Shown here piece by piece: positions 1 through 64,000 of a stretch of 64,000 bases of DNA (position 1 is its first letter; each line of letters begins with the position of its first letter). Under the pieces are notes generated by a model. That model was not told the DNA's origin and ran no database searches. It worked only from the letters and a program-made list of their open reading frames with translations. This stretch comes from Magnetococcales bacterium (lineage in GTDB: Bacteria; Pseudomonadota; Magnetococcia; Magnetococcales; UBA8363), in contig PEAK01000001.1 of assembly GCA_002753515.1 (NCBI GenBank), positions 1 through 64,000 of the forward strand, given 5' to 3'. The position numbers were made by a program, and so were the translations under genes.

Positions 1-2
1 TC

Positions 3-71
3 TCCCTGGATGTACCGCCATCACCAAAACAACACCAAGCTTTGGAACTCCTCAAAACCATCAAGCTGTAG
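3..71 (+). CDS. C-terminal tail of a truncated gene, possibly a transposase
   Basis: An open frame enters from the left edge and ends at a TAG at 69-71, giving about 22 residues that finish with ALELLKTIKL. A proline-rich stretch followed by a short leucine-rich helix at the very end is common at the C-terminus of DDE transposases, and a small inverted-repeat element lies just downstream. That is weak evidence: the fragment is too short for a family call and could be any protein. Confidence 0.3.
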   Translation, partial: SLDVPPSPKQHQALELLKTIKL

Positions 72-192
72 GCAGATCCCTGCATAACATTTTCGCAATA
101 TCTATTTGATATTAAATTATATTATTCTATTTCAAGTAACGGAACTTCGGGTTAATCAGGGGAACATCCGTTGAAGCGTGCCATGAAATTAT

Positions 193-345
193 TTCTACTT
201 TGTCACATTTCCAGTTCGGCGTTTGTAGCTTCTGGATCCCCGCTTTCGCGGGGATGACGGTTGCCCTTTTTCAACGGATTTTCTGCTCTGTCATCCCCGC
301 GAAAGCGGGGATCCAGGGCGTATATTCTAATGTGACAAAGTAGAA
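193..345. repeat. 153-bp MITE-like element with 17-bp terminal inverted repeats
   Basis: The sequence TTCTACTTTGTCACATT at 193-209 recurs as its exact reverse complement at 329-345. Between these arms are two inverted copies of a palindrome-rich core (CCCGCTTTCGCGGGG near 239 and CCCCGCGAAAGCGGGG near 295). No coding sequence is present. The size and structure fit a non-autonomous inverted-repeat element. The core, but not the terminal repeat, is shared with the elements near 34.6, 37.4 and 44.0 kb. The flanking stretch 72-192 and 346-429 is AT-rich and holds no gene that I can support. Confidence 0.7.
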
Positions 346-429
346 TTATTCGGGATCATTCTTTCCGTACGACGAAGCCAATCGCCACTACTGGGATTAT
401 TCATATCTGCAGGAAGGTAATAGTGGGCA

Positions 430-2403
430 TCAGAACCCCCCTTCGCGAATTTTGAAAGATTGCAATCGTTTTTGCAATTTGCCCGCCTGCCGTAGCGATT
501 CAATGAGAAAACGGCGGTCCAATTCATTCAGGGTGCTTGGATCAACTTTGTTGTTGACCGGTTTGCCCTGAATGAGTTGCGCGTGTTGCCTGCGCAACCG
601 TAACAGTTGCAGGAAGTCAAAGGCTTCATTCCACGCATCGATCTCCTTATCGCTGATTTTTTTCTTCCGCCCCCCGAGGCGCAGACGCTGACGGGTACCG
701 GAGTCGGTGATGCCATAGGCCAGGGAAAATACCCGTGCCGCATCGACAAACAGGGTGATTCCCGACAATTTGAGATCGATCATTTTTTCCGAGTCGGTGA
801 CGAAGTCCCGTAACACCCCCAGAGGCGGGCTGCGCTCCAAGGCGTTTTCCACCATCAGGTGGAGGAAACGGTGATTGTTCCTGGCGCTCGTCGCAATCCG
901 GGAACGCAATTTGGCGGCAAGTGATTCATCGCCATACAGGGGACGGAAGTCGAAAAAGATGGTGGAATGGAGCAATGCTTCGGGATCGGGGGTGGCGATC
1001 CATTCCTCAAAGCGTTTTTCCCACTCCGACAAACTCAGGCACCATTCGGGATTGCCGGCCATGATCTTCCCTTTACACAGGGAAAAGCCGCATTGATCCA
1101 GTACGGTATTGCACTCCCGGGCCAAGCGTAACAAAAGGGAACGGGTTTTTTCCACGGTGCCCGGTTCAACAGCGCCCGATTGTCGGGATTGAAAAATGAT
1201 GGCGTTATCCTGGTCACTGGAAAGGGTTTGCTCATGCCTTCCCTCGCTCCCCAAGGCCAGCCAGCAGAAAGAAATATCTTCCGATCCCCCTGTCGCCTTG
1301 CTGATGACCAAGTGCAAAATCCGCTCGGTCAATTGATCGTTCAAGGTGGAAATGATCTGCGTCAATTGTTCGGAACGTACCCCTTGATCCAGCAGATTAT
1401 GACTCAAATAACGTACATCCTCACTGCATTGTACCAATTTTTCGATGGCGTTCGCTTGTTGGATGGTGTTGGCGATTTGTGCCAGCCCCACCCTTTGCAG
1501 GCCGAACAGATCGCGTTCCGCGACCAGGCCGATAACCTTGCCCTCGTCGATCACCACCACATGCTGCACACCATGCCGTGCCATTTCCAGAGCGGCTTGC
1601 GAACCCAGGGCCTTGCCGGGTAGGGGGGTGATGTCGCAATTCATAACCCCCGAAACAGGGGCGTCCAAAGAATATCCCGGCAGGGCGACCCGGTGCAGGA
1701 GATCGGTCAGGGTGAAAAGACCAAGAGGAGCTTGCTGTTCCGTGACGATTACCGACACCTCGACTTGGCGGGAGGCGATGTCCTGCAAAACCTGTCGTAC
1801 AGGCGCAGCAGGTCCATGGGTGACGGGTTTTTCCCGGAGGATGACCAACAACGGGGAATCAAGGGATTGATAATCGGGACGGGTTGTCAAATGGCTGGTG
1901 TATAGCTTGCGTGATTGATCGACCAAATTTTCTGAGCGGGTTTCACAGTAGTGATGAAACCCCGGGAATTCCTGCAACGCTTGACGAAAGGCTACGGCGG
2001 ACAGGCGGTAAAAAATGGCGTCTTCGGAGACGCGAAAGGTGGAAAAAACCGCCCTTTCCTGAAACAACGCCTCCATGGGGAAAAAATCCCCGGGACCCAA
2101 TTCCGCCAATACGGGATTGCGGATGGAACTGCCCACCGCCTCTACCACGGCGCGTCCCTTGGCGAGCAAATACAGATAATCGGGCAATTGACCCGGATGC
2201 AATAGAACGTCACCTCGGGGACAATGGATGGTTGCGAATCGCTCCGCCAAGTGCTGCCGATCCTTGGGCCCCAACCCCTGGAACATGGAAAACTGATGCG
2301 GTTTTTGCAGGCTGTCATCCGTGTCGGTATTGTCATCGAGGATCATCGTTTTCCCCAAAAGTTTCGCGTGTTCATCATGCTTTGCCACGATTGTTCCAGG
2401 CAC
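430..2403 (-). CDS. cNMP-binding / CBS / DUF294 nucleotidyltransferase-like protein
   Basis: A cytosolic protein of up to 657 residues. An N-terminal cyclic-nucleotide-binding-like domain (about 45-160, with HPGQLPDYLYLLAKGRA) is followed by a CBS pair (about 190-310) and then a DUF294 putative nucleotidyltransferase. The last shows the signature LGSEGRHEQTLSSDQDNA near residue 382 and the helical DUF294 C-terminal domain up to the end. This order is the standard architecture of the family, which is thought to sense nucleotides and in some bacteria sits beside an exonuclease-like DnaQ gene or a cation symporter; neither is present here. The longest frame starts at a GTG with a poor ribosome site. 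An ATG 19 codons downstream, preceded by GGGGAAAAC, may be the true start. It is transcribed away from hemA. The substrate is unknown. Confidence 0.88.
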   Translation of the reverse strand: MPGTIVAKHDEHAKLLGKTMILDDNTDTDDSLQKPHQFSMFQGLGPKDRQHLAERFATIHCPRGDVLLHPGQLPDYLYLLAKGRAVVEAVGSSIRNPVLAELGPGDFFPMEALFQERAVFSTFRVSEDAIFYRLSAVAFRQALQEFPGFHHYCETRSENLVDQSRKLYTSHLTTRPDYQSLDSPLLVILREKPVTHGPAAPVRQVLQDIASRQVEVSVIVTEQQAPLGLFTLTDLLHRVALPGYSLDAPVSGVMNCDITPLPGKALGSQAALEMARHGVQHVVVIDEGKVIGLVAERDLFGLQRVGLAQIANTIQQANAIEKLVQCSEDVRYLSHNLLDQGVRSEQLTQIISTLNDQLTERILHLVISKATGGSEDISFCWLALGSEGRHEQTLSSDQDNAIIFQSRQSGAVEPGTVEKTRSLLLRLARECNTVLDQCGFSLCKGKIMAGNPEWCLSLSEWEKRFEEWIATPDPEALLHSTIFFDFRPLYGDESLAAKLRSRIATSARNNHRFLHLMVENALERSPPLGVLRDFVTDSEKMIDLKLSGITLFVDAARVFSLAYGITDSGTRQRLRLGGRKKKISDKEIDAWNEAFDFLQLLRLRRQHAQLIQGKPVNNKVDPSTLNELDRRFLIESLRQAGKLQKRLQSFKIREGGF

Positions 2404-2604
2404 TCTTTTTACTTCACGCCAGTGGCGAACACAATGTGATCACCAGGTATCATTATTTGACCTGGATGTTTCATGATGCGGTGTAGCTGCGACTCCTTTC
2501 ATACCGTCCACTTTAGCGGGTAGTATGGGGTCGAACCTTTTCTTTCCAAAAAATGGGGATCGGGGAGGGGGAAAAACGTATCGCCGTCTGGGAATCTGTT
2601 TGTA

Positions 2605-3879
2605 ATGAAGATTTTGATTATCGGTTTGAATCACAAGACTGCTCCGGTGGCCATACGGGAAAAAATTGCCCCGAGCGATAACCAGTTGACCGATTGGTTA
2701 CGGGAATTAGTCAAACTTGAGGGTGTGGATGAGGGCTTGATCCTCTCCACCTGCAATCGATTTGAAACCTGGTTGATCACCAGCCAGGTGGAACATGCCC
2801 AGGCGGTGGTGGTGCGTTTGCTGGCCAGCAAAGGGCACATGGACGTCGATGCCTTGGAACCCCACCTGTACATCCATGAGGGGGCGGCGGCAGTGGCACA
2901 CGGTTATCGCGTGGCGTCCAGCTTGGATTCCCTTGTGGTGGGGGAAGCCCAGGTGTTGGGACAGGTCAAGCAAGCCTGGCAGCTTGCGAGTGAAGTGGGG
3001 AGTTGTGGGACACTCCTGGGGCGTTATTGTCACCAAGCATTTCGGGTGGCTAAAAAAATTCGCAGTGAAACCGGGCTTGCGAAAAATCCGGTTTCCATCG
3101 CCTCGGTTGCGGTGGCGCTGGCGCGCAAAATTTTTGGCGTTTTGGAAGGCCATGTCTGCCTGCTCATCGGGGCTGGGGAAATGTGTGAACTGGCAGCGCG
3201 CCATTTGGCTGGCCAGGGAGTCCGTATCCTCGTGGCCAACCGGACCCTGGAGCGTGCCAGGGAATTGGCGATGCGGTTCGACGGGGAGGGTTTCGGTCTG
3301 GCGGACTTGGAACGGCGCTTGGCCGAGGCGGATATCATCATCTCTTCCACCGGGGCGGTGCGGCCCATCGTCGGTACGGATATGGTGCGGGCGGCACTCA
3401 AACAACGGCGCTATCGGTCGCAATTCTATATCGATATCGCCGTCCCTCGTGATCTGGCCCCGGAAATCGCCCAGATTGACAATGCCTTTTTGTACGATAT
3501 CGATGACCTGGAAAAAATATCCCGCGAAAATCGTCAGGATCGTGACATGGAAATCGCTGCGGCGGATGCGATTGTGGCAGGGGGCGTTGATGATTTCATG
3601 AGTTGGGTGCGCTCTTTGGACGTGGTGCCAACCCTGGTGGCCCTGCGCGAAAGTTTGGAAACCATTCGGGATCAGGAAGTGGAAAAAGCTTTGAAAGGTT
3701 GGAGTACCCTGACCCGGGAAGATCGGGATCGGGTGATCAACCTGGCGAGAATCATGGTCAATCGCATTTTACACGTTCCGATAACCCAATTGCGGGAACA
3801 CGGTGGGCATCAGGATGGTACCGCTTTGGTGGAAGCGGCCAGAAAATTGTTCCGGTTGGGTGAGGAACATCAAGCATAG
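2605..3879 (+). CDS. hemA: Glutamyl-tRNA reductase
   Basis: Catalyses the NADPH-dependent reduction of glutamyl-tRNA(Glu) to glutamate-1-semialdehyde, the first committed step of the C5 tetrapyrrole pathway. The 424 residues match the family length. The N-terminal catalytic domain shows ILSTCNRFE with the nucleophilic Cys at residue 50. GEAQVLGQVKQAW and the Rossmann glycines (LLIGAGEM) of the NADPH domain follow, and a helical dimerisation domain closes the protein. It lies 49 bp upstream of prfA, the common hemA-prfA arrangement, so co-transcription is likely. The 201-bp gap to the divergent DUF294 gene must hold promoters for both, but I see no clear consensus there. Confidence 0.97.
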   Translation: MKILIIGLNHKTAPVAIREKIAPSDNQLTDWLRELVKLEGVDEGLILSTCNRFETWLITSQVEHAQAVVVRLLASKGHMDVDALEPHLYIHEGAAAVAHGYRVASSLDSLVVGEAQVLGQVKQAWQLASEVGSCGTLLGRYCHQAFRVAKKIRSETGLAKNPVSIASVAVALARKIFGVLEGHVCLLIGAGEMCELAARHLAGQGVRILVANRTLERARELAMRFDGEGFGLADLERRLAEADIIISSTGAVRPIVGTDMVRAALKQRRYRSQFYIDIAVPRDLAPEIAQIDNAFLYDIDDLEKISRENRQDRDMEIAAADAIVAGGVDDFMSWVRSLDVVPTLVALRESLETIRDQEVEKALKGWSTLTREDRDRVINLARIMVNRILHVPITQLREHGGHQDGTALVEAARKLFRLGEEHQA

Positions 3880-3928
3880 ATCAAGGTAACCTTGGAATCG
3901 GTGGATTAACCCTTCGTTCGGGCCAGAC

Positions 3929-5017
3929 ATGTCTTTTTTATCTAAACTCACAGATCTTGAGAAACGCCATGGCGAATTGGCGGCACTGTTGGCAACGACC
4001 GAGGTGATGGCGGATTCGAGCCGTTTTTCCCGGTTGAGTCGGGAATATGCTGGTCTGGATCCGGTGGTGCTTGCCTTCAAGGAGTTGCAGAAAATTGAAG
4101 GGGAAATCGCCAATGCGGAAAGCCTCATGGCGGAAGCGGTGGAGGATGTGGAAATGCGCGCCCTGGCGCGGGAGGAGCGCGAGGAGCTGTTGGGACGCCG
4201 CGAGGCGGCATGGAAAGAATTGCAGGTGATGCTGCTCCCCAAGGATCGCAACGATGAAAAAAATGCCATTTTGGAAATACGCGCCGGTACCGGTGGCGAG
4301 GAAGCGGCCCTCTTCGCCGGGGAAATGTTGCGTATGTATCAGCGCTTCGCCGAATCCAGGGGATGGCGAATGGAATTGCTTTCCACCCATGCAACGGATT
4401 TGGGGGGGTTTAAGGAAATCATCGTGATGGTGAGTGGCAAAGGGGTGTTCTCTTCCCTGAAGTTTGAATCCGGTGTTCACCGCGTTCAACGGGTTCCGGT
4501 GACCGAAGCGGGGGGGCGCATCCATACTTCGGCTTGCACGGTGGCGGTGTTGCCCGAAGCGGAAGAGGTGGATGTGGTAATCAACGAGCGGGAGGATTTG
4601 CGCATCGACGTGTTCCGCTCGTCGGGACCAGGGGGGCAGAGCGTCAATACAACCGATTCGGCTGTACGGATCACCCATTTGCCCACGGGATTGGTGGTGG
4701 TCTGCCAGGATGAGAAATCACAGCATAAAAACAAGGCCAAGGCGTTGAAGGTATTGAAAGCACGGCTTTACGACATGGAATTGAAAGCGGCTGAGGAGGC
4801 CCGTTCCCGGGATCGCAAGGGTCAGGTTGGCAGTGGGGATCGTTCGGAACGAATTCGCACCTACAATTTTCCCCAAGGGCGGCTGACCGACCATCGGATC
4901 AACCTGACCTTGTATCGGCTGGACCAAGTGATGCAGGGGGACTTGGAGGAGGTGGTGTCCGCCCTTTCAAGCGATCACCAAGCCAAATTACTGGCCGAGT
5001 TCGCCGACTCTCCCTGA
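3929..5017 (+). CDS. prfA: Peptide chain release factor 1
   Basis: Class I release factor that recognises UAA and UAG in the ribosomal A site and triggers peptidyl-tRNA hydrolysis. The 362 residues match the usual length. The codon-recognition tripeptide is P-V-T within [15 protein letters not shown], as in RF1 rather than the SPF of RF2. The catalytic GGQ is in [15 protein letters not shown] at about residue 235. In many proteobacteria the RF methyltransferase gene prmC follows prfA; it is absent here, and the next 280 bp carry only a small unknown gene. Confidence 0.98.
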
Positions 5018-5103
5018 ACAAGGGGAACCGGCGTGGGGAACTTGTCCTAAATAATCAATTAATAAAACATATTACAAAATCTGGTCCGGCCAGAAAAAAT
5101 ATG

Positions 5104-5132
5104 TTGACCTCCCTGCGCATTTGACCGATAAA
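5104..5132 (+). promoter_or_regulatory. Candidate sigma70-type promoter for the small gene at 5295
   Basis: TTGACC (5104-5109) is followed after 17 nt by GATAAA (5127-5132), with TGGTATGA beyond. The -35 is near consensus and the -10 is imperfect. It lies in the otherwise empty 5018-5294 gap, about 160 bp before a gene with a strong ribosome site. This is sequence match only. Confidence 0.35.
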
Positions 5133-5294
5133 TGGTATGAAGGCTTTGGTAAGTTCAATTCCTGACTGGCTTTAATGTCTGTTCGACTCTTGGTTTATCC
5201 CTCGGCTGGTTCGGATCAATGCTGATTAGGCGCATGCTGAATGGTTACCGCATGCCAAAGACCCCAAACATCCGGGGGAGTGAAGGAGGAACTC

Positions 5295-5492
5295 ATGGTT
5301 ATCATACCACAAACAGGTCGGGCGTTGTTCATCCCCGATTATGCGGTTACACCGAGGGTGGTAGAGGGTAGCCTTTCCGGGCGTTTCACCGAACGCTCCA
5401 CCCCGTTTAAACGGCGTAACGGCTCCGAAGGGGGCGACGACTTCCAAACGGTTTTCAATCGCGCCCTGGAGAAAAATCCAGGCAATAAATGA
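5295..5492 (+). CDS. Small hypothetical protein (65 aa)
   Basis: A 65-codon frame begins at an ATG preceded by a very strong ribosome site (AAGGAGGA at 5283-5290, 4-nt spacing), the main reason to call it. A longer in-frame start exists at 5241 but lacks such a site. The product starts MVIIPQTGRALFIPDYAV, has a basic middle (FKRRNG) and ends NRALEKNPGNK. No signal peptide, membrane segment or known motif is visible. A GCCCGG-CCTA-CCGGGC hairpin at 5507-5522 follows the stop but has no T-run. Function unknown. Confidence 0.6.
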   Translation: MVIIPQTGRALFIPDYAVTPRVVEGSLSGRFTERSTPFKRRNGSEGGDDFQTVFNRALEKNPGNK

Positions 5493-5513
5493 CTTCTACC
5501 CGGGTTGCCCGGC

Positions 5514-5774
5514 CTACCGGGCATCCTCGTACGTGTTGTTTTCCACAAAGCCGCGGTTCACCGCCACGCCACTCCAAACAGGAATCGTCCAGGAATCATT
5601 CACCATGGTTGGGGGTTCGTGGAGTGCGATGAAACGGTCCAACGCGAGCCATTTGAGATCCATGGGGCTTTTGGTTTGACCCGGGGCCGGCTGTTTGAGT
5701 TCTTGCTGCAGCAGAAACAAGTCGGTATGGTTTCGCATGGTACCCTGGCATGAAAGGTGAGATTTTCTGTACAT
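5514..5774 (-). CDS. Possible small hypothetical protein (up to 86 aa)
   Basis: A minus-strand frame whose sequence (MDLKWLALDRFIALHE and VWSGVAVNRGFVENN) looks more protein-like than the competing frames. A nearer ATG 13 codons in would give about 74 residues. Neither start has a convincing ribosome site, and two other frames are open over much of the same DNA, so it may be chance. It lies downstream of, and on the same strand as, the gene at 5875-6213, but a terminator separates the two. No function can be proposed. Confidence 0.33.
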   Translation of the reverse strand: MYRKSHLSCQGTMRNHTDLFLLQQELKQPAPGQTKSPMDLKWLALDRFIALHEPPTMVNDSWTIPVWSGVAVNRGFVENNTYEDAR

Positions 5775-5825
5775 GTCCGTCCGCGCTTCATTTCACACTT
5801 TGAGGAAATAAGCACTCAATGTGCC

Positions 5826-5865
5826 AAAAACGGTGGCCCTGCTTGATTTCCGCATGCAGGGCCAC
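5826..5865 (-). terminator. Rho-independent terminator after the gene at 5875-6213
   Basis: GTGGCCCTGC (5833-5842) and GCAGGGCCAC (5856-5865) form a 10-bp perfect stem. On the minus strand the stem is followed within two bases by TTTTT (AAAAA at 5826-5830). It lies 10 bp past the stop of the minus-strand gene, the expected position. Confidence 0.85.
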
Positions 5866-5874
5866 TGTATCCGG

Positions 5875-6213
5875 TCAGTGCAACAGATGCAGCTCGGAAC
5901 TGTCTCTCATGACGGTTCTCCCGGTCCATTTCTCTTCCACGTCCCGTGCTGTTTCAATCAGCTCTTCCGCAGCGATTCCCAGATAACGGGCAATTTCGTC
6001 CACATCCCAAAAAGGTTCTTGATCGTCGGAATAGCCAATGGGTTTGGGATAGGGGCCGAAAGCCTCTTCCACCGCCTGCCGCATGGCGAGCTGGATGGTG
6101 GGGTCGGGGCACATGGCCAAATATTCCCAGGCATCGTCGAAAGAAGGATGGTGCGGTCCCTTGCCAAGAATATCCAGTGCCACTTCAAGATGAGCGGATT
6201 GGTTTTGCAACAT
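5875..6213 (-). CDS. Hypothetical protein (112 aa), possible helix-turn-helix segment
   Basis: The start is placed at an ATG preceded by GAGGAGAAC; the upstream in-frame ATG lacks such a site. The acidic product starts MLQNQSAHLEVALDILGKG. It has a central part rich in Pro and Trp, then DVDEIARYLGIAAEELIETA at about residues 70-90. That last piece has the spacing of a short helix-turn-helix, but the assignment is only by eye. It has its own terminator and is divergent from the toxin-antitoxin pair at 6544. Family not recognised. Confidence 0.65.
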   Translation of the reverse strand: MLQNQSAHLEVALDILGKGPHHPSFDDAWEYLAMCPDPTIQLAMRQAVEEAFGPYPKPIGYSDDQEPFWDVDEIARYLGIAAEELIETARDVEEKWTGRTVMRDSSELHLLH

Positions 6214-6543
6214 GGTGTTCTCCTCGAAACGAAAATGACGATGCCAGGCTTGCGACCCATGCTGCTTGTTCAGCAATATTTGCGCCGAAGTTTAATGTAT
6301 TGTAAACTATAAAAAAAAAGATTATCCTCTTTTGACGGTGGGAAAAAAACTCCCTGCGCCGGAAAAATTTGCCTCCCAACTCCCTGGAGTTGACGGGCTG
6401 ATGGGGTGATTTTACGACTTGGAAGGTTATCGCAATCTAGTGACTCAACCGACCTGATGTAACGGGTAAGGTCGCGCCAACTTGACTAAGAGCTGTGTCC
6501 AGTCTTGACGGGGAGGCTGTTGTTGGGAAAAAGGAGAACCGAG
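6214..6543. other. Divergent intergenic region, no gene seen
   Basis: A 330-bp space between the minus-strand gene at 5875-6213 and the toxin-antitoxin operon. It is AT-rich near 6290-6320 (TTTAATGTATTGTAAACTAT followed by an A-run) and must carry the promoters of both units. I see no coding frame with a ribosome site and no strong consensus promoter. Confidence 0.5.
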
Positions 6544-6795
6544 ATGACGACCGTCACGATGGAAATTCCTGGAGATATGCTGTCGGCTCTCCGAAGGTCC
6601 CCTGATGAATTCATTCAGGAATTGCGGTTGGCGGCGGCCATCCAGTGGTACGCCCAGGGGTGGATTGCCCAGTCCAAGGCGGCTGAGTTCGCTTCCGTGA
6701 GTCGCGCCGAATTCCTTGACGAGTTGTTTCGGAGGCGGATTCTCGCCGTGCAGGTTACAGAGGAAGAATTAAGAGAGGAAGTCTTTGGTGGATGA
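6544..6795 (+). CDS. UPF0175 family antitoxin-like protein
   Basis: Predicted antitoxin of a type II toxin-antitoxin pair. The ATG at 6544 has AAGGAGAA seven bases upstream and is preferred over a longer in-frame start at 6505. The 83-residue product shows the UPF0175 pattern: an N-terminal beta-strand (MTTVTMEIPGDML), then RLAAAIQWYAQGWIAQSKAA, then a helix-turn-helix-like AAEFASVSRAEFLDELFRR and an acidic tail. The family regularly precedes DUF3368 PIN-like toxins, and here the two genes overlap. By analogy it should neutralise the toxin and repress the operon. Confidence 0.85.
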   Translation: MTTVTMEIPGDMLSALRRSPDEFIQELRLAAAIQWYAQGWIAQSKAAEFASVSRAEFLDELFRRRILAVQVTEEELREEVFGG

Positions 6796-7270
6796 CCGCT
6801 TGGTGGTGGACGCCTCCCCGCTCATCCTCCTGGGGCGTGTCGAGCATCTTTGGCTGTTGGAGCAGATGTCACGCCAGATCGTGGTTCCGCAATCCGTGTG
6901 TTTGGAAATCGCCGCCGGGCAGCGATGGGATGGTTCCTGCGTAAAAACACTGGCATGGACGGAGCGTCATCGAACTGGGGATGTTCCTCTGCCAGCCAGT
7001 GTGGAGGGATGGGGTTTGGGGGCTGGTGAGTCGCAGGTCGTTGCGACGGCACTCCTTCACGGTGGAAAAGCCTTGCTGGATGATCGGATGGGACGCCGGT
7101 GCGCCAAGGCGCAAGGATTGTCGGTGATCGGTACCTTGGGCGTCGTGCTGCTGGCGAAACGACTCCATCTGATTCCATCAGCGCTGACGTTGCTGGAGGC
7201 CTTGCGCCACCAGGGACTGTTTTTGGACAACCGACTGCTCGAAGGAATGCTGGTTGAGCTTGGAGAGTAG
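6785..7270 (+). CDS. DUF3368 family PIN-like toxin
   Basis: Predicted ribonuclease toxin. The N-terminus LVVDASPLILLGRVEHLWLL carries the first PIN-like Asp, with further conserved acids at GAGESQVVATAL and ALLDDRMGRRCA, as in DUF3368. At about 161 residues it is the normal family length. The start is a TTG at 6785 or the adjacent GTG at 6788; both overlap the antitoxin's 3' end, which implies translational coupling. The target RNA is unknown. All the acidic positions I expect are present, so the gene looks intact. Confidence 0.85.
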   Translation: MVDDRLVVDASPLILLGRVEHLWLLEQMSRQIVVPQSVCLEIAAGQRWDGSCVKTLAWTERHRTGDVPLPASVEGWGLGAGESQVVATALLHGGKALLDDRMGRRCAKAQGLSVIGTLGVVLLAKRLHLIPSALTLLEALRHQGLFLDNRLLEGMLVELGE

Positions 7271-7310
7271 GTTGTTGCTGATTTAAATACGTCTTTTGTG
7301 AGGTGGATCG

Positions 7311-7538
7311 TTGCCTGGAGAAGCGGACACTTGCCGAAAATTCGTGGTTCCCCTGCTCCAAAAAGCAGGTTGGGACGATGCACCCCACGGCGAGGCTCAA
7401 TTCCGCCTGTCGGATGTCTTGGAGGTGCCGCTACTGGATGCGTTCGGCAACGTGATCGAGATTTCCCAAAGGTTCGGTGGGGCGCTTCAATTGAAAGAGG
7501 CCATCACCGAGTTGGCTCAATTGCTTTATGCAGCATAA
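7311..7538 (+). pseudogene. Remnant of a type I restriction endonuclease subunit (hsdR-like)
   Basis: A 75-codon frame with a TTG start behind GAGGTGG. The first ~30 residues (PGEADTCRKFVVPLLQKAGW) match the start of EcoEI-type HsdR proteins, which are normally about 800-1000 residues. The sequence then switches to LSDVLEVPLLDAFGNVIEIS and ends in AITELAQLLYAA, which may be the C-terminal end of the same or a neighbouring gene after a large internal deletion. No helicase or nuclease motif remains, and no hsdM or hsdS is in the window. The N-terminal match is recognition by eye; the origin of the second half is inference. Confidence 0.55.
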
Positions 7539-7550
7539 TGAGGGACGCAA

Positions 7551-8452
7551 TATGTTTGCCGAATTTGAGGAGAAAGAGTACGAGAACTATTTCAATCAAG
7601 CATTGGGAAGCCGCTTCAGAATTAATTGGGCTCCAGGGCAAGTGGTTTGGATTTGATAGCGCGTTTTTTATTGATGACCCAATGATTCTTGATTATTTTC
7701 TTCACAAATATCACTGGCACTGGCATCATCACTTGCTCAAGCATCGCCATATCCCTGGAGTAGTTGTAAATCCTGAACTTCTGGATGAACTGCTCCACGT
7801 GATAGACAAAATTCCACCTGCCAGATTCCGTTTTAATCTGTTCTTGCAATACAAGAGGCCGGAGTACGTGAAATCACCTCTCGGTGGCGAGTATGACGCA
7901 TGGGGGATACCGTACTTTCGGTATTATCCGTCCAGTGAGCAGCAAGAAATGCTTGAACGGCTTGAAATTGCTGCATCTTCAAACGCTGTCGTTTCTTATG
8001 CCAGTCCTGCTTTTCACCTTCGTGAGGAACTTTTCAATACGCATATGGAGCGACTGATTGTTGAGAAGTCCAACTATGTTGGTCCTTCTCGACTGAAAGG
8101 ACATCACTGTTATACCTACGTCGAGCCAGGGGCCTCCGGGAAGGCCTTTTCAGATCCTGAGGACATCGAAGATGAGGGGTTCGACAGAAAATTGTCCCGG
8201 GCTAGGGAGTCCAACCAGGGACAGAATGAGGGGGTCCGTGTCCTTGTAAAACAAGCAGGGAGAATGGTCTCTCAAGCGCTCCAGGCTTCCAATATTGATA
8301 CGAGAAACGCATTCAGAGAGGCACACCATCGCATAATGGGACGAATCATGGAATCGGTGGAGTCAAGCGGAGATATGGAAACATATTCAAGTTTCGTCAA
8401 CGTTCAAACGTTTTGTTTCCTAAATAAAACAGCATGGTCTTTGGTTGGATAA
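7551..8452 (+). pseudogene. Frameshifted gene of unknown family, possible PD-(D/E)XK-like nuclease
   Basis: The ATG at 7551 sits behind GAGGGA and encodes MFAEFEEKEYENYFNQALG and then RFRINWAPGQVV before a TGA near 7653. The next frame continues with no break as FGFDSAFFIDD to 8452, giving about 300 residues in all. The frame that runs on from upstream through 7538 encodes an implausible basic stretch in this part, so a small deletion near 7640-7650 best explains the switch. FDSAFF followed by FLQYKRPEY resembles the Asp and Q-x-K of some restriction-like nucleases, and an acidic first helix also fits. A His-rich HWHWHHHLLKH lies between. The neighbours are a restriction remnant and a toxin-antitoxin pair. 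Family not identified. A sequencing error or programmed shift cannot be excluded. Confidence 0.6.
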
Positions 8453-8488
8453 CTTCAAAAAAGTGACGCTGGAATTCCTCAAAATTTT

Positions 8489-9349
8489 ATGCGGCGTCTC
8501 ACAATTTGCAACATGAGCGGACCAGTGTTTGTGGGGAGATGGTCATTGAATTTTTTAAGACGCTTTTTTTCCAGATCCACACAGAATACAGCCCTGGCTG
8601 CGCCGTTCCGGGTGATGGGGCCGGAGAAACCATCCAGGGTTCCCGATGGTCATCGGGTGTATGTCATTGGTGACATCCATGGGCGCCTCGATTTATTGCA
8701 AAAAATGATTCACACCATCGCTGCCGACAGCCAAGCCGCCTCTCCGGGTACGCAGAGCAGCATCGTGTTCCTGGGTGACTACATCGACCGGGGTCCACAA
8801 AGCCGGGAGGTGATCGATTTCTTGATTCAGCTCTCGTTGCCAGGTTTTTCGGTCGTCTGCCTTCGGGGCAACCATGAAGCGGAAATGGATTCTTTTTTGG
8901 CGGCGCCCGATCCCAACCATGGTTGGTTGGCGCATGGGGGTGAGGCAACCATTGCCAGCTATCAGGTACGGGCCGCCAATACCATTTCCGCCCAAAAAAA
9001 GGTATTGGACCTTCGTGACCGGCTTGTGCGAACAATTCCAGAAACGCATAGAAAATTTTATTTGGCGTTGCGTGATTGCCACGAATCGGGCGATTATTTT
9101 TTCGTCCATGCCGGAGTGCGTCCCGGAGTGGCGTTGAACATGCAAAACCTCAATGATTTTTTATGGATTCGCGATCCGTTTTTGACGTTTTATGGTTATC
9201 ATGGTCGCGTGATCGTTCATGGGCATACGGTGACCGAACGACCGATTTCGTTGCCCAATCGTATTGGCATTGACACGGGGGCTTGGCTCTCCAACAGGTT
9301 GACGTGTCTGATTCTGGAAGGTGAAACCCGGCGTTTCCTATCGACATGA
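8489..9349 (+). CDS. PPP-family metallophosphoesterase (serine/threonine phosphatase-like)
   Basis: Predicted Mn/Fe-dependent phosphatase of the bacterial PPP group. All signature blocks are present in order: GDIHGRLDLL, GDYIDRGPQSREV, LRGNHEAEM, the later HAGV and HGHT. The catalytic core occupies about residues 55-280 of 286. About 50 basic residues come first, possibly from an over-long start; internal ATGs exist at 8513 and later. The stop overlaps the start of the SPOR lipoprotein gene (ATGA), so the two are translationally coupled. The substrate may be a phosphoprotein or a dinucleotide; the sequence does not decide. Confidence 0.88.
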   Translation: MRRLTICNMSGPVFVGRWSLNFLRRFFSRSTQNTALAAPFRVMGPEKPSRVPDGHRVYVIGDIHGRLDLLQKMIHTIAADSQAASPGTQSSIVFLGDYIDRGPQSREVIDFLIQLSLPGFSVVCLRGNHEAEMDSFLAAPDPNHGWLAHGGEATIASYQVRAANTISAQKKVLDLRDRLVRTIPETHRKFYLALRDCHESGDYFFVHAGVRPGVALNMQNLNDFLWIRDPFLTFYGYHGRVIVHGHTVTERPISLPNRIGIDTGAWLSNRLTCLILEGETRRFLST

Positions 9350-11082
9350 ACATGATAATCCGTTCCCTGTGCATTATCCTCCTGGCTGCATCGCTGAGTG
9401 CCTGTTCCCTGGTTCCAGTGGTGGAGCGGTTGGCTTTGTTTGAATCGGATCCACCTCCCAAGGTGGGCATTACCGATGGTACCCTGGCGGTTTTGCCATT
9501 GCGGGGTCCCGAAGAACAGGGCCCCGCCCTTCGGGAAGGGATGTGGCTCTTTTTCAAAACGTATGCTCCGGTGGGGCAGGAAATGTTGTGGCGGGGACAA
9601 TCCGCTTTGCAGGAGTCCACCGTGTTCGGGGTGGACTCGGCGGAACGGTTGCGGAATTTGGGTGTGCAATGGGTGTTGACGGGGCGTTATCGGCCACCGC
9701 CAAAAGGGTTTTTGACTTTGGAACTCATTCAGGTGGGTGATCATTCGCCGTTCTGGATGTATGGATTGCCCTGGATGACCGACGAGAAAGAAAGCGATGT
9801 TGCCCGGAAAGCTTTACAAAAATTTTCTGAAAGAATGGGTTTGACGGGGCGGAAAATTGTCTTCCCGGTTTCCGGGATCCATGGTTTCCAACTCCCCGAA
9901 TCAACGCTGTTGGCTGCTTCACAAACATCGGTGCCGTCGATTCAGTCCAGTCCTGGTGTGCCGCAACCACTCTCCACCCCCCCCTTTGTCGCCCAATGGG
10001 TGGTGGAACGGTCGGTAGCACCACCATCCGTCCCGTCCACGGAAATCACGGCACAAACAGCGCCTGTCCAAGGGCCCGATTCCCAAAAGTCCGATGGCCA
10101 CAATACAACGGCACCGGTACCCGGCGTGGAGGGGAAAGGTGCGGAACCCGGCGAACACCGTCAAGAGAGTTACGTATTGCAGGCCGGGCTCTTTCATGAA
10201 CTCAAGGGGGCCCTGGATATGGTTCATGAGATGCGCAAACGGGGCTATGAACCGGAAATTGCCGAAATAACCGGTCATGATGGCCAACCCGCTGTTTGGC
10301 GGGTGTGGATCGGCTTGTATGATAACTATAAAGAGGCGCAAGAACGGGCCGGAGTGTTTTTGACCAGGGAATCGCTTCCCGTTCAGGTTGTCTTGCAGAG
10401 TCGGCCCATGGCCCTGTTTCGTTACGCGGTCCAGGTCGGGAGTTTTCTCAATCCGGTCAATGCCAAGGAACTCGCTTCCGGGCTGCGGCTGACTGGATAC
10501 GAATCCACCGTTCAGGAATCACGGGATGCGAAAGATCGGGTTTGGCATTCGGTTTGGGTTGGGCGCTTTTGGGATATGGCCCGCGCCAGGCAAGTCGCCA
10601 GGGAGTTTCGCGACAAGGAAGGGCTCGCAGCGTTTGTGACCACAATTGATGCCTGGTCGTCCCGGCAATTGTTGGCCAAGGAAGTCGCAATGCTGCGGGA
10701 ATCTTCAGCTCCCGGACCAGCAGAAGCCCCTTCGGAGGTTGTCATGCCGGCGGAAACAGCGGCGACAACAACGGCGGCAACAACGGCAGCAATCCCCCCT
10801 GAGCCCGTGGCCGTGTCGACCGGCGGTGATAAACAAGCATTCAAATATGCGGTCCAGGTCGGCAGTTTCGCCGAGGAAGTCCGGGCTCAGGCTATTGTGG
10901 AACAACTTCGTGCCAAGGGATATACGCCGCTGCTCATGACCCAAACCGATGGTCATGGGCGATTGTGGCATGCGGTGTGGGTTGGTCAATTTCAGGGATT
11001 CTCCAAGGCGCGGCAGTTGCGCGACAGCTATCGTTCTCGCGAAGGTGGGCCGGCGTTCGTAACACCGATAGGGGTGTTGTAA
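9346..11082 (+). CDS. Lipoprotein with three SPOR domains
   Basis: Predicted envelope lipoprotein that binds peptidoglycan stripped of stem peptides, as SPOR domains do at division sites. A signal peptide ends at the lipobox LSAC (about residue 20). Residues 35-170 form a domain with TLAVLPLRGP and LGVQWVLTGRY, reminiscent of TolB/CsgG-like periplasmic folds. A low-complexity Pro/Thr-rich linker follows. Three SPOR repeats start near 274 (YVLQAGLF), 358 (YAVQVGSF) and 498 (YAVQVGSF); each ends in a W-x-V-W-(I/V)-G strand and a final helix. An Ala/Thr-rich linker (about 455-490) separates repeats two and three. Having three SPOR copies in one protein is uncommon. It precedes the giant surface-protein gene by 356 bp. 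Confidence 0.85.
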   Translation: MNMIIRSLCIILLAASLSACSLVPVVERLALFESDPPPKVGITDGTLAVLPLRGPEEQGPALREGMWLFFKTYAPVGQEMLWRGQSALQESTVFGVDSAERLRNLGVQWVLTGRYRPPPKGFLTLELIQVGDHSPFWMYGLPWMTDEKESDVARKALQKFSERMGLTGRKIVFPVSGIHGFQLPESTLLAASQTSVPSIQSSPGVPQPLSTPPFVAQWVVERSVAPPSVPSTEITAQTAPVQGPDSQKSDGHNTTAPVPGVEGKGAEPGEHRQESYVLQAGLFHELKGALDMVHEMRKRGYEPEIAEITGHDGQPAVWRVWIGLYDNYKEAQERAGVFLTRESLPVQVVLQSRPMALFRYAVQVGSFLNPVNAKELASGLRLTGYESTVQESRDAKDRVWHSVWVGRFWDMARARQVAREFRDKEGLAAFVTTIDAWSSRQLLAKEVAMLRESSAPGPAEAPSEVVMPAETAATTTAATTAAIPPEPVAVSTGGDKQAFKYAVQVGSFAEEVRAQAIVEQLRAKGYTPLLMTQTDGHGRLWHAVWVGQFQGFSKARQLRDSYRSREGGPAFVTPIGVL

Positions 11083-11122
11083 CAGGCCACAGCACCGGCA
11101 TGTAAGAATTATTTTACATAAA

Positions 11123-11145
11123 ATATCATTGTATAACAATGATAT
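11123..11145. promoter_or_regulatory. 23-bp perfect palindrome, possible operator
   Basis: ATATCATTGT and ACAATGATAT flank a 3-bp ATA, giving two perfect 10-bp arms. It lies 40 bp after the SPOR gene and about 300 bp before the giant gene. No T-run follows on the plus strand, so an operator is more likely than a terminator. Confidence 0.5.
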
Positions 11146-11194
11146 GATGGAGAGGTCGCGACAAGGGATTGTCAATGTAAAATTTATTTTCTTT

Positions 11195-11220
11195 TCCCCC
11201 CGCCGAAAAGGGGATTTTTT
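11195..11220 (+). terminator. Weak candidate terminator after the SPOR lipoprotein gene
   Basis: TCCCC pairs with GGGGA across a short loop (CCGCCGAAAA), directly followed by TTTTTT. The stem is only five base pairs. Farther on, TTGAAA at 11243 and TAGGTA at 11265 (16-nt spacer) could be a promoter for the giant gene, also weak. Confidence 0.4.
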
Positions 11221-11438
11221 GCGACATCTCTTATGTAACTAATTGAAAAACAACTATTAAAAAATAGGTATGCTCCTTGCGTAGGCTTGTATGGGGCCGA
11301 TGTCGTGCGGATTGCGCGGTTAAGCTTGCCAGGCAGGAAGCCGATTGGTTTCATGGATGGGAATCGATTCACCGATAGGGGATCAGGGTCTTTCTATCGG
11401 CATCAGGGGTCCGAAATCAGCACATTTCGGAAGCATCC

Positions 11439-14400
11439 ATGAGCAATTCGATGATCAAAACGCAGAAAAATCGTTCCGCGCTTGCAAGTGTGGCGTGGCA
11501 AGATGCCATGATGATGGCTTTGGAGCCACGGGTGTTGTTCGACGGTGCCCTGGCGACAACAGCCAAGGATCTCCTGCATGAACAGGGATTTGATGACATC
11601 GTTGCCAATAAGGATGTCATTCGGGATGCCATCGATAAAACCTGGCATCCCGTCTTGGACCAACTCGCCAATCCTCATCATTCCTTGATGATCGTCGATA
11701 CAACGGTCACGGGTTGGCGGCAATTGGTGGCAGCGGTCGCCCCGGGGGTCGAGGTGGTGCTGCTGGACAAAGGGGGGGATGGTGTCGCCCGGGTCTCGGA
11801 ATTGTTGGCGGGTCGCAGCCAGATTCAATCCTTGTATCTCGTATCCCACGGCCGGGCGGGTGACATTATTTTGGGTGATGCGCACCTGACCCTGGATACC
11901 CTGGAATCACATGCGGCTACCCTTTCCTCGTGGGGGTCGGCGTTGGCCCCGGGGGGGAGCATACTGGTCTATGGCTGTGACGTTGGGCAGGGGTCTCAGG
12001 GTGAAGCCTTTGTGCAGGCGTTATCCCGGGTCACGGGAGCCGCCGTTGCCGCTTCATCGGATGCTACCGGTGCCGCGCAGTTGGGGGGTGACTGGGATTT
12101 AGAAGTCCATCAGGGCAATGTCGATACCACAACCCCCTTTGTCCCCACGGTGTTGCAATCCTTCGATGGGTTGCTGGCGACGCCGATCAATATGTTACCC
12201 ACATTTTATTCGGCTTCTTCTTGGCCACCCGTGGCCGTCCCTGCGGTCGTGGATCATGGGATTACCCTGAATGGTGGTTGGATTAACATTAAAGACAACC
12301 AACAAGCGCTGACCCCCATCAATACGACGCAAGGGACCATCAGCGTACGTTTTATGATTGATCAAAATGCACATCCCCTTAATACAGTTGGTTTTATATT
12401 TGACAATGATGTCAGTGGGCATACTACCGATTTAATCGATCTTCATGTTGAATACAAAACGATAACCTTTGGACCGAACGTTGGACAGAACGCTTGGTTG
12501 CTCTATGGTGGGTTATACAACTATAATGCTTCTTCTCTTTTATATAGTAATGCGGGTGTTTCGACTCCTGTCATTGTCAAGGCGGGTCAATGGCATCAGG
12601 CAGCACTGACTTGGAGGTCTGATGGGAGTGGTGACATCTATTTTGATGGCAATTGGTTGGTTCATTACAATGCCGGCAATATTACATTTACCAACGCTGT
12701 CAATAACAAGGTTGCTATTGGTACCATTTCTGATTTAGGCACCTTTATCTTTCCTGGTTCTATTGCTGAGGTGCGCATTTGGAATACCAGTTGGGCCTCT
12801 GGAATAGCGGGATTGACCGGGGGAGAACGCACCGATTTGGCTACCGCATCCTTGACCGGGGCGGAAGCCGGATTGACCGCGTATTACCCCCTGAATGATG
12901 GTGTCAGCAACAGCGCCAGCACCGTGGCCACCGATACGAAAGGCGGTGTTACCGCCACACTGCAACCCGTTGGGGGGCCGCAGTGGATCACCCATCCCCA
13001 GGAAGATAATACGGTGACGGTTTCTTTGGGGGGCGGCGACGCTAACGGAACCGATACTATTGCAGAAGCCGATATAACCAGCGTTCCTAACCCTGCAACC
13101 GTCGGATCTTTGTACCTTTCTACGGATGTGACACACAGCACTCCTTTAGTGACTGGCAGTGTTGTCGTTACGTCGGTTGCCAACCCTTTGCGAGAAGTTG
13201 TTTTTGTCCCGGTAGCCGATTATAACGGCCTCGTTTCATGGACCTATAATGTGAAGGACACGTCAGGCATCACTTCTGCTACGGCGGCGACCGTTTCGTT
13301 CACCATGGATGCGGTGAACGATGCCCCGGTCGTGACAGCAGCCGCGCCATCCATGACAACGATCACCGAAGATCAAACCACTAATGCGGGGCAAACGGTG
13401 GCCTCGTTTTTGGGGACATCGATTACGGACGTGGATACGGGAGCCGTGCAGGGGATCGCCATCACCACCTACACCGGCAATGGCACTTGGCAATACAATA
13501 CCGGCGGTGGTTGGACCAATGTCGGGGTGGTGTCGGCTACTTCGGCATTGTTGCTCAAATCAACCGATTCGATTCGTTATGTACCCGATGCCAACAATGG
13601 TGAAACAGCGACCTTGAGCTATCGCGCCTGGGATCAAACCAGTGGTTCGACCGGGAGCAAGGTGAACGTGTCGACCAATGGCGGTACAACCGCATTCAGC
13701 TCAGGGAGCGATACCGCCTCCCTGGTGGTCAGCAGTGCCAACGATGCGCCAGTTCTGACCGCCATTGCCCCCGCTTTGACAACGATCACCGAAGATCAAA
13801 CCACCAATGCGGGGCAAACGGTGGCCTCGTTTTTGGGTGCTTCCATAACCGACGTGGATACAGGGGCTGTCAAGGGGATTGCCATCACCACCTACACCGG
13901 CAATGGCACTTGGCAATACAATACCGGCGGTGGTTGGACCAATGTCGGGGTGGTGTCCGCTTCATCGGCATTGTTGCTCAAATCGACCGACTCGATTCGT
14001 TATGTACCCGATGCCAATAATGGTGAAACAGCGACCTTGAGCTATCGCGCCTGGGATCAAACCAGTGGCTCGACCGGGAGCAAGGTGGACGTGTCGACCA
14101 ATGGCGGTACAACCGCATTCAGCTCAGGAAGCGATACCGCCTCCCTGGTGGTCAGCAGTGCCAACGATGCGCCAGTTCTGACCGCCATTGCCCCCGCTTT
14201 GACAACGATCACCGAAGATCAAACCACCAATGCGGGTCAAACGGTGGCCTCATTTTTGGGGGCATCGATTACGGACGTGGATACGGGAGCCGTGCAGGGG
14301 ATCGCCATCACCACCTACACCGGCAATGGTACCTGGCAATACAATACCGGCGGTGGTTGGACCAATGTCGGGGTGGTATCCGCAACTTCGGCATTGTTGC

Positions 14401-17400
14401 TCAAATCGACCGATTCGATTCGTTATGTACCCGATGCCAATAATGGTGAAACAGCGACCTTGAGCTATCGCGCCTGGGATCAAACCAGTGGCTCGACGGG
14501 AACCAAGGTGGATGTGTCGGCCAATGGGGGGACAACCGCATTCAGCTCAGGGAGCGATACCGCCTCCCTGGTGGTCAGCAGTGCCAACGATGCCCCGGTA
14601 GTGACGGCCATTGCCCCCGCTTTGACAACGATTACCGAAAAAAATACCACCAATACCGGACAAACCATTGCTTCCTTTCTGGGAACCTCCGTGACGGATG
14701 TGGACACGGGGGCTAGCAAAGGGATTGCCATTACCGCCCTGAACACCGGCTTTGGTACTTGGCAGTACAATACCGGCGGTGCTTGGACCAATATCGGGGC
14801 GGTTTCCGGTACATCGGCACTGTTGTTACGTTCCACCGACTCCATTCGCTACATTCCCGATGGATTGCATGGGGAAACCGTGGGATTCACGTATCAAGCC
14901 TGGGATCAAACCAGCGGTGCGGCAGGGACCAAGGTCAACGCCTCGGTTACGGGTGGGACGAGCGCTTTCAGTACCGGTAGCGATACTGCCACGCTAACGG
15001 TTTCGGAGGTGATCGATGCACCGCAACTGACGATTGGTACCGGCAACGTATTAAATTTTGATGGAAATAATGATACGATTACCAACGCCACCTTCAACTT
15101 TCCAACCAATGCTTTCACCATCGAAATGTGGTGGAAGCCTGCGGTCAATCTGACCAGTGCCAACTCGCAGCAAGATATGTATTACTGCGCTTCAGGTGGC
15201 AGCCGGCCCTATATCGCCTTCAATAAAATCGGTAATGGCGAAATTGGCATTTTTACCAAAACTGGCGGCAGTAATAATAGCAATGCCGTGACGACAACAC
15301 ACGCGTGGACCGGTGGCCAGTGGTACCATTTGGCATTTACTTACGATGGTACCAATGTTCGTGTTTACGTGAATGGGCAACTGCAAACCACGGCTCCCGT
15401 TGCCAATCCGGGTCCCATCACCGCCGGGAATGGCTTTTACATGGGTACCAGTAAGACATTGGGCTCGGACATGAAGGGGGCTTTGGCCGATGTACAGATT
15501 TGGAGTGTCACGCAAAGTCAGGCCACCATCTTCAATAACATGAGCCGCCAGTTGACCGGTGCCGAGGCGGGTTTGGTGGGATACTGGCCCATGGATGAAG
15601 GGGCTGGCATGACCATTTTTGACCATGCCGCAACACCTCATAATGGAACGATCACCCCCCCGCAAGGGCCTACCTGGAGTACGGGTGTCGATGCCGTGTA
15701 CGGCATGGAGGAACAGGATATCGCCATTCCCGATCTCAGCCTGACCGATGTTGATTCCCTGGGTAACTCGACGATCAACCTGACGGTTGTCAGCGGCATC
15801 CTGACGGTGGATACCAGTGTTGTCGGGGGGGTGGGGGCTGCAGGCGTAGCGGGTAATGGCACCGCCAATGTCACTCTGACCGGAACCCTGGCGCAGTTGA
15901 ATGCCACGTTGGCTGGGACCAACGCCTTGGTCTATCGGGGTAATGTCAACTTCTATGGCAATGACACCCTGACCATTAACGTGACCGATAACACCGGGGG
16001 TACGGCTGCGGGTACCATCGCGATCACGGTCAATAATGTTTACGACCCTTTAGGGGTGACAACGGGGGGTACGTTGGTTTTCACCGAGGGGGATGCGGCT
16101 TCCAAACCGTGTGCGACAGTGGCCATTGTCAATGATGACGGCAACAATCTGACCAGTGCCAAGGTATGGTTTACCGGCGGTTATGTTTCGGGACAGGATG
16201 TTTTAAGTTTTGTCAACGCGGGGGCCATCACCGGCAGTTGGAACGCGGGTACCGGGATTTTATCCCTGACGGGTGCCGATACCACCGCCAATTATCAGGC
16301 TGCGTTGCGGAGCGTCCTGTACAACAATAGCGGCGGCAACAATCCAACGGCTGGATCCCGAACCCTCTCCTGGACCGTCACCAGCGCCCTGGGGACCAGC
16401 CCGACCAGTACCTCGACGGTGACGGTGGTCCCGGTCAATGACCAGCCGGTCATGACCGCCGCTGCGGCGACGATATCCTATCAGGAAAAGGATCCGTCCA
16501 CGCTGATCGATGCAATGTTCACGGTGGCGGATCCCGACAATACAACGTTGCAAAGCGCCAAAGCGGTCATTTCCAATCAGTTCGTTGCGGGAGAGGACCG
16601 ATTGGTTTTTGTCAATCAGTCCGGTATTTCCGGCAGTTGGGATGGGGTGAACGGGATTCTAACCTTGTCGGGTCCGGCGACATTGGCCAATTATCAAACG
16701 GCAATCCGTTCGGTTCGCTATATCAACGATAACCTGCAAAATCCACAAGCAGTTACCAAAACGGTGCAAGTCACCGTTAATGATGGCGCGTTGGATAGCA
16801 CGGCCGTGCAGGACATGATCGCGGTTACAGCGGTCAATGATGCCCCGGGGCTCATCCTTCCAGGTGCCGTGACGGTCAATCAGGACCAAAGTTCCGCTTT
16901 GGCTGGCATTACGGTGACGGATGTGGACGTGGGGACCGGGACCATGCAACTGGCCTTGTCGGTCAACCATGGTACCGTCACCTTGGGGTCAACTACCGGA
17001 TTGAGCATCGTTTCCGGTGCCAACGGCAGTGCCACCATGACCGTTACCGGCACCATGACCGCCATCAACAGCGCCCTGAGCGGTTTGAGTTATCAATCTT
17101 TGTTGCATTACGCCGGCGCTGACAGCCTGACCATCGTTGCCAACGATTTGGGGGGGAGTGGCAGCGGTGGTGCCAAAACGACCACCAGCTCGTTGGGAAT
17201 TACCGTCAATGCGGTCCAACAACCCCCCGTGGCCGGGGACGATGCCTTGATGACCCTTCAGGATCATGCGCTGGTCATTACCATCACCAGCGATCTGTTG
17301 ACCAATGATGTCGATACCGACGGTGATCCGTTAATGATGACGGCGTTTACCAACCCCGCCAATGGAACGTTGGTGGACAATGGTAATGGAACGCTGACGT

Positions 17401-20400
17401 ACACCCCGAATAATGGTTATTTTGGCAGCGATTCGTTTGTTTACACCGTCAACGATGGCCATGGCAACACCGATCAGGGGGTGGTCACGGTGGTTGTCAA
17501 ACCCCTGCACAGCTTGCAAGCCGTTGATGACGCTGGGGCTACCTTGGAGGAGGTCCCGGTAACCGTATCCGTCCTGGGCAATGATCGGGATCCCGATTAT
17601 CTGCCGAACGGCATCAATCCGGCGTTGCATGTCATTGGTTTCACCGCCCCGGGGAATGGCCAGGTAACCCATAACGGTTCCGGCCAGTTCACGTACACCC
17701 CCAATGTTGATTTTTTCGGTGTGGATGCTTTTACCTACACCCTGAATGCCGGCGACAATCGGATCGCTGTGGGAACGGTCACGATCACGGTGTCAGACGT
17801 CAATGATCCTCCGGTAATGACCATCAATACCGGTGCATCGGTGGTTGAGGGGGCTACGGTTACCTTGGCGAACACGTCCTTGCAGGTGACCGATATCGAG
17901 CAACCGGCCACCCAGCTCACCCTGACCCTGGTTACCATCCCGGTACATGGCACCCTGAAACTGAATGGTGTTGCCTTGGGATTGGGGCAAACCTGGACCC
18001 AGGACGATATCAATAACAATCGTTTGGTGTACTTGCATGACGGTTCCGAAACATTGGCGGACAGCTTCAGCTTTACCGGCAGTGACGGGGTGGGCGGGGC
18101 GCTTTTGCAAAATGATTTCCATCTGACGGTCATTCCCACACCCGATAACCCGGTCCTGGTCAAAGGGGCGGTGGCAGTGGCAGAGGGGGGACAGGTGACC
18201 CTTGGCACGGCAATCCTGGCGGCAACCGATCCCGATTCCCCCGCAAGCAGCTTGACCTATACGGTGGATACCTTGCCGGTGCATGGAGGTTTGCTTTTAA
18301 ACGGGGTCGCCTTGGGGGTGGGCGGGCAGTTCACCCAGGCGGATGTGGATGCTGGTAATCTGGCGTATCATCACGATGGCAGCAATACCGTGGGCGATAA
18401 TTTCAGCTTTCACATTGATGATGGCCAGGGAGGTTCCTTGGCGACAACCACCCTGCCAATCACCATCGCCCTGGTCAATGCCCCTCCGGCTTGGACCGTG
18501 CCGGGAGCGCAAACGGTTGACCAGGATCTCGATTTGGATATGACCGGCATCGTCCTGAACGATTCCGATGCCGGGGGCGGCTTGATGCAGGTGACGGCAT
18601 CGGTCTCCCACGGGACGATCCGCTTGTTGTCCACCTCGGGCCTGACCGTCACCAGCGGCAGCAATGGAGCCGCCACCTGGACGGTTTCCGGTACGCTCTC
18701 CGATCTAACCACCGCTTTGGCCCACGTCGTTTACCACAGTCAAGCCAATTACCACGGTGCTGATCAATTAACCTTGGATGCTGATGACGGTGGCAATACC
18801 GGTTCTGGCGGGGCCAAGGTGACGGTCACGACCATCGCCATCACCGTGCAGGCGGTCAATGATTTCCCCAATGCGGGGATCGACGCGTTTACCACCGTGC
18901 AGGATACCCCGGTGACCCTGTCCTTGGCCAATGACCTGATGATTAACGATACCGACCCGGGTGGCAGCATTCTTTCCTTCATGAGTTTTGCCCAACCATC
19001 CCATGGCAGCGTCGCCCAGGTCGGCGCCACGCTGGTGTATACTCCGCAAGCCCTGTACACCGGCACCGACTCCTTCACCTATACCATCGTCAATGCTTAT
19101 GGCAATACGGGTACCGCGACCGTCAGTCTGGTCGTTTCCCCTATCTATAATTTTCTGACCCCCGGCAACGATACGGTTACAGTGCTGGAAAACAGTGCCG
19201 TAACCACGAGCAATCTGCTGGCCAATGATCTCGATCCCAATTATCTGCCCGATGGGGTCAATCCCGCGTTTACGATTACCGGTTTCACACCAACGGTGTC
19301 CGGTACCCTGACCTATCTGGGCGCCGGTCGGTTCACCTACGTTCCCAACGCCGGTTTTTACGGTACGGACAGCTTCACCTACACCGAAAGTGTTGGTGAT
19401 CAACGGGTCGCAACCGCCGATGTGACCATTACCGTGCAACCGGTCAATCATTCACCCGTGTTTGCTGTCAATACCGGCTTGAGTTTGAACGAAGGGGGGC
19501 AGGTCACTGTTACCGACCTGATGCTTCAGGCACAGGATACGGAACAAACCGCAGCGCAGGTGCATTTCATCCTGGCAAACACCCCGGCTCACGGTTCGCT
19601 GGCTCTCAATGGCACCGTTTTGACAACCGGAGGGGGATTTACCCAGGATGATATCGACAATCATCGCGTTGTCTATTCCCATGATGGCAGCGAAACCACC
19701 AGCGATCCATTCGTGGTAACCGTGACCGATGGGGTCGGTGGCTTCTTGAATAATCAAACGGTTACGGTTACGGTCACCCCGGTCAATGATCTGCCTCAGC
19801 TAACCGTCAACACTGGCCTGACCGTGTTGGAAGGGGGGAGTGGGACCTTGTCAGCGGCCATGCTGACAACTGTTGATGCCGAATCGGCAGCGGGTGCCTT
19901 GGTTTACACGCTGACAAGCATCCCCGGTCACGGTTCTTTGCGCTTGAATGGAACGGCGCTCACCGTGGGGCAAACTTTCACCCAGGCCGATGTCAATGCC
20001 GCCCTGGTGACCTATCTGCATGATGGCACCAATACCCTGACGGATGGATTTCATTTTACGGTTCAGGATGTTCAGGGTGGGAGCTATTCCGATACCCCTT
20101 TCAATATCTCCGTGACGCAGGTGAATGACCCGCTGATCGTCAATGCTGGCGCAGCGCTGAACTATACCGAAGGGGATGCCGCTCTGTTCGCCAATCCCGG
20201 TTTGACGGTGGTCGATGCGGATGGCACCAACCTGTTACACGCCCAGGTGGCGATCGTTGCCGGTTTCAAGCCGGGGGAAGATGTGTTGCACGTTACCAAT
20301 ACCGCATCAATCTTTGGTTCTTTCAATGCCACAACGGGGGTGCTCTCCCTGACCGGTGTGGCCAGCTTGGCCGACTATCAACTGGCGCTGCAAAGCGTGA

Positions 20401-23400
20401 CCTATAGCAATGCGGCGGGTCACAATCCCACCGCCGGGGTCCGTACCCTGGAATGGAGCGGTACCGATACCCTGGAGACGAGTCCGGTCAGTCAGTCCAC
20501 AATCACCGTGATACCCGTTGACGATGCCCCGGTTGTGGTAGCGGGAACAACACTTTCATACCTGGAAAAGGATGCCGCGACCCCGGTTTCTCCCTCCATC
20601 ACGGTTACAGACGCGGACAGCTCGTTATTGCAAAGCGCCACGGTGACGATTGCCAACCAGCATGTCGCCGGCGAAGATCGGTTGGTGTATACCAATCAAG
20701 GGGGTATTTCCGGCAGTTGGGATGCTACCAGTGGTACACTCACCTTATCGGGTCCCGCAACGGTTGCCGGTTATCAAACGGCGCTCCGTTCGGTAAGCTT
20801 TATCAATGACAATGTGAGTAACCCGCAACCATCCACACGCACGGTATGGTTCCGTGTCCATGATGGTCAGCTCGCCAGCGCCGTGGCGTCAGCCAATGTA
20901 GTGGTAACCGCCGTCAACGATGCCCCGGTGATCACCACACCCGTCAACAGGACCATGAACGAAGACGGCGTTTTAATCGTCAGTGGCGTAACCGTTGCCG
21001 ACGTGGATGCAGCGAATGGCACGGTGCAATTCGCCCTGGGGGTGAATCACGGTACCATCACCTTGGGGGCGACAACGGGAGTGACGTTCGTTTCCGGCAC
21101 CGATGCCAGCAGCACCATGACCGTCACAGGGACTGTGGCCGCCATCAACAATGCCTTGAATGGCATGACCTATCAGCCAACCCAATATTATTCCGGGAAC
21201 GATACCCTGACCCTGGTTGCCAATGATTTGGGCCTTTCTGGCAACGGTGGGGCCTTGACCCATGCCGCTGCTGTAGGCATTACCATCAATCCCGTTCAAC
21301 ATGCCCCGACCGCCAATGTGGACACGATTCTGGCAGCGCAAAATGTCCCGAAGATGATCACGGTTGCCAATGATTTATTGGCCAATGATTTCGATGTGGA
21401 TGGGGATACCCTGACGCTGGCCTCTTTCACCCAGCCCACTCATGGTTCCCTGATCGACAACGGCGATGGTACCCTGACCTACCAGGCCAATTACAATTAT
21501 TTCGGTCTCGACTCAATGACCTATACCCTTGCCGATGGTCATGGGAACTCCGGTCAGGCGGTGGTCACCGTGGTCGTCAACCCGGTTTTTGCCAACTTGC
21601 AGGCGAATGATGACAACGTGGTGACCCCCGAGGAAGTACCGGTCAGTTTCAATGTACTGACCAATGATCGCGATCCCGGCTATTTCCCCAATGGTATCAA
21701 TCCGCAACTCGCGGTCATCGGTTTCACGGATCCCGCCCACGGTCAGGTGGTCGCTTCCGGTGCTGGCCAGTTTCAATACACCCCGGACACCCTTTATTTC
21801 GGTACCGACACCCTGACCTACACCGTGAGTGTGGGCGATAATCGCGTCGCCACCGGCACCGTGACCATTACGGTGACCCCGGTCAACCATTCCCCTTCAC
21901 TAGCGGTATTGACCGGGGCGGGGGTGTTGGAAGGGGGGGCGGTTACCATTTCCTCTGCCATGTTGCAGGTGACCGATCCCGAACAGTCGGCCTCTCAGGT
22001 CACTTTGTCACTGGTCCATACGCCCAATCATGGCCTGCTCACATTGAATGGCGTGCAACTCGTTTCAGGTCAGACGCTAACCCAGCAGGATATTCAACAA
22101 AACAAGTTGGTTTATCACCATGATGATACAAAAATCCCCACCGATTCGTTCAGCTTCACCGCTTCCGATGGCGTCGGTGGCAGCATGTTGGAAACCAATT
22201 TTGCCCTGAACATAACCCCGGTCAATCACAACCCCGTGCTGGTCACAGGGGTGCTGACCCTGGATGAGGGTGGCCAAGCGACGCTGGGCAGTGGCCAGTT
22301 GGCGGCAACGGATCTGGAACAAGGGGCTGCGGCCTTGAATTATGCCCTGGATCAAGTGCCGATTCATGGGCAATTGATGATGAATGGTGCTGCGTTGGGT
22401 GTCGGAGGGGGGTTTACCCAGGCCGATATTAATGCAGGGCATGTGGCATATCGCCACGATGGCGGCAATACCGTCCACGATTTGTTGCGTTTCCATGTAA
22501 CGGATGGCCAAGGGGGATCGGTGGCGACCACAACCTTGGCCATTAACGTAAATCCCTCCAACAATGCCCCGGTGTGGAGTCTTCCCAACCCGGTGACACT
22601 CAGCGAAAATCAAAATGTGACAATCACCGGGGTCACATTGGCCGATGCGGACCTGTTCGGCAATCCCATCAAGGTCACATCATCCGTGTCGCACGGCATC
22701 CTGACACTGCCGGCAACGCTCGGTTTGACAACGGTTTCCGGGGCCAATGGCAGTGCATCCTGGACGTTTTCCGGCTCTTTGGCCCAGGTCAACGCAGCCT
22801 TGAGTCAGATCACTTATCAGGCTGCAACTTGGTACCATGGTACCGATCAGTTGGTATTGGTGGCCAACGATGGGGGTGCAACCGGCCTCGGTGGCGCTAA
22901 AGAAACCGTTGGTGGCGTGGCGATAGCGGTGCAACCAGTGGAGACCGCGCCCATCGCGGGAATGGATTCCTTCACCACCCAGCAAAATACGCAAAAATCG
23001 ATGAGCGTTGTTTCCGATCTGCTGGCCAATGATCATGATCCGGCGGGACTTTCGTTCTCCTTGCAAAATTTTTCTCAACCGACCCATGGTTTCCTGACCC
23101 TTGCCGGGGCCACCCTGACCTATACCCCCGAAATCAATTACAAGGGGATCGACCAGTTCCATTACACCATCGTCAATGCCAACGGTAACCAAGCCACCAC
23201 CTCGGTATCAATTGTAGTGACCCCGGTACAGGGTCATCTGCTCCCCGGCGATGACCAAGTGGATGTCCTGGAGAACGGATCGGTAACAACTCACAATCTA
23301 CTGGCCAACGATTTGGACCCTGCTTACCTCCCCGATGGTCACAATCCGGATTTGGCCATCATCGGCACCAGTGCCGCCACACACGGTTCTGTGACTTGGC

Positions 23401-26054
23401 TGGGTGATGGCCGCTTCACCTACGTGCCCAATGCCGGATTCCATGGTGTCGATCATTTTTCCTATTCGCTGAGCGTTGGTGATCAAAGGGTGGATACGGC
23501 CCAGGTGGTGGTGACCGTCCACCCGGTCAACAACAATCCCACCCTTGCGGTCAATACCGGTCTGACGCTGGACGAAGGGGGCCAGGTGGTTGTTTCCAAC
23601 CGCATGCTGCAAGCCAAAGATTTGGATCAACCAACGTCCCAGGTTCATTTCATCCTGGCTTCGGTACCGGCACATGGGCTGTTGACTTTGAATGGCTCGC
23701 CGTTAGCTGCGGGAGGCTTTTTCAGTCAGGACGATATCGACAATCACCGTGTCGTTTATACCCATGATAATGGTCCATCCCTGAGCGATCCCTTTACGGT
23801 GACCCTCAGCGATGGGGCTGGTGGATTGTTGTCCAATCAAATGATTTCCGTATCGATCACCCCTGTGAACCAACCGCTGCATCTGGTGGTTGATACACCG
23901 ATCACCGTTACCCCTGTTGTCCAAGCCCCGACTTTGCTATCCCCCTCACGATTGGTTACCCGGGAAAATGTCGCCATCCTCGTTCCGGGCCTGTCAGTAG
24001 CCGACCCGGATGTCGGTTCCAAAACGATTCGCGTGCGCTTGGCGGTGGGGCATGGGCTGCTCAGCGTTCCCGAATTGCCCGGGTTGCAGTTTCAGGATGG
24101 CCGCAATCAAACCCCTTCCACCACCCTGGTGGGCACGGTCACAACCATCAACCAAGCCCTGGCAGGTTTGCAATATCAAGGGTTTGAAAACTTTTCCGGC
24201 AGCGATACCCTCAACGTGTTGGTGGGTGATCAAGGACATGCGGGTCAGTTGGCGGAGTTGACCACGGGGATTTCCATTCCCATTGAAGTCACCTTCGTGT
24301 CTCAGCCCCCATTGCCCGGAGTGGATGCGATTGTTTCACCTCCCAACCACCCTTTTGTGGTCAACCAACCCGTCACGATCGATATTCGGACCCTCCTGGG
24401 TAACGATTACAACGTGAACAACCCGAGATCCGGTTTGTCCATTCACTCCTTTACCCAACCCCAGTTCGGGACATTGGTGGATCGTGGCAATGACCAATGG
24501 GTCTATGTACCCAATGATCAGTATCAGGGGTATGACCGATTCACCTATACGGTGAATGATTCTTCGGGCAAGTTTCCCTTTACGTCGGTGGTGATCATCA
24601 ATCCCATCGAACATGCCCTGCAAGCGGGTAATGATACCCTGGTACTATACGAGAATGAGCCGGCGCGTACAGCGAACGTGTTGCTGAACGACAGTGATCC
24701 TTCAGCACTTGGCGGTATTCAATCTCAATTGACCATTATTGCCTTTACCCAAGGTCAGCATGGCACGGTGGCTTATACGGGTGAGAACATATTTCTTTAT
24801 GTGCCGGATCCGGACTATTATGGTTCCGACCAATTCACCTACACGTTGAATGCGGGTGATCGACGCATTGATGTGGCAACGGTGGCGGTGACCATAAAAC
24901 CGGCGAACGATCAGCCGCAAATTGCGATCAATGCGGGCCTGGGCTTGATTCAGGGCGGGACGGCGACCATTGGCAAGGAAAATCTGCGTGTGACGGATAA
25001 GGACAATGTCGACAGGGAATTGATTTATTCCCTGGATACGATCCCGGGCCAGGGGGAGCTCGTGCTATCGGGTACGGTGTTGGCCAAGGGGGGGCATTTC
25101 ACCCAGGAAGATATCGCCCAGGGTCGTTTGCTCTACCGTAATACCAATGGCGCTTCCAGCTCGGATGGTTTTCGCTTCCATGTCGATGACAGTGCCGGAG
25201 GATTTGTTGTAACCACCGATTTCATCATTCGCCTCGAACCCAAACCGATTGCGAAAAGTGTTCCCCCCGTGGTGGAGATCGTTCCCCCCGTATCGTTGCA
25301 ATCGCCCGATCTTGGCCGGTTTTTTAAACCATCTTCAACGGTTTCCTCCCAGTTTTTGCCACTGGAGATAGCGGAAAAGCCATGGTCACAGGAACTCGGC
25401 CAACGTCCAGTGGAAGTTGTCTCATCACCGGCACCCAGTGGCAGTGTCGCACTCTTGGGCATGGATGTGGAAGTCACCAATACGCCTATTTTAACCGTTA
25501 TCCGTTCGCACGAGCGTACCGTTGCCCTAGAAGCGTCTACCAATCCGATTTTGACAGCGGTCATGAATGCTTCCCCCGGGGTGGAGGAAGGGGGCGTTGT
25601 AACACCGGTGCTGAATGCTGTTAAGCGTGGTGGCCATAATTTTGCCCCCGGGGCTTCCATCACCCCCGTCATGGCAGCGGTTGTCGCCAGTCGTCCCGAG
25701 GGAACACCAACACAATTGGGGAGCCCTTTTCCTGATCGCGGGCCGGAAAAGGGCTTTTTCGCCCCTGGTCTGTCGTTTATGCCGTGGTTTCCAGAAAAAA
25801 ATGTCGAACCCGGTCCCGCCAATATCAATGAAGGGGGAAACACTGAAAACAGTCCGATAAGATCCAGGCCGGCGGGGGATGATTATTTGGTGCCCGTGGA
25901 GCAAGGGGAGTGGGAAAAAGAACACCCCGTGCCCAACCCCGTACCAAAAGCGATTCCACGGCAGCAAGCGCGGCTGGAATTATCGGAACAGTTGCATCAA
26001 ATGGCGCATCGTCGTGAACAAAAAGCGGAGCAATTCAGGCGGGCTTTCATCTAA
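11439..26054 (+). CDS. Giant DUF4347 repeat surface protein (4871 aa)
   Basis: Predicted exported adhesin or surface-layer-like protein. The N-terminus has no Sec signal but carries ALEPRVLFDGA (about 27-37), typical of large DUF4347 proteins, then the DUF4347 domain (about 58-245, SLYLVSHG and LVYGCDVGQG). A LamG/concanavalin-like domain (about 255-515) follows. Next come four 141-residue cadherin-like repeats (629-1193), a second LamG-like domain (about 1200-1417), and a long array of cadherin-like, Big_9-like and CSPG/NG2-like domains to about 4600. The C-terminal 270 residues are Pro-rich and end in a charged coiled segment. I see no RTX nonapeptides, no anchor and no transporter gene nearby, so the export route is unclear; type I secretion is usual for the class. 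The ATG at 11439 has only a weak ribosome site. Confidence 0.9.
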   Translation: MSNSMIKTQKNRSALASVAWQDAMMMALEPRVLFDGALATTAKDLLHEQGFDDIVANKDVIRDAIDKTWHPVLDQLANPHHSLMIVDTTVTGWRQLVAAVAPGVEVVLLDKGGDGVARVSELLAGRSQIQSLYLVSHGRAGDIILGDAHLTLDTLESHAATLSSWGSALAPGGSILVYGCDVGQGSQGEAFVQALSRVTGAAVAASSDATGAAQLGGDWDLEVHQGNVDTTTPFVPTVLQSFDGLLATPINMLPTFYSASSWPPVAVPAVVDHGITLNGGWINIKDNQQALTPINTTQGTISVRFMIDQNAHPLNTVGFIFDNDVSGHTTDLIDLHVEYKTITFGPNVGQNAWLLYGGLYNYNASSLLYSNAGVSTPVIVKAGQWHQAALTWRSDGSGDIYFDGNWLVHYNAGNITFTNAVNNKVAIGTISDLGTFIFPGSIAEVRIWNTSWASGIAGLTGGERTDLATASLTGAEAGLTAYYPLNDGVSNSASTVATDTKGGVTATLQPVGGPQWITHPQEDNTVTVSLGGGDANGTDTIAEADITSVPNPATVGSLYLSTDVTHSTPLVTGSVVVTSVANPLREVVFVPVADYNGLVSWTYNVKDTSGITSATAATVSFTMDAVNDAPVVTAAAPSMTTITEDQTTNAGQTVASFLGTSITDVDTGAVQGIAITTYTGNGTWQYNTGGGWTNVGVVSATSALLLKSTDSIRYVPDANNGETATLSYRAWDQTSGSTGSKVNVSTNGGTTAFSSGSDTASLVVSSANDAPVLTAIAPALTTITEDQTTNAGQTVASFLGASITDVDTGAVKGIAITTYTGNGTWQYNTGGGWTNVGVVSASSALLLKSTDSIRYVPDANNGETATLSYRAWDQTSGSTGSKVDVSTNGGTTAFSSGSDTASLVVSSANDAPVLTAIAPALTTITEDQTTNAGQTVASFLGASITDVDTGAVQGIAITTYTGNGTWQYNTGGGWTNVGVVSATSALLLKSTDSIRYVPDANNGETATLSYRAWDQTSGSTGTKVDVSANGGTTAFSSGSDTASLVVSSANDAPVVTAIAPALTTITEKNTTNTGQTIASFLGTSVTDVDTGASKGIAITALNTGFGTWQYNTGGAWTNIGAVSGTSALLLRSTDSIRYIPDGLHGETVGFTYQAWDQTSGAAGTKVNASVTGGTSAFSTGSDTATLTVSEVIDAPQLTIGTGNVLNFDGNNDTITNATFNFPTNAFTIEMWWKPAVNLTSANSQQDMYYCASGGSRPYIAFNKIGNGEIGIFTKTGGSNNSNAVTTTHAWTGGQWYHLAFTYDGTNVRVYVNGQLQTTAPVANPGPITAGNGFYMGTSKTLGSDMKGALADVQIWSVTQSQATIFNNMSRQLTGAEAGLVGYWPMDEGAGMTIFDHAATPHNGTITPPQGPTWSTGVDAVYGMEEQDIAIPDLSLTDVDSLGNSTINLTVVSGILTVDTSVVGGVGAAGVAGNGTANVTLTGTLAQLNATLAGTNALVYRGNVNFYGNDTLTINVTDNTGGTAAGTIAITVNNVYDPLGVTTGGTLVFTEGDAASKPCATVAIVNDDGNNLTSAKVWFTGGYVSGQDVLSFVNAGAITGSWNAGTGILSLTGADTTANYQAALRSVLYNNSGGNNPTAGSRTLSWTVTSALGTSPTSTSTVTVVPVNDQPVMTAAAATISYQEKDPSTLIDAMFTVADPDNTTLQSAKAVISNQFVAGEDRLVFVNQSGISGSWDGVNGILTLSGPATLANYQTAIRSVRYINDNLQNPQAVTKTVQVTVNDGALDSTAVQDMIAVTAVNDAPGLILPGAVTVNQDQSSALAGITVTDVDVGTGTMQLALSVNHGTVTLGSTTGLSIVSGANGSATMTVTGTMTAINSALSGLSYQSLLHYAGADSLTIVANDLGGSGSGGAKTTTSSLGITVNAVQQPPVAGDDALMTLQDHALVITITSDLLTNDVDTDGDPLMMTAFTNPANGTLVDNGNGTLTYTPNNGYFGSDSFVYTVNDGHGNTDQGVVTVVVKPLHSLQAVDDAGATLEEVPVTVSVLGNDRDPDYLPNGINPALHVIGFTAPGNGQVTHNGSGQFTYTPNVDFFGVDAFTYTLNAGDNRIAVGTVTITVSDVNDPPVMTINTGASVVEGATVTLANTSLQVTDIEQPATQLTLTLVTIPVHGTLKLNGVALGLGQTWTQDDINNNRLVYLHDGSETLADSFSFTGSDGVGGALLQNDFHLTVIPTPDNPVLVKGAVAVAEGGQVTLGTAILAATDPDSPASSLTYTVDTLPVHGGLLLNGVALGVGGQFTQADVDAGNLAYHHDGSNTVGDNFSFHIDDGQGGSLATTTLPITIALVNAPPAWTVPGAQTVDQDLDLDMTGIVLNDSDAGGGLMQVTASVSHGTIRLLSTSGLTVTSGSNGAATWTVSGTLSDLTTALAHVVYHSQANYHGADQLTLDADDGGNTGSGGAKVTVTTIAITVQAVNDFPNAGIDAFTTVQDTPVTLSLANDLMINDTDPGGSILSFMSFAQPSHGSVAQVGATLVYTPQALYTGTDSFTYTIVNAYGNTGTATVSLVVSPIYNFLTPGNDTVTVLENSAVTTSNLLANDLDPNYLPDGVNPAFTITGFTPTVSGTLTYLGAGRFTYVPNAGFYGTDSFTYTESVGDQRVATADVTITVQPVNHSPVFAVNTGLSLNEGGQVTVTDLMLQAQDTEQTAAQVHFILANTPAHGSLALNGTVLTTGGGFTQDDIDNHRVVYSHDGSETTSDPFVVTVTDGVGGFLNNQTVTVTVTPVNDLPQLTVNTGLTVLEGGSGTLSAAMLTTVDAESAAGALVYTLTSIPGHGSLRLNGTALTVGQTFTQADVNAALVTYLHDGTNTLTDGFHFTVQDVQGGSYSDTPFNISVTQVNDPLIVNAGAALNYTEGDAALFANPGLTVVDADGTNLLHAQVAIVAGFKPGEDVLHVTNTASIFGSFNATTGVLSLTGVASLADYQLALQSVTYSNAAGHNPTAGVRTLEWSGTDTLETSPVSQSTITVIPVDDAPVVVAGTTLSYLEKDAATPVSPSITVTDADSSLLQSATVTIANQHVAGEDRLVYTNQGGISGSWDATSGTLTLSGPATVAGYQTALRSVSFINDNVSNPQPSTRTVWFRVHDGQLASAVASANVVVTAVNDAPVITTPVNRTMNEDGVLIVSGVTVADVDAANGTVQFALGVNHGTITLGATTGVTFVSGTDASSTMTVTGTVAAINNALNGMTYQPTQYYSGNDTLTLVANDLGLSGNGGALTHAAAVGITINPVQHAPTANVDTILAAQNVPKMITVANDLLANDFDVDGDTLTLASFTQPTHGSLIDNGDGTLTYQANYNYFGLDSMTYTLADGHGNSGQAVVTVVVNPVFANLQANDDNVVTPEEVPVSFNVLTNDRDPGYFPNGINPQLAVIGFTDPAHGQVVASGAGQFQYTPDTLYFGTDTLTYTVSVGDNRVATGTVTITVTPVNHSPSLAVLTGAGVLEGGAVTISSAMLQVTDPEQSASQVTLSLVHTPNHGLLTLNGVQLVSGQTLTQQDIQQNKLVYHHDDTKIPTDSFSFTASDGVGGSMLETNFALNITPVNHNPVLVTGVLTLDEGGQATLGSGQLAATDLEQGAAALNYALDQVPIHGQLMMNGAALGVGGGFTQADINAGHVAYRHDGGNTVHDLLRFHVTDGQGGSVATTTLAINVNPSNNAPVWSLPNPVTLSENQNVTITGVTLADADLFGNPIKVTSSVSHGILTLPATLGLTTVSGANGSASWTFSGSLAQVNAALSQITYQAATWYHGTDQLVLVANDGGATGLGGAKETVGGVAIAVQPVETAPIAGMDSFTTQQNTQKSMSVVSDLLANDHDPAGLSFSLQNFSQPTHGFLTLAGATLTYTPEINYKGIDQFHYTIVNANGNQATTSVSIVVTPVQGHLLPGDDQVDVLENGSVTTHNLLANDLDPAYLPDGHNPDLAIIGTSAATHGSVTWLGDGRFTYVPNAGFHGVDHFSYSLSVGDQRVDTAQVVVTVHPVNNNPTLAVNTGLTLDEGGQVVVSNRMLQAKDLDQPTSQVHFILASVPAHGLLTLNGSPLAAGGFFSQDDIDNHRVVYTHDNGPSLSDPFTVTLSDGAGGLLSNQMISVSITPVNQPLHLVVDTPITVTPVVQAPTLLSPSRLVTRENVAILVPGLSVADPDVGSKTIRVRLAVGHGLLSVPELPGLQFQDGRNQTPSTTLVGTVTTINQALAGLQYQGFENFSGSDTLNVLVGDQGHAGQLAELTTGISIPIEVTFVSQPPLPGVDAIVSPPNHPFVVNQPVTIDIRTLLGNDYNVNNPRSGLSIHSFTQPQFGTLVDRGNDQWVYVPNDQYQGYDRFTYTVNDSSGKFPFTSVVIINPIEHALQAGNDTLVLYENEPARTANVLLNDSDPSALGGIQSQLTIIAFTQGQHGTVAYTGENIFLYVPDPDYYGSDQFTYTLNAGDRRIDVATVAVTIKPANDQPQIAINAGLGLIQGGTATIGKENLRVTDKDNVDRELIYSLDTIPGQGELVLSGTVLAKGGHFTQEDIAQGRLLYRNTNGASSSDGFRFHVDDSAGGFVVTTDFIIRLEPKPIAKSVPPVVEIVPPVSLQSPDLGRFFKPSSTVSSQFLPLEIAEKPWSQELGQRPVEVVSSPAPSGSVALLGMDVEVTNTPILTVIRSHERTVALEASTNPILTAVMNASPGVEEGGVVTPVLNAVKRGGHNFAPGASITPVMAAVVASRPEGTPTQLGSPFPDRGPEKGFFAPGLSFMPWFPEKNVEPGPANINEGGNTENSPIRSRPAGDDYLVPVEQGEWEKEHPVPNPVPKAIPRQQARLELSEQLHQMAHRREQKAEQFRRAFI
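13324..15018 (+). repeat. Four tandem 423-bp repeats inside the giant gene
   Basis: Units begin at about 13324, 13747, 14170 and 14593, exactly 423 bp (141 codons) apart, each opening with a variant of APVLTAIAPALTTITEDQTT. The first three are nearly identical in DNA, while the fourth has diverged (EKNTTNTGQT). Near-identity at silent positions indicates recent duplication or ongoing gene conversion. Confidence 0.9.
16840..25240 (+). repeat. Higher-order repeat: about 1.64-kb five-domain cassette in the giant gene
   Basis: A cassette of five domains recurs: an 'xHGT' cadherin-like domain, a Big_9-like domain (TYTPNxxYxGxDSFxYT), a second Big_9-like domain with (N/L)DxDPxYLP(N/D)G, then two CSPG-like domains with (L/V)xxGG..FTQxDI. 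Copies start near 16850, 18490, 20930, 22570 and 23925. The last two lack one CSPG domain. Copies one plus two and three plus four are each preceded or separated by a pair of EGD/EKD domains, giving a super-period of about 4.08 kb (16050 versus 20130). Confidence 0.75.
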
Positions 26055-26689
26055 AATAGGAAGTGGGTCGCTCCTTTGTCCGGTGTCTTTGCGCACAATT
26101 TAAGCTGCTCACGATAATCCACGGCTCTGGCGGCGACTTTGTCCGCGACATGGATGAGCCATGGTTTTTTCAAGAAGCTTTTATTTTTGTATCCGCCGTG
26201 ACCTTCGTGGTAGGCCAAGTACTGGGACTTGGCATCTGCTTTTGACAGACCCAATGTCTTATTGCTGGTGTCGACATACCAGCCGATGAAATCGACCGCA
26301 TCGCCGAAATCGTCACGATCAGCCCGTGAATTTCTCGTTTTTGTTTTGTACCATTCCCATGTATTATCCAGGGCCTGGGCATAGCCGAAGGCACTGGAGG
26401 GCCGGGGTCCGGGGATGAAACCAAACCATTTGGTTCGTGGTGGTTTGGCATCTGACCTGAAACCGGATTCCTGGTGGATGATGGCCAGTTGCACATGCAT
26501 GGGAACCCCCCATTTTTTTTCCGAGGTCCGCAAGCTTTTGTACCAATCATCGCGCCCATCCAGAAGGAGACAGGCATGATCGATATTGGCGGGTACCGTG
26601 GCGCAACCCGCGAGAACCGGCAGCAGGAGCCAAAGGAACCGCAGCAACGTTTTCCACTGGAATTGAGGATGCATGCGACTGTGCCTCAC
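26051..26689 (-). CDS. Lytic-transglycosylase-like (SLT) lipoprotein
   Basis: Predicted outer- or inner-membrane lipoprotein that cleaves peptidoglycan glycan strands. A signal peptide with lipobox LAGC (about residue 29) precedes an SLT-like fold. The fold shows IIHQESGFRSDA with the probable catalytic Glu and SAFGYAQALDNTWEWYK, the usual second motif. An ATG five codons into the frame is an alternative start. Its stop codon (26051-26053) overlaps that of the giant gene on the other strand, so the two genes converge with no space. A role in remodelling the wall near the exported giant protein or the SPOR protein is only suggested by location. Confidence 0.82.
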   Translation of the reverse strand: MRHSRMHPQFQWKTLLRFLWLLLPVLAGCATVPANIDHACLLLDGRDDWYKSLRTSEKKWGVPMHVQLAIIHQESGFRSDAKPPRTKWFGFIPGPRPSSAFGYAQALDNTWEWYKTKTRNSRADRDDFGDAVDFIGWYVDTSNKTLGLSKADAKSQYLAYHEGHGGYKNKSFLKKPWLIHVADKVAARAVDYREQLKLCAKTPDKGATHFLF

Positions 26690-27244
26690 GACCCCGGCGG
26701 ATTCATCGAGCCGCGAGGACGAACGCCTTGCCGATGCGGCATGGGGCCATGCGTTTTTGCTTGAGGGGAAACCACTTCGTGACCGTACTCCATAAGGTTG
26801 ACTGCTCAGGCTGCTTCAGCCCAATTTATGTTAAAGAATCTGTGCGATTATTGCAAGTATCACTCTATATTGTATTGGGCCTATTCAAAATCGCAGGGTC
26901 CAAATAGGTTGCTCGGGGGGGGTGCTTATAGGGTGAACGAAACGTTTTCAAGTGGACGGTTTAAAAAAACTCTGGACAGAGTGTTGGAGCATGAGATAGG
27001 ATCCCCCCCCAGAATGGTGTCTGTTTCTTTCATCTCCTCCCTTTGTCAAGTGACACTTTGTTATAATCTTTTAGTGTAACGCTCTTTAGCGTTGTGGTTT
27101 GTTTGGTGGTATGGCTGGGCGTGTGTGGGGCCAGTTCCTAAGGGGAGGGGGGGGGGGCTGGTGGGAGCCACTCCCGAAAGTGTTGTTCGGGGATTTGGTA
27201 TTTTTCACTTTTAAACTGAGTATCAGCACTGGGGAAAAATCATT
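26690..27244. other. Intergenic leader region with homopolymer tracts
   Basis: A 555-bp gap without a supported gene; one open frame at 26798-27079 has a shuffled composition and no ribosome site. It carries a G8 tract (26915-26922), a C8 tract (27003-27010) and a G11 tract (27147-27157). Small hairpins (AACGCT-CTTT-AGCGTT at 27079, GGGAG-CCA-CTCCC near 27163) lie in the likely 5' leader of the downstream lipoprotein gene. The promoter of the divergent SLT gene must also lie here. Confidence 0.7.
27059..27067 (+). promoter_or_regulatory. Extended -10 promoter of the 1441-aa lipoprotein gene
   Basis: TGTTATAAT is a perfect extended -10 element (TGnTATAAT, with TATAAT at 27062-27067). No good -35 is correctly spaced: TTGTCA at 27043 is only 13 nt away, which is acceptable for extended -10 promoters. 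Transcription from near 27074 would give a leader of about 170 nt containing the G11 tract. Confidence 0.6.
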
Positions 27245-30200
27245 ATGATTAAAAATACGAGTATTCTGGCTTTATCAGCCCTGTTCACCATTGGTATCGC
27301 CGCCTGCGGCGGTGGCGGCGGCAGCAGTTCCAGCTCCGGGGCTGGTGGTTTGGCTGTGGACGGGCCGGTCAAGGGTGGTACGATCAAGGTGTATAACGCG
27401 AACGGTACCCAATGTTCCTCGGCGTCTACAACCACCAATTCCGATGCCTCATTCTCGGTCAGCGGCGGTTCTTGTACCTACCCCTTGGTGCTTGAAATGA
27501 GTGGCGGTACCGATACCCTGCATTCCGCTGCGGGTGTGACAGTGTCAGAAGCCACCATGCGCTCCATCGTTGCGAGTGCCAGCGAGTCCAAAGTCAATAT
27601 TTCTCCCTTTTCCACCCTGATTTATCAAGCTCTGCTCAAGGACAAATCCAATCTGTCCGATGCCGGGTTGACCTCTTCAACCGCTGCCAGCTCCATCGCC
27701 TCTGCGGCTACAACGGCCGTGAACAGCTTCGGCTTTGGTGCGGACACCAATACCGATGGCACCTCGAACACCAGCTTCAATCCGGTTTCGGCATCGTTGG
27801 GCAACTCCAACACCGCCACCTTTGTCCAGGCCAGTGAAGCCTTGGCCGAGACGGTTCGGCGTACCGCCAAAGCAGCGGGCGGCGTCACTGCCACCAACGT
27901 CAACGCCATTTACAAGACTCTGGGTCAGGATCTCTCCGATGGTTCCCTGGACGGAAAAATGACGACGACCAATGGTGCCTCGACCACTGTCAGCTCCGGC
28001 ATCTCCGGTTTCTCCACCGACAGCATTCGTGCCTACGCCCAGTCGAACGCACTGTTCGTACTTAACGAAGTCTTTTCCACCAACGGCTTGAACATCACCG
28101 ACCAGAACGGAAACCAGGCGAATGCCCTGACCGCTCTTAAAACTGCGGTCGCGGGAGCCAATGCGTCCGCCACCACCACCCTGACCAACATCAAGCCGAG
28201 CGCTTCGGTTGTGACGCAATGGGCGGCGAGTAAAACTGCGGCTATTGGACTCCTGGGTGTTTCCTCCCTGTCCGATTTGGGTATTTCTGCGGACATTTCC
28301 ACGACCCAGGCGATTGGATCCCGTGGCGCTGTGGCTGTTAACAGCGTCTACGCCGCCAACGTTGCTGACGCATCCAAGGTTTCGACCCTTTCGGGCAACA
28401 TCAACACCGCTCTCGGGGTGACGAGTTCCGCGTCTTCAGGTGGCTTGTCGGGTACTGTTGCTGACGGTATGGCCATGTCCAGCGCTGCGGTGACCCTCAC
28501 GTGTGCCAACAGCACGACAGCAACCGTGGGGACGACCGATGCCAGCGGTATGTTCACCAATTATACAATCCCATCGACGTGTACACTTCCGGCCATGTTG
28601 AGTGTGTCCCGGAGCTCGGGTTCCGGTACTCTGCGTTCCATCATTCCCAGCAAGACCGGTAGCACCATGGTGGCCAACGTCAATCCCATCACCCAGGCTA
28701 TCTACTCGACGGTCCTGGGATCGACCGGTACGCTCTCCAGTGTGAATGTCACTACCTTTTCCACAACGGCTAAAACGGTGGTGCAAACCGCCTTTGGCCC
28801 TGCGGTCGATTATGATTCGTTTGCCAGCAAAACCTTCCCCGCCAAGACGGCCTCCAATCCGACTGCGGGTGGATTTTTGGATACCCTGATCGATACGATC
28901 GCTGGTTTGGATCCCAGCCGCAAGCCCGAAGATATCCTGGCCAGTGCTGCCGATACCGCCGATCCTTCGGTTACGCACAGCCTCATGAATTCCCCGGCTT
29001 TCCAGGTCCGCATGACCGGGGAATTGATCGCCCAGGGACGTGCCGCTACCGATGTTGCGACACTGATCCAAAAGGATGTCAGTTCGACCGCTAACGTGAC
29101 AACGTTGTTGTCCAACGCGCAAACCTTCGCTTCTTCGCTCGCAAGCGTCTACACCAGCGCCAATTCAGGTTTGACCCTTACAGACACAACCAAAAAGGCT
29201 ACTGCTTTACAGAGCATCATTCAGTCCGCAGCGGCTACGGTTGCTCAGATTGTCGATAAACAGGGGGTCAGTACCGGGACGTCTCTGACCAACGTGATCA
29301 CCAATAGTTTGGCCATTGTGCAAGCGCCCCTGATCGCTATCGGTAATGCCCAGGGAACGGGAAGCAATCTGGGTCTTGTCATGACGGCAACGCGTGACCA
29401 GATGGCCAGTTTTGTTAGCACCAACGCTGCGGTGGACCTGACCTCTTCCGGGGTGGATACCTCGACTCTGAAGAATCAGGTGACCAACTTTGGTTCACTG
29501 GTCTCTTCGGCAATTGCCACCCAGTTGCAAACGACCGTTGCCTCAAGCAGCAGCCTGGGCAGCAAGGATAAATTGGTGATCGCTGCCAATTTGGGGGCGG
29601 GTGTCGCCAGTACCTTGTCCGGGTATCTGACCGACTTGGCTATAGCCCCAACCTCGCTGTCAGCGGCTACTTTGACCAAACTGACCAATACGGCCAATAA
29701 TACTGTGGCTGCCTTGGCTCCAGCACTCGTCAACATGGCGGCGAACCAAAATGTCAGCTCGTTGGACAAGAGCGTGGTCAACTCCATGGCCAACGCTCTG
29801 GTGACCCAAGCCACATCAACCTTGAAAAATTATGATTTGACGGCGGGATCCCTGGCCGCTGCGGCGACCAATACGTTGACGAATATGGCCACTCTGGTTG
29901 CCACCAATGCCGCTGCCATGTCGACAAACGCATCAACACTCTCTACCGATAAGCAGGCCGCCATGTTTCAAGCCATGGCGGGGCAAGTGCTGCAGGAAGT
30001 CAAAAGTTTGGATTTGACCGGTTCCGCTCCTCCCACAGCGGCGTTGAACGTTGCCAGCAACTTGGCCAACACGGTGGGTGTGGCATTGATCCAAACGGTG
30101 GGACAAAATACGAATTACAAGGGTAGTAACTTGCAGGTGTTGGCGAGTAGCGTTGCTTCCGGGGCTACCACGGACCTGAAGAAATCCGCAACACTGACGG

Positions 30201-31570
30201 GGACGATCGACAGTACGACTTTGGCGACCCTGAAGCAAAGCGCTGTCACTTCGGCGAATACCAACCAAACCACCATGGTGGCTCAGTTCCAATCCATGGA
30301 GGCCAAAGGGGTCTCCTTGGGAGATGTTACCAAAGGCTTGGCACAGGCCGGTCTGCAAGGCGATGCCATGAGTGGTGCCCTGACGCAAGTGCAAAACGGT
30401 GTGGGTACCAATAGTAACTTGAATTCGGGTGCGGCTGTGCAAAACATCGCCAAAGCCCTCGCCGATATGATGAATGCGGTCTTGCAAAAGGGTGGCAGTT
30501 TAACTGATGCCGCTGCCGCAGCGTCGAGTTCCATGACAGCTATCGCCTCGGCCGCTTCGGCAGGTGGGACAAATAATGCTGCGGTCTTACAGGCAGTGCA
30601 AAAAGCGACCTCTGGCATTCAACAAAATGTGGCAATCTTGAATGCTGATAAAACGGCCACGGTTGATTCCATTAAACAGGCTGCCACGACTGCAACAACG
30701 CCACCAGTGATCACAACCTCTGGTTCCGCTTCTGCCTCGGCTTCCGCTTCTGCCTCGGCTTCCGCTTCTGCCTCGGCTTCCGCTTCTGCCTCGGCTTCCG
30801 CTTCTGCCTCGGCTTCCGCTTCTGCCTCGGCTTCTGCTTCTGCCTCGGCAGCACCAACGCCATCATCTGCAGCTTTCTGGGTGCCTTTGAGTGCGATCAC
30901 ACTCACAGACTATCCAAACAATTCGGCAACGACTTTGACTCCGATGACGCCTGCCGTCTCTGGTACCACCTTAAACGTGTCGCTTTCTTCCACGACAACG
31001 GTCAGTGCCTCCAACTTGAAATTGTTGGAAAGCAGTGCCACATCAGCGACGGCGACTCCGCCGGTGTTGAATTTCCAATTGACCAATATGCCTTCGGGAA
31101 GCGGCACGCTTGGAATCAACATGATGCTCTTGGATGGCAATGATTCTGTCAGGTCAGCCGGGGAGAGAATGATCTCGGCATCGTTTAGCCTTCCCTATAC
31201 CAGTAATGGTACGTCATTGACCTTGAATGATGCGTCATCGGCATCAGTAAGTTACTACACCAAGGCGGCCACTTCGCCTGCGTCGGCAACGCTGACGCAG
31301 CAAGGTGTGGGTACCCTGGTGGTTACTTCTTCGGGTTCTGGCGCCAGTCAAGGAAGCCAAGCAACGACACTTAAGTTGCGGATTGCCAATTTGTTCAATA
31401 CGGCGTCCACGAACGGAAATGGCGTTATGGCGCAACTCTTGAAGAGTACAACAACAGCGGGAAGCTTCTACTATTCCGTTGAATTCACCGGTCCCACTCT
31501 TACCGGTATTGATGCCAACAGCAATCCTTCGAACTTTACCCGGGTTACTGGTACGTTTACCACCAAGTAA
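27245..31570 (+). CDS. Large Ser/Thr/Ala-rich lipoprotein (1441 aa)
   Basis: Predicted surface lipoprotein. The signal peptide ends in the lipobox IAAC (about residue 20), followed by a Gly6 and Ser5 flexible linker. Residues 36-130 and about 395-495 look like two copies of a carboxypeptidase-regulatory or Ig-like domain (xVxDGxxxxAxV..CxxxxxTxxxTxxxGxF) joined to similar helical parts. Residues 500-1150 are Ala/Ser/Thr-rich predicted helix with regular Asn and Leu. A (Ser-Ala)n stretch (about 1160-1202) leads to a beta-rich C-terminal domain of about 235 residues. GGGGAAAAA lies just before the ATG. A strong terminator follows. No homologue is recognised; adhesion or a surface stalk is a guess. 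Confidence 0.85.
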   Translation: MIKNTSILALSALFTIGIAACGGGGGSSSSSGAGGLAVDGPVKGGTIKVYNANGTQCSSASTTTNSDASFSVSGGSCTYPLVLEMSGGTDTLHSAAGVTVSEATMRSIVASASESKVNISPFSTLIYQALLKDKSNLSDAGLTSSTAASSIASAATTAVNSFGFGADTNTDGTSNTSFNPVSASLGNSNTATFVQASEALAETVRRTAKAAGGVTATNVNAIYKTLGQDLSDGSLDGKMTTTNGASTTVSSGISGFSTDSIRAYAQSNALFVLNEVFSTNGLNITDQNGNQANALTALKTAVAGANASATTTLTNIKPSASVVTQWAASKTAAIGLLGVSSLSDLGISADISTTQAIGSRGAVAVNSVYAANVADASKVSTLSGNINTALGVTSSASSGGLSGTVADGMAMSSAAVTLTCANSTTATVGTTDASGMFTNYTIPSTCTLPAMLSVSRSSGSGTLRSIIPSKTGSTMVANVNPITQAIYSTVLGSTGTLSSVNVTTFSTTAKTVVQTAFGPAVDYDSFASKTFPAKTASNPTAGGFLDTLIDTIAGLDPSRKPEDILASAADTADPSVTHSLMNSPAFQVRMTGELIAQGRAATDVATLIQKDVSSTANVTTLLSNAQTFASSLASVYTSANSGLTLTDTTKKATALQSIIQSAAATVAQIVDKQGVSTGTSLTNVITNSLAIVQAPLIAIGNAQGTGSNLGLVMTATRDQMASFVSTNAAVDLTSSGVDTSTLKNQVTNFGSLVSSAIATQLQTTVASSSSLGSKDKLVIAANLGAGVASTLSGYLTDLAIAPTSLSAATLTKLTNTANNTVAALAPALVNMAANQNVSSLDKSVVNSMANALVTQATSTLKNYDLTAGSLAAAATNTLTNMATLVATNAAAMSTNASTLSTDKQAAMFQAMAGQVLQEVKSLDLTGSAPPTAALNVASNLANTVGVALIQTVGQNTNYKGSNLQVLASSVASGATTDLKKSATLTGTIDSTTLATLKQSAVTSANTNQTTMVAQFQSMEAKGVSLGDVTKGLAQAGLQGDAMSGALTQVQNGVGTNSNLNSGAAVQNIAKALADMMNAVLQKGGSLTDAAAAASSSMTAIASAASAGGTNNAAVLQAVQKATSGIQQNVAILNADKTATVDSIKQAATTATTPPVITTSGSASASASASASASASASASASASASASASASASASASASASAAPTPSSAAFWVPLSAITLTDYPNNSATTLTPMTPAVSGTTLNVSLSSTTTVSASNLKLLESSATSATATPPVLNFQLTNMPSGSGTLGINMMLLDGNDSVRSAGERMISASFSLPYTSNGTSLTLNDASSASVSYYTKAATSPASATLTQQGVGTLVVTSSGSGASQGSQATTLKLRIANLFNTASTNGNGVMAQLLKSTTTAGSFYYSVEFTGPTLTGIDANSNPSNFTRVTGTFTTK
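30724..30849 (+). repeat. 18-bp minisatellite encoding (Ser-Ala)n
   Basis: Seven tandem copies of TTCCGCTTCTGCCTCGGC at 30724-30849, the last with one change (TTCTGC). Because 18 is a multiple of three, copy-number change would lengthen or shorten the linker without breaking the frame. Confidence 0.95.
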
Positions 31571-31586
31571 GTTTGTTGTTCAAAGT

Positions 31587-31622
31587 AAAAAAGGAGCGCA
31601 CATCGTGCGCTCCTTTTTTTTA
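31587..31622. terminator. Strong bidirectional rho-independent terminator
   Basis: A 9-bp perfect stem GGAGCGCAC-ATC-GTGCGCTCC (31593-31613) is followed by eight T and preceded by six A. It can therefore end transcription both from the lipoprotein gene (plus) and from the rpmH-yidC operon (minus). Confidence 0.93.
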
Positions 31623-31708
31623 GTAATGGGCCTAATTATTGATTTATCATGGTTTTGCCCTGAATCTGGCAGAGCAATGGGGGGAGTTGGACCTTGACTT
31701 GGCTCATC

Positions 31709-31855
31709 ATGTCTGATGAAGAGAAAAAACGCTTGCGACGCAAACTGACTCGGGCGCTTCCAGCGGTACTTGGCGTATTGATTATCCTGCTGTTGGTCTC
31801 TTTTCTGGTCTACGTCTCCAAGTTATGGATCACCTTGACCCATCTTGGGGATTAG
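31709..31855 (+). CDS. Small single-pass membrane protein (48 aa)
   Basis: A short frame from an ATG: MSDEEKKRLRRKLTRALP, then a hydrophobic segment (VLGVLIILLLVSFLVYV) and a short tail ending THLGD. The highly charged N-terminus followed by one transmembrane helix is a typical small inner-membrane protein with N-in topology. A TTG 15 bases upstream (31694), behind GGGGGAG, could be the start instead. The stop overlaps the yidC stop on the other strand (31852-31855). It has its own space after the terminator, so it needs its own promoter. Family not recognised. Confidence 0.7.
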   Translation: MSDEEKKRLRRKLTRALPAVLGVLIILLLVSFLVYVSKLWITLTHLGD

Positions 31856-33516
31856 TATTTTTTGACTATATAGCTTTGCTGGATAATGGAGAGAATATTA
31901 TTGACCAGCCAGTAGAGTACCAATCCCGAAGGAAACGTCAGGAAAAGGAAGGTAAAGACGAGAGGCAGGTAGGTCATGACCTTGGCTTGGATCGGATCGG
32001 CTGGTGCCGGGTTGAGCTTGGACTGAACAAACATCGATATACCCATCAAAATGGGTAGAACATAGTAGGGATCTTTTTCGGACAGGTCTTGTATCCACAG
32101 AAAAAGCGGTGCGTGCCGCATCTCGATCGATAAGAACAAAACCTTGTACAAAGCAAAAAATACTGGAATTTGCACGACAATGGGCAGGCATCCCCCCAAG
32201 GGATTGACCTTGTTGTCCTGATACAATTTCATCATCGCTTCATTCAAGCGTTGTTTATCGTCCGCGTAGAGCTTGCGTAACTCCTCAACCTTGGGTTGCA
32301 ATTTTTTCATTTCGTTCATGGAACGATAGCTTTTATTGGCCAGCGGGTAAAAGAGCGCCTTGATGACCAGGGTCAAAAAGATGATGGCCAAGCCAAAATT
32401 GTGTAAAAAGCCATAGAAAATCAGCAAAAGTTCGACCAGAGGGACCGCCAGGAAATGGAACCAGCCGTAATCGATGGAGCGTTCCAAATCGTGTCCGACA
32501 TGCTCTAAAACCTTAATTTCTTTAGGTCCGATGTACAACAGCATGGAGCGGGTGAATTGGGATTTTGGCGCAATGGTTTGTTTGTCTGAGACATTGCCGA
32601 CACGGTGTGCAGGATTATCAAAATCAAAATAAAAGCGTTTTTTGTTTGTATCGGTGGTGATCAGGGCGGCTAAAAAATATTTGTCGGAGAACCCGGCCCA
32701 CCCCTTGGCGGCAGTGTCGTGGACGTCGTGTTTACGTAAATCTTCGTATGGGTGTTGGACCCGTTTCCCGTCCAGGAATCCCATGGGTCCCTGAAAATCA
32801 GTTGGGGCGGCATTGCTGCTGGACTCTGGTGCCGGTTCGACACGGACGAAATGCGAATAATGATGCAATTCAACTGCGGCATCGGTGTTGTTGGTAACAC
32901 GGTCTTCGACAGTGAACAGATACGTTGATGCATCCAGGGTGATGAATTTTTCAAAAACCATTCCCTGTCCGTTGTCCCAGAAAAGGTGGATGGCGTTGGC
33001 CTGCGCATCTTTATCCGGTTTGGCCAGACTCCAAACGGTATTGCGATCGGGAATTTTGATCTGATTGGCCAAAAATCCCGATTCGTTAAAGAAAAATTCC
33101 GCTCCGTGCCGCGTGAGATAATGGATGGGTTGGCTGTTTGGGGGCAGTTGGGTCACATGCTTTAAAAATTTAAGATCAGAAAACGTGGCCCCTTTGAGGG
33201 AAACGTGACCCTCGATCAAATCGGATTTGAACGGTGCAAAAGGATCATTGGCACTATCCAGCGGACTGGGAGTGGCCGCAGGCAGGGGGGCTTGCGATTT
33301 GGCAACGGCAACATCGCCAGCGGAGTTGGCGGATTGGGCCGGGGGTTTGAGATTTTTTTCTTTGTCCCGATCCGGGCTGACGGTTGAAGGGGCCTCACCT
33401 TCGACGGCTTGGATAACCGCCCCCTCTGGGGGTGGAAAATAAATTTCCATAACCGACTGATAGCCAACCACCAACAATAGTGACAGTATGATGGCCAGGA
33501 GGGTTCTCTGGTCCAT
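31852..33516 (-). CDS. yidC: Membrane protein insertase YidC
   Basis: Inserts and folds inner-membrane proteins, alone or with SecYEG. The start is set at MDQRTLLAIILSLLLVVGYQ, the typical YidC N-terminus; the 24 codons upstream of it overlap yidD. A first transmembrane helix is followed by the large periplasmic domain (about 35-330). The conserved core of five helices comes after residue about 345 (VKALFYPLANKSYRSMNEMK, GGCLPIVVQIPVFFALYKVL). At about 554 residues it is the usual size. It is last in the minus-strand rpmH-rnpA-yidD-yidC operon. Confidence 0.97.
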   Translation of the reverse strand: MDQRTLLAIILSLLLVVGYQSVMEIYFPPPEGAVIQAVEGEAPSTVSPDRDKEKNLKPPAQSANSAGDVAVAKSQAPLPAATPSPLDSANDPFAPFKSDLIEGHVSLKGATFSDLKFLKHVTQLPPNSQPIHYLTRHGAEFFFNESGFLANQIKIPDRNTVWSLAKPDKDAQANAIHLFWDNGQGMVFEKFITLDASTYLFTVEDRVTNNTDAAVELHHYSHFVRVEPAPESSSNAAPTDFQGPMGFLDGKRVQHPYEDLRKHDVHDTAAKGWAGFSDKYFLAALITTDTNKKRFYFDFDNPAHRVGNVSDKQTIAPKSQFTRSMLLYIGPKEIKVLEHVGHDLERSIDYGWFHFLAVPLVELLLIFYGFLHNFGLAIIFLTLVIKALFYPLANKSYRSMNEMKKLQPKVEELRKLYADDKQRLNEAMMKLYQDNKVNPLGGCLPIVVQIPVFFALYKVLFLSIEMRHAPLFLWIQDLSEKDPYYVLPILMGISMFVQSKLNPAPADPIQAKVMTYLPLVFTFLFLTFPSGLVLYWLVNNILSIIQQSYIVKKY

Positions 33517-33538
33517 AGGAGACCTGCGCTTCAAAGGG

Positions 33539-33781
33539 TTAGGGTACGGGATCCAATCCGCCGGGATGGAAAGGATGGCATCGACCAATTCTTTTCAAGG
33601 ATAGCCATCCGCCGCGCAAAATACCATACCTGGAGATGGATTCAAGGGCATATTCTGAACAGGTTGGCCAAAACCGGCACGACCTCGGCAAAATCGGCGA
33701 AAGGAACAATTGGTAAAACCTGATGAGTCCGATGCAAATGCTTTTCACGGGAGTTCCGGTCCACTGTAAGGGCACAACCAC
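33539..33781 (-). CDS. yidD: Membrane protein insertion efficiency factor YidD
   Basis: Small (80 aa) membrane-associated helper of YidC insertion. It contains the family hallmark [13 protein letters not shown], then [15 protein letters not shown], and ends with [17 protein letters not shown]. The start is a GTG at 33781 that shares one base with the rnpA stop; a further GTG two codons later is possible. Tight packing in the rpmH-rnpA-yidD-yidC order supports the call. Confidence 0.95.
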
Positions 33782-34146
33782 TACCTGCGCGACGACAACA
33801 AGGAGCGGAAAACAGAATCAAGGGCACGGTCAAACTCACCACGAGATGCCGCATTGGCTTTGATTCGTGCTATGATGACAACGTCCCAATGTTCGGCCAT
33901 CCTGGCTTGCCGGTGGCGGAAATAATCCCGCAACCAGCGCTTGATTCGATTTCTGGTGACGGCTTGGCCAACTTTTTTGCTGACGGTCACCCCGAGTCTG
34001 GAACAATCCAGGCCGTTTTTGCAGAGAAAGGCCAGGAACAAGGGGGTGTGAATCTTTTTACCCTGGTCGGTTGCATGCTTGAACTCGCGACTGCAATGCA
34101 ACCGGGCCGTCGGCGGAAATCCGAAAGGTTTGGTTTCTTTAGTCAA
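33781..34146 (-). CDS. rnpA: Ribonuclease P protein component
   Basis: Protein subunit that helps the RNase P RNA bind precursor tRNA for 5' maturation. The 121 residues carry the basic RNR signature [13 protein letters not shown], the F-x-x-x(R/K)GK region near the start ([10 protein letters not shown]) and [15 protein letters not shown]. It follows rpmH by 21 bp. Confidence 0.96.
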
Positions 34147-34167
34147 GTCATTGGAAAGGCACGGGTA

Positions 34168-34305
34168 TCAGGAATTGACCAATCTTTTGCGCCCCTTGAA
34201 GCGTCTGCGGCTGAGAACCTGGCGACCAGAGCGGGTGGACATTTTTGTGCGAAAGCCATGGGTTCTTTTACGACGAAGGACACTGGGCTGAAAAGTTCTC
34301 TTCAT
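34168..34305 (-). CDS. rpmH: 50S ribosomal protein L34
   Basis: A 45-residue, strongly basic ribosomal protein starting [19 protein letters not shown] and ending in [10 protein letters not shown] plus three residues, a full match to L34. The start is the internal ATG at 34303-34305, not the longer frame. It is first in the rpmH-rnpA-yidD-yidC operon. The gap 34306-34559 must hold its promoter; I see no clear consensus or DnaA-box cluster there. Confidence 0.97.
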
Positions 34306-34559
34306 TTTATTGCCTGATAAATAGAGAAATCCAAAGGAAAAGATCCCAAACCAATCGTGACGCTGGATTGAGTGAGCCAATCAAGGTAAAAAAAAATGGT
34401 GCCCAGGTCAAGAGCTGCAGCTCACAGACTGGCAAAAAAAAACATTTTCCCGGTGTTCACTCCAAGTTTCGGGATGCATGCGGGCTATAGGTTTGTGAAA
34501 TTCGAGGTGCGGTGACCATGGGAGAGGGGCAAAAATAATAAAAATGGTGTACAAGTAGG

Positions 34560-34709
34560 TAAACCGCAACCAACACGGGAAACGTAGCTTTCCAGTGTCA
34601 TTCCCGCGAAAGCGGGAATCCAGAAAGTCAGGGGAAGTAGAAATGCCCTCTGGATCCCCGCTTTCGCGGGGATGACAATAACTACACATTCCAAGATGGC
34701 TACGGTTTA
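34560..34709 (+). repeat. 150-bp inverted-repeat element, copy A
   Basis: Begins TAAACCGCAACCAACACG and ends in TACGGTTTA, forming imperfect terminal inverted repeats. Two facing copies of the CCCGCGAAAGCGGG palindrome core sit inside. Copy B at 37305-37454 has the same length and is the same sequence in reverse orientation. It lies directly upstream of pilC and fills most of the rpmH-pilC gap. Confidence 0.85.
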
Positions 34710-34777
34710 ACAGGCGCGTTAGGGATGATCGGGTTGCGGGGCAGTCGTTCGTTTGGGCACGGGTTGGGAGGTTGGCC

Positions 34778-35980
34778 ATGGATCTCTACAAGTGGGAAGC
34801 CAAAACAAAATCGGGTGAAAGAAAAACCGGCGAAATGGAAGCGGAGGATACCGGCGAAGTATCTGCAAATCTCCGCAAAAAAGGGCTTATTGGCATTACG
34901 GTCAAAAAAGTGGTCAAAAAAAAGCCCTTGTTTGGCGAGCCAAAGGTTACCGAAATGGAGATCGTTATCTTTACCCGGCAATTGGCGACCATGGTTGGCG
35001 CGGGTTTGCCCCTGGTGACCTGCTTTGATCTTTCATCCCGGGGCGCGGAAAACGTGACCGTCCGAGAAATTACCACCCGGGTCAAAAAAGATATCGAATC
35101 GGGAACCTCACTGACCGAGGCCCTTCTCAAAGAACCTAAAATGTTTGATGAATTGTTTGTCAATTTGGTGTCGGCCGGCGAACAATCGGGCATCTTGGAA
35201 GCGGTATTGGATAGACTGTCGGTGTACAAGGAAAAGGCGGCGATGCTCAAGGCCAAGGTCAAGTCGGCCATGACCTATCCCATCGCCGTGATTTCCATCG
35301 CCTTTATCATAACCGGGGTGCTGATGGTGTTCGTGGTCCCCACGTTTGCCGCATTGTTTAAAGATTTCGGGGCGCAGCTACCGGCACCAACACGTATCGT
35401 CATCGCCATGTCGGAATGGACGCAAAGAAATTGGTATATCTTGGTGTTTCTCATTGGCGCGGCTATCCACTCGTTTAAATACATGTATAAAAACAGTGCG
35501 GCGTTTCATTACCAGGCGGATAAATTGTCCCTTAAATTACCTGTATTCGGCATGATCCTGCGCAAGTCGGCCATAGCCAGATTCGCCCGAACATTCGGCA
35601 CCATGATCGCTGCCGGTACCCCCATATTGGAAAGTTTGGATAATGTTGCCAAAACAGCCGGCAATAAAGTCGTCGAAGAGGTGATCGCCAAATCCAAAGC
35701 CTCCATTTCACAAGGTTTGTCCCTTACCGAACCCCTGAGCCAAAGCGATATTTTCCCCGCCATGGTGGTGCAGATGATCAATATCGGGGAATCAACGGGC
35801 AACCTGGAAATCATGCTGAGTAAAATTGCCGATTTTTACGAAGCTGAGGTGGATCGGGCCGTGGATAACCTGACAGCCCTGTTGGAACCTTTGATTTTGG
35901 TTATCCTTGGCGTGTTGATCGGTGGTCTGGTGGTGGCCATGTACATGCCCATTTTCCAGATGGGGGCCGTGGTTGGATAA
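34778..35980 (+). CDS. pilC: Type IV pilus / type II secretion inner-membrane protein PilC
   Basis: Polytopic platform protein of the T2SF/GspF family that couples the assembly ATPase to pilin addition. The start is the ATG at 34778 with GGGAGG eight bases upstream. Two T2SF repeats are visible: the first from about residue 65 (FTRQLATMVGAGLPLVTCFD) and the second from about 265 (FARTFGTMIAAGTPILESLD). Hydrophobic helices lie near 170, 220 and 375. The 400 residues are normal. No pilB, pilD or pilin gene is adjacent, so the pilus genes are scattered. It is followed, 43 bp on, by a glycosyltransferase. Confidence 0.93.
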   Translation: MDLYKWEAKTKSGERKTGEMEAEDTGEVSANLRKKGLIGITVKKVVKKKPLFGEPKVTEMEIVIFTRQLATMVGAGLPLVTCFDLSSRGAENVTVREITTRVKKDIESGTSLTEALLKEPKMFDELFVNLVSAGEQSGILEAVLDRLSVYKEKAAMLKAKVKSAMTYPIAVISIAFIITGVLMVFVVPTFAALFKDFGAQLPAPTRIVIAMSEWTQRNWYILVFLIGAAIHSFKYMYKNSAAFHYQADKLSLKLPVFGMILRKSAIARFARTFGTMIAAGTPILESLDNVAKTAGNKVVEEVIAKSKASISQGLSLTEPLSQSDIFPAMVVQMINIGESTGNLEIMLSKIADFYEAEVDRAVDNLTALLEPLILVILGVLIGGLVVAMYMPIFQMGAVVG

Positions 35981-36023
35981 CAAGGATAGCTCCTGTCGGG
36001 AAAGCCCATCGGGTCAAGCGGCC

Positions 36024-37307
36024 ATGCCACGTTCCGTACTGATGGTCGCCTACCACTACCCACCGGCACAAGCCAGTGGTACCCAGAGGATTGTGGGATT
36101 TGCCAGGTATTTGCCCCAGTTGAACTGGCGACCACTGATCTTGACCGTCCATCCCATGGCCTACGAACAGGACAGCAAGGTTTGGGCTGAAGATTTGCCC
36201 GGGGTGACCGTCGCCCGTCCCTTGGCCCTGGATACCGCCAGACACTTGTCTTTCAAGGGACGCTATACCAGATTGCTCGCCCTGCCCGATCGTTGGGTGA
36301 CATGGCTGGTGACGGCACTGCCGGTTGGATTGTGGTTGATCTGGAAGCATAAACCAAAAATAATTTGGAGTACCTATCCCATTGCCACGTCCTTGCTGAT
36401 CGGCTGGCTCCTGTCCCGCTGGTCGGGTCGTCCCTGGATCGTGGATTTGCGGGATCCCATGGTCCTGGGCCGCCATCCACTGGACCCCAGCCTCCGTAAA
36501 TTGTTTGTCAGGCTTGAGGCCCGGGTTCTCAAACGGTGCCATCGCATTGTGGTGACGACAGCGGGACTTAAAGAACTCTTGAGCCAAAGATATCCCGATA
36601 TTGTCGCCAACAAATGGCTTGTCATTGCCAATGGCTATGACGAAGAAGTTTTTAACGATCCCGCTATCGTTCAGGCACTGGCGGCAAAACCCGGGCCGAA
36701 GAATCGTACGATTTCCCTGCTGCATTCGGGTACCTTGTACCTGGGACCGGAAGAGAGAAACCCGGCGGCTTTCCTGGATGCCCTGATCGATCTTCAAAAA
36801 CAGGGTTTTCTATCCCCCCCGGACAGCCCGGATGGTCCGGGAATCAAACTCAAGGTGATGTTGCGTGCTTCGGGTCATGATGCCCAGATCCAGGCCATGA
36901 TTCAGGAGCGGCAATTGCAAGGGAGCGTGGTTCTCTTACCCACCGTACCGTACCGCGACAGCTTGCTGGAAATGGTGGGCATGGATGGTTTGCTGTTGTT
37001 TCAGGGAGAGGCCTTTGACCGGTTGATCCCGGCCAAATTGTTTGAATATTTGCGTTCCGGGCGGCCCGTGTTCGCACTGGTGGGACAATCGGGGGATTCC
37101 AGGAAAATATTGGACGACTGTGGCGTTTCCCACTGCGCCTCCATCGAGGATCGCCAAGCCATTGCAGCAGCTTTGATCCCCTTCTTACAAGAAGTACTGC
37201 GCAACCAGCCAAACAAAACCTCAGAAGAGCGGGTCAGAAAATACTCCCGCTTTGAAGGGGCACGGGCTTTGGCCGCATTGTTGGAAGAAGTGGCCGGACA
37301 CTCCTAA
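36024..37307 (+). CDS. Glycosyltransferase, GT4-like
   Basis: Probable cytoplasmic glycosyltransferase of the GT-B fold. MPRSVLMVAYHYPPAQASGT at the start is the usual beta-strand plus donor-site loop of GT4 enzymes. The frame extends upstream over pilC, but that part is the pilC sequence in another frame, so the start is set at 36024. A C-terminal nucleotide-sugar region shows LLLFQGEAFDRLIPAKLFEY with the Glu and Lys typical of the family near residue 340. At about 427 residues it is normal. The stop TAA is the first three bases of repeat copy B. The partner substrate is unknown; pilin or cell-surface glycan modification is possible from context. Confidence 0.85.
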   Translation: MPRSVLMVAYHYPPAQASGTQRIVGFARYLPQLNWRPLILTVHPMAYEQDSKVWAEDLPGVTVARPLALDTARHLSFKGRYTRLLALPDRWVTWLVTALPVGLWLIWKHKPKIIWSTYPIATSLLIGWLLSRWSGRPWIVDLRDPMVLGRHPLDPSLRKLFVRLEARVLKRCHRIVVTTAGLKELLSQRYPDIVANKWLVIANGYDEEVFNDPAIVQALAAKPGPKNRTISLLHSGTLYLGPEERNPAAFLDALIDLQKQGFLSPPDSPDGPGIKLKVMLRASGHDAQIQAMIQERQLQGSVVLLPTVPYRDSLLEMVGMDGLLLFQGEAFDRLIPAKLFEYLRSGRPVFALVGQSGDSRKILDDCGVSHCASIEDRQAIAAALIPFLQEVLRNQPNKTSEERVRKYSRFEGARALAALLEEVAGHS

Positions 37308-37454
37308 ACCGCAGCTATCTTGGGATGTGTAGTTATTGTCATCCTCGCGAAAGCGGGGATCCAGAGGACCTTCCTACCTCCCCTGACTTTCTGGATTCCC
37401 GCTTTCGCGGGAATGACACTGGAAAACTACGTTTCTCGTGTTGGTTGCGGTTTA
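37305..37454 (-). repeat. 150-bp inverted-repeat element, copy B
   Basis: Same element as 34560-34709 but inverted: it starts TAAACCGCAGC and ends GTTGGTTGCGGTTTA. The first three bases are the stop codon of the glycosyltransferase gene. Facing palindrome cores lie near 37345 and 37405. Confidence 0.85.
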
Positions 37455-37514
37455 AGTCTTGACAGTCGACCGGCAGGCGAGGGGAGTCCGGCTGGGAAAC
37501 AATGGGATGGCGCA

Positions 37515-37548
37515 GGAAAACTACGTATCCCGCGTTGGTTGCGGTTTA
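37515..37548 (-). repeat. Terminal fragment of the same 150-bp element, copy C
   Basis: GGAAAACTACGT and GCGTTGGTTGCGGTTTA match the right end of copy B closely, without the palindrome core. Its last bases (TTA at 37546-37548) form the stop codon of nrdJb on the minus strand. Confidence 0.75.
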
Positions 37549-38199
37549 ACCGCACTTGGAATACCCACACTCCAGACAGGTATCACATCCATCCAAACGC
37601 ACAACGGACATCTGGTTGCATTTGGGGCATTGATTGGCACCGGCAATACCTATGGACTGGGCCTTTTCGCGCTTGTCAGTCAATTCCTGGGGAATCTCTG
37701 GAGGTTGAACAATGCCAATTTTTATCAGGTGGTTTTCAATGCATTCGCCAATCTCCGCAACCAGGCTGGGCATGTACTTGCCACCAGGCTTGAAATAGCC
37801 ACCCCGGGGGTCAAATACCGAACGTAATTCTTCGACGAGAAATGTCGGATCCCCCCCATGCCGGAATACGGCTGATAAAATTCGCGTCAAGGCAACAATC
37901 CATGAGAAATTATCCATATTTTTTGAATTGATGAAAATCTCATACGGACGTTGTTTGCCATTCACCATGATATCATTGATGGTGACATACAATGCGTGTT
38001 CGGAAAGGGGGGTGCGTATGCGATAGGTGGACCCCTCCAATTCGGTCGGCCGCTTCAGCACCGGTTGCATCAGGATGATATCCGCGCTGTTTTCCGCGAT
38101 TTCCGTTTTTTGCGCTATCGATTCCCGTTTGGTTTCGGTATTTTGCGACACGACATCAAAACCTACGATTTTCTTGTCAATTTTCACAGCCTTCAACAC
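37546..38199 (-). CDS. nrdJb: Class II ribonucleotide reductase, small C-terminal subunit (NrdJb)
   Basis: Second chain of the split, adenosylcobalamin-dependent RNR described in Pseudomonas aeruginosa. Residues 50-170 show the conserved RPTELEGSTYRIRTPLSEHA, FEIFINSKNMD-like (YEIFINSKNMDNFSW) and VFDPRGGYFKPGGKYMPS motifs of the TSCPD part. The end is a zinc-ribbon, CPKC then CLECGYSKC, the C-terminal cysteines that reduce the active site in NrdJ proteins. The GTG at 38199 is a possible start; a GTG at 38187 (KIDKKIVGFDVV) fits the family and the GAGGGGA spacing slightly better. It is 18 bp downstream of nrdJa, so co-transcribed. Confidence 0.92.
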   Translation of the reverse strand: MLKAVKIDKKIVGFDVVSQNTETKRESIAQKTEIAENSADIILMQPVLKRPTELEGSTYRIRTPLSEHALYVTINDIMVNGKQRPYEIFINSKNMDNFSWIVALTRILSAVFRHGGDPTFLVEELRSVFDPRGGYFKPGGKYMPSLVAEIGECIENHLIKIGIVQPPEIPQELTDKREKAQSIGIAGANQCPKCNQMSVVRLDGCDTCLECGYSKCG

Positions 38200-38217
38200 T
38201 CCCCTCTGCTGAATGAA

Positions 38218-40341
38218 CTATAACTTTCCGTAGTACCCTTCTTTAAGGGCGTCGTACAGATTAGCGGCAGTATGAATTTCACCGTCATATTCAATATCCT
38301 CATTTCCCTTGCATTCGATGACTTCGCCATCGTCCAGAACAAAACGATACAGCGTGGTTGCCAAGTCCTCCTGTTTGACCAATACGCCTTGGAAAGCCGC
38401 TGGGTTGAAACGAAAGGTCGTACACCCTTTCAAGCCCTTCTCATAAGCATACAGATAGATTTCCTTGAATTTTTCAAAAGGGAAATCGCTTGCCACATTG
38501 ATGGTTTTGGAGATGGAGGAATCAATCCATTTTTGTGCGGCGGCCTGAATGTTGATGTGTGCTTCGGGCGCAATGGCACTGGTGTCGATGAACTGTCTGG
38601 GAAGGCGATTTTCTGTTTCCATGGCGTTGGGATCGGCATCGGGATTGATCAATGCACGATAACAATACAATTCGTGGGACAGGACATCGACTTTTTCCTT
38701 GGTTTTCCTCCCTTGGCGAATGATGTTGCGGCTGTATTTATGGGAAAAACTGGGTTCGATGCCATTGGAGGCATTGTTGGCCAAGGAAAGGGATATGGTT
38801 CCGGTGGGGGCGATGGAGGAATGATGCGTGAACCGGCATCCCGATTCGGCAATTTTTTGCCGCAGTTTTTCCGGAAATTGTTGTAAATAGTGGCTGTAAT
38901 GGGCCAATAGTACCTTTCCCGGCAGTTTGTCGCCCGCGGCGTGACCATCAGTACCCATTTGCGGTCGCAGGGCCAGCATGGCCGGGGTGACTTCAAACAA
39001 CTCTTCCATAATGGGTGCCGGCCCTTTTTCCTTGGCCAACTCCACACCCACCTGCCAACCGGTGACCGCCAGCTCCCGGGCCACATCTTCGGTAAAGCGG
39101 ACGGATTCGTCATCACCATAGGTCATTCCCAGCATGACCATGCTGGAACCAAGCCCCAAAAATCCCATGCCATGCCGACGCTTCCTGAGCAATTCCTCCC
39201 CTTGCTGGCTCAGGGGCAGGCCATGAATCGCCACCACGTTATCCATCATGCGGGTGAAAACGGCAACCACATCGCGAAATTTGGGAAAGTCGAAGCTTGC
39301 GTTGCTGGTAAAGGGATTTTTGACGAACATGGTCAGGTTGACCGACCCCAGCAGACAGGCCCCATAGGGGGGAAGGGGCTGTTCACCGCAGGGATTGGTG
39401 GAGCGAATCGTTTCGCAAAACCAGTTGTTATTCATTTCATTGACTTTATCAATGAGTATAAAGCCGGGTTCCGCAAAATCGTAGGTGGATCGCATGATGA
39501 GATCCCACAAGCGTCGCGCCGGAATCGTTGCGTAAATCCGACACGCGACTTCGCCGCGATCGTTGGTGTGATACCCGGTTCGTATCGGCCAGGGACGATA
39601 AAGGGTGCGAATCTCTGGATCCGCGACTTCCCTGGCATTGGCGGGAAATACCAGATCCCAGTCATCGTTATTTTTGACGGCTTGCACAAAATCGTCGGTA
39701 ATCAGACACGACAGGTTGAATTGGCGCAGGCGACCGTCTTCCCTTTTGGCGCGGATGAAGTCGCGAATATCGGGGTGAGCAATGTCAAAAGTGGCCATTT
39801 GCGCACCACGGCGTCCACCCGCTGAAGAAACGGTGCGACACATGGCGTCAAAAATATCCATGAAGGAGAGGGGACCGGATGTGCTGGCCCCCGCTCCGGC
39901 TACAAAGGCACCTCGCGGACGCAATGTGGAAAACTCATAGCCGATGCCACAGCCCGCCTTCAGAGTGAGACCCGCCTCTCGGACTTTGTCGAGAATCCCG
40001 ATCATGGAATCTTCAACAATGCCGGAGACGGTACAATTGATGGTCGAGGTTGCGGGTTTGGATGCCTGTGCCCCGGCATTGGAGATGATTCTACCGGCGG
40101 GGATGGCACCATTTTGCAACGCCCAGAAAAATTTGTCATACCAATGATCGCGAACAGCGGGATCTTCGCAATCGGCCAATGCCCGCGCCACCCTTTGGTA
40201 GGTATCCGCAAGGGTCAGGTCCAATGGTCGACCGTCATGTGTTTTGAGTCGATATTTATGGTCCCAAATATCCAAGGAAGCAGGTTGCAATTGGATTTCT
40301 TCCAGATTCAGGGGCATTGATTTCGGGGCACTGACGGCCAT
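38218..40341 (-). CDS. nrdJa: Class II (B12-dependent) ribonucleotide reductase, catalytic subunit (NrdJa)
   Basis: Reduces ribonucleotides to deoxyribonucleotides using adenosylcobalamin to make the thiyl radical, so it works with or without oxygen. The start at 40341 has GGAGG about eight bases upstream. Visible motifs: STINCTVSG with a redox Cys, LKAGCGIGYEFSTLRPRGA, STNPCGEQPLPPYGACLLGS with the radical Cys, and ASNGIEPSFSHKYSR. The 707 residues match NrdJa, not the longer single-chain NrdJ. Partner nrdJb follows. No cobalamin riboswitch is recognisable upstream. Confidence 0.96.
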   Translation of the reverse strand: MAVSAPKSMPLNLEEIQLQPASLDIWDHKYRLKTHDGRPLDLTLADTYQRVARALADCEDPAVRDHWYDKFFWALQNGAIPAGRIISNAGAQASKPATSTINCTVSGIVEDSMIGILDKVREAGLTLKAGCGIGYEFSTLRPRGAFVAGAGASTSGPLSFMDIFDAMCRTVSSAGGRRGAQMATFDIAHPDIRDFIRAKREDGRLRQFNLSCLITDDFVQAVKNNDDWDLVFPANAREVADPEIRTLYRPWPIRTGYHTNDRGEVACRIYATIPARRLWDLIMRSTYDFAEPGFILIDKVNEMNNNWFCETIRSTNPCGEQPLPPYGACLLGSVNLTMFVKNPFTSNASFDFPKFRDVVAVFTRMMDNVVAIHGLPLSQQGEELLRKRRHGMGFLGLGSSMVMLGMTYGDDESVRFTEDVARELAVTGWQVGVELAKEKGPAPIMEELFEVTPAMLALRPQMGTDGHAAGDKLPGKVLLAHYSHYLQQFPEKLRQKIAESGCRFTHHSSIAPTGTISLSLANNASNGIEPSFSHKYSRNIIRQGRKTKEKVDVLSHELYCYRALINPDADPNAMETENRLPRQFIDTSAIAPEAHINIQAAAQKWIDSSISKTINVASDFPFEKFKEIYLYAYEKGLKGCTTFRFNPAAFQGVLVKQEDLATTLYRFVLDDGEVIECKGNEDIEYDGEIHTAANLYDALKEGYYGKL

Positions 40342-40375
40342 GTGCCGTAACCTCCAGCAAAACAAGAACTTATAA

Positions 40376-40404
40376 AAAATACTTTATTTTCAGTACGTTG
40401 TAAA
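40376..40404 (-). promoter_or_regulatory. Candidate promoter of the nrdJa-nrdJb operon
   Basis: On the minus strand TTTACA (40399-40404) is followed after 17 nt by TATTTT (40376-40381), about 35 bp before the start codon. I see no clear NrdR-box pair. Confidence 0.35.
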
Positions 40405-40710
40405 ACACGTTAACTTTAACATCGACCGGGGGACGATGGGAAGGTGAAACAGTTCCGCAGTTGCCGGGGAAATTTTTATAGGGACAAAATTTAACTTTCA
40501 ATAAATTATTTTGTTGTGGGAAATGGCATCTGTTACGGGACGATATTGAGTCTCAAGCAAAATCGGGGTAGGCTAGGCGAAAAGGCAATGTTGACGATGC
40601 TGGCCTGGATATTTTTTTTGTCAGGACAAGCAATCGGGTCAACATGACGTGTTTCCCCTTCCCGAGGAAACGATGGAAAAATGGCATAAAAGCCTCCGCA
40701 GGCACCAATC
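40405..40710. other. Intergenic region upstream of nrdJa and the FlgO-like gene, nothing identified
   Basis: About 300 bp between divergent genes. AT-rich around 40490-40520. I find no coding frame with a ribosome site, no conserved B12-box-like stretch, and no repeat. It must hold the promoter of the gene at 40711. Confidence 0.5.
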
Positions 40711-41334
40711 ATGGGGATGTGTAAAATGGATCGTGATCGTCTGTTGAAAACACTGTTCCGAGCATCAGGGTGGCAAAAATTATTCTCAATGTTGGTGGTC
40801 TCATGGCTGTTGGCCGGTTGTACCTACGATTTCCTCCAACCTTCGCTTATCGACTATACCTATCCGGCGGCTGATCAGCTCTTTTATAATTTAGGCCATG
40901 GCAGCGTGGAGCCACACTTGCACCCATTGCGGTCCGATCAATCCCTGCTGGTTGCCAGTTTTGTTGAACTGGATAACATTGAAAAAACGTCAACCTTCGG
41001 CCGATTGGTCGCGGAGCAGATGGCCTCGCGCCTGACACAAAAAGGTTTTAACTTCATAGAACTCAAATTGCGGGAAAAACTGTACGTCCGTTCCCAACCG
41101 GGAGGGGAATTGGCTCTATCCAGGGATTTGGTTGCCATCAGTCGTCAACACAATGCCCAGGCCATTTTGGTGGGGACGTATTCCGTTGTTCAGGATTTCG
41201 TTTACGTTTCGGCCAAAATCGTCCGCTTTGATGGTCACGTTTATGCGGTGCACGATTTCGCCGTTCCCAAGAGCCGATTGACGCAGCCCGTTGCCAAGGG
41301 GCGTTATGAGGATTGGCAAAGTCCACCGCAATGA
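40711..41334 (+). CDS. FlgO-family outer-membrane lipoprotein
   Basis: Predicted lipoprotein related to FlgO, a vibrio protein needed for stable flagella. The signal peptide ends in lipobox LAGC (about residue 37 from the longest start; the ATG at 40726 is a shorter option). The mature part has SLLVASFVELDNIEKTSTFG, then LVAEQMASRLTQKGFNFIEL and NAQAILVGTYSVVQDFVYV, the alpha/beta pattern of FlgO and related CsgG/TolB-like folds. At 207 residues it is the family size. No flgP, flgT or other flagellar gene is nearby, so the name reflects fold, not proven function. Confidence 0.82.
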   Translation: MGMCKMDRDRLLKTLFRASGWQKLFSMLVVSWLLAGCTYDFLQPSLIDYTYPAADQLFYNLGHGSVEPHLHPLRSDQSLLVASFVELDNIEKTSTFGRLVAEQMASRLTQKGFNFIELKLREKLYVRSQPGGELALSRDLVAISRQHNAQAILVGTYSVVQDFVYVSAKIVRFDGHVYAVHDFAVPKSRLTQPVAKGRYEDWQSPPQ

Positions 41335-41383
41335 CCCAAGTGCATGGGGAGGCATTGATTGTGTGGAATAACCGGGTGGCATC

Positions 41384-43966
41384 GTGCCAGGGCTTATGAA
41401 AATCTTTAATTTGAGTGCCAGAACGAAATCGTTATCGTCATGGGTGATCGTATTCATCCTGGCCATTGTTACGGGGGCCGGAACCCTCGCGGCTTATGAG
41501 GAATTTGTTCAAGCCAAAGAATTTAAAGATTTTGTGGAATCAGCGAGACAGCAAAAGATTGCTTTTGATAATCAAACGATTAACAGTCAGGTGATGGGTG
41601 GTGCCATTCTGGCGGGACTCCTGAACGATGCGATAAAAAAAGTTGCTTCAGGCGAATTAAATCCCGATGCGCCAGAGGCGTTGGAAGTTTTGCAGGCGAT
41701 TGTTCATGAATACAATGCTGGCAATGCCCTTATTGCCAATAACAAGGGGGTCATGGTCGCCTATTGGGCGGGAGCGGGTAAACCATCGGGTACCGGAAAA
41801 GATATCAGTTTCCGCCCTTATTTTAAACAAGCCATCAAAGGTTCTTCCCTGGTTTATCCCGCAGTTGGCACAACAACTGGGGAAAGGGCTTTTTATTTTG
41901 CAGCGCCAATTTATGCGCAACATATCCATCATTCGGAAGTTGTCGGGGTGTTGGCAATCAGTATCAAATCGGATGCCTTGGATCGTTTGTTACAAACCCA
42001 AAGTGGACACAAAATACTCCTTTCCCCTCAGGGGGTGGTCTTTGGCGCGAATGTGCCGGACTATTTATTCCGTGTTGCCCGTGCCATTACGCCAACGACA
42101 CAGGCGGAACTCAACCAGTTCAAGCAATTTGGTAATCTGTTCACCACACAGGCACCGCTACCACTGGATCTGGAAATTATTGGCGATCAAGCCAGGTTCC
42201 AGGGCAAAATGTATGCAATGGCCAAAGTCCCCATCAGTTGGGAAGATCCCTTGGGGATTTGGACCTTGCTGTTGCTGGAGGATCCGGATAATTGGTTGCC
42301 GCAAAGACGTAAGATTGAGCTATTTGTACTGTTCTCCTTGTTGTCTTTTATATTGTATGGAGCCTTGTTTGTTGCATTGACAAATTTTTCCGCCAAGAAA
42401 AATGAGACCCTTGCCCGTTTGTATGTGCAAAAAGAATTGGCAAGTAAAACAGAGCTTTTGGAAATCGTGATTGCCAACTTGCAACAAGGATTGATTGCTT
42501 ACGATAGCCAATTACGGTTGATTCTATGTAATAATAAATTTCGTGATATGATGGGAATACCGGATTTTTTGACCTATCCGGGCAGTACCTTTCTGGATCT
42601 TATCCGCTTTCAAGCACAGCAGGGTGAGTTTGGTCCTTGTGATCCCGACACGATGTATCAGCACTTCAAAGCGACAATCGCCGATAGTTCTCATCATCAG
42701 TTGGAGCGTATTCGCCCCAATGGGACCATCTTGGAGATTCAGGGAGGAGGGTTGCCCGAGGGCGGCTTTGTCAGTACCTGCACCGATATTACGGCACGAA
42801 AAAAGGCGGAACAGGAGATTCGTACCCTGTCCAGTGTTGTGGAGCAAAGTCCGATCTCCATCGTCATTACAGATCCCGATGCCCATATTGAGTATGTCAA
42901 TCCCGCTTTTACCCGGATCAGTGGCTATGCTACAGAAGAAGTAATTGGCCAGAACCCCAGAATTTTAAAGTCCGGAAACACTTCCAAAGAAATTTTTCAC
43001 TCCTTATGGGAGTCCATTAAAAATGGTCATTCATGGAAAGGTGAATTGTTGAATCGCAAGAAAAATGGAGATATGTATTGGGAGTCTACAACCATTTCCC
43101 CAATTTGTGATGATAATGGCCGGATTGTCCACTATGTGGCCAACAAGGAAGACATTACCCAACGAAAAGTCGCAGAGGAAAAATTAAAAGAAGCACTGAA
43201 TCATATTTCCAGTAGTATCCAATATGCCAGTCGTATCCAGCATTCCATTCTGGTTCCTGATTGGCTGTTACAAGCGGAAATTCCCGAACATTTTGTCATT
43301 TGGGAGCCTCGGGATATCGTTGGGGGGGATATGTATTGGTATCGCCCCTGGGTTTCCGGTTCTTTGTTGTTGCTGGGAGACTGTACGGGACATGGGGTGC
43401 CCGGGGCGTTTATGACCCTGATCGCCAATGGTGCCCTGGACCAGGCTTTGTTGGAGTCTCCACCGGGCGACACCGCCATCCTGCTGCAACGCATTCACCA
43501 ATTGATCCAGGTTTCCATGGGACAGGACCAGAAAGGGGGGGATTCCAATGATGGCTTGGAATTGGGAGCCTGCTTTTTAAATTTTGATCAGCATACGGTG
43601 ACTTTCAGCGGCGCGAGATTTTCCTTGTTTGTCGCTGACGGCACCAGCATCAGGGAGATCAAGGGCGATAAATCGGGGATCGGCTATCGCGGAATCCAGC
43701 GTAATGTCCGCTTCACCACCCATCATTTGGAATTGCGTCCAGACTGGTGTTACTATATGACTTCAGATGGACTGATCGATCAAGTGGGTTCCAAGTCGCG
43801 TTGTGGTTTTGGCAAGCGCCGTTTCATGGAATTGGTTCAATCCTTGTATTCAACGCCAATCCGGGACCATGGCGATCATATCAAACAAGCCCTCTTGGAA
43901 CATCAAGGGGAACAGTCGCGGCGTGATGACGTTACAGTTCTCGGTTTCAGGGGCGTTTCACCTTAA
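41384..43966 (+). CDS. Cache-PAS-PAS-SpoIIE membrane phosphatase
   Basis: Predicted transmembrane sensor that dephosphorylates a protein partner, most likely an anti-anti-sigma (STAS) protein. Helices near residues 15-38 and 306-330 flank a periplasmic dCache-like domain (about 40-300, with FRPYFKQAIKGSS and GERAFYFAAPIY). Two PAS domains follow (about 350-475 and 480-605; the second is canonical, HIEYVNPAFTRISGYATEEV). A PP2C/SpoIIE domain (about 625-860) with EPRDIVGGDMYW and GDCTGHGVPGAFMT carries the metal-binding Asp residues. No STAS or HPK gene is in the window. Starts at a GTG (41384) or at ATG 41396. The stop TAA falls in repeat copy D. Confidence 0.9.
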   Translation: MPGLMKIFNLSARTKSLSSWVIVFILAIVTGAGTLAAYEEFVQAKEFKDFVESARQQKIAFDNQTINSQVMGGAILAGLLNDAIKKVASGELNPDAPEALEVLQAIVHEYNAGNALIANNKGVMVAYWAGAGKPSGTGKDISFRPYFKQAIKGSSLVYPAVGTTTGERAFYFAAPIYAQHIHHSEVVGVLAISIKSDALDRLLQTQSGHKILLSPQGVVFGANVPDYLFRVARAITPTTQAELNQFKQFGNLFTTQAPLPLDLEIIGDQARFQGKMYAMAKVPISWEDPLGIWTLLLLEDPDNWLPQRRKIELFVLFSLLSFILYGALFVALTNFSAKKNETLARLYVQKELASKTELLEIVIANLQQGLIAYDSQLRLILCNNKFRDMMGIPDFLTYPGSTFLDLIRFQAQQGEFGPCDPDTMYQHFKATIADSSHHQLERIRPNGTILEIQGGGLPEGGFVSTCTDITARKKAEQEIRTLSSVVEQSPISIVITDPDAHIEYVNPAFTRISGYATEEVIGQNPRILKSGNTSKEIFHSLWESIKNGHSWKGELLNRKKNGDMYWESTTISPICDDNGRIVHYVANKEDITQRKVAEEKLKEALNHISSSIQYASRIQHSILVPDWLLQAEIPEHFVIWEPRDIVGGDMYWYRPWVSGSLLLLGDCTGHGVPGAFMTLIANGALDQALLESPPGDTAILLQRIHQLIQVSMGQDQKGGDSNDGLELGACFLNFDQHTVTFSGARFSLFVADGTSIREIKGDKSGIGYRGIQRNVRFTTHHLELRPDWCYYMTSDGLIDQVGSKSRCGFGKRRFMELVQSLYSTPIRDHGDHIKQALLEHQGEQSRRDDVTVLGFRGVSP

Positions 43967-44144
43967 ACCGCAACCAGCGCGGGATGTGTAGTTTTCCCGC
44001 GTCATTCCCGCGAAGGCGGGAATCCAGAAAGTCAGGGAAGGTAGGAAGGTCCTCTGGATTCCCGCTTTCGCGGGAATGACAAACGACTGCAATCTCAGGA
44101 GATTTTTTCGTCATTCCCGCGAAAGCGGGAATCCAGAATGAGTC
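43963..44144 (+). repeat. Inverted-repeat element, copy D, with an extra palindrome
   Basis: Begins TTAAACCGCAACCAGCG, continues with two facing CCCGC(G/T)..GCGGG cores and a third core near 44110-44140, ending in a degenerate right part. The TAA stop codon of the phosphatase gene (43964-43966) lies in its first bases. It fills the whole gap to the bacteriohemerythrin gene. Confidence 0.8.
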
Positions 44145-44159
44145 GGCACGGACGAAACG

Positions 44160-44618
44160 ATGATCAAGGCCACCTTAGATAAGGGCGATAAAGATACGGG
44201 ACAAGGGGAATATACCGTGGAATTAGTTCAATGGAATGATTCTTTTGTGATTGGATATCAGGAAGTAGATGAGGATCATCAAAAATTGGTGGGCATGCTC
44301 AACGCATTGAATACGAGCATTTCCGAACAGGATACCCATGAGGTTGTAGGAAAGGTATTGAATGACCTTCTGAGTTATACAGCTTGGCATTTCAGGCATG
44401 AAGAACGGTTGATGCAGACCTTTCGTTATCCTGATTATGTGGCGCATAAAAAGGAACATGGTGCCCTCATTCAACAAGCCACTGAATTACAAACCAAATT
44501 TCTCGCTGCTGAGCAGGAACTCACCCAAGATGTGATGGACTTTTTAAAGAGGTGGTTGGTCCACCATATCCTTCAGACAGATAAAGCAATGGCCGATTTT
44601 TTGCGGCAAAAAGTGTAA
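44160..44618 (+). CDS. Bacteriohemerythrin
   Basis: Cytosolic di-iron protein that binds oxygen reversibly. The 152 residues contain all ligand motifs: VQWNDSFVIGYQEVDEDHQK with the first His, AWHFRHEERLM (H...E), YVAHKKEHGAL (H...H) and LVHHILQTDKAMADF (H....D). About 20 extra charged residues come before the domain. Such proteins act as oxygen sensors, carriers or stores. Here it lies between a sensory phosphatase and a diguanylate cyclase, which suggests oxygen signalling, by inference. Its upstream region is almost entirely repeat copy D. Confidence 0.93.
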   Translation: MIKATLDKGDKDTGQGEYTVELVQWNDSFVIGYQEVDEDHQKLVGMLNALNTSISEQDTHEVVGKVLNDLLSYTAWHFRHEERLMQTFRYPDYVAHKKEHGALIQQATELQTKFLAAEQELTQDVMDFLKRWLVHHILQTDKAMADFLRQKV

Positions 44619-44745
44619 AAGAGCGTTCTGTCCATGCCAAGCCCTTATTCCTTCAATTTTCCTTGAGTTTCCTTCTTCAGGGGAATAGCGTTGACCGATT
44701 GGTGCTACGTTTCCCAACGGCTTTACCATGAGGCGAGCCTGACCC

Positions 44746-46020
44746 ATGCCCCCCATCCAGGATTTTTTGTCCACGATTGCCCTTCTCTACGTCGAGGATG
44801 ACCCGGACATTCGCCTGCAGATGGTGCGGTTTTTGTCACGACGTGTCCCCCGGCTCATAACAGCGGAAAACGGGCGTGATGGACTGAACAAATTTATGGT
44901 CAATCATCCGGATATCATCGTCACCGATATCATGATGCCGGAAATGGATGGCTTGCAAATGGCCAAAGCCATTCGCGAAAAAGATCGCGATATCCCAATC
45001 GTGGTGATGACCGCGCACAACGATGACGACTATTTCATTCGATCCATCGATCTTGGCATTGATCGGTACGTTCTAAAACCCACCAATCCGCGTTTTTTGA
45101 TAGAAGCTGTCGAAAAATGTGCGCAATTGTTATTGAGCAAACGCCAGCAGGAGGAAGCCAACCATTATGTTCGTTTCCTACTGGATGCCCAACCCAACCT
45201 TCTCATGGTTGTTACTGGCGGCGAAGTGGAATACGTCAATCAAGCCTTCCTCAATTTTTTGGGAATTTCCTCGCTGGATGATTTCAAGAAAATGGTGGTG
45301 GACAATGAAGACCTTGTCTTCAGTACTCACGGTTCCATTATCAACGAAGGTGGCCATTGGCTGGAGGCACTTCTGGCAGCCCCGGAAAAATATTCAGTCG
45401 TCTATCTTAAAACAAATAAATCGGTCAAATTGGTGCCGTTTGCCCTGAAAACGAATTCCTTGCCCGAACAGAATCGGCATCTTTTTTCGTTTATCGATAT
45501 AACCAATATCGAAAACGAAAAACGGCAACTGGAAACCCAAGCCTATACCGATGGTTTAACGGGGATGTGTAACCGCGCCAGGTTGCAAGGTGTCCTGGAA
45601 GCGGAGCTGCATCGTGCGCGGCGGCACAACCTCCCTGTCTCCATCATCCTCTGTGACATTGACCATTTCAAACAGGTCAACGATACCCACGGCCATCAGA
45701 TTGGCGACGATGTTTTGAAAAAATTTGCTAAATTATTGAGGGAAAACGTCCGTATCGAAGATGTCGTCGCCCGTTGGGGGGGAGAGGAATTCATGATCGT
45801 TTCCCCCCTGAACGATGCCCGTGCCACCGGGTTGTTGGCGGAAAAACTGCGGCGCCTGATCGCTGACGAATCATTTGCCAAGGTGGGCCATGTCACCTGT
45901 AGTTTCGGGGTGACTCAGGCGCGCAGGGAGGACACCATTCGCACCCTGACTGAACGCGCTGATAAAGCCTTATACCAGGCGAAAACAGGCGGTCGCAATC
46001 GGGTGGAAATTGCCGGTTGA
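44746..46020 (+). CDS. Response regulator with diguanylate cyclase (REC-PAS-GGDEF)
   Basis: Predicted phosphorylation-controlled synthesis of c-di-GMP from two GTP. REC domain at about residues 8-125 (LLYVEDDPDIRL, phospho-acceptor Asp in IIVTDIMMPEMDGLQ, Lys in DRYVLKPTNPRFL). A PAS-like segment follows (about 140-260), then a GGDEF domain (265-424) with DGLTGMCNRARL and the active-site RWGGEEFMI. Gly-Gly-Glu-Glu-Phe is an active variant. I see no clear RxxD inhibitory site upstream of GGEEF. The cognate kinase may be the GAF histidine kinase 140 bp downstream. Confidence 0.93.
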   Translation: MPPIQDFLSTIALLYVEDDPDIRLQMVRFLSRRVPRLITAENGRDGLNKFMVNHPDIIVTDIMMPEMDGLQMAKAIREKDRDIPIVVMTAHNDDDYFIRSIDLGIDRYVLKPTNPRFLIEAVEKCAQLLLSKRQQEEANHYVRFLLDAQPNLLMVVTGGEVEYVNQAFLNFLGISSLDDFKKMVVDNEDLVFSTHGSIINEGGHWLEALLAAPEKYSVVYLKTNKSVKLVPFALKTNSLPEQNRHLFSFIDITNIENEKRQLETQAYTDGLTGMCNRARLQGVLEAELHRARRHNLPVSIILCDIDHFKQVNDTHGHQIGDDVLKKFAKLLRENVRIEDVVARWGGEEFMIVSPLNDARATGLLAEKLRRLIADESFAKVGHVTCSFGVTQARREDTIRTLTERADKALYQAKTGGRNRVEIAG

Positions 46021-46163
46021 TGATGTTGGCCACGATTGTGGAGGGCGGGGATTCGGGTTATGAATCGTTGCTCCCGTCGATTGATTTTTTACTGGAACAA
46101 ATTGGAAAAAACATTCACAATAGGGACTTGGGGGATGATTAATAATCCATTCCAGACCACTTC

Positions 46164-47474
46164 ATGATACCATCCAGCGATCCAGTGCCCGATACCAATC
46201 GACACCCCGATGCCACAATGACCGTGCAGCAGGTCAATGTGATCATCAACAGGTTGTTGCAATTGTCGTTGGAACCCCTGACGTTGGTGGAATACCTGGA
46301 TGAGGTTATCTTTGTCCTGACGGCGGCTCCCTGGTTGCCGGTTTCAAACAGAGGGGCCATATTTTTGTGGGATGAGCATGGGAGCCAATTGCGCCTGAGC
46401 GCCCAGGTTAACATGGCACCAGAACATCAGGCGATGTGTCGTACTGTGGATCGCGGCCATTGTTTGTGTGGTCAGGCGGTACAAACCCGGCAAATGGTTT
46501 TGTCGGATGATTTCGACTCGCATCATGCCAACCGTCCCCCGGGTTTGGCCCATCACGGGGATTGTGCCATCCCCCTGCAGACGGAGGATCGATTGCTGGG
46601 GGTGTTGCATCTTTCCCCATTGCCCGATTATCAATTCAACGATCAGGAACTCACCTTTTTACGGGCCATTTCCAGCACCCTGTCCAGTGCCATCATCCGA
46701 TTCCAGCAGGAAGAGCAGTTACAGCAGGCTAAAATCAAGGCGGAGGAGGATGCCCGGATATTGGCCAGGCAGCACGAGGAATTGTTGGCAGCCGACCGTT
46801 TGCGTGTTTCGGTGGAACACATTACGCGCCACGATTTAAAAACACCTTTGGCCGGGATTGTCAGCTTTGCCGACATGCTACTGGAACATCCCGATCTGGA
46901 TGAAGAAATTCGCAATGGTTTGAAAATTATCCTCGATAGCGGATATCGTGCCTTACATATGGTCAACCTATCCTTGTACCTTTTTCAAATGGAACAGGGT
47001 ATCTACAACTTGCGAGCCGAATCCATCGATGCCATTCCGCTCATCCATAAAATTTTTAGGGACCTTACCCAAAGTATTGAACGATTTCAAATTGTCATGG
47101 TTGTTCAACTGGATGGCCGAAACGTGCAGAAGGGGGATCGATTTTTTTTTCTGGGTGAAGAATTGCTGGCTTATTCCATGTTTGCCAACCTGATCAAAAA
47201 CGCCGTTGAAGCCTCGCAGTTGGGGCAATGCGTGACCCTGTCCCTGACCAGGGCCGGGTCAAAAAGACAAATAGACATCCACAACCAAACCGCAGTGGAT
47301 CCGGGTATCAGGGATCGGTTTTTTGAAAAGTTTGTCACGTCTGGAAAAAAATTTGGTACCGGACTTGGGACTTATTCCGCCAAGCTGATCGCTGAAACCA
47401 TGGGGGGCTCCATAACCATGACCAGTTCGGAGGAGACGGGAACCACCGTTACTCTCCAGTTTTCCGCGCCCTGA
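46164..47474 (+). CDS. GAF-domain sensor histidine kinase
   Basis: Soluble histidine kinase. GAF domain at about residues 40-180 (RGAIFLWDEHGSQLRLSAQV), a coiled linker, then a dimerisation domain with ITRHDLKTPLAGIVSFADML (phospho-His near residue 222). The ATPase domain shows NLIKNAVEAS (N box) and FGTGLGTYSAKLIAETMGGS (G boxes). No membrane segment is present. The ATG at 46164 has no strong ribosome site; the ATG at 46218 is an alternative. It follows the REC-GGDEF gene and precedes, convergently by 11 bp, an HD-GYP-like gene. It probably phosphorylates the REC domain, but only position says so. Confidence 0.9.
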   Translation: MIPSSDPVPDTNRHPDATMTVQQVNVIINRLLQLSLEPLTLVEYLDEVIFVLTAAPWLPVSNRGAIFLWDEHGSQLRLSAQVNMAPEHQAMCRTVDRGHCLCGQAVQTRQMVLSDDFDSHHANRPPGLAHHGDCAIPLQTEDRLLGVLHLSPLPDYQFNDQELTFLRAISSTLSSAIIRFQQEEQLQQAKIKAEEDARILARQHEELLAADRLRVSVEHITRHDLKTPLAGIVSFADMLLEHPDLDEEIRNGLKIILDSGYRALHMVNLSLYLFQMEQGIYNLRAESIDAIPLIHKIFRDLTQSIERFQIVMVVQLDGRNVQKGDRFFFLGEELLAYSMFANLIKNAVEASQLGQCVTLSLTRAGSKRQIDIHNQTAVDPGIRDRFFEKFVTSGKKFGTGLGTYSAKLIAETMGGSITMTSSEETGTTVTLQFSAP

Positions 47475-47485
47475 CTTTTCAAGAG

Positions 47486-48550
47486 TCAAGAGTATAGATT
47501 GCCATTGGGTAGAAAGGTTTTCGGGTCAATTCCCCAATCTTCCGGGTGTTCACTGGCGACAACGGTGTAGCCCTGCTGTTTGTCCTTCCACGCCATCAGA
47601 TCGACATCCCGGGGATCAATTTTTTTGCCTGTGTGCCCATCGATGATTAAACGCACTGTGGGATAAAGCAAATGGGCACGGTTGGTTTGAATGACGACTC
47701 CCAGGAGTTGGTTTTCCAATCGCACCAATGAGCCCAACGGATAAATGCCGATATGATGAATGAAGGTATGGACCAGCTTGGCATTCAAGCGCTGCTTGAT
47801 GGACATTTCATGAATTTTCCGCAAGGCATTGGTTGCCGACCAGGCTCGACGATAGGGCCTGGGGGACGTCATGGCATCGTACATATCGATGATGGCTGAT
47901 AAATGTTGCAGTTCGACGTGTTTATCCATAACCGGGGCAACCACATAACCCGTTCCATCCTGACGACCATGATGGGTTCCGGCAATTACCAATGCGATTT
48001 CCGGTACGCCAGGGGTACGTACCAACAAGCGATAACCCAATTCCACATGTTTTTGTACCTGGCGCAGTTCCGCATCGCTCAACTTGCCGGGTTTGTGATA
48101 AATAGTTTCCGGGACTCTGACCATGCCGATATCATGCATCATGCCACCAACGCCGGCGGCGATGACCCCGGCATCATCGAAGCCCAGGGATCGGGTTACG
48201 GCCATGATGAAAACCCCGACATTGACGGAATGCTGAAACAGGTAATCGTCACGACATTTGATCAGGCTGAGGTTCAGCAAGGCATCATCGTTTTTCAGTA
48301 AGGATTCCATCATTTGTGTGCTGACCGCCTGGATGGGTCTGATGGAAACCTGCCGCCCCAGTCGGGCATCTTCCAGGACGTTGGCCACCAATTTTTTGGC
48401 TTGGTTTTTTATCTCTGCCGCTGTGCCCATCTCCTCAGCCAATAGGACACTGTGCCCGGGTAACGATTTGGGTTCTGGCTCGTCTAATAATTCCTTGAGC
48501 TGCGCTTCCAGCAGTTGTTGTGCGGTGACGTCGATTTCGGTGGTTTCCAT
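47486..48550 (-). CDS. HD-GYP-like protein with altered signature residues
   Basis: 354 residues related to c-di-GMP phosphodiesterases. The metal-ligand histidines and Asp remain (VGGMMHDIGMVRVP, GTHHGRQDGTGYVV), but the HDIGK lysine is Met, the HHE glutamate is Gly, and the GYP proline is Val. The N-terminal DUF3391 part is shortened: the first ~75 residues seen in the paralogue at 61221 are missing. The C-terminal part (IYPLGSLVRLENQLLGVVI) is normal for the family. It may bind c-di-GMP without cleaving it, or have changed specificity; this is inference from the substitutions. Confidence 0.88.
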   Translation of the reverse strand: METTEIDVTAQQLLEAQLKELLDEPEPKSLPGHSVLLAEEMGTAAEIKNQAKKLVANVLEDARLGRQVSIRPIQAVSTQMMESLLKNDDALLNLSLIKCRDDYLFQHSVNVGVFIMAVTRSLGFDDAGVIAAGVGGMMHDIGMVRVPETIYHKPGKLSDAELRQVQKHVELGYRLLVRTPGVPEIALVIAGTHHGRQDGTGYVVAPVMDKHVELQHLSAIIDMYDAMTSPRPYRRAWSATNALRKIHEMSIKQRLNAKLVHTFIHHIGIYPLGSLVRLENQLLGVVIQTNRAHLLYPTVRLIIDGHTGKKIDPRDVDLMAWKDKQQGYTVVASEHPEDWGIDPKTFLPNGNLYS

Positions 48551-48664
48551 GGTTACAAACTCTAAATGTGCCCCATTCTTGCGACCAGGAGTAGTTTACA
48601 TTAATTTTCACGGGTGTGAGAATGTCTCATGATTTGAGACTACGATTTTTCCTCCTTCGTTGAT

Positions 48665-49843
48665 TTGGATACCGTGACGCCATCACCTTCTGCTTCCATT
48701 CAGGGGTACCCACGTATCATCGCCCTGGACGTCCTGCGTGGGGCCACCGTTGTGTTCATGCTCCTGGTGAACAACCCCGGCGATTGGAGCCATGTCTATG
48801 GCCCCCTGTTGCACGCCCCCTGGCACGGTTGGACGCCAACCGACTTTATTTTTCCTTTTTTTCTATGGATCGTTGGCGTTTCCGCAGTGCTTTCGTTACG
48901 GCGACGCTTGCAACAGGGTGTTTCGGCAAACGACCTGTCCCTCTTTGTTTTACGCCGGGTGTTCATTTTATTGGCCCTGGGATTGTTTTTGTCGGCATTT
49001 CCCTTCGGTTTGATTCTGAATCACACCTTTTCTTTGTCAAGCATGCGTTTTCCCGGGGTTTTGCAACGTATCGCCTTGTGCTATTGGGCGGCTGGATGGT
49101 TGATTATCCATACAAATCCCCGAACGCAAATCACAATTATCCTGGTTCTCATCATAGGTTATGGATTGTTGCTCACTCAAATTCCCGTCCCCGGATACGG
49201 TGCAGGAATTTTGTTACCCCGGGGTAATTGGGCGTGGTATGTCGATTCTTCCCTGTTATCGGGCCATACCTGGAGTGGTGCCCCCGTTCCCGGTTTCGAC
49301 CCGGAGGGGATTGTGAGTACTTTTGCTGCGGTGGCTACAACCTTGTTGGGGGGGATGACGGGTCATTTCTTGCTCTCTTCCCATTCACAACGCAACAAAG
49401 TGATTCTCATGATGGTTGGCGGGGGTGTACTGATCGTGTTGGGTGTCATCCTGGATCAATGGTGGCTCCCCATCAATAAAAATCTTTGGACCAGCTCCTA
49501 TGTGGTGTTCACCGCCGGCGTCGCTACTGTCGTTCTGGCTCTTGCCTACGGTGGGCTGGATATCCTGGGGATCAAACGTTGGTCCATGCTTTTTGCGTAT
49601 TGTGGCCAAAACGCCATCGCCCTTTTTGTCCTTTCCGGTCTCGTCGGTCGCCTGTTGATCCTGATCAAACGGGTCACTCCTGAAAATAAAATTATTTCTC
49701 TAAAGACTTTTTTATTTCAGAATTATTTTCTCCCTTTTTTTGATCCCCAATTGGCCTCTTTTTTGTTTGCCCTGGTTTTCACCCTCCTGATGGGACTCCT
49801 GGCGTTCGCCATCTACCGGATGAACTGGATTATCAAAGTGTAG
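48665..49843 (+). CDS. HGSNAT/DUF5009-like membrane acyltransferase
   Basis: Polytopic inner-membrane protein with about ten hydrophobic helices. The N-terminus RIIALDVLRGATVVFMLLVN and HGWTPTDFIFPFFLWIVGVS are the hallmarks of the DUF5009 group, related to heparan-alpha-glucosaminide N-acetyltransferase and NagX. The likely role is acetylation of a sugar at the membrane; the substrate is unknown. At 392 residues it is a typical length. The start may be the TTG at 48665 or the GTG at 48674; neither has a clear ribosome site. It stands 74 bp before priA and may be co-transcribed. Confidence 0.88.
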   Translation: MDTVTPSPSASIQGYPRIIALDVLRGATVVFMLLVNNPGDWSHVYGPLLHAPWHGWTPTDFIFPFFLWIVGVSAVLSLRRRLQQGVSANDLSLFVLRRVFILLALGLFLSAFPFGLILNHTFSLSSMRFPGVLQRIALCYWAAGWLIIHTNPRTQITIILVLIIGYGLLLTQIPVPGYGAGILLPRGNWAWYVDSSLLSGHTWSGAPVPGFDPEGIVSTFAAVATTLLGGMTGHFLLSSHSQRNKVILMMVGGGVLIVLGVILDQWWLPINKNLWTSSYVVFTAGVATVVLALAYGGLDILGIKRWSMLFAYCGQNAIALFVLSGLVGRLLILIKRVTPENKIISLKTFLFQNYFLPFFDPQLASFLFALVFTLLMGLLAFAIYRMNWIIKV

Positions 49844-49916
49844 AGAGTTACAGTGTGGTGCCCAGAAACCGTGCTTGACTCCCGCGAATGGCACTGCAAG
49901 AGTAATGTGAACGGCC

Positions 49917-52127
49917 ATGTACGCAGAAATTGCTCTGCCCATTCCCATGCATACCTTGTTCACCTATGCGGTACCGGAAAACCTGTGCCATGGCAAACCA
50001 GGCATGCTGGCACTGGTGCCGGTGGGACGCGGTCAACAGGTCGGGGTCATCTGGCGCATACTCGACAAACCCACCTGGGAAGGGACCATTCGTCCCATTA
50101 TCGATCTTTTGACCCCGGAACCCTGGTTTGATGAGAATTTGTTGTTTTTACTGGATTGGATCAGCCGCTATTATCTCAGACCTTTGGGTCATGTCGTCGC
50201 GTTGGCCCTGCCCGGGCATCTGCGTTTCGCACCGCACCATCGCATCCTCTGGGTCGGAAGAACAGAAGGGTGCCGACCCGAACTGGAGCCGATCCTCACC
50301 CTGATGGAAAAAAAGAAGCAGGTGACCCTGGCGACCTTGAGCAAACATTTCCCAGGTCCGGGATTGACAAAAAATCTCCATTCCCTGGAGAAACTGGGGT
50401 GCATTCGCCGGGAAACATCCTATCGGTTACGCCATTCCCGGGAAGCCGAACACATGCCTTGGGCGTTGCCAACCGATATTCCACGGGTCGGGGAACCGGA
50501 GTGCGTACTCAATGCGGAACAGCAATTGTGTGTGGATTATTTAACGGAAAGTCTGCAAACACGGACGTTTCGACCGTTTCTTTTGGATGGGGTGACCGGT
50601 AGCGGCAAGACCGAAGTCTATTTCCGCTTGGTCGATAGCTGTCTGAGCCTGGGGCGGCAGGTGTTGTTGCTGGTGCCGGAAATCGGTTTGACACCCCAAC
50701 TGGTCCAGCGCTATCTGGGCCGTTTCACAACTCATTTGGCAGTGTTCCACTCCGGGATGACCAGCCGGGAACGTTTCAAGGCTTGGCAGCGTTTACACTC
50801 CGGGGAGGCGCGGGTGGTGATCGGTGCCCGGAGCGCCATTTTTGCACCGTTCATCGATCTTGGTTTGATCGTCGTCGATGAAGAACACGATCCTTCCTAC
50901 AAACAGGAGGGTGGCGTGCCGTATCATGGGCGCGACATGGCGGTGGTCCGGGCGCAAAAGGCGGGGGCATTATTGATCCTGGGCAGCGCTACCCCCTCCA
51001 TGGAATCGTTGCATAATGCCCATCTGGGGCGCTTCACCCACCTGAAACTTAAAACACGGGCTACCGGTGCCACTCTGCCCACAATTGAAGTGGTGCATGC
51101 GGGTCTGAAGGAAAATCAAAGGAGTGCTGGAAAAAATTCCCTGATCTCCTTGCCTTTGGAACAGGCGTTACACCAAACCCTGGGCCAGGGATTTCAGGCT
51201 TTGCTGTTTTTGAACCGTCGGGGTTGGGCACCGTCTTTGCTCTGCCGCCGGTGTGGCCATGCCGTCATGTGTCCCAATTGTTCGGTCACATTAACCTGGC
51301 ACGAAAAAAAAGGTCAATTGATGTGCCATTATTGCGACCACCGACAGACAGCAATGGATGTTTGTCCCGATTGTGGCCAATTAAGCCTGTTCTTTTTCGG
51401 ACCCGGTACGGAACAGTTGGAAAAAGAGACTCGGGATTGTTTTCCCGGGGCGCGCATTGCCCGTATTGATCGGGATACGGTATCCAGCAAAGAAGTCCAA
51501 CTGGAAGAAACCTTGGCTGCTTTTCGCGATGGACACTTGGATATTTTGGTGGGGACGCAAATGACCGCCAAAGGACATCATTTTCCCCGTTTGGCCCTGG
51601 TGGGGGTGGTATTTGCGGAAAGCTCCCTCTGGCAACCCGACTTTCGCGCCGCCGAGAGAAGTTGCCAATTGCTGACCCAGGTGGCGGGACGCGCCGGGCG
51701 CGAAGAAATTCCTGGACGGGTGGTGATTCAATCCTTCGATCCAACCCATTATGCCATCAAGGCTGTGGTGCAGAATGATGGCGCAGGCTTCATCCGGCAG
51801 GAGATGGCTTTACGCCGTGAATTGGGCTATCCCCCTTTTCAAAGGTTGGCCCTGTTGCGATTTTCGTCCCCGGATCAAACAAAGGGAGAGGAATATAGCC
51901 AAATTTTGGCGCAAAATCTGCCTGTCTCCCCCTGCGCAACTTTGTTAGGCCCGGCACAATCCCCTTTGTTCAAGCTGCGTAATCGCTATCGCTGGCAGCT
52001 CTTGATCAAGGAAAATCCCGGTGAAAAATTGCATGGATATTTGGCACAATTGTTGAGCATGGCACTATCTTTGGCTTCCACGGCCATTCGCGTCGATTTG
52101 GATGTGGATCCGCACTCTTTTTTGTAA
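49917..52127 (+). CDS. priA: Primosomal replication-restart helicase PriA
   Basis: 3'-to-5' DNA helicase that reloads the replisome at stalled forks. The N-terminal DNA-binding part (MYAEIALPIPMHTLFTYAVP) starts at the expected ATG. Walker A is GVTGSGKTEVY (about 225) and Walker B DEEHDPSYKQ (about 320). The zinc-binding insert is CRRCGHAVMCPNC, CHYC, CPDCG, and helicase motifs such as GTQMTAKGHHFP and QVAGRAGRE follow. The 736 residues match E. coli PriA in size. Downstream are def-fmt, a linkage seen in many proteobacteria. Confidence 0.97.
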   Translation: MYAEIALPIPMHTLFTYAVPENLCHGKPGMLALVPVGRGQQVGVIWRILDKPTWEGTIRPIIDLLTPEPWFDENLLFLLDWISRYYLRPLGHVVALALPGHLRFAPHHRILWVGRTEGCRPELEPILTLMEKKKQVTLATLSKHFPGPGLTKNLHSLEKLGCIRRETSYRLRHSREAEHMPWALPTDIPRVGEPECVLNAEQQLCVDYLTESLQTRTFRPFLLDGVTGSGKTEVYFRLVDSCLSLGRQVLLLVPEIGLTPQLVQRYLGRFTTHLAVFHSGMTSRERFKAWQRLHSGEARVVIGARSAIFAPFIDLGLIVVDEEHDPSYKQEGGVPYHGRDMAVVRAQKAGALLILGSATPSMESLHNAHLGRFTHLKLKTRATGATLPTIEVVHAGLKENQRSAGKNSLISLPLEQALHQTLGQGFQALLFLNRRGWAPSLLCRRCGHAVMCPNCSVTLTWHEKKGQLMCHYCDHRQTAMDVCPDCGQLSLFFFGPGTEQLEKETRDCFPGARIARIDRDTVSSKEVQLEETLAAFRDGHLDILVGTQMTAKGHHFPRLALVGVVFAESSLWQPDFRAAERSCQLLTQVAGRAGREEIPGRVVIQSFDPTHYAIKAVVQNDGAGFIRQEMALRRELGYPPFQRLALLRFSSPDQTKGEEYSQILAQNLPVSPCATLLGPAQSPLFKLRNRYRWQLLIKENPGEKLHGYLAQLLSMALSLASTAIRVDLDVDPHSFL

Positions 52128-52230
52128 GTTTTCCCTGGATTCCTGGGATTTTTGTTGGTTACCCTTTGCCTAAAGGGACTGAGGAAACATTAAGCTTGCC
52201 ATTCTTGAAGAACGAAAGAAGGTTGAAACC

Positions 52231-52743
52231 ATGGCCATACTACCCATTCTTACTGTCCCGGACCGCAGGCTCAAGCAGGTTTCGCAACCGGTTACGCTCG
52301 TGGACGATGCTGTGCGGCAACTCATGGATGATATGGCGGAAACCATGTACCACGCTATCGGCATCGGTTTGGCGGCCCCACAGGTTGGGGTTTTGCGACG
52401 GGTCATCTGCTGCGATGTGACGCATGCGCAGAATGGGGATGAAAAAAAACCTGTTTTTATCGCCAATCCCGTCATTGTCCATCAGGAAGGGGATATTTGC
52501 TGGAAAGAGGGATGTTTGTCGATACCGGAGTATCATGCGGAAGTGATGAGATTTTCTCAGATTGTTGTGCAAGGATTGGATCGCGACAACCAGCCCCTGG
52601 AACTTAAGGCTACCGAGTTGATGGCTGTCTGTCTGCAACACGAAGTTGACCATTTGAACGGGAAACTGTTTATCGATCACATCTCGGCGCTGAAACGATC
52701 TATCTTCATGAAAAAATTAAAGAAGAAGAAAGAAGAAACATGA
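52231..52743 (+). CDS. def: Peptide deformylase
   Basis: Metalloenzyme that removes the formyl group from nascent proteins. All three motifs are present: GIGLAAPQVG, EGCLSIP with the metal Cys, and QHEVDHLNG with the HExxH metal site. The 170 residues include a Lys-rich tail (KKLKKKKEE). The start ATG follows GAAAGAAGG. The stop overlaps the start of fmt (ATGA), so the two enzymes of formyl-methionine metabolism are translationally coupled. Confidence 0.97.
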   Translation: MAILPILTVPDRRLKQVSQPVTLVDDAVRQLMDDMAETMYHAIGIGLAAPQVGVLRRVICCDVTHAQNGDEKKPVFIANPVIVHQEGDICWKEGCLSIPEYHAEVMRFSQIVVQGLDRDNQPLELKATELMAVCLQHEVDHLNGKLFIDHISALKRSIFMKKLKKKKEET

Positions 52744-53705
52744 GTCCCGCCCCTTTGCGCATCCTTTTCATGGGGACGCCCGATTTTGCCGTACCCAGCC
52801 TGACGGCTTTGCTGGGTGGGGGTGACCACTTGGTTGGCGTCTTGACACAGCCGGATCGGGTGGCGGGGCGGGGAATGCAAACCAATCCGTCACCGGTGAA
52901 ACGCTACGCCCAACAATGTGGGTTGCCGGTGTATCAACCGGTGAGTTTGCGTCATCCCGAAGCCGTGTCCCTGGTGACAGGTCTCAAGCCCGATGTGATT
53001 GTCGTGACAGCCTATGGGTTGCTGTTGCCGCCGTCGATCCTGGCCATACCCGGGCATGGTTGTATCAATGTTCATGCGTCCCTGTTACCACGCTGGCGCG
53101 GGGCGGCACCTATACAACGGGCAATCCTTGCGGGAGATGAGGTCACGGGTGTGACCATCATGGTCATGGAGGAGGGGCTTGATACCGGCCCCATCGTAGA
53201 CATGGAATCCGTGGTCATCGACGAAACAATGACAACCGGTCGGCTGCACGATCAGCTTGCGGATTTGGGGGGGCGTCTTTTAGCGACGACCATCCAGGCG
53301 TTGAAGGCAGGAAACCTCTATTCCCGTCCCCAGCCTGAAGCCGGTATTACCTATGCTAACAAGCTCAAATCAGAAGAGGAACACATTGATTGGAATGGCG
53401 ATGCGGCTGTCATCCACCGTCAGGTGCGTGCCTTGAGCCCCCGACCCGGTGCCCGTACCCGGTATCAGGGGCACACCTTGAAAATTCTTGAGGGAAGTCC
53501 GTGCATGGTCAAAACTTCGGCCAAACCCGGGGAAGTGATCGCCATCGTCGAAGATGGTTTCCAGGTTGCCTGTGGTTCCGGGGTTTTTTTGGTGAAAACA
53601 ATGACCCCCAGCGGCAAAAAAACCATGTCGGCTACAGCCTGGGTTTTGGGTCGGCAGGGTGTTTTGGGACACTTTCTCGGTGATGTTGAAAATACGGGAA
53701 TGTGA
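52740..53705 (+). CDS. fmt: Methionyl-tRNA formyltransferase
   Basis: Transfers a formyl group from 10-formyl-tetrahydrofolate to initiator Met-tRNA. N-terminal folate-binding domain with LFMGTPDFAVPSLTALL and the loop SLLPRWRGAAPIQRAI. The active-site Asn-His-Asp pattern is present (INVHASLLPRWRG, then EEGLDTGPIV). The C-terminal OB-like domain follows from about 210. The 321 residues are normal. It overlaps def by four bases. Confidence 0.97.
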   Translation: MSPAPLRILFMGTPDFAVPSLTALLGGGDHLVGVLTQPDRVAGRGMQTNPSPVKRYAQQCGLPVYQPVSLRHPEAVSLVTGLKPDVIVVTAYGLLLPPSILAIPGHGCINVHASLLPRWRGAAPIQRAILAGDEVTGVTIMVMEEGLDTGPIVDMESVVIDETMTTGRLHDQLADLGGRLLATTIQALKAGNLYSRPQPEAGITYANKLKSEEEHIDWNGDAAVIHRQVRALSPRPGARTRYQGHTLKILEGSPCMVKTSAKPGEVIAIVEDGFQVACGSGVFLVKTMTPSGKKTMSATAWVLGRQGVLGHFLGDVENTGM

Positions 53706-53861
53706 CATCGCATTTACGGTTGCCCCAGCAAAAAAATACCGGCTGAAAATCTTCAGCATCCATTTGTTCCACTGCCCCGGAATATGGTAGATTGGCGTCT
53801 GCCTTTCTTTAAGACTTCAAGCTCCTGCCAAAAGCGGGATCAAGGGATGGTTTGGCTGCTG

Positions 53862-55223
53862 ATGGAAGACTATTGGACAAGAACTGTGGTTTCGGTCAAG
53901 GCTCAGGTTTCGCCAGAGGTGTATAATCTTTGGATCCGATCCTTACGGCCTGGAAAAAATCTGGCGGATGGCCGTATGGAGGTTTTGTGTCACAATGATT
54001 TTGCCGCAGACTATGTGGACAAACATTACCGTACCTTGCTGGAATCAGCCATGGCGGTTGAGAAAGGGACGCATCAACCCCTGTTTTTCCGTGCAGATCC
54101 CGGCGTCAAGAGTGGTATCGTCGGGCGGAGTTCCAACGAACCCGAAGTGTCCGAGGAACCGCCACCCTCTTTGCCCGAAGCGGAGGTCGTCCAATCACCG
54201 TCTGTTTCAGGGTTGATGGAGCGCTACACCTTCGATTTATTCGTCGTCGGGGCATGCAATCAATTTGCCCATGCCGCCGCATCCCGGGTCGCCGATGGGC
54301 CACCCGTGGTTTATAACCCCCTCTACATGCATGGTGGCACCGGTCTGGGAAAAACCCACCTGTTGCATGCGATTGGTCACAAGGTGTTGAAAGACAACCC
54401 ACAAGCCAAAGTTCGTTATATTTCATCGGAAAAATTTATGACATTATTCATTGATCACACCCGTATGGGGCGGGTCAATGATTTTAAAAGCCAATTCCGC
54501 AGTGTTGACCTGCTCTTGGTAGACGATATCCACTTCTTTGCCGGAAAAAAGGGGACGCAAGAGGAGTTTTTCCATACTTTCAATGCATTGTACGGAGATG
54601 GCAAACAGATCATCCTGACATCCGACAGCTTGCCACAGGATATGCCCTTGGATGAGCGTCTGCGTTCGCGCTTCGCCCAGGGTTTGGTCGTGGATATCCA
54701 TCCCCCCGACCTCGAAACGCGTGTTGCCATCTTAAAGAAAAAAGCACTTGCAGAAGATATTGATCTGGAAGACGATGTGGCCTTTTTCCTCGCGGATGCC
54801 ATCCAGACCAATGTCCGCGAACTGGAAGGGGCATTGATTCGGGTATTCGCCCTGGCCTCCATTGAAAAAGCTCCTATTACCATGGCCCTGGTCAAGGAGA
54901 GCCTGCGCAACATACTTAAAAATCCCGAACGGCGTGTCATTCCCATCGATGAAATCCAACGTACCGTGGCTACTTTCTATAAAATCGCACCCATGGATTT
55001 GCGCTCCAACAAACGCTCCCGGGAGTTCAGCTATCCGCGGCAAATAGCCATGTATTTATGCAAAAAATTAACAAACCATTCCTACCCTGAAATCGGTGAG
55101 CAATTTGGTGGCCGCGACCACACCACAGTTCTGTATGCCGTTGGTCGGGTTAACGAGAGACAATCCGAGGATTCCGTCCTTGCCAAGCAATTGCAATCCC
55201 TGACAGAAATGTTGAGCCACTGA
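53862..55223 (+). CDS. dnaA: Chromosomal replication initiator DnaA
   Basis: Binds DnaA boxes and melts the origin. The start is set at MEDYWTRTVVSVKAQVSPEV, which aligns with the usual N-terminus; longer in-frame starts at 53847 and 53784 exist, and 53847 has a better-placed GCGGGA. Domain III has Walker A GGTGLGKTHLLHAIGHKVLK (about 157) and Walker B LLLVDDIHFFAGK. Domain IV has the signature GGRDHTTVLYAVGRV. The gap 53706-53861 shows no cluster of TTATCCACA boxes, so the origin itself may lie elsewhere. It is first of dnaA-dnaN-recF-gyrB. Confidence 0.97.
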   Translation: MEDYWTRTVVSVKAQVSPEVYNLWIRSLRPGKNLADGRMEVLCHNDFAADYVDKHYRTLLESAMAVEKGTHQPLFFRADPGVKSGIVGRSSNEPEVSEEPPPSLPEAEVVQSPSVSGLMERYTFDLFVVGACNQFAHAAASRVADGPPVVYNPLYMHGGTGLGKTHLLHAIGHKVLKDNPQAKVRYISSEKFMTLFIDHTRMGRVNDFKSQFRSVDLLLVDDIHFFAGKKGTQEEFFHTFNALYGDGKQIILTSDSLPQDMPLDERLRSRFAQGLVVDIHPPDLETRVAILKKKALAEDIDLEDDVAFFLADAIQTNVRELEGALIRVFALASIEKAPITMALVKESLRNILKNPERRVIPIDEIQRTVATFYKIAPMDLRSNKRSREFSYPRQIAMYLCKKLTNHSYPEIGEQFGGRDHTTVLYAVGRVNERQSEDSVLAKQLQSLTEMLSH

Positions 55224-55250
55224 CGACATACCCAATCAAGGTCACTCTCC

Positions 55251-56372
55251 ATGGAATTTCATATTCAAAAAGATTTATTCTTAAAAGCCCTCTCCAGGAT
55301 ACAAACGGTGGTGGAACGTCGCAATACCATGACCATGTTGGGTACCGCGCTCCTGGAGGCACGAGATAACCGCGTTATTCTTTCCGCGACGGATCTGGAA
55401 GTTTCCTTGCGTACAACCTGCAACGCCGAGGTCATCAGCGAAGGCGCCATGGCCCTCAACGCCAAAACCTTGTACGAAATCTTTCGCGAACTGCCACCAA
55501 CCGATGTTTTGCTGCGCATGGAATCGGAATCCAGGTTGATATTGGTTGCCGGGCGGGCTCGTTTTGAACTGGCAGGCTTCCCCGTCTCTGAATTTCCCCA
55601 GATCCCCCAGGCGGAAGGGGAACGGTTCGGGTTTGAACACGCCATGTTGGCAGAAATGTTTGGCAAAACGCATTTTGCCATGTCCTCGGATGATACGCGC
55701 TACACCCTGAACGGGGTGCTGTTCCAATTATCCCCGGCCACCGAGGAGGGCGATTCCCCCAAGGTACGCATGGTGGCCACGGACACCCACCGCCTGGCCA
55801 TGGTGGAAAAAGTGCTCCAGCGCGAAATCCAGGAGCAGCGTGAGGTCATCATCCCCAAGAAAGCAGTCCTTGAGATGCGCAAGGTGCTGGAAGAAGACCA
55901 GGAATTCCTGGAAATCATCATGGGAACCTCGCATATACAATTCATCAAGCAGGAACTGACCCTGGTCTCCAAGCTGGTCCAGGGACGGTTTCCCGATTAT
56001 CGACGGGTCATCCCATCAAACAATACCATCCGGTTGACCATGGATCGCGGGGAGCTTGACAGCGTCGTCAAACGTATTTCAGTGTTGTCGCATGAAAAAT
56101 CACGGGGCATTCGCCTCAGTGTGAACGGCACCATGATGAAAATTTCTTCCAATAACCCGGAACAAGAGGCGGGTGAAGAGGAAATGACCGTGCAATTTGA
56201 CGGCACGGATCCTTTTACCGTTGGTTTCAATGCCCGTTATCTCCGGGAAATTTTAACCGCCATGGATGGCGCTGAGGTTCGTTTCGTGTTTCACACCGAC
56301 GAATCCCCAGCTCTGGTTTTCGATCCCAACCGTAACGATGCCTTGTTCGTGCTGATGCCGATGCGCGTCTGA
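55251..56372 (+). CDS. dnaN: DNA polymerase III beta sliding clamp
   Basis: Ring-shaped processivity clamp. The 373 residues are the expected three-domain size, beginning MEFHIQKDLFLKALSRIQTV and ending FVLMPMRV, the typical clamp C-terminus. Internal hallmarks are RYTLNGVLFQL and VATDTHRLAMVEK. It follows dnaA by 27 bp and precedes recF by a few bases. Confidence 0.97.
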   Translation: MEFHIQKDLFLKALSRIQTVVERRNTMTMLGTALLEARDNRVILSATDLEVSLRTTCNAEVISEGAMALNAKTLYEIFRELPPTDVLLRMESESRLILVAGRARFELAGFPVSEFPQIPQAEGERFGFEHAMLAEMFGKTHFAMSSDDTRYTLNGVLFQLSPATEEGDSPKVRMVATDTHRLAMVEKVLQREIQEQREVIIPKKAVLEMRKVLEEDQEFLEIIMGTSHIQFIKQELTLVSKLVQGRFPDYRRVIPSNNTIRLTMDRGELDSVVKRISVLSHEKSRGIRLSVNGTMMKISSNNPEQEAGEEEMTVQFDGTDPFTVGFNARYLREILTAMDGAEVRFVFHTDESPALVFDPNRNDALFVLMPMRV

Positions 56373-56388
56373 TGGCGTGGGGCTCAAG

Positions 56389-57507
56389 ATGGTCCTGAAT
56401 TGGCTTCGTCTGGGTCATTTTCGTAATATTGCCCAAGCCACCCTCCAGTTCCATCCCGAGCTTAACGTGGTGATCGGGGATAACGGCCAGGGCAAGAGCA
56501 ATCTGCTGGAGGCGGTGGGATTGTTGGCAACCGGTCGCTCTTTTCGCCGTGCCCCTCCCGAGGCCATGCGTCAAAATGGGTGTGATGGATTTCACCTCCA
56601 GGGGGAGATTCATTCGTACGGTTTGTTCCACCGCCTGGATTTTCAAGGGATGGGCAATCGCCAATCAGCCCAATTGAATGGCAAGTCGGTGGGTTTGGCT
56701 TCCACCATGGATCGGGTGTTGGCAGCCGTGCTGGTGACCCCCGATTCGCCCGACTTGATCCATGACGGGCCCGGGGAACGAAGGGATTTTTTGGATTGGG
56801 TCGTTTATTCCAGCCATCGACGGCATGCGGCAACGGTCCGTGATTATCAAGGCGCGTTGAAGGCACGTAACCGACTGTTGAAAGAAAAGTGCCTCAACCC
56901 TGGCGAAATGGACGCCTGGGAGGACCGTTTGGCCGTTCTGGGGGCGCGTATTGTCGTGAGTCGTCGGCAATGGTTGGCAAAAATCCGGGAGACATTGCCG
57001 CAACTCTTGGATGGACTGGGTTTGGATCAGCGATTGTTCCAAATAATCTACGCCAGTCAGCTCGACGGGGATGGCGCGGCTATGGAGGAAAACGAATTGG
57101 CGCAACATTATCGCACCGGGCTTGAAGGACACAGGAGTTACGATCATCGCACCCACAACACATCCATCGGCCCCCATCGCGATGATATTCGTTTCCTGCT
57201 TGCGGATCGACCGTTGGCACGTTTTGGCTCCAGGGGGCAGAAAAAACGTTTCGTGCTGGCGATCAAGCTGGCGGAACATAGATTGATGCAGGACGCCTTG
57301 AACGCCAGACCGTTGCTGTTATTGGATGATCCGGTGTCAGAATTGGATGATGACGGCGTGGCGCGCCTGCTTCGGTTGGTACACCTACAGGGGCAGCAAT
57401 TGCTGATCACGGCGGTCAAAGGGGATCTTTTTTCCCGGGCCCGGCATCCCCATCACATGTTTCATGTCCAGGCGGGACAATTTAAACCGTTGACGGAGTC
57501 TCCATAA
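56389..57507 (+). CDS. recF: Recombination mediator RecF
   Basis: SMC-like ATPase that loads RecA on gapped DNA with RecO and RecR. The start ATG gives MVLNWLRLGHFRNIAQATL, the family N-terminus; a GTG four codons upstream is possible. Walker A is GDNGQGKSNLLEAV; the signature SRGQKKRF (here GSRGQKKRFVLAIKLAEH) and Walker B LLLLDDPVSELD follow. About 372 residues, normal. Confidence 0.96.
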   Translation: MVLNWLRLGHFRNIAQATLQFHPELNVVIGDNGQGKSNLLEAVGLLATGRSFRRAPPEAMRQNGCDGFHLQGEIHSYGLFHRLDFQGMGNRQSAQLNGKSVGLASTMDRVLAAVLVTPDSPDLIHDGPGERRDFLDWVVYSSHRRHAATVRDYQGALKARNRLLKEKCLNPGEMDAWEDRLAVLGARIVVSRRQWLAKIRETLPQLLDGLGLDQRLFQIIYASQLDGDGAAMEENELAQHYRTGLEGHRSYDHRTHNTSIGPHRDDIRFLLADRPLARFGSRGQKKRFVLAIKLAEHRLMQDALNARPLLLLDDPVSELDDDGVARLLRLVHLQGQQLLITAVKGDLFSRARHPHHMFHVQAGQFKPLTESP

Positions 57508-59955
<2,448 letters not shown>

Positions 59956-60024
59956 GGTTCGAACTTTTGAAGGCGATACGGCCAAAATACGCACTGATTT
60001 CTCAGGAAAGTCTCGGATAGAATT

Positions 60025-60098
60025 TGGAGCGGGTGAAGGGAATCGAACCCTCGTCTTAAGCTTGGGAAGCTTAGGCCCTACCATTGGACGACACCCGC
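60025..60098 (-). tRNA. tRNA-Gly (anticodon CCC)
   Basis: On the minus strand the cloverleaf is clear: acceptor GCGGGTG paired with CACCCGC, D-arm GTCCAATGGTAGGGC, anticodon arm TAAGC-TTCCCAA-GCTTA with CCC at the centre, T-arm GAGGGTTCGATTCCCTT, discriminator T and an encoded CCA. It lies 70 bp past gyrB in the opposite direction. Confidence 0.95.
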
Positions 60099-60349
60099 TT
60101 CAGGTGCTGCTCGAAGTTTCCTTATTATGGTGTGCATACTGCGTCCAGGTCAACCCACATCGTTTTTTGTTCGGATCGCCATTGATTCCGGAGGCTCCAT
60201 TTCTCTTTGATAGATGGAAAATTTGCAAAGCACGGTGCCGAATAACATTCGATAACGATCAAAAAAAAAGTTTCGCCATACCCTGGTATAGGATAAAAAA
60301 AGGGGCTGAAGATTTTGCTTCCTTACTTAAACCCTATTTGGCGAATGTC

Positions 60350-60610
60350 ATGGACGAAACGATTCCCGCAACAAAAAAGCCATCATTCATCGACCGAATT
60401 TCCTGGGTCGCCCTGGTCCCTTTGGCTTTATTCATGGCCATTGCCCCCATTCATCCAGAACCCCATCTGTGGGAAAAATTAAAGATGCTGGGTGCCGGTA
60501 GCCTGACGCGACCGCTGGATATTTTTGATCTGTTCATGCATGCCACCCCGCTGGTATTGGTTGTTGTCAAAGGGTGGCGTCAGTGGCAGGCGCGCGGGGG
60601 GGTATCGTGA
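60350..60610 (+). CDS. Small conserved membrane protein (86 aa)
   Basis: Two predicted helices (ISWVALVPLALFMAIAPIHP and, near the end, TPLVLVVVKGW) flank a conserved middle: PHLWEKLKMLGAGSLTRP, then DIFDLFMHATP. This pattern recurs in short proteins of Thiobacillus-like and other proteobacteria that are often mislabelled as RND transporters; that memory is not a database hit. The frame extends upstream through the tRNA, so the start is set at the ATG of MDETIPATKK. The stop overlaps the start of the shikimate kinase by four bases (GTGA), implying coupling. Function unknown. Confidence 0.72.
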   Translation: MDETIPATKKPSFIDRISWVALVPLALFMAIAPIHPEPHLWEKLKMLGAGSLTRPLDIFDLFMHATPLVLVVVKGWRQWQARGGVS

Positions 60611-61155
60611 ATCTGATTTTGATTGGCATGCGGGGCGCGGGCAAGTCCAATATTTCCCGTAGGCTTTCCGTTTTGACCAAGCGCCCGGTGATGTCCACCG
60701 ACAGCTTGATATCCTACGAAAGCCAAGGTTTGCCGATTGCCGCCATCCTCGCAAAAATGGGTGGTGATTGGCGGGCTTTCAGGGATTTGGAGGCGCAAAT
60801 CGTCGACAAGGTGGCCGCCATGGACGAGATCATCATCGACACGGGTGGTGGGGTGATTTGCGATTTGGATGCAGAGGGGCGCGAGATCTACAGCTACCGC
60901 AAGATGGATGCCTTGAAAAAAAACGGTCGCGTCATCTGGCTTGAAGGGGATATCGTCCGTTTGGCCGCCAAAGCGGCAGCGGATACCCGACGCCCGGCGT
61001 TGAGTAACACCGAAAGCGAAGAATCCATCATGCGTCGGCGTCTGCCCTTTTATCGGCAGGCCGCCGACCGGGTCGTGAATATCGAAGGATTCCGTCGTGA
61101 TATTTTAGCCTTGCACATCCGTCAATTGGCCGATTTTTGGCCTGTCAACAGGTGA
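60607..61155 (+). CDS. aroK: Shikimate kinase
   Basis: Phosphorylates shikimate at the 3-hydroxyl, the fifth step of aromatic amino-acid synthesis. The start is the GTG overlapping the preceding stop. Walker A is GMRGAGKSNISRRL (near residue 7), then the DxD-like STDSLISYESQG and IIDTGGGVICD for shikimate binding. The lid Arg region is in DTRRPALS. At 182 residues it is normal, though more divergent than most AroK proteins (for example IDTGGGVI rather than ATGGG). aroB often follows aroK; it does not here. Confidence 0.85.
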   Translation: MNLILIGMRGAGKSNISRRLSVLTKRPVMSTDSLISYESQGLPIAAILAKMGGDWRAFRDLEAQIVDKVAAMDEIIIDTGGGVICDLDAEGREIYSYRKMDALKKNGRVIWLEGDIVRLAAKAAADTRRPALSNTESEESIMRRRLPFYRQAADRVVNIEGFRRDILALHIRQLADFWPVNR

Positions 61156-61220
61156 GCCGGTCGTTCTGGTTGCCACCCCATTGGATGCATTGTGGCGAGA
61201 AAATATCGTAATTGTTTTTA

Positions 61221-62498
61221 TTATTGGAAAATTTCTGGTTTCGGCATGAATTGTGCCGGATCGACTTTCCATTTGTCGTTTGGTTCGGTGCGCACGATGC
61301 GAAAGCCTTTGGTGGCGTTGCCGCTATAGTCCATCAGGTTGATTTCTTTAGGCTTTAATTTTTTGCCGGCCTTGGCGTCTATGATCACCTTGATGACGGG
61401 ATGCAGCAGGCTTTCCGCATTGGAACGAATGACAATCCCCACCAGGTCATTTTCCAAGCGAACCAATGTTCCGATGGGGTAGATGCCAACGCATTGGACA
61501 AATCGTTGATACAATTGTGGATTGAAATGATTTTTTGACCAATCCAGCATACGTTTGAGGGCAACATGGGGGGGGTTGCCCTTGTGATACACTCGATCCG
61601 AAGTAATGGCATCGTAAACGTCTACAATCGCGGCCATTTGGCCAAATTCATCGATGGCATCGCCTTTGAGCCCATGGGGGTAACCCATACCATCGAAGCG
61701 TTCGTGGTGTTGCCCAGCGACAAAGATGCTGATTTCCGAGATGCCTTGTGTTTGCTCAAGGATTTCACGACTGAAGGTGACGTGTTGTTTCATGAGGAGA
61801 AATTCTTCATCAGTCAGTTTTCCAGCCTTGTTGAGGACGTTTTCCGGGGTTCTCATTTTGCCAATGTCGTGAAGCATGCCACCGACACCCACTTTGATGA
61901 TGGTTTCTTCGGGCATTTCCATGGCGCGGCAGAAAGACATGAGGAACACGCCCACATTGACCGAATGCATGAAGGTATATTCATCACGTTTTTTGATCAG
62001 GCTTAAGCTTAAAATGGCATCGGGATTGCGGAACATCGACTCTGCCATGCCGAGGACGGCATCTTGAACCGGTTCCAAGGTGACTTGTTTGCCGAGGCGG
62101 GCATCGGCCAGTACATCCCCGACAATCCTGCGGGCGTGTGATTTCACTTCGGCAGCCCCTGAGAGTTCTTCCTCAAAGGGTATGGGCGATGCCCCTTTAA
62201 GAGCCAACTCTTCATCGTCCCCAAGCTCTTGGAGTTGTTCCGCAAGGGCTTGTTCGACATCCTTGAGAGGCGTGCCCTCAGCCTCTTCCCCTTTGGCAAC
62301 GTCAATATAGATTTCTTTGATTCCACTGGATAAAATCGCTTGAATTTCCGCTTCGGTAGTGACGCGTTGCGGCCCTTGAAAGGCTCTTGGATTGTTATCA
62401 TGCGAGCCTGGATCCTGCCAATCCTGATTAAAATCAGTAATATACATGCCAGGTTTCAGGTCAGTGGCCTTAATTTTCTTAATTGTTTCCTGAGCCAT
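61221..62498 (-). CDS. HD-GYP c-di-GMP phosphodiesterase with DUF3391 domain
   Basis: Predicted enzyme that degrades c-di-GMP. The start is the ATG of MAQETIKKIKATDLKPGMYI, with AGGATG eight bases upstream. Residues 1-130 form DUF3391, often found before HD-GYP. The catalytic domain has VGGMLHDIGKMRTP and GQHHERFDGMGYP, the full canonical signature. The C-terminal part matches the paralogue at 47486 (GIYPIGTLVRLENDLVGIV). It converges on aroK with 65 bp between. Confidence 0.93.
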   Translation of the reverse strand: MAQETIKKIKATDLKPGMYITDFNQDWQDPGSHDNNPRAFQGPQRVTTEAEIQAILSSGIKEIYIDVAKGEEAEGTPLKDVEQALAEQLQELGDDEELALKGASPIPFEEELSGAAEVKSHARRIVGDVLADARLGKQVTLEPVQDAVLGMAESMFRNPDAILSLSLIKKRDEYTFMHSVNVGVFLMSFCRAMEMPEETIIKVGVGGMLHDIGKMRTPENVLNKAGKLTDEEFLLMKQHVTFSREILEQTQGISEISIFVAGQHHERFDGMGYPHGLKGDAIDEFGQMAAIVDVYDAITSDRVYHKGNPPHVALKRMLDWSKNHFNPQLYQRFVQCVGIYPIGTLVRLENDLVGIVIRSNAESLLHPVIKVIIDAKAGKKLKPKEINLMDYSGNATKGFRIVRTEPNDKWKVDPAQFMPKPEIFQ

Positions 62499-62895
62499 TG
62501 CAGACATCCTCATGCCTCCGACTTTTGGTCATGTGCAACCTTTGAAAAATCAGTCCCCTGATGTTTACACCTGTTCATGTTACCATGGTTGCGATGGGGT
62601 TGGAATAGCCATATTCGGTAAATACTCTGCCAGGATTGCAATGGCTCTCGGGGTACGTTCCTTGGCAATCGGGTACGGGAGTTGTCCTGTTTCGTTACCA
62701 GGGGTGACATGGCAAGAATTATTTGTCACGCTAGGTTATTTTCTTTGTGCAAAGGCACTTAATTGTATGTGATGAGCAGATTTTAATTGACTTTCAAGTA
62801 ATAATTCGTTGTGATGGTATCGGTGTCAGCTCCCGGAAGAGCTGTGAAAAGTACGCTTTTGTTCCATGCCGTCTACTGCAAACTTGTTGATATCC
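62499..62895. other. Intergenic region between divergent genes, nothing identified
   Basis: About 400 bp between the HD-GYP gene (minus) and the TPR gene (plus). I find no supported small gene, tRNA or strong hairpin. It must carry both promoters. Confidence 0.5.
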
Positions 62896-64000
62896 ATGAT
62901 AACATCCTCTAAAAATATCACTTTTCATTTTTTGGCTTTGGTGTTGGCGACCATGCTGGTGCTTGGTGCCGACCAAAACCGGGCTTTTGCAGCGCCTGAT
63001 CCCGGGGCGAACGTGCCAAAGGGAACTGAAGATGTCCGCAAAGATGCCGAAGCGGGCAATGCCCAGGATAAAAAGGGGGAGGCACCAGCTCAACCTGCGC
63101 AACCAGCTTCCGCCAACTCGCCGGTGGCACAACTCTCAGCCAAATTGAACGAGGCCATTGACCTGCAAAATCAGGGTCTTTACGAAAAGGCGCATCCCCT
63201 CATCAAAGGGTTGTGCGCTGATTTTTTGAAAGAGGCCGGTGAAAAAAATCCAGAAACCGGATGGTGTTTCAATCGTCTGGCAGTCTTGGAAGGGGCCATG
63301 GGCCAGTACGATGATGCCGAATCCTCCTTTAAACAAGCCTTGGGATTGCAAAAAGGGGCCCTGCCGGAAAATCATGCTGACATTTTGTCCACCTTGGTTG
63401 ATCAGGGGGAACTGCTTCGGCTGCGCGGGCGCCTCAAGGAGGCTCAGGCCCAATTGGAAGATGTGTTGGACAAGTGTAAAGCCGATGACCTGGCCGAAGT
63501 GCGGATGAATGCGAAGTCCAATTTGGCCAAAGTCCACGAAGATTTGGGTCATTTTGAGGATGCGGTTAAGTTAACTCGTGAGATATTGGACCATGAGATC
63601 AAGACGCTGGGCAGCGACCACCCGAATCCTTTGACCACTCTGAACAATTTGGCGGGACTTAATCGGCGTCAGGGGAATTTTGCCGAAGCGGAAAAAAATT
63701 ATCGTCAGGCTTTGACAGGTTTCCAGAAGGCCTTGGGCTCCGAACACCCGGCTACCATTGCCCTGATGAACAATCTGGCGATGACCATGGAGGATGAAGG
63801 ACTCTATGATCAGGCCGAACCTTTGTTTCGCCAGTCGTGGCAGCTGGCGGAGAAGGTGTTGGGCAAAGATCATCCCACAACTTTGACCAACAGGAACAAC
63901 CTGGCCATGCTTTATGAAAGTCAGGGGCTTTTTGACAAGGCAGAGGCGCAATACAACAGCACCATCCCCCTCGCCGAAGCCAAGTTGGGTCCGACCCATC
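62896..64000 (+). CDS. Secreted TPR (kinesin-light-chain-like) protein, truncated by the window edge
   Basis: An uninterrupted frame from an ATG to the right edge, at least 368 residues. A signal peptide (FHFLALVLATMLVLGA) ends at AFA-AP near residue 33, so the product is periplasmic. A charged, Pro/Ala-rich linker (to about 75) is followed by tandem TPR units of the 42-residue kinesin-light-chain type, for example LNNLAGLNRRQGNFAEAEKN, and repeated LGxxHPxT turns. Such proteins mediate protein-protein contacts; the partner is unknown. No ribosome site is obvious before the ATG, and a TTG three codons upstream is possible. Confidence 0.85.
   Translation, partial: MITSSKNITFHFLALVLATMLVLGADQNRAFAAPDPGANVPKGTEDVRKDAEAGNAQDKKGEAPAQPAQPASANSPVAQLSAKLNEAIDLQNQGLYEKAHPLIKGLCADFLKEAGEKNPETGWCFNRLAVLEGAMGQYDDAESSFKQALGLQKGALPENHADILSTLVDQGELLRLRGRLKEAQAQLEDVLDKCKADDLAEVRMNAKSNLAKVHEDLGHFEDAVKLTREILDHEIKTLGSDHPNPLTTLNNLAGLNRRQGNFAEAEKNYRQALTGFQKALGSEHPATIALMNNLAMTMEDEGLYDQAEPLFRQSWQLAEKVLGKDHPTTLTNRNNLAMLYESQGLFDKAEAQYNSTIPLAEAKLGPTH

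Follow-up and report, generated by a model that had tools for sequence, protein, structure and literature searches.

What is encoded at positions 7552-8452 (+ strand) of the window, the 64,000-nucleotide stretch of a Magnetococcales genome analyzed here, where a protein-like sequence changes reading frame at about 7645? The first-pass annotation had proposed a frameshifted gene resembling restriction-like nucleases and, if intact copies were to exist beside restriction systems, perhaps an undescribed defence nuclease. Translation confirms the switch. Frame 1 opens at ATG 7552, behind a Shine-Dalgarno-like GAGGGA (7540-7545, + strand, as read directly in the sequence), and reads MFAEFEEKEYENYFNQALGSRFRINWAPGQV until a stop at 7654; its N-terminal part (7552-7644, + strand) corresponds to a first helix with a conserved Glu, as found by translation and by-eye alignment with the N-termini of intact homologues. 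An alternative start in frame 2 (ATG 7538) would give a product lacking this first conserved helix. The remainder lies in frame 2 (7646-8452, + strand), which runs from FGFDSAFF through FLQYKRPEY to a stop ending at 8452, as supported by translation and homology. A plasmid protein of Vibrio coralliilyticus, MKSRYEEKTYESYFNNELDKKSKIYFPPGQVLEGNLGFDASSF...ILFQYKRPE, spans both halves in a single frame, from which we conclude that the two frames form one gene. With the frame-2 part as the sole tblastn query, the match to this homologue has E = 4e-12.

The gene belongs to a family of about 27 homologous loci, spread over at least five bacterial phyla and also present on one haloarchaeal plasmid. 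A single-protein scan of the genome contigs returned no relatives; reaching them took two- and three-sequence alignments as the search query. Profile and pattern searches added relatives from Pseudovibrio, Rhodobacterales, Gallionellaceae, Acidobacteria, Balneatrix, Chryseobacterium, Aquimarina, Balneolaceae, and Brevibacterium, and members also sit on plasmids of Rhizobiaceae, Phyllobacterium, and Roseobacteraceae. A second, divergent subfamily was found in one order of the window's phylum. The family is rare: of 399 genomes sampled from the phylum four carry it, including that of the window, and of 346 genomes of one order five do. Profile comparison links the two subfamilies (probability 99, E = 4e-18), and they have the pattern E...E...G[FY]D...QxK in common. 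The window's subfamily (clade 1) carries an insert of about 60 residues between D and QYK, whereas the other (clade 2) has short spacing with the canonical D-(12)-QxK distance. Four further candidates from same-genus and same-phylum genomes (L004-L007) gave only weak matches (E 0.002-0.009) and were set aside, as was the weak match L003, whose frame overlaps an apparent 575-aa gene on the opposite strand.

As far as sequence models can tell, the family is so far unnamed and appears to be undescribed. None of the Pfam, NCBIfam, PADLOC, and PHROGs models recognizes any member scanned. For the window protein, PADLOC-DB 2023 gave no model match at E<=1, and a Pfam scan of 14 members gave nothing above noise, Mrr_cat and Mrr_N included. 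A sequence search of the PDB found no known family, members showed no sequence-level match to known nuclease families, and no link to the family was found in sequenced phage records.

What the intact proteins do is best approached through their conserved residues, counted over 24 family sequences and numbered after the member beside EcoRII (L042). Invariant are G42, D44, Q57, K59, R88, Q99, L103, and Y115; E7 and E36 are nearly so. In the window, the predicted catalytic Asp (7655-7657, + strand) closes the GFD motif at 7649-7657, and the predicted catalytic Q and Lys, invariant in the family, lie in the QYK motif at 7847-7855 (+ strand); these D and QYK codons fall in the columns of the invariant D, Q, and K. 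The family thus has the conserved active-site set of the PD-(D/E)XK superfamily, to which helix 1 contributes an acidic residue, beta-2 the D, and beta-3 the (D/E/Q)xK. The His-rich HWHWHHHLLKH, which had also caught the eye at first, proved irrelevant: the HWHWHHH stretch (7712-7732, + strand) lies within the clade-1 insert, occurs in the window copy alone, and was rejected as a functional feature.

The AF2 model of a clade-1 member (pLDDT 80.6) is good outside residues 22-72, the disordered region that contains the D, and it had no match among PDB structures. The model of a clade-2 member (L065) is weak, with a mean pLDDT of 61, and its elements run as in PD-(D/E)XK proteins: helix, (beta), beta carrying D, beta carrying QxK, helix, beta. 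In this low-confidence model D starts one strand and QxK ends the next, followed by a helix and a strand. Going by the match descriptions, PD-(D/E)XK-fold proteins make up about 46 of its 50 best Foldseek matches in the PDB, although none lies below E = 0.001 or is individually significant (best 2ost, E = 0.2, with all at E>=0.2; the Holliday junction resolvase Hjc, 4tkd, at probability 0.80). Among the top viral structure matches are nucleases, Holliday junction resolvases, and VRR-Nuc proteins. Because the motif set, the topology of the AF2 model, and the fold-search results all fit it, we take PD-(D/E)XK as the most likely fold, one that these models support rather than prove. The suspected resemblance to restriction-like nucleases therefore stands on its E..E..D..QxK residues, topology, and fold profile, not on any single structural match.

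From this fold and its residues we infer nuclease activity for the intact members. They could instead be catalytically inert PD-(D/E)XK proteins acting as DNA-binding sensors or inhibitors, for example as regulators of a neighboring restriction enzyme, which we regard as unlikely. Inert versions of this fold usually lose their catalytic residues, whereas here D, Q, and K never vary and both Glu hardly do over two very divergent subfamilies. A sensor role would fit the replacement of ExK by QxK and the fact that active nucleases (EcoRII, Mrr, and HmaA with its NOV_C domain) are often encoded alongside. It also has a precedent in BREX helicases, for which PMC12839542 describes inactive PD-(D/E)XK sensor domains. 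PD-QxK, however, is a known catalytic form, active in both Mrr and MspJI (PMC12707154).

The second strand of the argument is where the genes are found. Defence genes enclose or adjoin the family gene at 9 of the roughly 27 loci, comprising type I restriction-modification (RM), Hma, type IIG plus Mrr, Dcm/Vsr/EcoRII, AbiH, SIR2-like, PDC-S06, and Gabija-like types, and several of the gene pairs overlap or directly adjoin. After an hsdR-hsdM-hsdS set (L102), the family gene follows 85 bases later and an AAA_15/AAA_21 ATPase gene 9 bases after that. In an Hma operon (L045) it lies between HmaA, with which it has a 4-base overlap and whose product carries a NOV_C domain, and HmaB, followed by HmaC. 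Elsewhere it has a type IIG enzyme upstream and an overlapping Mrr-like gene downstream (L046), or adjoins genes for a Dcm-like methylase, Vsr, and EcoRII (EcoRII-C; L042). AbiH begins 4 bases downstream in L014, with Dcm-like, Vsr, McrB-like ATPase, and LlaJI genes beyond, and a SIR2-like gene 6 bases downstream in L021. A PDC-S06/AAA_13 ATPase gene lies downstream in L017 and L023; in L017 it is followed at some distance by a piece of HsdS. On a Rhizobium plasmid (L070, 8422-16275) a reverse transcriptase gene stands on one side and UvrD plus OLD genes (Gabija-like) on the other. By this repeated operon-like linkage in divergent genomes the family is defence-associated, and intact copies do exist beside restriction systems, namely in L102, L046, L042, and L014.

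A count of PADLOC matches at E<=1e-20 points the same way, with 178 families in 139 neighbor ORFs versus 37 in 125 control ORFs, the control being a small and crude one (ORFs taken elsewhere in 12 of the genomes) that allows pooled totals only to be compared. No RM families occur among the 25 control PADLOC families listed. The partners differ from locus to locus and none is universal. Nor is the family general to Hma systems: one Hma operon (L045) contains a member. This linkage was judged by a whole-genome scan, the HmaC loci L051-L064 stopping short of the HmaA-HmaB gap. In the phylum sample, the genome of the window is the sole Hma carrier that also has a member, and its HmaC gene (L059, G000:C132:21354-24134) sits on a different contig, unlinked to the family gene. 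Two further neighbors may be recorded separately: the gene at L101:8683-10065, which encodes a Tle1-like phospholipase domain (PF09994), adjoins a family member, and plasmid L072 has a DUF2235 gene about 7 kb away from its member.

About two-thirds of the loci have no recognized defence neighbor. Lone members are found on plasmids among transposases, on a prophage contig, or in an integron cassette; the V. coralliilyticus copy (plasmid CP020455.1, L002) is an integron-type cassette holding this one gene, flanked by repeats that end at 11691 and 12748. One could thus see the family as mobile-element cargo serving maintenance or competition, with its defence neighbors reflecting shared islands only. 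The many solitary members and the two-thirds of loci without defence genes speak for such a cargo, yet overlapping or closely spaced genes in coherent operons (HmaA-family gene-HmaB, hsdS-family gene-ATPase, family gene-Mrr, and family gene-AbiH) exceed what shared location would give, and we consider the idea improbable.

Returning to the window copy, how was it broken? Between PxQx and G[FY]D, 10 of 10 homologues measured have 15 bases, whereas the window has 4 (7645-7648, + strand, between PGQV and GFD); 11 bases are therefore missing, and with them the codon for a Glu that hardly varies across the family. A loss of this size speaks against a one-base read error as the cause and, with the conserved codon gone, argues against a programmed frameshift, so that the window copy, judged on its sequence, is a real and inactivated pseudogene. 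The damage looks recent, because the subfamily-invariant residues 3' of the break are all retained in frame 2. Inactivation is not unique to the window, since the copy on a Phyllobacterium plasmid (L067:12001-12830) is likewise split, into two annotated CDS.

The surroundings show similar decay. A 75-aa remnant of a type I HsdR (7311-7538, + strand), with an N-terminal piece joined to a C-terminal piece, ends 13 bases 5' of the family gene's start codon. Its identification rests on Pfam matches (EcoEI_R_C at 7e-4 and HSDR_N at 0.12), on relatives with longer hsdR frames, and on a BLASTP comparison with the HsdR of L102, with which it shares the EcoEI type. The simplest account is a dead family copy beside a dead type I restriction gene. 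That the frame switch arose in assembly or sequencing, with the window copy in fact intact, is very unlikely, for although the genome is a 134-contig assembly without a second copy or read data as a check, the loss is one of 11 bases with a conserved codon rather than of one base, and the adjoining hsdR is also a deletion remnant. Directly upstream of this remnant, a UPF0175 gene and an overlapping DUF3368/PIN-like gene (6505-7270) are likely a toxin-antitoxin pair. Further along the window, a single open frame of 4871 aa (11439-26054) resembles a giant adhesin: many of its segments are repeated, and it bears the motif LEPRVLFDGA in its N-terminal part.

Taken together, the window gene is probably a recently inactivated copy from an undescribed PD-(D/E)XK family, whose intact members would serve as accessory or stand-alone anti-phage DNA-cutting effectors. 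The idea of an undescribed defence nuclease thus seems largely right for the family, while the window copy itself is dead. Intact, the window protein would have had about 285 residues. Members are predicted to be metal-dependent nucleases whose active site combines two Glu, one of them in the first helix, with an Asp that opens beta-2 and a QxK that closes beta-3, arranged as in Hjc-like and Mrr-like (PD-QxK) enzymes. Their most likely role would be that of accessory or stand-alone DNA cutters in anti-phage defence. Some are carried singly, on plasmids, a prophage contig, or an integron cassette, and they often lie inside RM or other defence operons. There, recognition, self-protection, or the trigger may come from the partner, be it a type I or IIG RM enzyme, Hma, AbiH, a SIR2-like protein, or an ATPase of the OLD or AAA_13 type. 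It is conceivable, and we propose it tentatively, that the family supplies an effector that can be swapped between unrelated sensor or restriction systems (type I RM, Hma, AbiH, SIR2-like, and OLD/AAA_13 ATPases) and is also carried as a lone integron cassette.

If confirmed, this would mean that current defence-finding libraries miss a nuclease family that spans at least five phyla of bacteria and extends to a haloarchaeal plasmid. Its adjacency to many systems would suit testing how one nuclease serves several defence systems, and intact members are at hand in compact operons (after hsdS, between HmaA and HmaB, and 4 bases before AbiH).

Among known enzymes, the archaeal Holliday junction resolvase Hjc is one of the best fold-search neighbors of the clade-2 model, and Hjc and RecU have the order of elements predicted for the family: the helix-1 Glu, the beta-2 Asp, and an (E/Q)xK at beta-3. 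The family differs from them in having QxK instead of ExK, about twice the length with an extra C-terminal region, no sequence match, and no recombination partner seen. Mrr-type enzymes (Mrr_cat, PD-QxK) resemble it in their QxK catalytic motif and restriction context, and one member (L046) even adjoins an Mrr-like gene; the 14 members scanned, in contrast, lack Mrr_cat and Mrr_N matches and hence a recognized winged-helix DNA-reading domain. Auxiliary PD-(D/E)XK nucleases of BREX and BREX-related systems are described in general terms in PMC12839542, and to the extent of that general description the member among the Hma core genes (L045) is comparable to the auxiliaries of BREX and DUF499-centred Hma systems. 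Unlike those auxiliaries, the family is also found with type I, type IIG, Dcm/Vsr, AbiH, and SIR2-like genes, as well as alone.
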